This document shows, piece by piece, positions 1-42,593 of a stretch of 42,593 nt of DNA; position 1 is the first letter of the stretch; each line of letters begins with the position of its first letter. This stretch comes from Verrucomicrobiales bacterium (GTDB taxonomy: Bacteria; Verrucomicrobiota; Verrucomicrobiia; Limisphaerales; UBA11320). The position numbers were made by a program, and so were the translations under genes. The stretch is taken from positions 1 to 42,593 of the forward strand of contig JAEUHE010000125.1 of the NCBI GenBank assembly GCA_016793885.1, in the 5' to 3' direction. A model generated the notes under the pieces. The model saw only the letters and a program-made list of their open reading frames with translations. It was not told the DNA's origin and searched no databases.

Positions 1-123
1 TCCGACCCCTTACTCTTCCTATAGCCTGCGTCCCCTGACGCGGCTCCCTCCAACACGCGATGTAAGCAGTAGCGCTCGTTCCTAAACAGTTAACTCAGCC
101 ACCCACTGTCTCTGCGCTCCTGC

Positions 124-447
124 CTACTTCGCATTCTTGTTCGACTTGAGGCTGTCCCGCTCAACCAGCCAGGCTGCCCGCTCCCTCCGCAGGGCAGCCA
201 ACTCCTCCCCGGTCTCTTTCCACGAGGTGCTCACCTTGGTCAGCTGGTCACGAAAGCGGTCTCGATCCGCATTCGAGTCGCGAATCTGACCGGCTTGCTC
301 CTCCACTTTCGCCAGCAGTTCGTAGTGAACCTTCGTCTGCGCCACCCGCTCCAACTGAGCCCGCCGGCTGGCTTCCCATTGAAAGAGGCAGATGCCGCTC
401 AGGACCAGAACTCCCACGAGATTGAGAGGGCCAAGAAAACGATTCAT
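124..447 (-). CDS. Small membrane-anchored coiled-coil protein, last gene of the TonB/ExbBD operon
   Basis: A 107-residue protein of no family I recognise. Residues about 5-24 form one hydrophobic segment (PLNLVGVLVLSGICLF), followed by a long charged, heptad-like helix (about 27-98) rich in Glu, Arg, Gln and Ala. This suggests an N-terminal membrane anchor with a periplasmic coiled coil. Its start overlaps the exbD stop by 4 bases, so it is translationally coupled to exbD and is probably an accessory of the energy-transducing complex. The function is not known. The start is supported by the overlap and by the hydrophobic segment directly after it. Confidence 0.7.
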   Translation of the reverse strand: MNRFLGPLNLVGVLVLSGICLFQWEASRRAQLERVAQTKVHYELLAKVEEQAGQIRDSNADRDRFRDQLTKVSTSWKETGEELAALRRERAAWLVERDSLKSNKNAK

Positions 448-878
448 GGAGCGCTGGCCTTGACTGCCTCGCGGGTTTCAAACGCCACCTTGTCGATTCC
501 CGAGGATCGCACCAGATCCAATGCTCGAATGACATCTCCGTGACGCGCCGCTTGATCCCCGCTGATGAACACCCGGACGGACGCATTGGTCTTTCGTTGC
601 GCCGTAAGCAACGAAATCAGCTCCTGATTCCCGATGGGTTTCTGGTCGAGGAACAAGGTGCCAGCCGCATCGACCGACAAACTGAGGAAGTCCTTGTGAG
701 CCTCGCCGGTCGCGGTTGTGGCCGTCGGCAGATCGACCTTGACGCTCCGGCTGTTTACCATGCTGAGGCTAACAAGCATGAAGGCGGCCAAGAGGAAAAA
801 CATGATGTCGATCAACGGGATGATCTCGATGCGAGCCTCGGTCTCGTCGGCATGCCGGGATGTCAGCTTAACAGGCAT
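444..878 (-). CDS. exbD: ExbD/TolR family biopolymer transport protein
   Basis: 144 residues, the usual length for ExbD/TolR. A short cytoplasmic N-terminus is followed by one membrane helix (about 18-40) beginning IEIIPLIDIMFFLLAAF. Asp24 in that helix matches the conserved proton-translocating Asp of the family. The rest is a periplasmic domain ending at about residue 140. With ExbB it forms the inner-membrane motor that uses the proton gradient to energise TonB. The gene lies 5 bases after exbB and overlaps the next small gene by 4 bases. The neighbouring receptor indicates iron-siderophore uptake rather than a Tol-Pal role. Confidence 0.93.
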   Translation of the reverse strand: MPVKLTSRHADETEARIEIIPLIDIMFFLLAAFMLVSLSMVNSRSVKVDLPTATTATGEAHKDFLSLSVDAAGTLFLDQKPIGNQELISLLTAQRKTNASVRVFISGDQAARHGDVIRALDLVRSSGIDKVAFETREAVKASAP

Positions 879-883
879 GATGC

Positions 884-1609
884 TTAGCGGTGGGTGAGCG
901 TGGTGGAAGGCTGACGTGTTGACTCCGACGACCGGGTGCCGATCGCCTGGTCTCGCGCAAACTCCTCCAAATCGTGCCCGTGCTGCTTGGCGGAAGCCAC
1001 CAGGAGTTCGACCTGGTTGATCGTCCGCTCCAGGCGCGATCGGAAACTTGCCAAGCGTCGATTGAAATAGTTGTAAGGCAGGAGGCAGAGAATCGCGATC
1101 CCCAGCCCGCAGGCGGTGGCAATCAGCGCCTCCGCAATGCCACCGCTCACCTTGGTGACCGCCAGTTGGTCGTCCCCGACGAAGTTGAACGAGTGCATGA
1201 TGCCGGTGACGGTGCCCAGCAGCCCCAGCAAGGGCGCCAAGGTAATGAAGCTTCCCAGGATCCAGAGTCGCTGCTCGGCTCGCTCGATCTCATCGGTGGC
1301 TTTAACCTGCATTGCACCCAGCAGACTGCTGTGCGCGTGAGTGAGACCCTGGTGGACCGTCGCAAGATAGGGATCGTTGGGCCGCTGGCCACTCAGCTGA
1401 ACGGCGCGGACAAAACTTCCCTGAGCAACCGCCTCACAGGTCTCCGAGAGGATCTCGCGAGAGGCCCGCCGACTGAGGGCCCACCACCACAGACCTCGCT
1501 CCGCCACCACCACCAGCGCGGCGAGCAAACAGAGCAGAATCGGCCACATGATGGGACCCCCCTTCAGGAAAAAGTCCACAACGACGTTGGCGAGCATGGG
1601 ATGGATCAT
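884..1609 (-). CDS. exbB: ExbB/TolQ/MotA family proton channel protein
   Basis: 241 residues with three hydrophobic segments at about 15-37, 112-140 and 155-180. The family signature is visible around 115-140 ([18 protein letters not shown]), with Gly/Thr-rich channel helices. ExbB is the pentameric scaffold that surrounds ExbD and couples proton flow to TonB. The gene follows tonB by 6 bases and precedes exbD by 5 bases, in the order tonB-exbB-exbD. The C-terminal tail after the last helix is charged and carries no known domain. Confidence 0.93.
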
Positions 1610-1615
1610 AACGAT

Positions 1616-2368
1616 TTAGGGAGCGAGTTCAAAACGAATCGAGACTTCGTACAGACGAAGCGGGCCAGGGCGGAACTTCCAACGATCCCGCACCGTCCGC
1701 AGCGCCGCCTGGGTCAGAATGGGCCACGGCGCGGGCCTGATCGCCTCGGCAGCCACAACGTGGCCGTCCGGGCCGACCGTAAAACGAACACCCACAGTTC
1801 CCTGCTGCCCCTGTCGACGCGCCGTCATCGGATACTCGGGCGCGGGTTGCCTTCCTTCCCCCTGTCCGTATTGCAGCTGCTGGACGGCCGGGACCGAAAC
1901 CGGGACTGCCGGGGTGGCTGTGGGTGTAACCACCGGCGCTTGACGAACCAGGGAGGCCTGCGCGGCGTTCACGACCCGAACCGGGCCTTCGACGGGTATC
2001 GGAAATGCAATCGCCGGACTGGGCTCGGCGACAGCGATGGCGGCCGGTGCCGGCACGGGCATGGACTTCTGCGGCAGCGTGGGTGGCATCGCCGCCGGTG
2101 GCGGCGATGCCGGAAGTTCCGGCGAAGGCAGGGGCTCCGTGGTCAATTCCACACTCAGAAACTCGGCCTGAACGGGGGCTCGTGGCGGTGCGGGAGGCAG
2201 TGGAGTCGGATAGGACAACCAGGCACCCATCCCCGCCACCCCTGAAACGAACAACCAAAGGACCAGGGTAAAGATGGCGGACCAGTCCGCGTCCTCCGGA
2301 TGACAGCTCAGCTGGCGCCGTTCGGGGCCAGTTGAGGTCGATTTCGAATGGAGCTGGGTCGAAGTCAC
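1616..2368 (-). CDS. tonB: TonB energy transducer
   Basis: 250 residues with the standard TonB plan: a short cytoplasmic N-terminus, one membrane anchor (about 30-50), a long Pro/Ala-rich periplasmic spacer (about 50-165) and a C-terminal TonB domain (about 170-250). Visible motifs are EYPMTARRQGQQGTVGVRF and, near the end, WKFRPG. TonB carries energy from ExbB/ExbD to outer-membrane receptors. The ATG overlaps the stop of the upstream PepSY gene (ATGA), which fixes the start. Being next to one receptor gene suggests a dedicated transducer for this siderophore system. Confidence 0.92.
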   Translation of the reverse strand: MTSTQLHSKSTSTGPERRQLSCHPEDADWSAIFTLVLWLFVSGVAGMGAWLSYPTPLPPAPPRAPVQAEFLSVELTTEPLPSPELPASPPPAAMPPTLPQKSMPVPAPAAIAVAEPSPAIAFPIPVEGPVRVVNAAQASLVRQAPVVTPTATPAVPVSVPAVQQLQYGQGEGRQPAPEYPMTARRQGQQGTVGVRFTVGPDGHVVAAEAIRPAPWPILTQAALRTVRDRWKFRPGPLRLYEVSIRFELAP

Positions 2369-3651
2369 AGGTTTTCTCGGAGCGCATCGGGTGGTCCGTT
2401 GGCTACTGCGCTGTTCTCGCGACGCGACCTAAATCGACGCCACGCCAGCGCGAAGCCGGTCCAAACCAGAACCGCCCCACCCAGGGAAGCCAGGGCAGCC
2501 ACGAACTTGCCAACCATTCCCAGCGCTTCGCCCGTGTGAAGGAATCGAAACCACATCCGGAGCTTACGTCCGGAGTTAAACTCGGCATATCCCTCGCGTT
2601 TCAGCACTGCGCCCGTATAGGGATCGAGCCACAGCTGAACGCTCCCGTATTGAGGCAGAGCCCCTCGCTCCCGGAGCGAGAAGTTCACAGCGGGAACGTT
2701 GTCCGGCCCTTTGCTGGCCTCGCCTTTACCCTCGCCTTCTCGCGGACCGCGAGCGGAGCCGCCGCGGTCCGCCGACGGAGCACCACCACCACGACGGTCG
2801 TTCGAGCCTAAGCGCAGGGTCAGAAGGTCCCACTGCGGAACTGCCTGCTGAGCGATCGCCGCCAAGGCCGCGTAGGTGAGCGGCTGGGTCGGCACCTCAG
2901 GTTTGCCAACGGTCACCGCTCCCGCTCCCGCAGGCCCACCAGGACCCGCGGCGGCCGGCGGTGGCGGAGATCCCGCCACACGGTGCAGGAGATCGGACGC
3001 CCAACGATAGGAAATCACCATGCCCGTGAGCGTGAGCACGATCAACACGGGCGAAAGCCAGAATCCGACCACTGTATGCCAGTTCCAATCCCGAGCCTTG
3101 CCGCGGGCCTGCCAGCGGAAGTGGACAACCGACTTGATCGATTCGATCGACCACTTCCGCGGCACCCACAGAATCAGTCCGGAAATCGCCAGGAACAGAA
3201 AAGCCACATTCGCTGCACCGGTGATCGCCTTGCCGACCGATCGACCCTGGTCATCGCGACCGAGCCACCGATGCCAATCCGTCAGCACGCGCATCAAGCT
3301 GCGCGTGCCCGCGGCTCCTGGATCGACCATCGCTCCGGTATACGGGTTCATGTAAGCAGATTCGTACCGGCCATACGACAGCACCACCGCCTGGCCCGGA
3401 TCAAAGGACACTGCCAGAGAAGTCGGCTTTTTGCCAGGCCGATCGAGTTCTGCCCGCCTCAGCATTGCATCGACCGACAGCGGTTTGATCCCTGGAATCG
3501 GCTCCACCCTCCTCAGGCCAGCCTCGCCGAACCCGATGGCCTCCTTCTCGAAGGCGATGGCCGCTCCGGTCACGCACAGCATGAGGATAACCACCCCCGC
3601 TACCACCCCAACCACCAGGTGGGCCCAGAACAAGAGTTTACGCAGCATCAT
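2365..3651 (-). CDS. PepSY-associated membrane protein (PiuB/FoxB-like)
   Basis: 428 residues from the ATG at 3651. An AGAGGA sequence lies just upstream and overlaps the dioxygenase stop, so I prefer this start to one 48 bases earlier. Several membrane helices are visible: one at the N-terminus (LFWAHLVVGVVAGVVILMLC), two in the middle (about 140-160 and 190-215) and one near the end. PepSY-like segments lie between them. A Gly/Arg/Glu-rich low-complexity insert sits at about 285-320. In siderophore operons such proteins are thought to act as inner-membrane reductases or helpers that release iron, but the exact reaction here is inferred. The neighbours support an iron role. Confidence 0.85.
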   Translation of the reverse strand: MMLRKLLFWAHLVVGVVAGVVILMLCVTGAAIAFEKEAIGFGEAGLRRVEPIPGIKPLSVDAMLRRAELDRPGKKPTSLAVSFDPGQAVVLSYGRYESAYMNPYTGAMVDPGAAGTRSLMRVLTDWHRWLGRDDQGRSVGKAITGAANVAFLFLAISGLILWVPRKWSIESIKSVVHFRWQARGKARDWNWHTVVGFWLSPVLIVLTLTGMVISYRWASDLLHRVAGSPPPPAAAGPGGPAGAGAVTVGKPEVPTQPLTYAALAAIAQQAVPQWDLLTLRLGSNDRRGGGAPSADRGGSARGPREGEGKGEASKGPDNVPAVNFSLRERGALPQYGSVQLWLDPYTGAVLKREGYAEFNSGRKLRMWFRFLHTGEALGMVGKFVAALASLGGAVLVWTGFALAWRRFRSRRENSAVANGPPDALRENL

Positions 3652-3658
3652 GATCCTC

Positions 3659-4351
3659 TCAAAGCTCCGCCCATTGGCGCAGCAGGTTGTGGTAAACACC
3701 CGTCAGTTGAACGGCCGTTTGCTCAGCGGTGGCGTTCCCCGCGAGGTCTCGGCTCAGCCGCTGAACGCTCAGGTCCAAATCAAAAAGCAGCGATCGGTGC
3801 CCATCGTCGCGGACCATGCTCTGGATCCAAAAGAACGAGCAGACCCGAGCCCCTCGGGTCACCGGCGTCACGTGATGAAGGCTCGTTGACGGGTAGAGAA
3901 CCAGGTACCCGGGAGGCAGCTTAACCCGCTGCACGCCATAGGTGTCCTCCACGCAAAGCTCGCCGCCATCATACTCTTCGGGCCCAGCAAAAAAGAGGGT
4001 CGCCGACAGATCCGTCCGAATCCGGTGCGCGGTTCCGGGCACTTGACGAATGGCATTGTCCACATGAGTTCCAAAGGACTGTCCGCCCGAATACCGGTTG
4101 AAGAGCGGCGGGAAAACCCGCAACGGAAGGGCAGCGGACAAAAAGACCGAGTGTCGTCCCAGCGCGCCGAGGATCATCTCGCCGAGTTGGGCGGCGATGG
4201 GATGCCCCTCGGGAATCTGGACGTTGTCCTTGGCTTTGGCCGACTGGTGGCCGGCGGTGACTTTGCCGTCCACCCAATCGGCCTGGTCCAGGAGTTGGCG
4301 TGCCTGCTTAACCTGGTCGCCATTGAGAACCTCGGGAATGGTCAACAACAT
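3659..4351 (-). CDS. piuC: PKHD-type Fe(II)/2-oxoglutarate dioxygenase (PiuC-like)
   Basis: 230 residues, close to the usual 225-230 of PiuC/YbiX proteins. The double-stranded beta-helix metal triad is visible: His96 and Asp98 in [11 protein letters not shown], and His159 in the [13 protein letters not shown] segment, followed by arginines that would bind 2-oxoglutarate. The N-terminal part ([14 protein letters not shown]) is typical of the family. PiuC genes regularly accompany TonB-dependent siderophore receptors. The physiological substrate is not established. The gene starts 13 bases after the receptor and is followed at once by the PepSY gene. The start agrees with the family N-terminus. 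Confidence 0.93.
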
Positions 4352-4364
4352 AGGGGAGTGGGAT

Positions 4365-6731
4365 TTAGAATTTGAACGACGCGGTCAGAATCGCCGAGCG
4401 CCCCGCGCCAGGAATGGCATGCCCACCGCCCACTCGGTCGATGTACTCCTTGTCCCACAGATTCGAAACGTTCACTCGAATATCGATATGATCATTCGCT
4501 TTCCATGAAACAAAACCATCCTGCAGCCAATAACCCGCCACCGACTGCTTTTCGACATTGTGCGAGAAGCGCTCATCCACAAAAAACACGCCAGTACCAA
4601 GGGTGAACCGCCACGGCAGCTCATAGGTGGTCGAAATGCTCGCGGTCTGTTCGGGGGTATTGTTGAGGCGATGGCCCTGCTCGCGAATGGCGACTCCATC
4701 GTAGGTCGTGACAGTCGACGATTTAAGAATCTCGCTGTCCATGAAGGCGTAGCCCCCGTAGATACTCCACCGCTCGGTCACTCGGCCGGAGACGCCCAAC
4801 TCAATCCCCTGAACTCGCACTTTCCCGGTGGTGCTCACCACGCTGGTGATGGGATCCGTGTTTCGATAATTGTCCTTGTCGGTTCGAAACACCGCAGCGC
4901 TCACCGACAGCCGTTCCCGGAACAGATCCCATTTGGTTCCCAACTCATAGCTCCGCCCCAACTCGGGATCCAGGATCGCGTTGTTGGCAGCCAGGGTGAG
5001 GCCTTCGGCCGATGGGTTGAACGAGGTCCCGTAGCCAAAGTAAACGCTCCCGTGGGGCAGAGGCTTGTAAACCAAGCCGCTTCTCCACGTGGGCTCGATG
5101 TCGGTGCGGGCCAGCGTCGTGGTCACCCCATTGGTCGCACGCTGATGGTAAGTGGTCGAAAACACATCGCCTCGCAAGCCGGCGGTGAAGAGCCATTTCT
5201 CAGAGAGTTCGATGGTATCAAACACCGACAAGCCAGCCGCATCCACAATCGCCTGGTTCCGCGCACCGGTCCGGAAGTACGGATGGAACAGATCCGACGA
5301 GCTGGGCGAAAGCGGGTTGCTGAGCTGGGCTGGGTAGGGAAAGGCGGTGCCAACCGTGGAGGACCGCAGATAGTTGGCTTCCGTCTCGTGACTGTACTCG
5401 AAGCTAGTGACCAGCGTGTGCCCCAGCTTGCCGGTTTCAAACTCGGTCCGAAGATCCGTCTGGTTGGAAAAGACATCCGTGACTTGATCCCGGGACTGAA
5501 ACTCGTGATTCAATCCATACAGTGCCCCGTCGCTGCCCGTAACCACTCGTCCCGATCCCAGGTCATAGGGCCCATAGAGCGGATCCGCCGTAGGATTCCG
5601 GATGATCCGTGGAGCGGTGATCACCGAGTCCCGATCCGTCCGCCCGTATCGGGTTTGATTCTGCAGTTTTACCGTATCCGTGAAGTCATGTTCGAAGCGG
5701 AGCCCGGCGATGTCGTTCACCAAATCCTCGAAATCACGGTCCACCAGGCCCAGAAAACTATCGTAGGGCAAGGGGGCAATCCTACCGACGGCGCTCCGGC
5801 CCCCGTAGGGATTGTTGCGACTGCTCACAAAGGGAAGTCCATATCCCGCCAAGTTGTTTTCCTGAAGATGCAGATAGCTCAACACCGCCCGGGTCCGGGT
5901 GCCCAACCCGAGCGCGAGGGTGGGATTCAAAGCCCACCGATGGTCGTGAATCCAGTCGCGGCCGGCGAAATCCTGATCATGGTAGAGCCCGTTCAAACGG
6001 AAGGCCGCCCCCTCGAGACCCAGCTTGCTGAGCTGTGGGATGGGCTGGTTGAAATCGAGAGTGCCTCGATAGTAATCGTCGGAACCGTAGCTCAACGATC
6101 CGCCATAGAACGGGTTCAGCTTGGGAGTCTTGGCGACCATGTTGACCGAACCGCCGGTCGAACCCCGACCGGAATACGTCGAATTCGGGCCTTTAAAGAT
6201 CTCCACCTGCTCGACATTGAAGGCGTCGCGGGTATAGCCGCCGACGTCTCTAACCCCGTCGACGAACAGGTCGGTACGCGCGGCAAATCCACGGATGGTG
6301 AGCTGATCCCCGGCCGGCACCCCGCCCTCCCCGGCTTGAAAGCTGATGCCCGGCACGTTTCGCAGAACGTCCCGCAAGGTGGTCGCGTTCTGATCTTCAA
6401 TGACCTGCCTGGGAACCACGTTCACTGTTTGTGGAGTGTCCCGCAGCGCGGTCACGATCTTGGGAGAAGCGACCGACTCGGGTTTGTACCCGGGGTCCTG
6501 CTCGCCCTTGACCACCACCTCCGGAAGCACGGACGGACCATTCGTTCCTGTCGCTGTTCCCGAGGCGGGCCTGGAGCCCACCAAGGAGGATGTCCCCTGC
6601 CCTGATGAGGCATAAGGGCAGAGCGCCGCCGCGCTCAATGTCGTCAGGAATGCCAATGCGGGTGACCCGCAACGACGGGTCAACAAGCTGGAGCCCTCGG
6701 CTTCCTCTCGGTCGTTAATCAGATTCAACAT
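4365..6731 (-). CDS. TonB-dependent siderophore receptor (outer membrane)
   Basis: 788 residues. A long N-terminal leader contains a hydrophobic stretch at about 25-45. The plug domain (about 85-200) includes [31 protein letters not shown] and [20 protein letters not shown] 22-strand-type beta-barrel follows and ends in an aromatic residue (SFKF), as outer-membrane proteins do. The sequence resembles the FhuA/Fiu/FpvA siderophore group rather than the SusC or cobalamin group. No N-terminal signalling extension of the FecA type is seen. It is the first gene of a seven-gene minus-strand operon. The ligand cannot be told from sequence. The barrel ends 13 bases before the dioxygenase gene. Confidence 0.94.
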
Positions 6732-7081
6732 AGGAAAAGGGACGATTCACCATCCGATCGCCAAGGGAACTGCCCATGATCCGATCAAATGCGAGAAACA
6801 TCATGCACACATACCCCCGGGTCCGCCTCTGCGTGGTTGCGATAGATTGTCGTTGTCTTGCGGTCGGAATCGAAATCTCCCGCGCTTCCCGGCAACGGCG
6901 TCCAACAGGCGACTCGATAGGGATTCCATGGCCGCCTTAACGTAAGGTCTCGCCCCTCAGGGCCGCTTTCGCAGCGCCTTTGATTTGCGCAACTGGCCGC
7001 CAAAGAATAGCAACCCCGCGGATGTGCTGCGCACAAAAGCCTGGTATGACACGGACATGTGCTCACGAACGTCTCAGAACC
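6732..7081. promoter_or_regulatory. Divergent promoter region between iron operon and TPR gene
   Basis: A 350-base gap between two divergent genes that must hold the promoter of the iron operon on the minus strand and that of the TPR-like gene on the plus strand. I looked for a Fur-type inverted repeat and found no convincing match. No RNA gene, terminator or repeat is recognised. The only support for a regulatory role is position. Confidence 0.4.
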
Positions 7082-8455
7082 ATGGATCATATTGAGAAAC
7101 CCGAAAGCAGCCGATCACCAGGCGAGGTCCTCTTGCATCTCAGGGAGGCGGAGCGGTGCCTGGCCGCCGGGACAGCCTCAAGCCTCGCCTCAGGCTTGGC
7201 GGCGACGGATACGGCCCTGCGATGGCTCCAGGGGCCTGTCATCTCAAGCGATGATTCGGTTGTCTGGCTGAAGGCCACGGCCTTGCTTCTGCGCGGCAAC
7301 TGCCTCCGCGAAATCGGAACCAGCCAAAGCAGGACGGCCGCCTTGTCCTCCTACGACGAGGCTCAGCGTATGTTGAGCGAGCGAGACTCGGCGCAGCGAA
7401 TCGACGTCCGCAATTTTCTAGCCAATGTTTGGACCAATCGGGGGATCGCACTCATGAACGAAGGCGGCTTCGACAACCTGACGCAATCCATCCGCTCGTT
7501 CGACAAGGCCATCGAGTGTCGCCGGGCTTATCCTCCCGACGTAGATCCCTGGATCCGCTACGGCCTGGCCGCTGGATGGATGAACCGAGGCGATGCCCTC
7601 ACGCGACTCGGAGGCACGAACAACCTCGAACTCGCCCTCACCGCCTACGATGAAGCCTTAGGGGTCATGCTGAGTTTTCCCCCACAGGCAGCGGCGGCCT
7701 TTCGCCAGCGAACCGCCATCGCATGGATGAACCGAGGGATCACCCTCCAAGCCTTCGCAACTGAGGACGCCCAACGTGAGGCGATCGACTGTTTCGAGCA
7801 AGCAGACGCATGCCTGGAGGGTTTGGCGGAGACCGGAGACAGCGCGCAGATCCGAGCGGCTGTCTCCATGAATCACGCCAACGCGCTCCTCCAATCCGGA
7901 ATCCCGAATCCAACCCAGGCCTGCAAGTCCGCCCGCAAAGCAATAAGCTACTCTCACGGCGCTGAGCGGCAGCACCTCCGATCCGCGGAGGTCGGGTTGA
8001 AGGCCCGTTACATACTCTGCCAGGCTTTGACTTGCCTGATCGGGGAGCACCCAGATGGCGCGACGAGGGATCCGTTATTCGCAGAGGCCACCGACGCGGT
8101 GGATGAAGGAATGGAACTCATTCGGCATTGGACTGCGAGTGGATCGCCGTTGTCGCGGACAATAGCCAATGATCTGTTCCGTTTTGGAGCGAGAGTGTAC
8201 CAAGCGTATCAGCCCCATTTCCTAACGGAGTTCCTGCTCGAAACTCTCGAACCGCAACCCTCGCCAGCAGCTTCAGAACCAAATCCAGAGATGCACCTCA
8301 CGGCCGTGGAAGCGATCTGGCAAGAGCTGAGAAAAGTAAGCAGGAATGGCTTCAAGATGGTTAGCAAGCCTGAGTTCGATTCGCTCTTGGACCAACTTCG
8401 GCTGCTACGGGTCGCGGACGAGCGGCTGACCAAACTGCGCGAGCAGAGTTCCTAG
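7082..8455 (+). CDS. TPR-like helical repeat protein of unknown function
   Basis: 457 residues from the ATG at 7082. The reading frame is open further upstream, but that sequence looks non-coding. At least four helical repeats resembling tetratricopeptide units are visible: ANVWTNRGIALMNEG at about residue 115, GWMNRGDALTRLGG, IAWMNRGITLQAF and SMNHANALLQSG. They recur roughly every 50-55 residues. No signal peptide or membrane segment is seen, so the protein is probably cytoplasmic and binds proteins. It lies alone between the iron and kdp operons with no overlap to either. The family is unrecognised. The start is uncertain because there is no clear ribosome binding site. Confidence 0.75.
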   Translation: MDHIEKPESSRSPGEVLLHLREAERCLAAGTASSLASGLAATDTALRWLQGPVISSDDSVVWLKATALLLRGNCLREIGTSQSRTAALSSYDEAQRMLSERDSAQRIDVRNFLANVWTNRGIALMNEGGFDNLTQSIRSFDKAIECRRAYPPDVDPWIRYGLAAGWMNRGDALTRLGGTNNLELALTAYDEALGVMLSFPPQAAAAFRQRTAIAWMNRGITLQAFATEDAQREAIDCFEQADACLEGLAETGDSAQIRAAVSMNHANALLQSGIPNPTQACKSARKAISYSHGAERQHLRSAEVGLKARYILCQALTCLIGEHPDGATRDPLFAEATDAVDEGMELIRHWTASGSPLSRTIANDLFRFGARVYQAYQPHFLTEFLLETLEPQPSPAASEPNPEMHLTAVEAIWQELRKVSRNGFKMVSKPEFDSLLDQLRLLRVADERLTKLREQSS

Positions 8456-8494
8456 CTCCCTTCTCTCAGTGCGCATGAGGCGAGGCGGCCGATC

Positions 8495-8532
8495 GTTAAC
8501 AATCTCTTAACACTTTTGAACCGCTTCTTAAC
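8495..8532 (+). promoter_or_regulatory. TTAAC direct repeats upstream of the kdp operon
   Basis: Hexamers GTTAAC (8495-8500), CTTAAC (8506-8511), a degenerate TGAACC (8517-8522) and CTTAAC (8527-8532) follow each other with spacings of 11, 11 and 10 bases, so they lie on one face of the helix. This layout is typical of binding sites for OmpR/PhoB-class response regulators, the class of KdpE encoded downstream, and it also resembles a Pho box. The array lies 90 bases before the first small ORF. The choice between KdpE and PhoB as the binding protein is inference. Confidence 0.55.
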
Positions 8533-8621
8533 TACCCAAATCTGTCCAATGGACGCACCTTCACTGCATGGAAACTCTTCGTGAGAAACACGTCCCCCAA
8601 CGGGGATACGGAAGGCACGCT

Positions 8622-8705
8622 ATGATGGATGCGATCTACGTTGGACTCATGTTCCTATTTTTTGTCGCCTGCAGCCGCTATGTACGGTGGGTGGAGAAAC
8701 TCTGA
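8622..8705 (+). CDS. Tiny single-helix membrane protein upstream of kdpF
   Basis: A 27-residue ORF starting ATGATGGAT and reading M-M-D-A-I-Y-V-G-L-M-F, then a Phe/Val-rich helix and a basic tail (RYVRWVEKL). It is followed 9 bases later by kdpF. The hydrophobic core and basic C-terminal tail suggest one membrane helix with the tail in the cytoplasm. I recall similar tiny ORFs before kdpF/kdpA in other phyla, usually called hypothetical or left unannotated; that recollection is unverified. It may be an extra small subunit of the Kdp complex. It is too short for automatic gene callers. Confidence 0.6.
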   Translation: MMDAIYVGLMFLFFVACSRYVRWVEKL

Positions 8706-8714
8706 AACACGCCT

Positions 8715-8798
8715 ATGGAAACCATGCTGCTCGGGAGCGTCGCGCTCCTGCTGTTCGTTTACCTGTTCACGGCCATGGTTCAACCCGAAAAGTTTTAA
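8715..8798 (+). CDS. kdpF: KdpF, small stabilising subunit of the potassium ATPase
   Basis: 27 residues: a single hydrophobic helix (METMLLGSVALLLFVYLF) followed by a TAMVQPEKF tail. The Leu/Val-rich helix and the terminal Pro-Glu-(Lys/Arg)-Phe match KdpF peptides, which are about 25-30 residues long. KdpF packs against KdpA and stabilises the KdpFABC complex. The gene sits 9 bases before kdpA, and an AAGG at its stop codon probably serves as the kdpA ribosome binding site. Confidence 0.85.
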   Translation: METMLLGSVALLLFVYLFTAMVQPEKF

Positions 8799-8807
8799 GG
8801 ACTACCT

Positions 8808-10583
8808 ATGGGCACCTCGGGCTGGATTCAACTCACCTTGTTTGTTATCGTCTTGGCTGCCGTTACCAAGCCGATGGGGCTCTACCTTGTTCAGGCCCTC
8901 GATGCGGATGGCAAGACCTGGTTCGATCGGATCCTGCGACCGGTCGAACGGCTGACCTACCGCGCGATGGGAATGGACGCGCGCCAGGAACAGGACTGGA
9001 AGCAATACACCTTCGCCATGCTGGTGTTCAGCCTGGTCGGATGCCTGTTCACCTACGCCATTCTACGGCTTCAACATCTCCTTCCGCTCAACCCGCAAGG
9101 ATTCGGCGCGCTCAGCGAGGATCTCGCGTTCAACACTGCGGTGAGCTTTACGACCAACACAAACTGGCAAAGTTACGGGGGGGAGACAACCTTGTCCTAT
9201 CTGTCCCAGATGGTGGGCCTCACCTTTCACAACTTCGTGTCGGCCGCCACCGGGATCGCCATCGCCGCTGCGTTGGTTCGGGGAATTTCGCGGCATTCGG
9301 CGAGCACGCTGGGCAACTTCTGGGTGGACCTGGTCCGGACAACCTATTATCTGCTCCTGCCCATGTGCGTGGTCTTCGCCGCGGTCCTGATCTCCCAGGG
9401 GATGATCCAGAACTTCGAGCCCTACACGACCGCGAAGCTCACCGAGACCTACACGGTCCAGGTTCCAAAATCCGACGACCGAGGCCTGCCAGTGATGATC
9501 GATCAGATCGTGGAGGAGCAGACCATCGTTCAAGGCCCCATGGCGTCGCAGGTGGCCATCAAGATGCTCGGTACCAATGGCGGCGGATACGTCAACGCCA
9601 ATGCCGCGCACGGTTTCGAGAACCCGACACCGCTGTCGAACTTCCTGCAGATGCTCTCCATCTTTGTCATCGGCAGCGGCCTGACGTATTACCTGGGCCG
9701 GATGGTCAAGAATCAGAAACACGGATGGACGGTGTGGGCCACGATGATGGTGCTCTTCCTGACCGGAACCATGGCCTGCTGGTGGGCGGAATCAGCGGGA
9801 AACCCAATCCATCACCAACTGGGATTGGCCTCCAGCGACGGCAACATGGAGGGCAAGGAGGTGCGTTTTGGCATCTTCAATTCCGCCCTGTTCGCGACGG
9901 TGACCACCGCCGCTTCTTGCGGCGCCGTGAACTCCATGCATGACTCTTTCACGCCGTTGGGTGGGTTTGTTCCGCTCTTCAACATGCAGCTCGGCGAGAT
10001 CATCATTGGCGGCGTGGGCGCCGGACTTTATGGAATGCTGGTCTTCGTCGTGTTGGCCGTCTTTATCGCCGGCCTCATGGTCGGAAGGACGCCCGAATAT
10101 TTGGGCAAAAGGATCGAAGCCTACGAGGTCAAGATGGCGATGCTGACACTGCTCATCCTGGCCGTCTCGATCCTGGGATTGTCCTCCTGGGCTGCGGTCA
10201 GTGCCTGGGGAACCGCCGGGCTGAACAATCAAGGACCCCACGGGCTCGGGGAGATGCTCTACGCCTTTAGTTCAGCGACCGCCAACAACGGCAGCGCGTT
10301 TGCTGGGCTCACCGCCAATACCGTCTGGTATAACACCACCCTCGGGCTGGCCATGTTGATAGGCCGGTTTGCCATGATCGTGCCCATCCTGGGCCTGGCG
10401 GGATCGCTCGGCAGAAAAAAGATCTCTCCGCCCAGCGCCGGCACTTTCCCGGTTTCAGGGGGCACCTTCATGATTTTGCTGCTGGGGACCGTATTGCTAG
10501 TCGGTGCTCTGAACTTTCTACCGGCGCTGGCACTCGGGCCGGTGGTCGAGCACTTCCTCATGCATCAAGGAAAGCTGTTCTAA
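8808..10583 (+). CDS. kdpA: KdpA, potassium-binding channel subunit of the Kdp ATPase
   Basis: 591 residues, slightly longer than the usual 555-600. About ten membrane helices are visible. The selectivity-filter loops characteristic of this K+ channel superfamily subunit appear: TNTNWQSYGGE, TNGGGYVNANAAHGFENPTPLSN, TAASCGAVNSMHDSFTPLGG and TANNGSAFAGL. KdpA takes up K+ from the outside and hands it to KdpB. The gene follows kdpF closely and precedes kdpB by 27 bases. The ATG at 8808 is preceded by an AAGG motif at suitable distance. Confidence 0.97.
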   Translation: MGTSGWIQLTLFVIVLAAVTKPMGLYLVQALDADGKTWFDRILRPVERLTYRAMGMDARQEQDWKQYTFAMLVFSLVGCLFTYAILRLQHLLPLNPQGFGALSEDLAFNTAVSFTTNTNWQSYGGETTLSYLSQMVGLTFHNFVSAATGIAIAAALVRGISRHSASTLGNFWVDLVRTTYYLLLPMCVVFAAVLISQGMIQNFEPYTTAKLTETYTVQVPKSDDRGLPVMIDQIVEEQTIVQGPMASQVAIKMLGTNGGGYVNANAAHGFENPTPLSNFLQMLSIFVIGSGLTYYLGRMVKNQKHGWTVWATMMVLFLTGTMACWWAESAGNPIHHQLGLASSDGNMEGKEVRFGIFNSALFATVTTAASCGAVNSMHDSFTPLGGFVPLFNMQLGEIIIGGVGAGLYGMLVFVVLAVFIAGLMVGRTPEYLGKRIEAYEVKMAMLTLLILAVSILGLSSWAAVSAWGTAGLNNQGPHGLGEMLYAFSSATANNGSAFAGLTANTVWYNTTLGLAMLIGRFAMIVPILGLAGSLGRKKISPPSAGTFPVSGGTFMILLLGTVLLVGALNFLPALALGPVVEHFLMHQGKLF

Positions 10584-10610
10584 GAACTGTCTCACGAACG
10601 CTCGCCCCCT

Positions 10611-12650
10611 ATGACTTCGAAACCAACTTCCCTGCTGGATTGGAAAATCGTCGGTCCTGCCATTGGCGACTCCTTCGTTAAATTGGATCCGCGCCTGATG
10701 ATCAAAAACCCGGTGATGTTCGTAACGATGGTCGAGGCCGCCCTGACTACCGTCAGCATCTTCACTTCCTCGGACGAACGAGGTTTCGTCGCTCAGCTAG
10801 CCGTTTGGCTATGGTTCACGGTTCTTTTCGCAAATTTCGCCGAAGCAGTGGCCGAGGGCCGGGGAAAGGCCCAGGCGGAGAGCTTGCGCAAGGCGCGGAA
10901 AGAGACCACGGCACGTCGTCTGCGCAACGGGCGAGAGGAAGCCATCCCGGCACCCAGCCTCATGAAGGGCGATATCGTGGTCTGCGAGACGGGGGATGTC
11001 ATCCCGGCCGATGGCGATGTCATTGAAGGCATCGCGACCGTGGACGAGGCGGCTATCACGGGCGAATCGGCCCCCGTCATCCGGGAAAGCGGCGGCGACC
11101 GAAGTGCCGTCACCGGAGGAACCCGCGTCCTGAGTGATCGCATTCTCATCCGCGTGACCATGGAGCGGGGCCAGGGCTTCCTGGACCGCATGATCGGTCT
11201 CGTGGAGGGCGCCCAACGCCAGAAGACACCGAATGAGATTGCCCTCACCATTCTCTTGGCGGCCTTGACCTTCATCTTCCTGCTGGTCTGCGTAACGCTC
11301 AAACCGTTCGGCATCTACTCAGGTGCGGTCTTCTCCGCGCCCGTGCTGATCGCACTCCTGGTTTGCCTCATCCCCACGACCATCGGCGGACTGCTCAGTG
11401 CCATCGGCATCGCCGGAATGGACCGCGTGCTGCAACGGAATGTGTTGGCGATGAGCGGGCGGGCCGTCGAGGCGGCGGGCGACGTGGACGTTCTGCTCCT
11501 GGACAAGACCGGAACCATCACGCTCGGCAACCGCATGGCAACCGCCTTCCTGCCGGCTCCCGGCGTTGCCGCGGAGCACCTGGCGAATGCGGCTCAACTG
11601 GCCTCTCTGGCGGACGAAACCCCCGAAGGCCGCAGCATCTCCGTATTGGCCAAGCAGCAGTTCAATCTCCGCCCACGAGACGTCGGCGATTCGCATGCCA
11701 AGTTCGTTCCCTTCACCGCTCAGACGCGCATGAGCGGAGTGGACTTTCCGTCGACAGATGGTCACGCGACGCGATCCATCCGCAAAGGGGCGTCCGAGGC
11801 GATTCGTCGGCATGTGGAGTCGCTGGGCGGAAGTTTTCCCAAGGAGATCAGCCAGGGCGTGGATGAGGTCTCCCGCGCAGGCGGGACGCCGCTGGTAGTG
11901 GCCGAGGGGCGCGAGGTGCTTGGGATCGTTCAGTTGAAGGACGTCGTCAAGGGCGGCATCAAGGATCGTTTCGCACAGCTGCGCCGAATGGGAATTCGGA
12001 CGGTAATGGTGACGGGCGACAATCCCTTGACCGCAGCCGCCATCGCGGCGGAGGCCGGCGTCGACGACTTTATGGCGCAAGCCACTCCCGAGCAGAAGCT
12101 GCAGCGCATCCGCGATGAACAGGCGGGAGGCCACCTGGTTGCGATGACGGGAGACGGAACCAACGACGCCCCTGCCCTGGCCCAGGCCGATGTGGGTGTT
12201 GCCATGAACACTGGCACGCAAGCCGCTCGGGAAGCCGGGAACATGGTGGATCTCGATAGCAACCCCACCAAGCTCCTGGATATCGTCGAAATAGGAAAGC
12301 AGATGCTGATCACCAGGGGATCACTCACGACCTTCAGTATCGCTAACGACGTCGCGAAGTACTTCGCGATCATTCCGGCCATGCTCATGGTCACCTTTCC
12401 CGCGATCGCCCCCTTAAATGTCATGCACCTGCACAGCCCGACGAGCGCGATCCTAAGCGCCGTCATTTTCAACGCCCTGCTGATTGTCGCTCTGATCCCG
12501 CTAGCGCTACGCGGGGTCAAGTACACGCCCATCGGCGCGCTGGCAACTCTCCAACGCAACCTCTTGGTCTATGGTCTGGGCGGAGTCATCATGCCTTTCA
12601 TCGGTATCAAGGCCGTCGATATGCTGATCACTGCAGTCAACCTCGTTTGA
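10611..12650 (+). CDS. kdpB: KdpB, P-type ATPase catalytic subunit
   Basis: 679 residues, normal for KdpB. P-type ATPase landmarks are in order: the TGES-type actuator motif ([10 protein letters not shown]), the phosphorylation site with Asp298 in [13 protein letters not shown], the nucleotide-binding domain with KGAS, and the hinge motif [22 protein letters not shown]. Seven membrane helices are expected. It hydrolyses ATP to drive K+ import through KdpA. The stop codon overlaps a possible TTG start of kdpC, and the four structural genes are clearly one operon. Confidence 0.97.
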
Positions 12651-12658
12651 CGTCTACT

Positions 12659-13255
12659 ATGACTCACAGATTTCTCTCTGACCTTCGCGCAGGCATCCTC
12701 TCCACCCTCATCTTGGGCGTGGCTTGCTGTGGCTTGTATCCGCTCATCGTATTCGGAATCGGGAAGGCTCTATTTCCCGACCAAGCGGCCGGCAGCCTGA
12801 TCCGTGACCAGACCGGGCTTATTCGCGGCTCAAAGTTGCTTGGCCAGAATTTCAGCGGGGAGGGATACTTTCACCCGCGGCCCTCGGTAGCCGGCCATGG
12901 CTACGATGCCGCCAACTCCGGCGGCAGCAACCTGGGTCCGACGTCACGAAAGCTCCATGACGCACTTAAGGTGCGGGCGGACACCTATCGAAAGCGGAAC
13001 GGGCTGCCATCCACGGATGCCGTTCCGGCCGACGCCGTGACGGCCTCCGCCAGCGGCCTAGACCCTCATATTTCGCTTCAGAACGCGGCGCTACAAGCGC
13101 GCCGCGTCGCGAGGGCCCGTCAGCTCGAGTTGCAGAAAGTCCTGGGTCTCGTTCGCGAGAACACCGATGGCCCGGACCTCGGTATCCTAGGGGAACCCGG
13201 AGTGAATGTGCTAAAGCTGAACCTGGCGTTGGATGCGATTAGCGCCACTCGATGA
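12659..13255 (+). CDS. kdpC: KdpC, potassium ATPase accessory subunit
   Basis: 198 residues from ATG 12659, giving MTHRFLSDLRAGI. A TTG four codons earlier, overlapping the kdpB stop, is an alternative. One N-terminal membrane helix (about 10-32) is followed by the periplasmic KdpC domain with LIRDQTGLIRGSKLLGQNF, YFHPRPS, NSGGSNLGPTS and, near the end, VARARQLE. KdpC stabilises the complex and raises its affinity for ATP or K+. A 387-base gap with repeats separates it from kdpD, so the sensor genes may have their own promoter. Confidence 0.95.
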   Translation: MTHRFLSDLRAGILSTLILGVACCGLYPLIVFGIGKALFPDQAAGSLIRDQTGLIRGSKLLGQNFSGEGYFHPRPSVAGHGYDAANSGGSNLGPTSRKLHDALKVRADTYRKRNGLPSTDAVPADAVTASASGLDPHISLQNAALQARRVARARQLELQKVLGLVRENTDGPDLGILGEPGVNVLKLNLALDAISATR

Positions 13256-13642
13256 ACCAGGGAAAACCAGACAGGTCTGGACACGCCAAGGGGCAGGACG
13301 AGAGAATGGTGCCCTATGGACCGCGGTGGCACGACACCGCTGTTCCTTCACGCCGCCTGATCCCCGACCACGCACCCATTCACCGAGGAAGCCGAGGTGC
13401 CACTCCGTCGCGCGCAGGAAAAGCGGAGACATGTCTCCGCACTCCACAGAGCCACACTTCTTCGCAAGTCACTGGAGAGCAAGAACGCTCTATGGACCGC
13501 GGTGGCACGACACCGCTGTTCCTTCACGTCACTTTATGCCCCCGGATTCAGCCAATCACATGCGGCACTCCCCTGATCCTTCTGGCCCGCCTCCGCCATC
13601 CCAAGAAAGCTTGCCTTTTAAACTCCATCCGGTGGACTTGGC
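13256..13642. repeat. kdpC-kdpD gap filled with interspersed repeats
   Basis: This 387-base gap carries two copies of a 39-base repeat (CTATGGACCGCGGTGGCACG and the next 19 bases) at 13314-13352 and 13490-13528. A third copy lies at 35267-35305. Between them lies a perfect 18-base palindrome, GCGGAGACATGTCTCCGC, at 13423-13440. Open frames here have atypical composition and are not convincing genes. The repeats could affect transcript stability between kdpFABC and kdpDE, or they may be mobile debris. Confidence 0.75.
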
Positions 13643-16327
13643 ATGAGCGAAATGTCTGACGACGATCGACGAAACCCGGATGCGCTTTTAGCTTCCATCA
13701 AGCGCGAGGAAGCCCAACGAAAGCGCGGACGGCTCAAAGTGTTCCTGGGAATGTGTCCCGGTGTCGGCAAGACGTTCGCCATGCTGGAGGCAGGCCATCG
13801 GGAATTAAAGGCAGGTCGCGATGTGGTCGTGGGCCATGTCGAAACGCATCAACGTCAGGAGACCGATTCGTTGGTAAGCGGACTGCCTCAGGTTCCCCAT
13901 CTGGAGCTCGAATATCGCGGGATGCGACTACACGAGCTTAACTTGGATGAGCTCCTCGCGCGACATCCCCAGATCGCACTGGTGGACGAACTCGCGCATA
14001 CCAACGCGCCCGGCTCCCGACATCCCAAGCGCTGGCAGGACGTCCAGGAACTGCTTAGTTCCGGCATCGATGTGTTTACCACCCTCAACGTTCAACACGT
14101 GGATAGCCGCGCGGATACCGTACGACAGATCACCGGTGCCGAGATCCGTGAGACCGTTCCGGACAGCCTGTTGGACGAGGCTATCATGGAGCTGGTCGAT
14201 ATCCCGCCAGCCGAGCTGCTGCGGCGGCTCCAAGAAGGCAAAGTGTATGTTCCGGATCGTGCCGCAGCTGCCGCCCAAAACTTTTTCCGAGAGGCTAACC
14301 TCACGGCTCTCCGTGAGATTGCGCTGCGACTCGTGGCCGAACATGTGGGCGTCGACACTCGCGAACTGCGCCAAGCCCTCCCAGGTGCCGGGCCGTGGAA
14401 AACCAGCGTGCGTCTCATGGTGGCGGTGGGGCCCAGCCCTTTGTCAGCATCCCTCGTCCGCTGGACGCGGCGGCTCGCGGACGCGCTCCAGGCCCCTTGG
14501 CTGGCGGTCTCCGTCGAAGGCTCCAATCCTGTTCACGAGGACCAGCAAGCTCGCCTCGCCGCAAACTTGAACCTGGCCCGACAGCTAGGAGGCGAGGTCG
14601 TTACAACGGTGGACGAGGACATGGTTCGCGGCCTCCTGCGCTCTGCCCGCGAGCACGACGTCACCCAGATTGTGTTCGGGAAACCCGGCCCGGGCAGATG
14701 GCTCGGCGTCCGCCAGCGGAGACACGTGTTGCGCCGGCTCGTGGAATCCAGCGGCGACATCGACGTTCTGGTGGTGCGGGCCGACAAACCCGAGACCCCC
14801 CCTCCCGCGAAGGCCGCGTTGCTAAACCTGGAGTCACAGAGTGGTCAATACTTGGCCGCCTTCGCGAGTTGCGCCGCCGTCACCCTGGTAGCATGGGTCT
14901 TACAGCGCTGGATTGGGTATCAGACGGTCGCGCTCATCTTTCTCTCTGCGGTCGTGCTACTCGCCATGTTCGTCGGGCGGGGCCCCATCTTCTTCGCTGC
15001 CACATTGACCGCTCTCTCCTGGAACTTCCTGTTCGTGCCGCCGCTGTTCACCCTCTGGATCACCGGCTTCCACGACTCGATGATGTTCGCGCTGTACTTC
15101 TTGGTCGCCCTCGCCACCGGCCAGCTGACGGCCAGGCAGCGGCTCCAGCAAGCCGCGGACCGCGAACGCGAGAAACGGACAGCTGCGCTGTACCGCCTGA
15201 CTCGCGAACTCGCCGCCGCTACCGATTACGCGCAAGTCCTGGGCGCGGCCATCAAAGAGGTGGGAGCCGCTTTCGATGCGGATGTCGCGCTCATGCTGTC
15301 CGGATCGAACGAGAATCAGGAGCTGGTTCGCTACTTCGCCGCGCCCTGGCTGCTGGATGACAAGGAGGAGGCGGTAGCGGCCTGGGCGTTTCACCACGAT
15401 CAACCAGCCGGCCGCTTCACGGATACGCTGCCGCAGGCCGCGGGCTTGCATTGCCCCCTCAGCGCGGGGGGGAAATCATCGGGCGTGATCGCGTTGCGAT
15501 TTCGCTCCTCCCAGCCCCTCTCGATCCAGCAACGAAGCCTGCTTGAGAGCTTCGTACGGCAGATTGCCTTGGTCATCGATCGCCAACGGCTGAAGGAAGG
15601 CGAATTTGGCGCACAGCTCATCGCCAAGTCGGAGCAGCTGAGCCGAACCCTTCTGAACTCCGTCTCGCACGAGCTGCGTACTCCCATCTCGGCGATCATC
15701 AGCGCAACGAGCGCTTTGGCCGGGGCGGGCCCGCTTAACGAGGCGCAGCGGGGGCTGTCCGAGGAGATCGACCTGGCGTCAAAGCGATTGAATCGAGTCG
15801 TGCAGAACCTGCTCGGCGCGGCGCGCCTGCAGTCCGGACACATTGCGCCCAAAATGGATTGGTGTGACGTGGCCGAATGGGTCGAGATTTCGGTTCAGGC
15901 GTTGGGACGGCAGTTGGAAGGACGCACCATCCTACGCGACATTCCCCGCGACCTGCCCTTGATCCGAGGTGATCTCGTGCTGCTGGAGCAGGCGCTGAAC
16001 AATCTCCTTCTGAACGCGTCGACGTACACTCCCCCCGGAACGCCTATCGAGATTGGGGCTGCGCGAGACACTAAACACCTGATCCTAACGGTAGCCGACC
16101 ATGGCCCCGGTCTCTCGACTCACGAACTTGATCGCGTCTTCGATCTCTTTCATCGCGGCCCCGATGCCGCGGCGGGCGGAACCGGCCTCGGACTGGCCAT
16201 CGTGAAGGGCTTCGTTGAGGCCCAGGGAGGCCAAGTCACCGCGAGTAACCGTCCGGGAGGCGGTGCTCAGTTTTCCATCTCTCTTCCGCTCGCGGAACCT
16301 CCACCTCCCCCAGCTCAACAGACATGA
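13643..16327 (+). CDS. kdpD: KdpD, osmosensitive K+ sensor histidine kinase
   Basis: 894 residues, the full-length KdpD plan. An N-terminal KdpD domain has the P-loop GMCPGVGKT (37-45) and the VDELAHTNAPGSRHPKRW segment. It is followed by a universal-stress-protein-like domain (about 250-370), four membrane helices (about 405-495) and a GAF-like domain (about 520-640). Then come a HisKA domain with the phosphoacceptor His676 in NSVSHELRTPISAI and a HATPase domain with GTGLGLAIVKGFVE. It senses low K+ or osmotic stress and phosphorylates KdpE. The stop overlaps the kdpE start (ATGA), so the two are coupled. Confidence 0.96.
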   Translation: MSEMSDDDRRNPDALLASIKREEAQRKRGRLKVFLGMCPGVGKTFAMLEAGHRELKAGRDVVVGHVETHQRQETDSLVSGLPQVPHLELEYRGMRLHELNLDELLARHPQIALVDELAHTNAPGSRHPKRWQDVQELLSSGIDVFTTLNVQHVDSRADTVRQITGAEIRETVPDSLLDEAIMELVDIPPAELLRRLQEGKVYVPDRAAAAAQNFFREANLTALREIALRLVAEHVGVDTRELRQALPGAGPWKTSVRLMVAVGPSPLSASLVRWTRRLADALQAPWLAVSVEGSNPVHEDQQARLAANLNLARQLGGEVVTTVDEDMVRGLLRSAREHDVTQIVFGKPGPGRWLGVRQRRHVLRRLVESSGDIDVLVVRADKPETPPPAKAALLNLESQSGQYLAAFASCAAVTLVAWVLQRWIGYQTVALIFLSAVVLLAMFVGRGPIFFAATLTALSWNFLFVPPLFTLWITGFHDSMMFALYFLVALATGQLTARQRLQQAADREREKRTAALYRLTRELAAATDYAQVLGAAIKEVGAAFDADVALMLSGSNENQELVRYFAAPWLLDDKEEAVAAWAFHHDQPAGRFTDTLPQAAGLHCPLSAGGKSSGVIALRFRSSQPLSIQQRSLLESFVRQIALVIDRQRLKEGEFGAQLIAKSEQLSRTLLNSVSHELRTPISAIISATSALAGAGPLNEAQRGLSEEIDLASKRLNRVVQNLLGAARLQSGHIAPKMDWCDVAEWVEISVQALGRQLEGRTILRDIPRDLPLIRGDLVLLEQALNNLLLNASTYTPPGTPIEIGAARDTKHLILTVADHGPGLSTHELDRVFDLFHRGPDAAAGGTGLGLAIVKGFVEAQGGQVTASNRPGGGAQFSISLPLAEPPPPPAQQT

Positions 16328-17028
16328 ACCGGACCTCACAAAAGCCAGCCTGGATGGCGCTAGTCATCGATGACGAGCCTCAAATGCGCCGCCTGCTGTC
16401 GCATGTCCTCGAGGCCCACGGGTATCGCGTGATCCTCGCCGAACGAGGCGAGGAGGGCTTGCTGCTGGCGTCTCAGCATCGGCCTGATATCATTCTGCTG
16501 GATCTCGGACTGCCCGATCTACCCGGCGAAACCGTGCTCAAGCAGCTTCGCGAGTGGTCCGCCACCTCCATCGTGGTTCTCACCGTCCAGGACGCTGCGG
16601 CGCAGAAGGTGGCTTTGCTCGACGAGGGCGCGGATGACTACATCACCAAGCCGTTCGACACCGGAGAACTGCTGGCGCGCATGCGCGCCGCGCTGCGCCA
16701 TCGGCAGGGACCCAGCGCGGATCCGCTGTTCCGAGCCGGCCCTCTCGAGGTCGATCTCGCCGCACGTCTCGTTCGCAAGCAGGGTCAGGAGGTGAAGCTG
16801 ACGCCGATCGAGTATTCCCTGCTCCGCCTGTTCGTGACACATGCCGGAAAGGTCCTGACCCACCGGCAAATTCTGACGGAGGTGTGGGGCCCCAATGTCT
16901 CTGGAGAGACCCACTTTCTCCGCGTGCACATCGCCCACCTGCGCGACAAGATCGAAGCCGCTCCCGGCCGTGCCAAACTCATCGTCACCGAGCCTGGAGT
17001 TGGATACCGACTACGCTTGCCCGAGTAA
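16324..17028 (+). CDS. kdpE: KdpE, OmpR-family response regulator
   Basis: 234 residues. The receiver domain (about 12-125) has the acidic pair Asp16-Asp17, the phosphoacceptor Asp60 in DIILLDLGLPD and the conserved Lys in DDYITKPFD. The C-terminal winged-helix DNA-binding domain (about 135-232) includes LTPIEYSLLRLFVTHAGKVLTHRQIL and VGYRLRLPE. Phosphorylated KdpE activates the kdpFABC promoter; the TTAAC repeats at 8495-8532 are a plausible target. It is the last gene of the potassium block. The next gene, on the same strand, starts 160 bases later and looks unrelated. Confidence 0.96.
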   Translation: MNRTSQKPAWMALVIDDEPQMRRLLSHVLEAHGYRVILAERGEEGLLLASQHRPDIILLDLGLPDLPGETVLKQLREWSATSIVVLTVQDAAAQKVALLDEGADDYITKPFDTGELLARMRAALRHRQGPSADPLFRAGPLEVDLAARLVRKQGQEVKLTPIEYSLLRLFVTHAGKVLTHRQILTEVWGPNVSGETHFLRVHIAHLRDKIEAAPGRAKLIVTEPGVGYRLRLPE

Positions 17029-17135
17029 TCGTACCCTTCGTTCCTTTGAAGCGTTGAATTACCGTCACCAGGATTGCCTCAGGGTCCATTGTCATCATCG
17101 AGAGGCGAACTCCTGCGAGCCCAGACCTGATCCCT

Positions 17136-17225
17136 GCTGTGAGCCCCACCGATCAAGGGCTGCTGGACTTCCCCCTAAACTCCCCCCCATGACCAATCCG
17201 ATGAACGTACGTTCAGGGGATTTGT
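17136..17225 (+). repeat. Diverged repeat unit (R0) at the 5' end of the PaaX-like gene
   Basis: CGATGAACGTACGTTCA at 17199-17215 is identical to the core of the array repeats downstream. Upstream of it the order AGCCCCACCG, ATCA, a C-rich stretch and ACTCCCCCC parallels the inter-repeat sequence of the array (AGCCCCATCG, ATCA, C-rich, ACTCCCCCC). The flanking stem differs from the array copies but still pairs: CCAATCC on the left against GGATTTG on the right, 6 of 7 positions. The gene start codon (17189) lies within this unit. Confidence 0.7.
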
Positions 17226-18064
17226 ACTGGCTCGTTGGCAAGGTCGTAGTTAGTCTAGGCCTTCCAATGAGGCCAAGGACCAAGGAGTTGCTGTATCTAA
17301 TGCTATGGACTTTCGAGACGCTATCGCGTCCGAGTTTTCGCAATATCGGTGAGTCGTTTGAAGGATGGGCTTACCGAAGAGGGTTCCTTGGACGACTCCA
17401 GGAGTTGGAAGCCATGAAGTTTGTCGAGCGGCGAGACGTCGGTCTAAAGAGGATGTTCCGGCTTACGGAGAGCGGCAGACTCCATGCGCTGGGCGGCTCC
17501 GATCCAGAATCACAATGGAACAGGCCTTGGGATGGGAAATGGCGGCTGGTCATCTTTGATGTTCCCAATGAGCACACTCGACTCAGGAATCGTTTCCGAG
17601 CGCAACTCCGGCGGGCAGGCTATGGGTGGCTGCAGAACAGCGTTTGGGTTAGCCCGGATCGACCGTCCATCGATCGGACCATTCTGAAACTGACCGAGGC
17701 TGATGTCGAATCACTCGTGCTTCTGGAGGCCACCCCCATCGCCGGGGAGTCGAACTCAGACATCGTGAGTGGTGCCTGGAATTTTTCCCTTATTAACCAG
17801 CGCTACGAGAGTCATGGGAACATCCTGGCCCAAAAGCCCACAATCGCCGATCGAGAGCCGACCTCTGCGGGGAGGCTGCTTGAATGGGCTAGGCAAGAAC
17901 TAGCGGCCTGGGAGGCGGTGATGGAGGTGGATCCATTGCTGCCGAGAGTACTGTTACCCGCCGACTATCGAGGTATGGAAGCCTGGGGCAAAAGAAAGCA
18001 AGTCATGGGTGAAGTCGGTGCACTGCTACGTGAGCTTCCACCGAAGTCCCTACCAACTCGATGA
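17189..18064 (+). CDS. PaaX-family protein with Cas2-like domain, nested between palindromic repeats
   Basis: 291 residues from ATG 17189; an ATG at 17201 is the alternative. An N-terminal winged-helix region (about 30-100) includes KELLYLMLWTF and MFRLTESGRLHAL. The middle Cas2-like ferredoxin-fold domain (about 115-185) carries KWRLVIFDVP with Asp124 at the end of the first strand, and LQNSVWVSP. The C-terminal PaaX part (about 190-265) has GAWNFSLINQRY and DPLLPRVLLPADYRG. Classical PaaX represses phenylacetate degradation, but no such genes are present here. The gene begins in one copy of a palindrome and its stop codon lies in the next copy. Third codon positions look more A/T-rich than in kdp genes, suggesting transfer. 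It may be an autoregulator or a Cas2-like nuclease acting on the repeats; neither is proven. Confidence 0.85.
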   Translation: MTNPMNVRSGDLYWLVGKVVVSLGLPMRPRTKELLYLMLWTFETLSRPSFRNIGESFEGWAYRRGFLGRLQELEAMKFVERRDVGLKRMFRLTESGRLHALGGSDPESQWNRPWDGKWRLVIFDVPNEHTRLRNRFRAQLRRAGYGWLQNSVWVSPDRPSIDRTILKLTEADVESLVLLEATPIAGESNSDIVSGAWNFSLINQRYESHGNILAQKPTIADREPTSAGRLLEWARQELAAWEAVMEVDPLLPRVLLPADYRGMEAWGKRKQVMGEVGALLRELPPKSLPTR

Positions 18065-18359
18065 ACGTACGTTCACTCAGTTGGTACAGGTGAGCGAAAC
18101 CCAGGGGCACTGCACTACCGGCCCACAAACCGCTAAGTTCACCAGCCCCATCGCTGATCATATCCCCGTCCACTCCCCCCTACCAACTCGATGAACGTAC
18201 GTTCACTCGGTTGGTACAGGTGAGCGAAACCCAGGGGCATTGCACTACCGGCCCAAAAACCCACTAAGTTCACCAGCCCCATCGCTGATCATATCCCCGT
18301 CCACCCCCCTCCCCCCTACCAACTCGATGAACGTACGTTCACTCAGTTGGTAGGGGGGA
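18051..18359 (+). repeat. Array of three 36-base palindromic repeats with near-identical spacers
   Basis: Repeats R1 (18051-18086), R2 (18181-18216) and R3 (18317-18352) each have arms TACCAACT and AGTTGGTA around a perfect 14-base palindrome TGAACGTACGTTCA. R2 has one G in place of A next to the right arm, allowing a G-T pair. Intervening segments are 94 and 100 bases and nearly the same sequence, so this is a tandem array of units of about 130-136 bases. At R3 the arms extend to TCCCCCCTACCAACT and its exact complement (18310-18359). R1 contains the stop codon of the PaaX-like gene. It is not a CRISPR in the usual sense because the spacers are not unique. Confidence 0.93.
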
Positions 18360-18720
18360 GAAGGGGGTGGGCTGCTGAGTCCTCAGGGAGGAACCCCCAA
18401 GTGAGAAGGAGCGGAGTTGAGGGAGGACCGGACAGAATGCTGGGCTAGGCGGCCCAGACTCTACGGGCCGTAGAGCCCGGGGACTACACCGCAACAAAGC
18501 CGCCCACGCCTAAAGCACGGAACGCTCGGCGATTTATCGGATTGGAAAATTCTCTCACAAACTCAACAAAACCACGGCTTTTAAAGCGCCCTATGCGGCA
18601 GAACAACTACCCGAAACACGTCGTGGCACACCCGCTGCTAAAGGCATCAGCAGCGCGCCCAAGCCTGCGACACCGTGGAACGAAGGCGTTGATAGAAAAA
18701 TAACAACCTAAGAATTGCTC
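18360..18720 (+). other. Non-coding stretch with hairpins after the array
   Basis: About 360 bases without a convincing gene. Two stem-loops are visible: TGGGC...GCCCA at 18441-18456, and CTCTACGG/CCGTAGAG with a single central base at 18459-18475. A short palindrome CTGAGTCCTCAG lies close to R3. The region may hold the promoter of the secreted HAF-type protein, the end of the repeat element, or a structured RNA. I compared it by eye with RNase P and tmRNA and found no match. Confidence 0.4.
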
Positions 18721-19857
18721 ATGAAAATCAAGTATCCAACCGTCCCAAGCCGCAGCCTTCTCTCGTCGGTGCTGTTCGCCACCTTCGTCGCTCTCGATGT
18801 CTCAGCTCAGTCGTACACGTTCATCGATTTAAGCACCGGTTCTGCGAGTGCGGTAAAGGACGGAATCGTTGTCGGCCTAACATCGCCCGTGGGATCGAGT
18901 GCTCTGACCCGGGCGACCTTGTGGGACGCCAGCGGCCCGATCGATTTTCACCCCGCCGCCTTGTTGGATCCGGTCAATGGCACGGGTGGACGATCCGCTC
19001 TGGAAGACCTTTCCGGCGGCATCCAGGTGGGATGGGCAGCCACGGCGGCTCTGTCCACCCGGGCATTCCCCATGGTCTGGCGCGGAACGGCTGAAAGCGG
19101 AGCTTTCCTCCCCATCCCGTTCACCAGCTTCGGCGGTCAAGCCACCGCTACCGATGGCATCCAAATTGGCGGCTACGCCATCGGGATCAATGACGAAACA
19201 GGAACTATCGGTTCAGCCCATGCGATGCTCTGGGATGCAGCAACGGGCGCAGCGACCGATCTAGGCGAAGGGAACGGCGGCGCACAAGTATTCGGAGTCG
19301 CTGCCGGACAGCAAGTCGGCTTTATTGTGAAAGGAAACGCCAATGCCACCCTCTGGCGTGGATCGAGGGGCTCAGCGGTTTCGTTGCATCCCAAGAGCGC
19401 AACGCTCTCCGTAGCCAATGGTACCGATGGCGCTCGTCAGGTCGGCTACGCCGGGTACGATATTCGAGTCCGCAATGAGGCGCCCAAGGGCAACAAGACT
19501 GCTCGTTTCAATTACGCGATGCTTTGGACGGGCACGGCGGCCAGCGCGCTTAACATTCATCCCTATCCGGTCAACGCTGGCGATGTCGTCTTCACACACA
19601 GCATCGCCCTGGGACTCTCAACGACCTACATTGCGGGCTACGCAAATGATCCAGCGAAGATCAATACCCCAGCCTACAACCACGCCATCGTGTGGGACAG
19701 CGTTCTTCAATCGATCGACCTGAACGCTTTTCTACCGGCGGAATTCATTGGAGCCCAGGCCTACGGAGTTGACGAAGCGGGCAACGTAGCCGGCGTCGCC
19801 ACCAAGGCAAACGGGGAGCGACATGCGGTCATGTGGCAGTTGAACCCAGCCCAATAG
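18721..19857 (+). CDS. Secreted HAF-type repeat protein
   Basis: 378 residues from ATG 18721; a TTG two codons earlier is less likely. An N-terminal signal peptide (about 1-30) ends near VSAQS. The rest is made of repeats of the type 'H/A-M-L-W-D-A/T' separated by Gly-rich strands such as IQVGWAAT, IQIGGYAIG, RQVGYAGY and AHAMLWDAATG, NYAMLWTGTAAS, NHAIVWDS, RHAVMWQLN. This pattern matches the HAF family of extracellular repeat proteins. Function is unknown; a surface or exported beta-structure is likely. A strong terminator follows at 19908. There is no evidence of joint transcription with the PaaX-like gene. Confidence 0.8.
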   Translation: MKIKYPTVPSRSLLSSVLFATFVALDVSAQSYTFIDLSTGSASAVKDGIVVGLTSPVGSSALTRATLWDASGPIDFHPAALLDPVNGTGGRSALEDLSGGIQVGWAATAALSTRAFPMVWRGTAESGAFLPIPFTSFGGQATATDGIQIGGYAIGINDETGTIGSAHAMLWDAATGAATDLGEGNGGAQVFGVAAGQQVGFIVKGNANATLWRGSRGSAVSLHPKSATLSVANGTDGARQVGYAGYDIRVRNEAPKGNKTARFNYAMLWTGTAASALNIHPYPVNAGDVVFTHSIALGLSTTYIAGYANDPAKINTPAYNHAIVWDSVLQSIDLNAFLPAEFIGAQAYGVDEAGNVAGVATKANGERHAVMWQLNPAQ

Positions 19858-19907
19858 TCCTCGAGCGTTGCGTTGAGAGGGTAAGGTTAATCCTCTCCCA
19901 ACCGAGC

Positions 19908-19941
19908 AGCTGCGAGTGGTTTTATCCGCTCGCAGCTTTTT
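19908..19941 (+). terminator. Rho-independent terminator after the HAF-type gene
   Basis: Stem of 12 base pairs AGCTGCGAGTGG against CCGCTCGCAGCT, with one G-T pair and a loop TTTTAT, followed by TTTTT. It lies 51 bases after the stop codon. The stem is almost identical to that of the hairpin after the propeller gene at 22413. Confidence 0.88.
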
Positions 19942-19971
19942 CCTTATACCATGGCTGACTTGAAGTTAGCT

Positions 19972-20718
19972 CTACGAAAAACACCGAGCCAGTTTCTCCG
20001 AATCCGCCGTGGTCAGGGCGAGATATACATTCGGGCCGGTAGACCAGATCGCACTATTCCAACGTGGAAGCTTGAAGAACTGAGGCTCGGGGCCAGGGGG
20101 ATCGATCAACGCGCTGCGATCAACCACCAGGATATGAACAACCGCCCGAGTGTGTGCGGGAAGAAAGCAGATCAAGGCTGCTCTCCGACGCTTCCAACGA
20201 AGTTCCTTGCAACCCACGGTGCGGCTGTTCGCCAGGAGGGACGGGATCTCCAGACGCCCCGGCTCTCCATGCTTTTCAAGCCATTGTTTGACGTTCGCAT
20301 AGTCATCCTCCGCGAAGTCGAACGTATGATCCCACACCCTGTCCAAAAAGTCTGCCATATCCTCACGGAAAGCAGTCAACGGCCACACTCTCTTTCTGAA
20401 CACAGCCAGTCCAGCCACCGACCCCAGAACCGCAACGGATGCCGCCATCGCTAGAAAACGACGACGTTTCCCAGGGGCCGGAGAAACCGGGACTGCTGGC
20501 TGACCTGCTCGGATCCGTTCCAACAGCTCGTCGGGAACGGGAACAGATCTCAGTTTATCGCGCATCGAGCGGTCGAAGTCTTGCGAGACTTCGAGCCAGC
20601 TCGCCAGTTCTGCGTCGCACTCGGCCATGCGAAGCGCCTCTTCAAACCGAGGATCCCCAGCGTCAACCTCGCTGGCCCGCCATGACTCTAGGATAAATTT
20701 GGCCTCTCTCGAATTCAT
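19972..20718 (-). CDS. Probable membrane anti-sigma factor
   Basis: 248 residues. An acidic helical N-terminal part (MNSREAKFILESWRASEVDAGDPRFEEALRMA..., given here only to about residue 75) is followed by a basic KRRRF motif and one membrane helix at about 87-107 (LAMAASVAVLGSVAGLAVF). A periplasmic C-terminal domain of about 140 residues matches no family I know. Its start overlaps the sigma factor stop by 4 bases, the classical arrangement for a cytoplasmic sigma factor and its membrane-bound antagonist. No zinc-binding HxxxCxxC motif is visible in the N-terminus, so the mode of sigma binding may differ from zinc-type anti-sigma factors. Confidence 0.75.
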   Translation of the reverse strand: MNSREAKFILESWRASEVDAGDPRFEEALRMAECDAELASWLEVSQDFDRSMRDKLRSVPVPDELLERIRAGQPAVPVSPAPGKRRRFLAMAASVAVLGSVAGLAVFRKRVWPLTAFREDMADFLDRVWDHTFDFAEDDYANVKQWLEKHGEPGRLEIPSLLANSRTVGCKELRWKRRRAALICFLPAHTRAVVHILVVDRSALIDPPGPEPQFFKLPRWNSAIWSTGPNVYLALTTADSEKLARCFS

Positions 20719-21269
20719 ACTGACCCCTTCGAATGGAGCCCCGGATCTGTCAGCGAGACCACCTTGCCTCCCGATCCGGCAGCCGCTTCGCCGATCAAAA
20801 CACGAAGCTGTCCCTTCCCTCGCGCGAGCCGCGACATCACGGTGCCCACCGGCACCTCGAGAATTTCAGCGATCTCCTTGTAGGAAAAGTTCTCCAGATA
20901 GAACATCGCCAGGGGTATCCTGTAATTCTCATCGACACGCTGAAGGGCTTGCATCACCGCCGCGGAGTCAAGGTCATTGACTACTGTCGACGCGATCACC
21001 GGCAGCTCACTTTCGACCTGACTGGTCTCGTAGTGTTGAAACCGATCCGAGTGCGCCTTCCGACGCAAGAACTCACGATGGAGAGTGGTGAACATCCAAG
21101 ACTTCAGCTTGGAGGGGTCCCGTAGCTGATGACCCTTCGCAGCCCAAATGTAGTAAGTCTCCTGGGTTAAATCAGCAGCCACCGTCTCGCTACGCGAAAG
21201 GCTCAACGCGAAATGATAGAGCGAGCGATAAAATCGCTCTACCAAGCCGTCGAGATTCGCGTCGTCCAT
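20715..21269 (-). CDS. ECF RNA polymerase sigma factor
   Basis: 184 residues from ATG 21269; a TTG 15 bases upstream is rejected. Region 2 (about 8-75) includes LVERFYRSLYHFALSLSRS, DLTQETYYIWAAKG and LKSWMFTTLHREFLRR. Region 4 (about 110-165) includes RIPLAMFYLENFSYKEIAEIL and VPVGTVMSRLARGKGQLR, the helix-turn-helix for the -35 element. It directs RNA polymerase to stress or envelope promoters when its partner, encoded immediately downstream with a 4-base overlap, releases it. It is divergent from the propeller gene and may control it. Confidence 0.92.
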   Translation of the reverse strand: MDDANLDGLVERFYRSLYHFALSLSRSETVAADLTQETYYIWAAKGHQLRDPSKLKSWMFTTLHREFLRRKAHSDRFQHYETSQVESELPVIASTVVNDLDSAAVMQALQRVDENYRIPLAMFYLENFSYKEIAEILEVPVGTVMSRLARGKGQLRVLIGEAAAGSGGKVVSLTDPGLHSKGSV

Positions 21270-21474
21270 TAGTATTGGGAGCAACCAGCCCCACGTTTAT
21301 TCCAGTTGCCCCTAACAATTTGCAAAACCTTCCACCTCAACTGCTCGGCCGGAATAAAGCGCCGATCCAACGCTCCGACAATCGATGCAGCTCAGTGGAA
21401 AGCTCAGGCCTCCGGTTTGAAGCAACTTAACACCACTGTAGCTCATCTCGTCAAACCAAACACAGGACAAACCA

Positions 21475-22374
21475 ATGAGACCCACGAACCAACAGATGAG
21501 CTGCCTGATGGCCGTTTTTCTCCCTTTCTTAGCCGAATCAGCCCCTCCACCCGAATTCCAGACCCGAGTCGTTGTGGCCGGGCTCACGCGCCCGACTGGA
21601 ATTGTAGCCGGAAACGAGGATGAACTTTACTTCACCGAGATCCCAGCCCCAGGCACACCCAACGCCGGAAACGCCGTCAAGAAGTTCGATTTGGAGGATT
21701 GCACCCTGACCACCCTTCACGAGGGCGAACCGGAGCCCGTCAATATAGCCGTCGACCGCACGGGCCAGCTCTACTGGACGTGCAAATCGGCCGGAGTCAT
21801 TCTCAAGCAGGATGAGGATGGGCAAACGACGTCGGTGCTCACCGGGCTCCAAAAACCCAGTGGGATTGCGGTAGATCGCTGGGGGCACATCTACTTCACT
21901 TCGATTCCCACCCCGGGACTCCCTGGCGACAAAGGCGGAGCTAACACCGTGGCAGTTCTCGGAGTCAAAGGGGTCAGCGTCCTCCATACCGGTGAGCCAG
22001 AACCTCAGGACATTGCCGTCAGCCGACAGGGAGAACTCTATTGGACCTGCAGGTCGGCGGGTGTGATTCTCGAACAGAATCGGCACGGAGAAACGAGCGT
22101 CCTTCTTCAAGGGCTGAACAAACCCGTTGGAATAGCTCTCAACCGCAAAGGGGACCGACTTTACTGGACGGAAGTTCCCACGCCTGGAATGTCAGGTGCG
22201 GCTGGAGGAAAAAACCGGGTCTGGGAACTCAACCTACGCACCAAGAAGAAGACATTAGTGCATTTCGGAGATCCCGAGCCTACCGACGTTACGGTCGGCC
22301 CGGATGGTTCGGTGTATTGGACTTGCACCTCGGCCGGCGTGATCGTAGAAGCGCATCATCGGCGAAACCATTGA
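21475..22374 (+). CDS. Secreted beta-propeller protein with alternating repeats
   Basis: 299 residues. A signal peptide (about 1-23) ends near LAESAP. The mature protein holds six four-strand repeats of NHL/SMP-30-like type, in two alternating forms. One form has LYFTEIPAPG, IYFTSIPTPG and LYWTEVPTPG; the other has LYWTCKSAGVILKQ, LYWTCRSAGVILEQ and VYWTCTSAGVIVEA. The double-length unit of about 90 residues therefore occurs three times and would give a six-bladed propeller. Each second form contains one Cys. Such proteins are usually exported and bind ligands or partners. It is divergent from the sigma/anti-sigma genes and carries the same type of terminator as the HAF-type gene. Confidence 0.82.
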   Translation: MRPTNQQMSCLMAVFLPFLAESAPPPEFQTRVVVAGLTRPTGIVAGNEDELYFTEIPAPGTPNAGNAVKKFDLEDCTLTTLHEGEPEPVNIAVDRTGQLYWTCKSAGVILKQDEDGQTTSVLTGLQKPSGIAVDRWGHIYFTSIPTPGLPGDKGGANTVAVLGVKGVSVLHTGEPEPQDIAVSRQGELYWTCRSAGVILEQNRHGETSVLLQGLNKPVGIALNRKGDRLYWTEVPTPGMSGAAGGKNRVWELNLRTKKKTLVHFGDPEPTDVTVGPDGSVYWTCTSAGVIVEAHHRRNH

Positions 22375-22412
22375 GGCACTCGAGCCGATCGGTTTCGTAA
22401 GTTCGAGGACGG

Positions 22413-22455
22413 GCTGCGAGTGGAAGGATCCGCTCGCAGCTTGCGGCTTTCTCTC
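22413..22455 (+). terminator. Terminator hairpin after the propeller gene
   Basis: Stem GCTGCGAGTGG (22413-22423) pairs with CCGCTCGCAGC (22430-22440) around a six-base loop AAGGAT, followed by a mixed pyrimidine tail. It lies about 40 bases after the stop codon and nearly repeats the stem at 19908-19937. The T-tract is weaker than in the first copy. Confidence 0.65.
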
Positions 22456-22532
22456 CAGGGTGAAAATGCACGCTTAAGTGATGCAGCAAATCGCCTCACC
22501 TGATTGGCCTGATTCAACAGGATCAGACTCGC

Positions 22533-23456
22533 TCAAGGAGTCACTTGGCTTGCTTCACGCAACGCCTCGGCCAGCTCGCGGGCTTTCCATTGATTACTAT
22601 CGAACTGGCGATGAATTCGTCCTCGAGTATCCAGCACGACGGTTCGAAGATTGTGAAGGATGCTTCCCCCTTCAGGATAGTACATCAAATCAACTTTCGG
22701 GGCCAGGCGCTCCATGACCGGGTTCGATGCGGCCGCAAAAGTCCAGTGGGTGGGATCCTCGCCGCGATAGACGCCGGCGTAGCGTGTGAGCACCTGTGGA
22801 GTGTCAAACTCCGGATCAAAACTGATGGATAGAAAATGCCAATTGGTGCCCCCAGCCGTGTCCTCCTTGAGCAAGGCGCGCGCCCGGCTAAAATTGCGGT
22901 TCATCAGCGGGCAAAAATCAGGCAGAGGACAGCGGGTGAAGATGAAGGTCAGAGCCACCGCCTGGCCGCGAAACTGAGAGAGACGGAGACGCTCCCCGGT
23001 CTCGCAAATCAGTTCGAACTCAGGCAACGGTTCACCCACCCTGAGCTCCTGCCCCTTCTTCGCAGGGGGCTCGACCCGCAGTGGTGCAGCAGGGGCTTGG
23101 TTCGTGACACTCACCCGCTTGAGCGTGTCGATCCAATGGGTGTCCGCAGTCGCCAAGAGACGGAACGTGATGACATCGCCCACTTTGAACCCCTCCAACT
23201 CGCGCGGATTTAGGGCCGTGAGCTCCATGGTCATCGCGGGCATGTAGTTTGGGATGGGCTCATGCCGGATCACCGCCTTCTTGCGGTCGTCCGCTATGCT
23301 CCGAAGCACACCTCGCGCCTCATGGATCTCCTTCGCAACCGGGGTGGCAACCTTGGATGAGGCGGCTGGGGAAGCGGCGACCACGGTCAGATCTGAAGCG
23401 GCCAGGCCGAAACCGAGGCTTAGCGCGCAACTCACCATCCGCCACGTCGATCTCAT
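22533..23456 (-). CDS. CusF-SCO fusion protein, periplasmic copper/redox factor
   Basis: 307 residues. An N-terminal signal peptide (about 1-27) precedes a CusF-like copper-binding domain (about 45-117) with His65, Met75 and Met77 in HEPIPNYMPAMTM. A SCO1/SenC thioredoxin-fold domain (about 135-305) follows with Cys176 and Cys182 in FTRCPLPDFCPLM and His268 in SILHNLRTVVLD. Five residues separate the cysteines, rather than three as in classical SCO1. SCO proteins deliver copper to the CuA site of cytochrome oxidase or act as thiol reductases. The gene overlaps the upstream SCO-like gene by 4 bases and is last in this three-gene group. Confidence 0.9.
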   Translation of the reverse strand: MRSTWRMVSCALSLGFGLAASDLTVVAASPAASSKVATPVAKEIHEARGVLRSIADDRKKAVIRHEPIPNYMPAMTMELTALNPRELEGFKVGDVITFRLLATADTHWIDTLKRVSVTNQAPAAPLRVEPPAKKGQELRVGEPLPEFELICETGERLRLSQFRGQAVALTFIFTRCPLPDFCPLMNRNFSRARALLKEDTAGGTNWHFLSISFDPEFDTPQVLTRYAGVYRGEDPTHWTFAAASNPVMERLAPKVDLMYYPEGGSILHNLRTVVLDTRGRIHRQFDSNQWKARELAEALREASQVTP

Positions 23457-24163
23457 AGCGCGGCGCGCGGTTGTCGAATTCGCTCGATCTCCGACATGAC
23501 TACGTCGGTCACCCGGGAATCCAACCCGTTAAAGGTGGCGCGCACCTTGCCATCAGGGTCGATCAGAAGGATTTCCTGAGTGAGCCGAAGTCCGTTAGGA
23601 ATCAGGAGATTCTCGCCGGACAAATCCGGAAAGAAGCTCTGTTCAAGAAGGTCGCAGATCGCTGTTTTGGAGCCCGTGAGAAAAAGCCAGCGGTGGGTAT
23701 CGGCCTGGAAACGCTGAGCGAAGCGGGCCATAGCTTCCGGGGTGTCGGTACGCGGATCAATGCTGATGGAAACCAGTCTGATCTGATCGTTGGTACCGAC
23801 CTTGGTCTGAATTTCCGACATGCGCCGATTGACTTCTTGGCAGCCTAAGGAGCAGCTGGTGAAAACGAAGTTCATGACCAGATACTGGTTGCCTAGATCG
23901 GTTCTGGACACTTTCCTTCCGCTCCGTTCTACGAGTTCAAAGTCGGCCAGCCAGCGGGCGCGGAGATTGGTATCGTGTCCCGCGGTATGAAGCCGAGTTG
24001 ACGCCGCCGCAGGCGACTCGGAGTCGCTCCGTCGCCACCGAGAAATCGCCAACACGGCCACAACTCCCAGCGCCGCCAGACCGCACGCGATCACCGTGAA
24101 AAATCGCTGCTCGCGCGCAAGCTGGGCATCTTCGGGTTTTTGCTCTTCCAGAGAGGAGTTCAT
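23453..24163 (-). CDS. Membrane-anchored SCO1/SenC-like protein lacking the usual histidine
   Basis: 236 residues from ATG 24163, chosen because it overlaps the preceding stop (ATGA) and is followed by a membrane helix (about 22-40, FFTVIACGLAALGVVAVLAI). The SCO domain (about 70-232) has Cys104 and Cys108 in FTSCSLGCQE, the classical CxxxC. It also has VSISIDPRTDTPEAMARFAQRF and ILLIDPDGKV. At the position where SCO proteins carry a copper-binding His, six residues before LIDP, I find Leu194. It may therefore act as a thiol-disulfide protein rather than a copper chaperone. It is translationally coupled on both sides. Confidence 0.88.
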   Translation of the reverse strand: MNSSLEEQKPEDAQLAREQRFFTVIACGLAALGVVAVLAISRWRRSDSESPAAASTRLHTAGHDTNLRARWLADFELVERSGRKVSRTDLGNQYLVMNFVFTSCSLGCQEVNRRMSEIQTKVGTNDQIRLVSISIDPRTDTPEAMARFAQRFQADTHRWLFLTGSKTAICDLLEQSFFPDLSGENLLIPNGLRLTQEILLIDPDGKVRATFNGLDSRVTDVVMSEIERIRQPRAAL

Positions 24164-24507
24164 GGAACGCGTGTCGCCTGATAGCCGGCTTCTTGTATCA
24201 CCTTGATCAGTTTCTCCTGATCCACTCGGGCCGGATCCACCTTCACTTCCGCATCCGCTTCCGGGTAGCGCACCGTGGCGGATAAGACGCCCGGGACCGC
24301 GACAAGCTCCGAGCGGATTCCGCCGGCGCACCCAGTGCAGTGCATGCCTTGAACCTTAAAATGCCACGCCACGGGCGCCGCGCCAGAGGCTGTGTCTCGC
24401 GGGCCGGCGCAGCCCGCCCACAGGGCTGCGAGCGCCCCTGCCCACAGAAGCGTGGCCGCACGTCGGCATTGGGAAGCATTCACTCGGAGGTTTAGGAACC
24501 GAACCAT
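24160..24507 (-). CDS. HMA-domain copper-binding lipoprotein
   Basis: 115 residues from ATG 24507; a GTG two codons earlier is possible. The N-terminal signal has a hydrophobic run LLWAGALAALWAGC, with Cys33 as probable lipid-modified cysteine. The mature part (about 48-113) is a heavy-metal-associated domain with the motif MHCTGC (Cys57, Cys60) and the usual VPGV and GY elements. Such domains bind Cu(I) or another soft metal. As a surface or periplasmic lipoprotein it could pass copper to the SCO proteins encoded just downstream. Confidence 0.87.
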   Translation of the reverse strand: MVRFLNLRVNASQCRRAATLLWAGALAALWAGCAGPRDTASGAAPVAWHFKVQGMHCTGCAGGIRSELVAVPGVLSATVRYPEADAEVKVDPARVDQEKLIKVIQEAGYQATRVP

Positions 24508-24802
24508 AAACACAGCATGGGTGCGCCAAGCGGCATGGTCAATATCTCGGCACGGTTTCGTCCCTCACAACCAGGACCGGGGGAGACACAACACCCAAGC
24601 GCGGTGGGGTTGTCCTTCGTAAGGGGCTGCAAATCAGGAAGAGAAACGCCGATGTTCGTTGTAAGGCCGGCGGGCAGCCAACCAGATGCGGCAAAATGCC
24701 ACAGAGCGTAAGTCCGTTTGATCAACCTTCCCGCAATGGCCGCACAGATCGTTCACCGCAAGGAAAGCCACCAAGCATGAGAGGGTGCGGGTAGCCCTCC
24801 GC
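24508..24802. other. Gap without a recognised gene
   Basis: About 295 bases between two minus-strand genes. One 77-codon frame exists, but its product has no recognisable features and it overlaps the HMA gene start, so I do not call it. No tRNA, riboswitch or repeat family from elsewhere in the window is recognised. The promoter of the copper group should lie here. Confidence 0.35.
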
Positions 24803-25246
24803 TCACCTCACGCTAGCCTGGACCAGGGACGGGGTTGTCGGAAGGTATTGCTTGAGGTTGACGAATCGTTCGGCTCGTTCGCGGATAATACGGTGCACCT
24901 TGTTGGCGTCGAAACCGAGCTTGCGGTAATACGTCAGCCCGGCATTCCACATCACATAAAGATCAAAGTCCCGGGGATTGCGGCCGGTTTCCTGCTGAAA
25001 GCGGGTCATCAAGAACCGCAAATGCTGCCGGGCCACTTCACCCGAAAGCCAGGGGTTACGGTAATTCTGGGACCGGGAGTAGGTTCGCCATACCTTCGGC
25101 AGGATCTGATAGCGGCTAACCTCGCCCGCCTCGCCTACGGCAGCATCGTTTCCCCCGGATTCGATCAAGCTGAGAGCTTCCAAATCGGAAAGCCCGGCCT
25201 GACAACTCAGAATACCTGCGGAAAGCAGTGCGATGAGTGATCTCAT
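24803..25246 (-). CDS. Small secreted lysozyme/transglycosylase-like protein
   Basis: 147 residues from ATG 25246, which gives a compact signal peptide (MRSLIALLSAGILSCQAG); an ATG at 25258 is equally possible. The mature protein resembles lytic transglycosylases. Glu29 in ALSLIESGGND would be the catalytic acid, followed by GEVSRYQILPKVWRTYS and NPRDFDLYVMWNAGLTYYRK, which resemble the conserved core of that fold. It probably cleaves peptidoglycan in the periplasm. It stands alone, with gaps on both sides. Confidence 0.72.
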   Translation of the reverse strand: MRSLIALLSAGILSCQAGLSDLEALSLIESGGNDAAVGEAGEVSRYQILPKVWRTYSRSQNYRNPWLSGEVARQHLRFLMTRFQQETGRNPRDFDLYVMWNAGLTYYRKLGFDANKVHRIIRERAERFVNLKQYLPTTPSLVQASVR

Positions 25247-25854
25247 AGAGTAGAGCATGTAAGTTTCGTCATTTTCTGCTGGCGAACACCCGCACTCCCT
25301 TGCCCGATTTCCCCCACTCCATCTTCCCGTCGAACTCAATGCCTATTCCCATCCCCAATCGCCAACATCACGGCACCAAGACCGAAGGGCGCATACTGAA
25401 GCAGGGGGCCGACAAGATTTGAAGCGTTTCTTTTGTCTAATTTCGTTCAAGAGTTGGTTTCCATCCTCAATAAGCAAGACCCGAGCCGATTGAGATCGTC
25501 CGAAATTGAGATTAACCTCACTCTAAGAATGCATCATTCTTGAAATCTGTGACGGTAAAGTGGTGAAATTTGGAGTGAGTCGTCTCAGTGCCGCGACAGC
25601 TTCTGACTGTCCCCGAGGCAAAAAACGAGCCCGGGCAACGTTCATTGCCGGGCGGCCAGCGCCTTACTAACTGGGTGTAGCTTTTCGACCAATCCGGCGA
25701 TCGGTGCGTGTTCTTACCGATGACTACCGGTCGAGCCCCCTGATAAATTCTAAAGTGCTCTATTGCAGTTCATCCCTGAGCCGGGGTAGTTATCGGCTTG
25801 GCGCGGAAGGGAATCCCGATGGAGGTTTTCCGTTTCTTGCCGACATAATCTCTT
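25247..25854. other. Intergenic region with a minus-strand terminator-like hairpin
   Basis: About 600 bases between divergent genes. It holds a short hairpin AAGAATG/CATTCTT at 25525-25541. A GC-rich hairpin (25629-25653) has, on the minus strand, a TTTTTT run after it (25620-25625). No convincing ORF of usable length is present. Promoters of the lysozyme-like gene and of the pyrophosphatase gene must lie here. Confidence 0.4.
25620..25653 (-). terminator. Possible terminator on the minus strand with no gene upstream of it
   Basis: Read on the minus strand, GCCCGG and CAA (25629-25638 with one bulged base) pair with TTG and CCGGGC around a six-base loop, then TCGTTTTTT follows. No minus-strand gene lies between this hairpin and the plus-strand pyrophosphatase start at 25855. 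It would therefore end only an antisense or small RNA transcript of at most about 200 bases. Confidence 0.45.
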
Positions 25855-27525
25855 ATGAGCGAAGTACTAGTCATAGGGCACCGGAACCCCGACACGGATG
25901 CGATTTGCTCGGCCATCGGCTACGCCGAGTACAAGCGGCGTACCGGCATGCTGGAGGCGGTTGCCGCGCGATGCGGGGATACAAACGACCGGATCGACTT
26001 CGTTCTCAACACCTTCGGCGTTCCGCCGCCCCGGTTCATTGCGGATGTTTCCCCCAAGGTCCGTGACGTGATGGCCACCCAAGTCGTCAGCGTGCCTACG
26101 AAGGCCACCGCGGCTGAAGCGATGTCGGTCATGGAAACCAACAACATCCGGGTGCTCCCGGTGTTGAACGACGACAGCAGCTGCGCTGGGCTGGTCTCCG
26201 TGTTCAAGATGAACAAGTTTTTCTTTCCGGTGCGTAACCGTCTTTTCGATTCCCGACGAGTGCAAGCCAGCATGAAGAACATGGCCGAGACCCTGAACGC
26301 GAAGGTCTTGGTGGGAAAGGACATGGATACCGAGGAGGATTTGATTCTCATGGTCGGAGCCATGAATCTAGAATCCTTCGCTCAAAGGCTCAAACAATAC
26401 CCAGCCGACCGGTTGATCGTCCTCGTGGGGGATCGCCTCGAAATTCAAGATCGTGCCATCCGCGAAGGAGTTCGGGCCTTGATCGTGACCGGCGACCTGC
26501 CGATCTCGCAGGCCATGGAGGACTACGCACGCAAGCAGCAGGTCACCCTGCTCATCTCTCCGCACGACTCCGTCACCTCGGCGATGCTGTGCCGTGCGGC
26601 CATCGCGGTGCATCACATGATGCACGAGAACCTGCTTTTTCTCTTCGAGGACGATCCACTGGACAAGACGGCGAAGCGGGCGATGGCCTCGCAGTTCCTG
26701 GGCTTTCCCGTCTTGAATGCCGAGCAGCGGATGGTCGGCTTTTTGTCCAAAACCGATTTTCTCAAGAAGGTGGATCGCCGGTTGATTCTGGTGGATCACA
26801 ACGAGCTTTCTCAAGCGGTGCCTGGCGCGGAGAACATGGAGATCATCGAAGTGATCGACCATCATCGCATCGGATCTTTAGCCACTCAGCAACCCATCCT
26901 GTTCCGGAACGAGCCGGTGGGTTCCACGAGCACGATTGTGGCGGACTATTTCTTCCGGGACGGGGTCGAGCTACCTAAATCCATCGCCGGGCTACTGCTG
27001 GCCGGTCTGGTCACCGACACCTTAAATCTGACCTCGCCCACCACCACTCCCAAGGATCGGGACATTCTCCGGAGGCTTGAGAGCGTCAGCGGCATCAACG
27101 CCCGCCAGTTTACCGAGAGCCTGTTTGCCACCGGTTCTGTTCTCGTTTCCAAACCAGCCTCGCAGGCGATCACCGCCGACTGCAAGGAATACACCGAACT
27201 GGGGGAGACCTTCAGCGTCGCGCAGATCGAAGAGATCGGCTTCGAGCAGTTCTGGAAACGCAAGCTGGAGGTCCTTCATGCCCTCAGTGACTACCGGCTG
27301 CAGAAGGGCTATTTATTCGCCGCCCTGCTGGTCACCGATGTTGACCTGCAGACCTCACTACTTTTAATCGCGGGGAGTCTGGATTTTCGCGACCAGATCG
27401 ACTATGTTGAGAGCGACACGTATGCCGAGCTGGACTGTGCCATCTACGAGCTCCCTGGGATTGTGTCCCGCAAGAAGCAGCTCCTTCCGTATCTTACCCA
27501 CTGCCTCAAAAAAATGGATGCCTAA
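25855..27525 (+). CDS. ppaC: Manganese-dependent inorganic pyrophosphatase with CBS and DRTGG domains
   Basis: 556 residues, as in CBS-containing family II pyrophosphatases. The DHH catalytic domain is split. Its first part has IGHRNPDTDAICSAI with metal ligands His9, Asp13 and Asp15; its second part has LVDHNE and VIDHHRIG. Two CBS domains (about 68-125 and 245-305) flank a DRTGG-type domain (about 150-240). The C-terminal DHHA2 domain (about 425-550) closes the active site, with SRKKQLLPYL near the end. It hydrolyses pyrophosphate to phosphate. The CBS and DRTGG parts usually bind adenine nucleotides and diadenosine polyphosphates. The start agrees with the family N-terminus. Confidence 0.94.
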   Translation: MSEVLVIGHRNPDTDAICSAIGYAEYKRRTGMLEAVAARCGDTNDRIDFVLNTFGVPPPRFIADVSPKVRDVMATQVVSVPTKATAAEAMSVMETNNIRVLPVLNDDSSCAGLVSVFKMNKFFFPVRNRLFDSRRVQASMKNMAETLNAKVLVGKDMDTEEDLILMVGAMNLESFAQRLKQYPADRLIVLVGDRLEIQDRAIREGVRALIVTGDLPISQAMEDYARKQQVTLLISPHDSVTSAMLCRAAIAVHHMMHENLLFLFEDDPLDKTAKRAMASQFLGFPVLNAEQRMVGFLSKTDFLKKVDRRLILVDHNELSQAVPGAENMEIIEVIDHHRIGSLATQQPILFRNEPVGSTSTIVADYFFRDGVELPKSIAGLLLAGLVTDTLNLTSPTTTPKDRDILRRLESVSGINARQFTESLFATGSVLVSKPASQAITADCKEYTELGETFSVAQIEEIGFEQFWKRKLEVLHALSDYRLQKGYLFAALLVTDVDLQTSLLLIAGSLDFRDQIDYVESDTYAELDCAIYELPGIVSRKKQLLPYLTHCLKKMDA

Positions 27526-27566
27526 CAGGCTGGATTTCCGTACCGAGAACCATTCAGTATCCCCCT

Positions 27567-27920
27567 ATGAAATTCATATTAACCACGCACAACGTGACCC
27601 TCACCAAGGCGATCGAAGATCATATTCTGGCACGCATCGACAAGCTCGAGCATTATGACCGCTGGGCGGTCGACGCGCGGGTGTCGCTGGAACATGATCA
27701 TACGCGCACGCCGGAGCGGGCCTTCACGTGCTCCATTCGACTTGGCGTGCGTGGGCCAGATCTCTTTGCCACGGACTCCGAGGAAGATTTGTACGCCGCC
27801 ATCGACAAGGCTGCCAAAAAGATTGAGCAGCAGATCCGCAAGCGGCATGGGAAGGCGAAAGCCCGGAAGCATACCGATGCTTCCCGCTCCAAACGGAGCC
27901 GCCAGGAAGCTGACCTGTAG
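27567..27920 (+). CDS. hpf: Ribosome hibernation promoting factor (HPF/RaiA family)
   Basis: 117 residues with the HPF/RaiA ribosome-binding fold over about 1-100: MKFILTTHNVTLTKAIEDHI, then ISRKLEH-like LARIDKLEHY, and SEEDLYAAIDKAAKKIEQQIRK near residue 80, which is typical of the family. A basic tail ends the protein. Such factors bind the 30S subunit and silence ribosomes in stationary phase. It lacks the extra C-terminal dimerisation domain of long HPF. It lies 41 bases after the pyrophosphatase gene and 11 bases before the amidohydrolase, so the three are probably co-transcribed. Confidence 0.93.
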   Translation: MKFILTTHNVTLTKAIEDHILARIDKLEHYDRWAVDARVSLEHDHTRTPERAFTCSIRLGVRGPDLFATDSEEDLYAAIDKAAKKIEQQIRKRHGKAKARKHTDASRSKRSRQEADL

Positions 27921-27931
27921 TCCGGAGACCG

Positions 27932-29173
27932 ATGTTGCTCAGAGCGCGCGTTGTCTTTCCGGTAGGGTCACCTCCGATCGAGAACGGTGCTGTCCGGATC
28001 GGTGAGGGGCGTATTCTGGAGGTGGGTCGGTCCGATACAATTCGGCCGACCGCAGGGGCGTCGTGTGTTGATCTTGGGGAGACTATCCTCCTCCCGGGTC
28101 TGATCAATGCTCATTGCCACCTGGATCTCACCCTTCTGGCCCGGCATATCCCCCCACCCTCGAGCTTTACCGATTGGGTCAAGCAACTCATCAGCCTGAA
28201 AGCGGGGTGGAGCTATACCGACTTCGCACAGTCGTGGCTCACCGGAATGCACCAGCTGATCGAGTCCGGAACCACCACCGTCGGCGACATTGTCACTGTT
28301 CCTGAATTGCTCCCTGACGTACTCCCGGTGCTCCCACTGCGGATCACCACCTTCCGGGAAATCATCAGCATTCGCAACCGCGGGCAACCCGACGCCCTGG
28401 TCGAGTCCGCCGCTCGAGATCTCGAGAGCGTCACCGCCCCCCTTCGCCACGCCGGATTGTCACCGCATGCTCCTTACTCCACCTATCAAGACCTCGTGGC
28501 CAGGGCGGCAGCGGAGTGCCGGAGTCGGGGTTGGCGATGGTCCATGCATCTAGCGGAGTCCATTGAGGAACAGTCGATGTTCCGCGAGTGCACCGGCCCA
28601 CTGTTTCATTGGCTGAAATCGCAGCGCGACATGAGCGACTGTGGCGGAGTGTCGCCATTCGAATGGCTGGAAGCTACACAGGCTCTCAGCCCGGAGCTGC
28701 TCCTTGCCCACGTGAACCTTGTCAACGAAGCGGAGATCAGGCGGCTGGCAACATCGGGTGCTCAGGTGGTCCATTGCCCGCGCAGTCATGACTACTTCCA
28801 ACATCCTCCATTCCCCTATCACGAGTTAGTCCAGGCAGGTGTCCGTATCTGTCTCGGCACGGACAGCCTAGTCAGCGTCCGTTCCTCTCGCGGCCAACTG
28901 CCCACGCTGAGCCTCTTCGCCGAGATGGCCGCATTCGCTCACGCCCATCCAGAGGTCAAACCGAACCGAATCGTGGAACATGCGACTCGCGATGGTGCCC
29001 TAGGTTTGGGTTGGAATGACACGGGGGTCTTGGCACCCCGGCTGTCCGCCGACTTGATCACCATTCCCTGGTCGGGCAGCACACGCCAAGCGGCCGAGGC
29101 GATCGTCCACCATGAGGGCCCGGTTATCTCCAGTATGGTCGAAGGACAGTGGATCCAAGGTCCGCTCCTATGA
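27932..29173 (+). CDS. Amidohydrolase/deaminase of the metal-dependent hydrolase superfamily
   Basis: 413 residues. The metal-binding signature is complete: LPGLINAHCHLDLT with His61 and His63, SMHLAES at about 208-214, a further His in HCPRSHDYF at about 283, and GTDS with the catalytic Asp at about 310. It resembles cytosine/guanine/aminofutalosine deaminases rather than dihydropyrimidinases. A deaminase of 6-amino-6-deoxyfutalosine is one possibility, because many Verrucomicrobiota make menaquinone that way, but no other mqn gene is seen here. The stop overlaps the next start (ATGA), implying co-translation with the reductase. Confidence 0.85.
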   Translation: MLLRARVVFPVGSPPIENGAVRIGEGRILEVGRSDTIRPTAGASCVDLGETILLPGLINAHCHLDLTLLARHIPPPSSFTDWVKQLISLKAGWSYTDFAQSWLTGMHQLIESGTTTVGDIVTVPELLPDVLPVLPLRITTFREIISIRNRGQPDALVESAARDLESVTAPLRHAGLSPHAPYSTYQDLVARAAAECRSRGWRWSMHLAESIEEQSMFRECTGPLFHWLKSQRDMSDCGGVSPFEWLEATQALSPELLLAHVNLVNEAEIRRLATSGAQVVHCPRSHDYFQHPPFPYHELVQAGVRICLGTDSLVSVRSSRGQLPTLSLFAEMAAFAHAHPEVKPNRIVEHATRDGALGLGWNDTGVLAPRLSADLITIPWSGSTRQAAEAIVHHEGPVISSMVEGQWIQGPLL

Positions 29174-29901
29174 TCACTCCTCCCTGCCCCTCAACGAGCC
29201 GGGTCGTATGGATCACCGGTGCCTCGGGCGGCCTGGGGCGACAGCTGGTGAAGCAGTTCCGGTCGCAGGGCGATATCGTCATCGCGGGTTTCCGAACCCG
29301 TCATGACTTCCGCGAGGACACCCACTTGGCAGCCGTTCGTCTTGACGTTACCCAGGCAGCATCGGTCCAGACAGCCTACGAAACGATCCTCGCACGCTGG
29401 CAACGCGTGGATATCCTGATCAACAATGCCGGCATCGCACGTGATCGGCTCTTGGCGCAGATGACAGAAGCCGAGTGGGACGAGGTCATGGAGGTCAATC
29501 TACGAGGGGCGTTTCTCTGCAGCCGCACGGTCGTCGAGAGTTTTGCGGCCCGACGCTCAGGACAGATCGTGAACATCGGAAGTTTCGCCGCCAAACGAGG
29601 CCATTCCGGCCAAGCCAATTATGCCGCAACCAAAGCCGGATTGCTTGGATTCACTCAGTCTTTAGCCCAGGAGTTAGGACCGCATCAAGTGCAGGTCAAC
29701 GCGGTCTTGCCCGGAGTTCTGCCGACCGGCATGACGGCCGAACTGAGCGCGGAACGGCTTGCCGGTCTCGCCGCGGAGAACGTCCTAGGAAGGCTCAACG
29801 ATCTGGAGGAGGTCGCCCGCTTCATCGGGTTCCTCACCACGCTCAAGAACGTGTCGGGACAGATCTTCCAGCTGGATAGCCGAATCAGCCGGTGGGTTTA
29901 G
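29170..29901 (+). CDS. Short-chain dehydrogenase/reductase (FabG-like)
   Basis: 243 residues from the ATG at 29170, which overlaps the previous stop. An earlier in-frame ATG at 29149 lies inside the amidohydrolase gene. Classical SDR motifs are present: TGASGGLG (16-23) for NAD(P) binding, NNAG (85-88), Ser138, and YAATK with Tyr151 and Lys155. The C-terminal part contains VSGQIFQLDS, typical of 3-oxoacyl-ACP reductases. Substrate is unknown; fatty acid or other carbonyl reduction is likely. It ends the plus-strand run that began with the pyrophosphatase. Confidence 0.9.
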   Translation: MITPPCPSTSRVVWITGASGGLGRQLVKQFRSQGDIVIAGFRTRHDFREDTHLAAVRLDVTQAASVQTAYETILARWQRVDILINNAGIARDRLLAQMTEAEWDEVMEVNLRGAFLCSRTVVESFAARRSGQIVNIGSFAAKRGHSGQANYAATKAGLLGFTQSLAQELGPHQVQVNAVLPGVLPTGMTAELSAERLAGLAAENVLGRLNDLEEVARFIGFLTTLKNVSGQIFQLDSRISRWV

Positions 29902-29915
29902 CTGATCACTCCCGT

Positions 29916-30180
29916 ATGGAGTTCCTGCTTCAGCAGGTCGGGCACGCCATCTCACTTTGAGGCCGCCTCCGCCTAAAGGCGGAACTCCGTACCCAGGACG
30001 AAGCCTTCGGGGCATGGAGTTCCTGCTTTAGCAGGTCGGGCACGCCATCTCACTTTGAGGCCGCCTCCGCCTAAAGGCGGAACTCCGTACCAAGGACGAA
30101 GCCTTCGGGGCATGGAGTTCCTGCTTTAGCAGGTCGGGCGCGCGATCTCACCTTCAGGCCGCCTCCGCCTAAAGGCGGAC
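29916..30180 (+). repeat. Three tandem copies of a 98-base hairpin-rich repeat
   Basis: Copies start at 29916, 30014 and 30112 (period exactly 98); the third stops at about 30180. Each holds CCTGCTT(T/C)AGCAGG, TCCGCC/GGCGGA around TAAA, and an outer pair GGAGTTCC/GGAACTCC. The copies are nearly identical except for a few substitutions, so the duplication is recent. The array lies between the convergent SDR and pyruvate oxidoreductase genes. Confidence 0.92.
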
Positions 30181-30219
30181 GAATGAACTATAAACTTCAT
30201 CGGATCGTTGCGCGATCAA

Positions 30220-33200
30220 CTACGTGCCAAGGACGGCCAGCTCGGCAGCGAATAAATCCTTCGCCTTCGCCTTGGCATCCGCCAATGACACCTCACCCTT
30301 GTCGAGCTTCGCCAAGAGCGCCTTTTGAGCCAAGTAATCCTTGTTGATCACCCCAGCTTTGCTCTGTAGCACGCGCCACGCTTTACGGCGCTCCACCGCG
30401 AAGAGCACCATCTGACGACTCACCGCAAAGAACTTCATCTTCCCCCCCTGCTCGGCCTTGATGTAGCAGCCAAAGTTAGCCACGTGGCTCCGATGTTTAG
30501 GATCGAAGACGCGACGATGAATCACATCGTCCTGGGTAATGAGTAAAAGCATGTCGTCCAGGAGTAACAATCCGGCGGCCTCCTCAGCCGTGATGCTCTT
30601 GACGTGCTTACGGAACCGTCCTTCGGTGATGGCCCAGTGCGCGACACTGAAGTTGTATTCCTCGCCGTTGCTGGCGTATTTAGTGCGCCACCAATCCCGG
30701 TCCATACTGGGATTTCCCTTAAGGTCGAGGGCTTCCTGACTAGTCTCGCCCCGTCGCGGGTTGAAGACGAATTCCGGCATCCCACGCGCATCGCGAACCA
30801 GCTTCGCCTGATCTGCGCTCATGTTGTCGCCCACCCCATGCTCCGGCTGGCAGGTGGTGTAGCTCTGGAAGAAGGCGGTGCCGCGATACTCCAATCCATC
30901 AAGCAGCGCCTTGTAGAGCTTGGCAGCATTGGCCATGGAAACCTGGGCGACGAATGGGGATCCATGTCCGCTGGTGAAAGCCTCGGCCACGTTCTTCTTC
31001 TCGATCAGCTTGCCTTGGGAGGCAGCCCCGAACTGATTCATATCGTAGCCGCCCAGCATGGTGGATGAATCCGAGTTCTGACCGCCGGTGTTGGAGTAGA
31101 CCTGGGTATCCAGCATCAGGATCTTCACGTTGGGCCGGTTCTGCAGAACCACTTTGGAAACATTCTGGAAGCCGATGTCTCCCAGCGCCCCGTCGCCGCC
31201 CACCACCCACATCTTCGGCAACTCGCGGATCTCCTGCTCCGTCATGGTCGCGTCGTCCAAGTGGGTGAGCGCGAAATATTCAGCCTCGGAGGCAACGTTC
31301 GCCTCTCGGTCCAACAAAGCGTCGGCCAGTCGCTCAGGAACCACCGAGCGCCGAGAGTGCGTCAAAATCAAGGACTCGGCCAACAGCCAAGAAATGGTGG
31401 CCCCATCCTGAAACAAGGAATTCATCCAAGGATACGGATGCGGATTCGATGGAGGGGTTGACCCATAGACGGTGTTACATCCCGTGCTCGCCCCCATCAT
31501 CATGACCGACATGCCGTTTGTCCGGCGTCCATCCACAGCCTGCAATTCCCGGTGATTGAACGCATCCTGTCGGAGTAAGGCGACCATCCCTCCAACGATT
31601 TCACCATCGGTGATCGGTCCATGCTTGGCCTCGTAATCCGAGATTCGATGGTTGGTGTCTTGCTCGTTCTCACCGCCAAGGCCCACCACCACATGAGCAA
31701 ACGTTTTACGGAAGAGTTGGTATTCCGACTCCGACCGCGCCTTGAGGGAGGCCAACTTGGCAGCCCCCTCCTTCTCGAGGCGATCCGCCTTCGCACGCAG
31801 TCGATCCGCCTTGCGATGGTAGAGTGGACGCATGTAGGCCTCGGTGACACTGGCACAGGCCCGGAGAATGCTTTTCTCCCCACAGCCCGCACATGCGCCA
31901 TCGCCGGAGACCAGGGCTTCGTAGTTGCGCCGCACCATCAGATGGTTCCGCAATGCCGCATCGCGAGAATTCGCGGCGTCGGCATCGTTGTAGAGTCCCA
32001 AGAACTTTTGCGGGGTGTCGGGAAGCAAGCGGGAAAAGATTTGTGCTGTCGTAAGATCAGCATTGAGTTCCTCCGTCTCAGTGGTCATGCGCAAGGCATC
32101 GTGATCACCGCAGACCTGAACGCATTCGCCACATCCCTTGCAAAGATCGCTGACAAAGATCGAGAACACCCCGCCGGCACCGGGCGTCTTCTGCTCCAGG
32201 GACCGGAAGATCGCAGGAACGTTGCTATAGGCGAGCGGTAGCTTCTCAATGATTCCGGTGAACTCCGACTTCGTTTGAGCCGTGAGGCCAGACAGCGCCT
32301 GAACCTCCTCGCCAATGATTTCTTTCAATGGACGGTTGGTCTTGGCTTTGACCGATTCCGTCATTTTGGCTCGAGCCCGGGCTTCCACACCTGGAAGCTC
32401 GTTCATCAGCAGACGGCGTTCGGCGGCGTCGGAAACATAGTTGACTGCAGCGGTCTTGAGGATCGTGGACACATCCTGAGCCGAGTTCGGCAGCGCGGTG
32501 TCCGGACAGGCGGTGATGCATTCCATGCATTGAGTGCAGTTCTCAGCGATGTACACCGGCGTCTCACGTCGCGCGTTATACTTGGATTGGGTCGCTCCAG
32601 TGCCCGGTCCCATGACCCCGACCGATGCCAGCGCTCCCGCCGGCTGATGGTACCCCAACCCGTTGCGAAACTCGGAATCAAACTTGGCCAGTCTCTGAAA
32701 AGGCGCGCGCACCCCCTGAGCTACCGGCGTTGGCAACCCGCCGCATGTGGTCCCGCAACCAGCCGTGGGCAACAAATGCTGTTCCCCCAACGGCGCCACC
32801 GGCGGATTGCGCATGGAGGATCGATCGGCTGCCCCAAACTCGCCATACTTGATTTCCTGGACGCGCGCGAACCCTTGCTCCATGACTTCCATGTTCGATG
32901 TCACGACCGCATCGCCAAAGCGTCCAAACTTCTTTTGATACTGCTTCTGCACACTTTCGTGAAACTTCTCCTCGGTGATACCGAACTCCTGCAGGAAGGG
33001 ACTCACCCGGAAGAAGGCACCCAGGAACGAATTGCCCTGCATCCGCAGTTGAAGCTCGGGCTTGTTGGTGGCTTTCCGGGCAATATCGAATCCCGGGAGG
33101 ATGAACACATGGATGTTGTTGTCCTTAACGAACTGCCGGTACTTCGACGGAATGCGCGTCCAGGCTGTTTCAGCGGTATCGCTCGATTCCCACACAAAGC

Positions 33201-35001
33201 TGCCGCCCTTTTTGAGTCCTTCGAGCGGATTGGTATGAGTGAACGCCTTGGGATCGCAGCACAGCACCACATCCACGTGGTTCAACTCGCAATTCACCTT
33301 GATGCGCTGCGGAGCGACGGTCAGGTAATAGTTGGTGGGGGCGCCCTTCTTTTCAGACCCGTACTTGGGGTTCGCCATGACATAGAGCTTCTCCACGAGA
33401 AACCCGTCATCGTCGCGGACCGCGTCGCGTTCGGTAATGTATTCCCCGAAGTCACCCACCAGTTCTCCCAGGTTCTTTCCGGTGGTGATCATTCCCCATC
33501 CGCCGATCGAGTGGAACCGCACCGCAATGGCCCCCTCCGGAAGCAGCGACGGCGTATCTTTGCTGATCACCGCATAGGGGTGGTTCACGCCGAGAACAAA
33601 AAAGGTCTCGCCATCGGCGGCACTGCGCCCGTCCGTCCGCTTGGTCTGGCCGATGGCGAATTCGTAGGCCCCGAGCGTGTGCTCGGGACGGAAATCGCGC
33701 GACCCAATGCCATAGGCGCCACGGAAAAGCCGGGGGGTCTCCTCCGGCTTGAGCGCCGGTAGGGACCCGCCGAACTTGGCAGCCTCGTTGGCTTTGCCGA
33801 GCGCTACTCGGATGTCCCGCGCCAGCGGATTGTCGCCGGAGAGGCCTTCATCGGTACGTTCGAGAATGATGACATTCTTGCGTCCGCGGAGCGCCTGAAT
33901 AATGGCCGCCTCGGGGAAGGGCCGGATGATGTTGATATGAATCGATCCAACCTTGGCGTTGCGTTGCTCGCGGAGATAGTCGCAAGCCGCCTCGATGTTG
34001 TCCGCCGCGCAACCTAAGGAAATGAAAACCGTATCGGCATCCTCGGTTTTGTATTCGCTGAGCGGGCCATAGAAGCGTCCGGTGAGCCGACCGAATTCCG
34101 AGTAAGCTTGCTCCAGGAAGCCCAGGATGGGCTCATTAAAATTGTTCCGCCGAGCCACGACCCCGTTCATATGATGCTCTTGGTTCTGCACCGGACCGAG
34201 CAAGAGAGGGTTCTTCAGATCCATCATCTGCGGAAGCCGTCGGCGCGTGGGCCCGAACAGCTCGCGCTGGGCTGGGGTCGGACACTCAATCTCATCATCG
34301 GGTGCACCCAGGAACTCGCGCAGCAATTCCGCCTCCGGCGCCAGGTACATGCGCTCCGAGTGAGTCGTCAACATGCCATCCTGAATGTTCATGCCAGGGT
34401 TGAGCGACAACTCACAAACCTTGCGTAGAATCACCGCCTGATCAGCTGCCTGCTGCGCGTCTTTCGACATGAGCATGATCCAGCCAGTGTCCAAGGCGGC
34501 GTAGAAGTCGTCATGACCGCAATGCACATTGAGGGCGTGCTTGGTGAGAGCGCGCGCACCTACCTCGAGAACCATCGTCGAAAACTTGCCGGGAGCGTGG
34601 TAATACTGCTCCATCGCGTAAACGATCCCCTGGCCTGAGGTAAAGTTCACCGTGCGACGGCCCGTGACCGCAAACGCGGTGGCACCGCCTTGCGCTGCGT
34701 GCTCACCTTCCGTCTCCACGGCAATCTTCTGCGCCCCCCAGACGTTCAATTCCCCGTGCGCATAGGAAGACTGGTAGATCTCGCCACCTTCAGTGGAGGG
34801 CGTGATCGGATAAAACACACCGCCTTCGGTGATCCGTGTCTCCACATGCTGAGCCACCAGCTGATTGCCGTTGCAGGTCACTCGCACGCCGGGATACTTG
34901 GGTTTATGGCGCGCGGTATTGGGCTTGGGGTTGGAGGTGGAATTAGACGAGGGTGAGGAGCCGGAGTTGGCGTTCGGTTTTGTAGCAGCATTTCCAGTCA
35001 T
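30220..35001 (-). CDS. nifJ: Pyruvate:ferredoxin (flavodoxin) oxidoreductase, extra-long single chain
   Basis: 1593 residues, against about 1170-1230 for usual NifJ/PFOR. A Ser/Asn/Pro-rich N-terminal tail (about 1-35) precedes the pyrimidine domain with VFYPITPSTEGGEIYQ. Then come the transketolase-like and gamma domains (to about 700) and two 4Fe-4S motifs starting at Cys822 (CTQCMECITACP) and Cys954 (CKGCGECVQVC). The TPP domain has GDGACAGCGE, GDGALGDIGF and TQVYSNTGGQNSDSS. Extra sequence lies between the two clusters, inside the TPP domain and at the C-terminus. It converts pyruvate and CoA to acetyl-CoA and CO2 with reduced ferredoxin or flavodoxin. It is a single gene without operon partners. 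Confidence 0.94.
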   Translation of the reverse strand: MTGNAATKPNANSGSSPSSNSTSNPKPNTARHKPKYPGVRVTCNGNQLVAQHVETRITEGGVFYPITPSTEGGEIYQSSYAHGELNVWGAQKIAVETEGEHAAQGGATAFAVTGRRTVNFTSGQGIVYAMEQYYHAPGKFSTMVLEVGARALTKHALNVHCGHDDFYAALDTGWIMLMSKDAQQAADQAVILRKVCELSLNPGMNIQDGMLTTHSERMYLAPEAELLREFLGAPDDEIECPTPAQRELFGPTRRRLPQMMDLKNPLLLGPVQNQEHHMNGVVARRNNFNEPILGFLEQAYSEFGRLTGRFYGPLSEYKTEDADTVFISLGCAADNIEAACDYLREQRNAKVGSIHINIIRPFPEAAIIQALRGRKNVIILERTDEGLSGDNPLARDIRVALGKANEAAKFGGSLPALKPEETPRLFRGAYGIGSRDFRPEHTLGAYEFAIGQTKRTDGRSAADGETFFVLGVNHPYAVISKDTPSLLPEGAIAVRFHSIGGWGMITTGKNLGELVGDFGEYITERDAVRDDDGFLVEKLYVMANPKYGSEKKGAPTNYYLTVAPQRIKVNCELNHVDVVLCCDPKAFTHTNPLEGLKKGGSFVWESSDTAETAWTRIPSKYRQFVKDNNIHVFILPGFDIARKATNKPELQLRMQGNSFLGAFFRVSPFLQEFGITEEKFHESVQKQYQKKFGRFGDAVVTSNMEVMEQGFARVQEIKYGEFGAADRSSMRNPPVAPLGEQHLLPTAGCGTTCGGLPTPVAQGVRAPFQRLAKFDSEFRNGLGYHQPAGALASVGVMGPGTGATQSKYNARRETPVYIAENCTQCMECITACPDTALPNSAQDVSTILKTAAVNYVSDAAERRLLMNELPGVEARARAKMTESVKAKTNRPLKEIIGEEVQALSGLTAQTKSEFTGIIEKLPLAYSNVPAIFRSLEQKTPGAGGVFSIFVSDLCKGCGECVQVCGDHDALRMTTETEELNADLTTAQIFSRLLPDTPQKFLGLYNDADAANSRDAALRNHLMVRRNYEALVSGDGACAGCGEKSILRACASVTEAYMRPLYHRKADRLRAKADRLEKEGAAKLASLKARSESEYQLFRKTFAHVVVGLGGENEQDTNHRISDYEAKHGPITDGEIVGGMVALLRQDAFNHRELQAVDGRRTNGMSVMMMGASTGCNTVYGSTPPSNPHPYPWMNSLFQDGATISWLLAESLILTHSRRSVVPERLADALLDREANVASEAEYFALTHLDDATMTEQEIRELPKMWVVGGDGALGDIGFQNVSKVVLQNRPNVKILMLDTQVYSNTGGQNSDSSTMLGGYDMNQFGAASQGKLIEKKNVAEAFTSGHGSPFVAQVSMANAAKLYKALLDGLEYRGTAFFQSYTTCQPEHGVGDNMSADQAKLVRDARGMPEFVFNPRRGETSQEALDLKGNPSMDRDWWRTKYASNGEEYNFSVAHWAITEGRFRKHVKSITAEEAAGLLLLDDMLLLITQDDVIHRRVFDPKHRSHVANFGCYIKAEQGGKMKFFAVSRQMVLFAVERRKAWRVLQSKAGVINKDYLAQKALLAKLDKGEVSLADAKAKAKDLFAAELAVLGT

Positions 35002-35379
35002 AACAAGAAACAGCCTTTCCCAAAAACCCCGTCCAAGCGCGAACTCGATGTGATCCCGTGCTCGACGCAGGGTGTAAAGTCAATCTAGGGATTCATCCCG
35101 AAGAAACAATGGAAAAGAATCCGGAAGGAGGTCCGCCAACCACGACAAAGTTCCGAAATCCCGGGCAAAATCGAGCACCGGCAACAACGGGAGAATGCTC
35201 AGCAAGAAAGGGAGACCCGCTCAGGCTGAGGAGGTTCTGCGATGTCCTAGCCTAGTGGGGACCACCCTATGGACCGCGGTGGCACGACACCGCTGTTCCT
35301 TCACGCCGCCCGATGCTCTCCCACTCACGGGTCCGGTTCGTAATCCGTGTCATCCGCGTAATCCGTGGTCCACTTCTGG
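35002..35379. repeat. Gap with interspersed repeat copies upstream of the pyruvate oxidoreductase
   Basis: It contains the third copy of the 39-base repeat (35267-35305). A 28-base element at 35343-35370 (ATCCGTGTCATC, five variable bases, then AATCCGTGGTC) recurs at 36522-36549. The part next to 35001 should hold the promoter of the pyruvate oxidoreductase. No gene is supported. Confidence 0.6.
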
Positions 35380-35820
35380 CTAGGGTTTCTGTAGTCGGTA
35401 ATACCTGGCTGAAGAGCCTGCCGGAATCAGCCGAGGATTCGTCGACCCATCGGCAACATTCTTCCAATCTGGACGTGAGAGTTGCAGAGTTTCCTGAAGC
35501 ACATAACCGGGGGCGTTAGGAACCCAGCTAAGCCTCACCCGACCTTCGGGCGCGAGTGCCACGCTGAGCACCGGACCGGTTTGGTCCTGTGATGTCGCGA
35601 GAAGTGCCCAAAAACCTCCGACGAGGGAATAATCCCCGCCGGCCAGGGTGGTCCCCGGATCCGGTTGTCCAATCGTTCCACTCAACGAATAGACATCGGC
35701 TGAACTCGTCCCGCCACCCCCATCGACCGTAAACCAGTCGATCGAATGGTTCTGCGCATTCACTCGGAGACTCAGAACAACCACTAACATGACTGACCAC
35801 AACGCCAAGTCGTTTTTCAT
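35380..35820 (-). CDS. Small secreted protein of a Verrucomicrobia-type family
   Basis: 146 residues from ATG 35820, which places a signal peptide at the N-terminus (LWSVMLVVVLSLRVNA, cleavage near residue 23). The mature part has WFTVDGGGGTSSADVYSLSGTIGQ and ALAGGDYSLVGGFW-like segments, then LSWVPNAPGYVLQETLQL and YYRLQKP at the end. Proteins with this layout are frequent in Verrucomicrobiota genomes and are thought to be exported; their role is not known. The start chosen omits a longer in-frame extension of 27 residues that lacks signal-peptide features. Confidence 0.72.
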   Translation of the reverse strand: MKNDLALWSVMLVVVLSLRVNAQNHSIDWFTVDGGGGTSSADVYSLSGTIGQPDPGTTLAGGDYSLVGGFWALLATSQDQTGPVLSVALAPEGRVRLSWVPNAPGYVLQETLQLSRPDWKNVADGSTNPRLIPAGSSARYYRLQKP

Positions 35821-36995
35821 AATGGTCCAATTTGTCGGAAGGTGGATTCTAGGGAAGTGCTGAAGTTTACCATTCATTCGATCCGGACCTTTCGTTCCCA
35901 CGCCACCAGTTTCATCGGCTTCGCCGTCATACAGTTACAAAATCAGGGTTGTGTCCCTCACTGATTCTTTCGCAGAGGCGTCCGACTTGTTTCAGGGAAG
36001 GTTAAACTTTTTTGGGGAGAGAAGATTCGGTCGTGCGCTGAGAACTCCCTCATCGCTTCGGAACCGGCTTCTGAATATAGGACGCGAGTGTTCCCGCCCG
36101 CTCCCGTGGGCATGTCTTGCAGGAGATGGATTCGAAATTTCCTAAGCCGACGGCGGACCCCAACTTTCGTGTATTTCTGCGCGGAGCGGTCACTCTAGAA
36201 GTTGGCAGACCACTTGTCATGTACATGGAAGCACTAGCTCAGGAAAAAGTATATACTCGGATCGATGGTGCCGATCTCTGCCCCTCCGTAACGGGGCTCA
36301 GAGAGCGGATTCGCGCGATAGATGGCTTACTGCATGCTCCCTGCTTGGAACGTGGATCAACCGACCAACCCTTGGAGATTTCAGAGTGAGGACAACGGAC
36401 CCCGACTCCGTCGGATCCTGAAAAGCGGTAGAGGTCTACCCGCACTCCAAGACGCTTCGCGAGGCCCTGGACGCTATGGAGTGCTGTAAGCCTCCCTGAG
36501 TGTCGCTCCCCATGCTTTTTCATCCGTGTCATCTGAGAAATCCGTGGTCACAGTTGGCGTTTCTGGTCTGAACTCCGATCCGCAACCCACCTTGGGGTTG
36601 TCCGCAAACACACCACTCACCCAGGGTAGGCGCTCGTGCCTCACGCCAACCCTGGGCTTTGAGGCGGAATCCCTTTGGGATACGGCGCGGCAACCGGATT
36701 CGTAGAACGAAAAGTTGTGGGCAATCCTCAGAGGCTTCTACAGCTTTTGCCCCACCCGACGGCGACGGTAGTTTCCGCGGGCTCGAAAACCCCTTTACCG
36801 ACTTTCAGCCAGTCACACTCTGAACCCTTTTCGCCTTGCTTTTCAAGGGGCGGAGAGCAATGTGCATCCCGTGCCCAACCCGAAGTTCCTCTCCACGTTT
36901 TGTGATGCCCAAGTAGGTATACCTGGATCCTTGTAAGCCCGTCGGTCGGGAAACGCCGTTCTGAGGAGTCGTCGAGCTGGCACAGCGGAGAAGTT
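35821..36995. other. Gene-poor stretch of about 1.2 kb with repeat fragments
   Basis: No open frame here shows features of a real protein. A 90-codon plus-strand frame at 36117-36389 is the best but unconvincing. Repeat fragments lie at 36522-36549 (second copy of the element at 35343) and 36620-36682 (inverted counterpart at 42504-42560). The last 100 bases form the leader of the RRM gene. The area probably consists of decayed sequence and interspersed repeats. Confidence 0.5.
36938..36950 (+). promoter_or_regulatory. Short hairpin in the leader of the RRM gene
   Basis: CCCGTCGGTCGGG forms a 4-bp stem with a five-base loop, followed by GAAACGCCGTT and then a GAGGAG. It lies 46 bases before the start codon. 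I think similar leaders occur before small RRM protein genes, which are often cold-regulated, but cannot check this. A regulatory role is inferred from position only. Confidence 0.35.
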
Positions 36996-37274
36996 ATGAG
37001 TGCTAAATTGTTTGTCGGAAACCTTCCCTTCAAGGTCACTCAGGAAGAACTGAGCGACCTGTTTACCCCTCACGGCTCAGTCACCGAAGTTCAACTGATG
37101 ATGGACCGGGTCACCGGACGTCCTCGCGGCTTCGGATTCGTTACCATGGCCTCCACCGAAGAGGCTCAGAAAGCAATCGAAGCCCTCCACGGGGCCGAGT
37201 TCGGGGGCCGCGACCTCACAGTCAACCTCGCGCGCCCCATGGAACCGCGCCAGCCTCGCGAGCAACGTCGCTAG
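36996..37274 (+). CDS. Small RRM-type RNA-binding protein
   Basis: 92 residues, one RNA recognition motif over about 3-80. RNP2 is KLFVGNLPF (4-12) and RNP1 is RGFGFVTM (about 44-51), with aromatic residues in the standard positions. The C-terminal tail is short and Arg/Gln/Pro-rich. Bacterial single-RRM proteins of this size bind RNA and are often induced by cold. A GGAG sits 5 bases before the ATG, one of the clearer ribosome binding sites in this window. It is convergent with folK. Confidence 0.94.
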   Translation: MSAKLFVGNLPFKVTQEELSDLFTPHGSVTEVQLMMDRVTGRPRGFGFVTMASTEEAQKAIEALHGAEFGGRDLTVNLARPMEPRQPREQRR

Positions 37275-37298
37275 CGCCAGCCAGCGCACGGCAGATCC

Positions 37299-37841
37299 CT
37301 AGTCCTCAAGAAGGACCACCTGCTCGTGGGTGTGCAGACCCGCTAGCAGGTCACTCACGCTTTTGCCCTGCCCGGGAAAGATGGCCTGCGGCAAAAGTTC
37401 GGCGAGCGGCTGAAGCACAAAGCGTCGCTGATGCGCTCGTGGATGAGGCAGGGTGAGATGAGTCTCCCGACGGGACTCCCGACGGAACCAAATGATGTCC
37501 AGGTCCAACGGCCTAGGCTCGTTCAACTGCTTTTTCAAACGACGGCCAAACTCCCTCTCGAGCTCTTGAAGCGCGGAAAGCAACTGCTCTGCACTGACCG
37601 ATGCGGCAGGCCGCAGCAAGGCCACCGCGTTGACGAACGGCGGGGATCCCGGGGGACAGTCCACCGGCGAGGTTTGCCACAAGGAGGATCGGATCACGGG
37701 AGTCTCCGACCAGGCTTGCAGGCGATCGAACGCAGAGCGCAAGACGGCCTGGGAATCTCCTAGATTGGATCCCAGGCTCACCACCGCCAAATCCGACGCA
37801 TCTCCCATCACTGATGGATGGGACGATCGCGTGGGAGTCAT
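37299..37841 (-). CDS. folK: HPPK, 2-amino-4-hydroxy-6-hydroxymethyldihydropteridine pyrophosphokinase
   Basis: 180 residues from ATG 37841, the first ATG after the dapB stop; an ATG at 37808 is the alternative. HPPK landmarks are visible: VVSLGSNLGDS near the N-terminus, SSLWQTSPVDCPPGSPPFVNAV, and the signature RPLDLDIIWF with the magnesium-binding aspartates, then LPHPRAHQRRFVLQPLAEL. It transfers pyrophosphate from ATP to the pterin in folate synthesis. It is the last gene of the dap group, 29 bases after dapB, and likely shares its transcript. Confidence 0.93.
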   Translation of the reverse strand: MTPTRSSHPSVMGDASDLAVVSLGSNLGDSQAVLRSAFDRLQAWSETPVIRSSLWQTSPVDCPPGSPPFVNAVALLRPAASVSAEQLLSALQELEREFGRRLKKQLNEPRPLDLDIIWFRRESRRETHLTLPHPRAHQRRFVLQPLAELLPQAIFPGQGKSVSDLLAGLHTHEQVVLLED

Positions 37842-37870
37842 CGGGAGAGAGAGAGCGGGGCGACCTTGCT

Positions 37871-38611
37871 TTATTTCAACCCGAGCACGTCCTGCATGTC
37901 GTAGATGCCCGGTTGCCGAGTGACCACCCAAGCCGCCGCGCGCAGAGCGCCGTTCGCAAAGGTGTCGCGACTGGATGCCTTGTGCGTGAGCTCGAGCCGC
38001 TCGCCGACATTGGCATAAATCACCGTGTGATCTCCAACCACGTCACCGCCCCGCATCGAATGCATACCGATCTCGGTTGCAGTGCGCTCGCCAGTAATGC
38101 CTTCGCGTCCATGGCGAATCACTTCCGACAGCTGCTGTTTGCGCACATCCGCCAAGATCTCGGCCAAACTGGCGGCCGTTCCGCTCGGCGCATCCTTCTT
38201 CAACCGATGGTGCATCTCCACCACTTCCAGATCGAAGCTTGGGCCCAGAATTTCGGTGGCCTTGCGAACGAGCCAGAAGAGCGTGTTCACCCCGGTTGAA
38301 TAGTTGGAAGCCCAGACCATCGGGATCGCACCGGCGAGCGAGCGAATCTTGGCCTTCTCGGCATCCGAATGGCCGGTAGTACCAATCACCAGAGCCTTGC
38401 GCCGCGCCGCGCAAAGTGCGGCGAGATCAGGCGTCACGGAGTGAAAGCTGAAATCGATCACGACGTCAGCTCGCTCCAATAAAGGCTCGATGGCATCGCC
38501 GGCATCCGCTTGCGCGGTCACCTGGAGATCGGGCATGCGAGCCGCGCACGACAGTAACGCCTGTCCCATGCGCCCCTTATAGCCGTTGATGAGAACTCGG
38601 GTCGGGTTCAA
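37871..38611 (-). CDS. dapB: 4-hydroxy-tetrahydrodipicolinate reductase
   Basis: 246 residues, standard length. The N-terminal Rossmann motif is ING-YKGRMG (10-16). VIGTTGH lies at 75-81. The catalytic/substrate signature EMHHRLKKDAPSGTA has His134, His135 and Lys139. It reduces hydroxy-tetrahydrodipicolinate with NAD(P)H in the lysine and meso-diaminopimelate pathway. The start overlaps the dapA stop by 4 bases, so the two steps are translationally coupled. Confidence 0.96.
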   Translation of the reverse strand: MNPTRVLINGYKGRMGQALLSCAARMPDLQVTAQADAGDAIEPLLERADVVIDFSFHSVTPDLAALCAARRKALVIGTTGHSDAEKAKIRSLAGAIPMVWASNYSTGVNTLFWLVRKATEILGPSFDLEVVEMHHRLKKDAPSGTAASLAEILADVRKQQLSEVIRHGREGITGERTATEIGMHSMRGGDVVGDHTVIYANVGERLELTHKASSRDTFANGALRAAAWVVTRQPGIYDMQDVLGLK

Positions 38612-39516
38612 GCCAACTCCCTCCTCTTGGATCCAGCCGCTTTCAGCACCCCACAGGCCCGCAAGGTTTGTTCAAGTTTCTCCCGATTCTTGGTGCCCAT
38701 CGCCACCAGCGGCAACCGATACTCCTCCTCGATCAACCCCATCATGGCCAAGGCCGCCTTCACCGGGATCGGGTTCGTCTCGATGAACAGGTCCTTGAAG
38801 ATGGGATAAAAACGGTGATGAAGTTTGCGCGCCGCCTCGACTTTACCGAGACGGAACGCCTTGACCATGTTGGCAACATCGCGGGGAATGACATTCGAAG
38901 CAACGCTGATGACACCGTCGGCACCGACGGACATGAACGGCAAGGTTAAGGAGTCGTCGCCTGACAAAATGTCAAACTTGGGTCCCAACACTGCGCGCAG
39001 TTGACTGACGCGGTCAGGATTACCACCCGCCTCCTTGATACCCACAATGTTCACGCTGTCCTGGGCCAGCCGATGAACGGTCTCCACAGCAATCTCCACT
39101 CCACAACGACCCGGGATGCTATACAGCACAATCGGGAGCTTGGTGGCGCGAGCGATGGCATGGAAGTGCTGGAACAACCCCTCTTGCGTGGGCTTGTTGT
39201 AATAAGGAGCCACTTGCAACGATCCATCGGCCCCCGCCTCCTCAGCCGCCTTGGTCAGGTAGATCGCCTCCGAAGTGGAGTTAGCGCCCGTCCCGGCCAT
39301 GACCTTGGCCTTGCCGGCGGCAAATCGCACCGTGTTCCGGACGATCTCGATATGCTCCTCGAAGCTGACGGTGGGAGACTCGCCGGTGGTGCCAACGGGA
39401 ACGATTCCGTCAACGCCCCCGCGGATCTGGAGCTTCACGAGCTTCTCCAGCGCAGGAAGATCCAACTTTCCATTTCGGAACGGGGTGACGATAGCGGTAT
39501 ATGTGCCTTTGAACAT
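38608..39516 (-). CDS. dapA: 4-hydroxy-tetrahydrodipicolinate synthase
   Basis: 302 residues, standard for this TIM-barrel enzyme. Lys161 in VGIKEAGG is the Schiff-base lysine. Tyr132 in VLYSIPGRCGVE and the GTTGES segment (42-47) complete the active site. It condenses pyruvate with aspartate semialdehyde, the first committed step to lysine and diaminopimelate. It lies 74 bases after dapF and overlaps dapB. Confidence 0.96.
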   Translation of the reverse strand: MFKGTYTAIVTPFRNGKLDLPALEKLVKLQIRGGVDGIVPVGTTGESPTVSFEEHIEIVRNTVRFAAGKAKVMAGTGANSTSEAIYLTKAAEEAGADGSLQVAPYYNKPTQEGLFQHFHAIARATKLPIVLYSIPGRCGVEIAVETVHRLAQDSVNIVGIKEAGGNPDRVSQLRAVLGPKFDILSGDDSLTLPFMSVGADGVISVASNVIPRDVANMVKAFRLGKVEAARKLHHRFYPIFKDLFIETNPIPVKAALAMMGLIEEEYRLPLVAMGTKNREKLEQTLRACGVLKAAGSKRRELA

Positions 39517-39547
39517 GCTCTGATCGGTTTCGTTGTTTTCTAAACTG

Positions 39548-39564
39548 CCGGCGGTCGCCGCCGG
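39548..39564 (-). other. GC-rich hairpin between dapF and dapA
   Basis: CCGGCGG pairs exactly with CCGCCGG around a three-base loop, in the 74-base gap between dapF and dapA. No T-tract follows on the minus strand, so it is not a standard terminator. It could influence processing or relative expression of the two genes. Confidence 0.4.
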
Positions 39565-39590
39565 ATCCTAACTAAATCTGAGGTTTTCGA

Positions 39591-40400
39591 CTAAATCTCG
39601 ATGCGTCCTGCGAAGGCGAAGTCCGCCGGACCACACAGGTTGACGTCCACAAAGCGTCCTGCCTCCTCCCGGAAACTGACCTCCAATTGATCTCCGCCTT
39701 GCACTTGGACGCTAACCGGCGAGGAAAATCCATGGATACGCGAACTCACCAACGCCGCCGCCGTCACGCCGGTGCCGCACGCCAATGTTTCACCCTCCAC
39801 CCCCCGTTCATAGGTGCGAACGCGGATGGCTCCCGGAGCCAGCACCTGCGCGAAATTCACGTTCGTTCCCTTAGGCTTGAAATGCTCATGGTAACGCAGC
39901 TCCGCCCCCAACTGCTGCACCATGGCCTTGTCGGCATCCGGTACGTAGACCACGGCATGGGGAACTCCCGTGTTCACGGAGTGCACCGTCAGTTTGCCGG
40001 AGGATGAGGGAACCAGCTGGTTGAGTGCTTCATCCCGTGGGGCAGTCAAGTTCACGGTCACGCGCTCGCCTTGGAAGGTGGCGGTAATAATGCCGGCCCC
40101 AGTCTCGAAGGTAGTGCGCTCGCACGGACCAACGACGCGCTGTATGTATCGGGCAAAGCACCGGGCGCCATTCCCGCACATCTCCGCCACGCTGCCATCG
40201 CTGTTGTAAAAGTCCCAAGCCCAGTCCGCCTTGCCGGTCCGACTCGGAACCAGCAGCATGACTCCGTCCGCCCCAACGCCCCGCTGGCGGTGGCAGAGAC
40301 GGACTACTTGCTCCGACGTCAGTCGGATCTTGCCGGAGCGGTTATCGATCAGAATGAAATCGTTACCGGCTCCGTTCATCTTGGTGAACTCCAGAAGCAT
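39591..40400 (-). CDS. dapF: Diaminopimelate epimerase
   Basis: 269 residues from ATG 40400, where the family N-terminus (LLEFTKMNGAGNDF) begins; a longer frame to 40496 is not supported. The two active-site cysteines are Cys75 in MCGNGARC and Cys208 in ACGTGVTAA, and GVGADG lies at 41-46. It interconverts LL- and meso-diaminopimelate, the direct precursor for peptidoglycan and lysine. It is the first gene of the dapF-dapA-dapB-folK group. Its promoter region overlaps the start of the divergent Gfo/Idh gene by position (about 100 bases apart). Confidence 0.95.
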   Translation of the reverse strand: MLLEFTKMNGAGNDFILIDNRSGKIRLTSEQVVRLCHRQRGVGADGVMLLVPSRTGKADWAWDFYNSDGSVAEMCGNGARCFARYIQRVVGPCERTTFETGAGIITATFQGERVTVNLTAPRDEALNQLVPSSSGKLTVHSVNTGVPHAVVYVPDADKAMVQQLGAELRYHEHFKPKGTNVNFAQVLAPGAIRVRTYERGVEGETLACGTGVTAAALVSSRIHGFSSPVSVQVQGGDQLEVSFREEAGRFVDVNLCGPADFAFAGRIEI

Positions 40401-40501
40401 CCCGGGAAAATAGGGGATCAGGGGCGGCGAGGGAATAGGAATTTCGCCGATCTTTCGCTGGCTTCTCAGGCAGGCTCCCGGCAAGTTATCGACCAAAGAT
40501 T

Positions 40502-41605
40502 ATGAGCATCAACAAACTGCGCTGGGGAATCATGGGCACCGCCAACATTGCCAGAAAAAACTGGCAGGCGATCCACTTGAGCGGGAACGGCACGGTCACC
40601 GCCGTGGCCAGTCGGGACCTATCCAAAAGCCGGCGGTATATCGAAGAAAACCAGCGTCAGGTGCCCCAAGATGCTCCCCCAGAGGCCCTCGGGAGCTACG
40701 AGGCCCTGCTCCAATCCCCGAACGTGGACGCCGTCTATATCCCGCTCCCGACCGGATCTCGTAAGGAATGGGTGTTGAAAGCCGCTGCGGCCGGCAAACA
40801 CATCGTCTGCGAGAAACCCTGTGCCATTTCCCTGCCCGAGCTGCAGGAGATGGTTGCCGCCTGCGCCAAGCATCGAGTCCAGTTCATGGATGGCGTCATG
40901 TTCATGCACAGCCGCCGCCTGAACCTGATCCGAGAGGTCCTCGACGCGGGACAGCACGTCGGCACTCTTCGGCGAATCGCCTCGTCGTTCAGCTTTTGTG
41001 CACCTGAGGAATTCTTTACCGGGAACATTCGCGGCGATAGCCGCCTCGAGCCGCACGGCTGCCTCGGGGACCTGGGCTGGTACAATATCCGTTTTGCGCT
41101 CTGGGCTCTGAAGTGGCAGATGCCCCGCCAGGTGATCGGCCGCATCCTCTCGCAGACCAACCGGGCCGACGGCGCAGGCTCGGTCCCCACGGAGTTCTCG
41201 GCCGAACTGTTCTTCGAGAACGGCCCCTCCATGACCTTCTACTGCTCGTTCATCACCGAGAACCAGCAATGGGTGCACCTGAGCGGCACCAAAGGTTCCC
41301 TGCTCGTCTCTGACTTCGTCCTGCCGGTCTTCGGCTGCACCGCCGGGTTCACTACCCAGAACCCACATTTCGAGGTGAACGGATGCGACTTCAACATGGA
41401 GGGCCGGGTCCGTCATCACGAAGTCCAGGAGTACAGCAACAGCCACTCGACTTCACAGGAGACCATGCTTTTCCAGAACTTCAGCACTCAGGTGTTGAGC
41501 GGCACGCTGAACGACGAATGGCCGGCCATGGCAGTCAAAACCCAGCAGGTAATGGAAGCCTGCTTGGAGTCCGCACGAGCGGGGAGCAAACCGGTGAACC
41601 TGTAG
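40502..41605 (+). CDS. Gfo/Idh/MocA family NAD(P)-dependent oxidoreductase
   Basis: 367 residues. The N-terminal Rossmann domain (about 5-125) has WGIMGTANIARK for NAD(P) and the family motif CEKPCAISLPELQ at about 100. The C-terminal alpha/beta domain (about 130-350) includes DLGWYNIRFALWAL. Members oxidise or reduce sugars, inositols or related alcohols; the substrate cannot be told here. It is divergent from dapF and convergent with the lipoprotein gene 7 bases away. Confidence 0.92.
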   Translation: MSINKLRWGIMGTANIARKNWQAIHLSGNGTVTAVASRDLSKSRRYIEENQRQVPQDAPPEALGSYEALLQSPNVDAVYIPLPTGSRKEWVLKAAAAGKHIVCEKPCAISLPELQEMVAACAKHRVQFMDGVMFMHSRRLNLIREVLDAGQHVGTLRRIASSFSFCAPEEFFTGNIRGDSRLEPHGCLGDLGWYNIRFALWALKWQMPRQVIGRILSQTNRADGAGSVPTEFSAELFFENGPSMTFYCSFITENQQWVHLSGTKGSLLVSDFVLPVFGCTAGFTTQNPHFEVNGCDFNMEGRVRHHEVQEYSNSHSTSQETMLFQNFSTQVLSGTLNDEWPAMAVKTQQVMEACLESARAGSKPVNL

Positions 41606-41612
41606 AGCCGGC

Positions 41613-42062
41613 CTATTTCGGGCTCGGCAAGGTCCGCCATTCCCGAACCACACCGTCCTGGAAGATGATCTCAGAGCGGACGTAAGGCTGCAGGTAATAG
41701 TCCTGAGCCATGTAGGGTTCCGAGTAATAACGGTTCCCCACCCTAACGCCGCGATACGTCCAATAGCGATGCTCTCGCAAGGTCGATCCGTGATAAAGCC
41801 AGTGAGTGGTGGCTCCCGCCTGAGTCTCCTGCTGCAAGATCTCTGCAGGTTTTCCTAGGGCGATATAGACCGCATCGGGGCTCATTCCAATCTTAACCCG
41901 TCCCTGATCGACGAGTTCGCGCTGCTCAGGGGCGAGAGCGCTATAGGCCCCATAACGTTCCTGTTTGCGCTTCTCGACGGTGCTGGTCGCGCATCCGGTG
42001 AAGAACGCAGCGATCAAGACGAGCAAGCAGAATGTAACTCCGCGAGACTGTTGGGCGGTCAT
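41613..42062 (-). CDS. Small outer-membrane-type lipoprotein (BamE/SmpA-like fold possible)
   Basis: 149 residues from ATG 42062; the frame stays open through the repeats upstream but that is not coding. A signal peptide ends in a lipobox AAFFTGC with Cys24 as the lipid-modified residue. The mature part has VKIGMSPDAVYIALGKPAEIL, which resembles the 'GMs...V...lG.P' helix of BamE/SmpA-type proteins, then Tyr-rich strands (YWTYRGVRVGNRYYSEPYM). It ends in IIFQDGVVREWRTLP. Function is unknown; an envelope structural role is likely. Confidence 0.82.
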   Translation of the reverse strand: MTAQQSRGVTFCLLVLIAAFFTGCATSTVEKRKQERYGAYSALAPEQRELVDQGRVKIGMSPDAVYIALGKPAEILQQETQAGATTHWLYHGSTLREHRYWTYRGVRVGNRYYSEPYMAQDYYLQPYVRSEIIFQDGVVREWRTLPSPK

Positions 42063-42135
42063 GCGGAAAGCATAGCGGCGGTAGGAGCCAAGTAAAGTCA
42101 GGTTCGGACGGGGGGAAAGGGCGTGAGACCTTCTT

Positions 42136-42468
42136 GGAGTGCTGTAGCCCTCTACAGCTTTTCGGTCACCCCCGGAGGGGATCCCAGCTCCGCTGGGGAG
42201 ACCAAAGCGGCAGAGGGCTGCCGCACTCCATATGTCTCCCCTTCCTCGCGCAGCGTTTGGAGTGCTGTAGCCCTCTACAGCTTTTCGGTCACCCCCGGAG
42301 GGGGAACCCCAGCTCCGCTGGGGAGACCAAAGCGGCAGAGGCCTGCCGCACTCCATATCGCTACCGTCCCCCGCGCAGCGTTTGGAGTGCTGTAGCCCTC
42401 TACAGCTTTTCGCCACCCCCGGAGGGGGAACCCCAGCTCCGCTGGGGAGACCAAAGCGGCAGAGGGCT
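42136..42468 (+). repeat. Three tandem copies of a hairpin repeat of about 123-125 bases
   Basis: Copies begin at 42136, 42259 and 42384. In the first two, the ends are inverted: GGAGTGCTGTAGCCCTCT pairs with AGAGGGCTGCCGCACTCC at 16 of 18 positions in copy 1 (42136-42229). An inner GCTTT/AAAGC and a CCCCGGAGG-rich loop lie between. Copy 3 stops at about 42468 and lacks the outer arm. Short linkers of about 29 bases separate copies. Confidence 0.9.
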
Positions 42469-42503
42469 CTGAGCATTACCCACAAGTTCGGAGGGCTTCC
42501 TCC

Positions 42504-42560
42504 CTATCCCAACGGGATTGCGCCTCAAAGCCCAGGGTTGGGAGGAACGAGCTACCCTGG
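42504..42560 (-). repeat. Interspersed repeat, inverted relative to the copy at 36620-36682
   Basis: Read on the minus strand it gives CCAGGGTAGCTCGT, then CCAACCCTGGGCTTTGAGGC and an AATCCCGTTGGGAT segment. The plus-strand copy at 36620-36682 has the same order with a few substitutions and a small insertion. CCAGGGT and ACCCTGG form a stem within each copy. Confidence 0.75.
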
Positions 42561-42593
42561 GGAAAACGCCATAGAATCCACAACCCCATCGTG

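Follow-up and report, generated by a model that had tools for sequence, protein, structure and literature searches.

REP elements have so far been tied to a single protein family, the RAYTs (TnpA_REP), which are HUH Y1 transposases. In REP/REPIN-RAYT systems, the gene lies between palindromes that are dispersed intergenically, and protein and repeat co-diverge. In REPINs, palindromes are paired into doublets of constant period (71 bp in P. fluorescens GI), and the spacers drift while the palindromes stay conserved (PMC3116915, PMC8266576). PaaX, the phenylacetate repressor, and Cas2, a subunit of CRISPR adaptation whose origin is debated, are structural relatives of the protein described here.

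Our analysis produced a gene family whose members are accompanied by matched palindromes that co-diverge with the gene, are dispersed through the genome, and enclose the gene in a discrete unit. We consider it likely (probability ~0.72) that this unit is a compact gene-repeat element that resembles REP/RAYT pairs but is run by an unrelated Cas2-fold protein, and that is so far known from Verrucomicrobiota. Binding, cleavage and mobility inside cells are inferences rather than demonstrated properties.

The element was recognized in a 42,593-nucleotide stretch of DNA from a Verrucomicrobiales bacterium, termed the window. Searching the window for the 14-mer TGAACGTACGTTCA gave cores with zero mismatches at 17202, 18062, 18192 and 18328, and five matches when up to three mismatches were allowed, a count reached by none of 100 dinucleotide shuffles. 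Each perfect core is the centre of a longer imperfect palindrome (for example, TACCAACTCGATGAACGTACGTTCACTCAGTTGGTA). The four palindromes, to which no strand is assigned, are R0 (17191-17226, core 17202-17215), which lies upstream of the gene and has partly decayed outer arms; R1 (18051-18086, core 18062-18075); R2 (18181-18216, core 18192-18205); and R3 (18313-18356, core 18328-18341), the best hairpin among the window copies. R1 and R3 fold as single-stranded DNA far better than do shuffled sequences (z of -3.4 and -7.6, respectively). R1, R2 and R3 form a local tandem array (18048-18352) of 2.3 copies with a period of 130, whose spacers are 92% alike; among the spacers beside the other genome copies examined, no match to the R1-R2 and R2-R3 spacers was found except themselves. 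A chance origin of the palindromes is rejected on the basis of shuffles of the window and by controls at homologue loci. Membership in a curated RNA family is also rejected; all Rfam matches are far under gathering scores, and nearly all are of the miRNA type, that is, generic hairpins.

The PaaX-like gene occupies 17267-18064 on the forward strand. The original prediction, made from sequence alone, placed the gene between R0 and R1, with R2 and R3 following, and put its stop codon inside the next copy. Both claims held, and the stop codon TGA (18062-18064) falls within R1. The accompanying claim that the gene starts within R0 probably fails. The open reading frame begins at 17189 and encodes 291 amino acids, but homology begins at residue 26 or 27 in most homologues, which open with M/V-K/Q-P-K-T-E-E. 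Therefore, the true start is likely 17267, ~50 bp past R0, and the protein has 265 amino acids counted from Met27. The predicted absence of phenylacetate genes held for the main window open reading frames examined (the kdp operon, PFOR, a TonB receptor, DHH and others), a subset only, in which no paa genes were found.

The window protein matches PaaX_M with an E-value of 1.9e-18 and 67 bits, versus a gathering score of 24, which satisfies the criterion for the PaaX superfamily. All 55 family members examined match PaaX_M at E 0.001 or better. The score against TIGR02277, the PaaX equivalog model, is 66.2 bits, far under the curated cut-off of 264.55 bits, and this criterion is not met. An AlphaFold2 model (pLDDT 88) has the three-domain architecture of PaaX: a winged helix (~1-78, numbered from Met27), a Cas2-like domain (~89-168) and a helical C-terminal domain (PaaX_C). 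The closest solved structures are Rv0674 (Z 14.6) and E. coli PaaX (Z 14.0), followed by Cas2 proteins (Z 8-9); VapD is also among the fold neighbours. Unlike Cas2, the protein carries the added winged helix and PaaX_C.

The Cas2 ferredoxin fold had been predicted, with an Asp (Asp124 of the 291-residue reading) at the end of its first strand. This claim held: in the model, the strand spans residues 92-98 and ends in Asp98, which is the same residue counted from Met27. In a MAFFT alignment, this Cas2-type Asp is invariant in 55 of 55 members and is missing from all 13 PaaX-type controls. D98, R107, L114, G120, Q123 and S125, which we take to be the Cas2 signature positions, are likewise invariant in the 55 members. 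Tyr234, in a DPLLP..LLP..Y motif, is also invariant, whereas all 13 PaaX-type controls have Trp at this position; Tyr234 is possibly a functional residue. Thus, the middle domain has the fold, signature residues and Asp expected of Cas2, but nuclease activity is inferred, and catalysis by the Asp is proposed only by analogy, without cleavage data. Metal-dependent nuclease activity is itself disputed for many Cas2 proteins. A Pfam search of the 55 members found no known transposase domain and, in particular, no match to Y1_Tnp (PF01797, the HUH Y1 tyrosine transposase), and the invariant columns contain no His. Assignment to a phage or plasmid is rejected: there is no PHROG match, no relative on viral contigs, and only two weak plasmid matches.

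Homologues were found in 12 of 58 genomes of the same order. Most full-length homologues from these genomes sit between palindromes of their own; L010 and the distant L021 are not clear cases. A wider scan of 84,980 species genomes yielded 80 loci that were kept, all from Verrucomicrobiota groups (including a Methylacidiphilum MAG and Kiritimatiellae) or from bacteria without a named group. Among the 78 testable loci, a strong palindrome (score of 8 or more) is present just upstream of the gene in 73%, just downstream in 71%, and on both sides in 60%. By comparison, two-sided palindromes occur in 1.8% of 272 control windows and in 2% of dinucleotide shuffles. The gene-repeat layout seen in the window is thus shared by homologues with their own palindromes. 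About 40% of loci fall under the two-sided threshold, several of them owing to decay or contig ends. The spacing is narrow, with a palindrome-to-palindrome distance of 804-952 (median 862), and the upstream palindrome is centred at -53 relative to the Met (median), similar to the ~50 bp between R0 and the window gene.

The palindromes are specific to their genes. Core identity between the two flanking palindromes is 92% within a locus and ~53% between loci, with a permutation maximum of 63%, and at 42 of 50 loci the own downstream palindrome is not bettered by that of any other locus. Palindrome similarity follows protein similarity (Mantel r 0.66; reached in 0 of 2000 permutations). A rough reading of the family core is TGTNNCRNNYGNNACA. 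No matched palindrome pair was found at 13 PaaX-type loci (E. coli K-12 and 12 plasmid-borne loci), which have single hairpins at most; in this respect, too, the family differs from PaaX. The genome of the window (G000) holds a second PaaX-like gene (L017; L044 on G000:C233), 53% identical to the first, that carries a different palindrome, GATTATTCCATACGTACGTATGGAATAATC. Nine copies of GATTATTCCATACGTACGTATGGAATAATC are present in that genome.

Dispersal also follows the gene. The 8.7-Mb genome of the window contains 31 copies of TGAACGTACGTTCA on ~20 contigs, versus 0 for a reversed-pattern control, and none of 57 relatives, four congeners among them, has it. All 31 copies lie outside genes, as predicted around them with a simple purpose-made codon-usage gene finder, although coding sequence makes up 73% of what was examined. 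Among copies with two known neighbouring genes, 12 are between convergent, 11 between codirectional and two between divergent genes. Across three repeat sets, copies between divergent genes number 2 of 25, 1 of 38 and 1 of 17, many copies lie between convergent genes, and copies are often downstream of genes. The outer arms vary among copies of TGAACGTACGTTCA. Compensatory changes fill 30 cells versus 15.8 in column shuffles, and the covariation score of the arms is 0.147 versus 0.091 for shuffles (0/500); every measure drops when pairing partners are slid. However, this test ignores kinship among the copies, and pairs and pair types are not clearly above shuffles.

Other palindromes behave similarly. 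TTTGTYGCATATGCRACAAA has 70 copies in one genome (G046; 75 in a looser search) and 14 in another (G029), both of which have genes that carry TTTGTYGCATATGCRACAAA, and it is absent from most other genomes. In the six genomes with a gene of the TGATGCGVBCGCATCA type, copies of this palindrome number 12, 9, 5, 2, 11 and 10; elsewhere, a single copy occurs in one of the other 15 genomes. Dispersal of a CATATG-type palindrome likewise follows its own gene in the same genome set, with two exceptions. The main exception is the G041 genome (L229-L238), in which 23 dispersed copies of TTTGTCGCATATGCGACAAA are found inside a longer, partly conserved element, and no PaaX_M gene was detected in this 96%-complete assembly. 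These copies are likely orphaned repeats, comparable to orphaned REPs.

The arrangement of copies in G046 is similar to that of REPINs. Twenty-one palindrome pairs are exactly 76 bp apart, and other pairs are 119-121 bp apart. The 40-bp spacers of the doublets have a mean best identity of 0.50 versus 0.29 for shuffles, and hence are homologous despite their unlike appearance. Therefore, a palindrome-spacer-palindrome unit of ~112 bp appears to have been copied to many places in this genome, after which the spacers drifted and the palindromes remained near-perfect. The REPINs with the 71-bp period noted above have the same conservation pattern (PMC3116915).

The gene-bearing unit also appears to be mobile. 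In pairs of species that share ~78-90% identity across the gene DNA, BLAST homology is limited to palindrome-gene-palindrome, with flanks compared up to 2.9 kb. In 12 of 20 such pairs the alignment begins no more than 6 bp from the upstream palindrome's outer edge, in 10 of 20 it stops no more than 9 bp from that of the downstream palindrome, and in none does it extend more than 22 bp past the unit. Six key pairs were re-examined on both strands. Homology across genomes that stops at element edges, with unrelated flanks, meets the criterion for a mobile element. Moreover, one genome (G032) has two copies of the unit, 84.5% identical over 763 bp, at unrelated sites. It is very likely that the unit moves on an evolutionary scale, by a mechanism that is not established. 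In one clade, the unit is found near the same gene, which we take from its translation to be ubiD-like, at a varying distance and once on the opposite side (L068 5460-6476; L082, L075, L071, L023, L087); thus, spread seems to have been partly vertical.

Two related genomes, G058 and G062, have several palindromes at orthologous sites, one copy that is half-deleted, and two synteny breaks at palindromes. No clean empty site was found in this single genome pair, and no target-site duplication was noticed, by eye, at the ends of the unit. In the same pair, G062 has a stretch of ~1.25 kb with an ATPase-like gene that G058 lacks, the difference falling precisely at the left edge of a palindrome shared by both at orthologous sites (L211/L220), and a clean 88-bp length difference (L213 2094-2181) is unconnected with any palindrome. 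The two G032 proteins (L008, L019) are alike N-terminally and unlike C-terminally, such that members look mosaic. Several genomes (L014, L015, L016) contain decayed C-terminal fragments whose DNA is ~85-95% identical to intact genes elsewhere.

The original prediction offered two readings of the locus. A REP-RAYT-like mobile or repeat-processing element is strongly supported by the matched palindromes, the dispersal of each palindrome with its cognate gene, and the homology limited to the unit. A self-regulating operator array fits poorly, although it is possible that the upstream copy additionally serves to autoregulate the gene. The prediction would have been refuted by homologues lacking palindromes or by palindromes unconnected to the gene; it was not, the 23 copies without a gene in G041 aside. 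Excision of the gene by recombination between R0 and R1, which was also proposed, was neither seen nor excluded.

None of the known systems compared here accommodates all of these features. Unlike RAYTs, the protein has the PaaX/Cas2 fold, and unlike REPs, the inspected repeats have no constant GTAG tag (judged by eye, with no formal motif test), while the family palindromes are ~30-40 bp and many are perfect. The repeats of G046 resemble CRISPR in being palindromic with spacers of constant length. However, the spacers are homologous rather than unrelated captured pieces, and mostly only one or two repeats are present. Searches of G000 and G046, both draft assemblies, recovered no Cas1, so integration of the CRISPR type is apparently not required; many other carriers do have Cas1. 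A CRISPR array is rejected on the grounds of the spacers and these two carriers. As with insertion sequences and their MITEs, there is a unit with repeats at both ends and there are dispersed copies without the gene, but here each end is a complete palindrome, and neither a known transposase domain nor a target-site duplication was seen. Because the pairing of protein and repeat belongs to no family tested, we regard it as a new category whose logic is convergent with REP/RAYT. On a stricter view, it might be called a variant of the REP kind.

In the mechanism we propose, a unit of ~860 bp, consisting of palindrome, gene and palindrome, encodes a winged-helix, Cas2-fold and PaaX_C protein that would recognize its own palindrome. 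The winged helix, a Cas2-like dimer, or both may bind the palindrome, either as a site with two-fold symmetry or in extruded-hairpin form. Once bound, the protein is predicted to nick or transfer strands there, with the invariant Asp124 (291-residue reading) and possibly the family-specific Tyr as candidate residues, and so would catalyse or assist copying of the palindrome. This activity may spread or maintain palindromes and, rarely, the whole unit. Binding of the upstream copy probably also represses the gene, an inference for which there are no binding data. Counting against this reading are the lack of binding, cleavage or transposition data, the G041 copies without a gene, the lack of a clean empty site or a noticed target-site duplication, the ~40% of loci under the two-sided threshold, and the partly vertical spread. 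A bolder version holds that the Cas2 fold is itself a recombinase or nickase, independent of Cas1, whose cutting and copying of the cognate palindrome spreads REPIN-like repeats and, from time to time, the gene that encodes it. We put this forward tentatively, with the balance slightly against it. If true, it would define a transposase class unrelated to HUH, DDE, tyrosine and serine enzymes, and could bear on a mobile ancestry of Cas2.

The best surviving alternative, though an unlikely one, is an autoregulator with a regulon, in which a PaaX-type repressor uses the flanking copies as operators and controls other genes through the dispersed ones. Membership in the PaaX family, the winged helix and the position of the upstream palindrome relative to the start favour this explanation, as does the behaviour of E. 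coli PaaX, which recognizes an inverted repeat and acts as a repressor of the promoter of its own gene (PMC9493321). However, copies are few between divergent genes and many between convergent ones, a matched copy lies downstream of the gene too, the doublets have a copied non-palindromic spacer in common, DNA homology is confined to the unit, and the 13 PaaX-type loci lack matched pairs. An ordinary PaaX regulon is rejected by the TIGR02277 score, the copy positions, and the Asp and Tyr differences.

An RNA-level system, in which a Cas2/VapD-like RNase binds or cuts the palindromes in the form of RNA hairpins (as processing sites, terminators or antitoxin RNA), is very unlikely. The Cas2 and VapD fold neighbours, the strong hairpins, the many copies downstream of genes and some excess of compensatory changes speak for it. 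Yet alone it leaves unexplained the copying of doublets to many sites and the mobile unit, and perfect palindromes are equally suited to two-fold DNA symmetry. It is also very unlikely that the palindromes are ordinary REPs moved by a RAYT or other transposase with the PaaX-like gene as a passenger between two of them: Y1_Tnp genes do occur in nine of 10 genomes tested, but there are many different palindromes, each matched to and co-diverging with its own PaaX-like gene, the inspected repeats lack a GTAG tag, and of the three Y1_Tnp loci in G046, the two that were checked are without such a palindrome, on which ground a RAYT source is rejected.

A Cas2-fold family unrelated to RAYTs seems to have arrived at the same kind of partnership between gene and repeat, and its many independent palindrome specificities are readable directly from genome sequence. 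A protein that cuts its own palindrome would represent a new class of DNA-mobilizing enzyme and would bear on how Cas2 arose. Either way, the label of PaaX-family transcriptional regulator, which many Verrucomicrobiota genes are likely to bear in annotations, is probably a misnomer for them. A search of the open-access literature found no paper that links PaaX to Cas2 in the context of palindromes or transposition, and none that links it to REP, REPIN or RAYT, which is weak evidence of absence. Elsewhere in the window, two further tandem arrays with inverted repeats are present (29916-30179, 98 bp x 2.7; 42134-42465, 125 bp x 2.7), which might represent other REP-like families.
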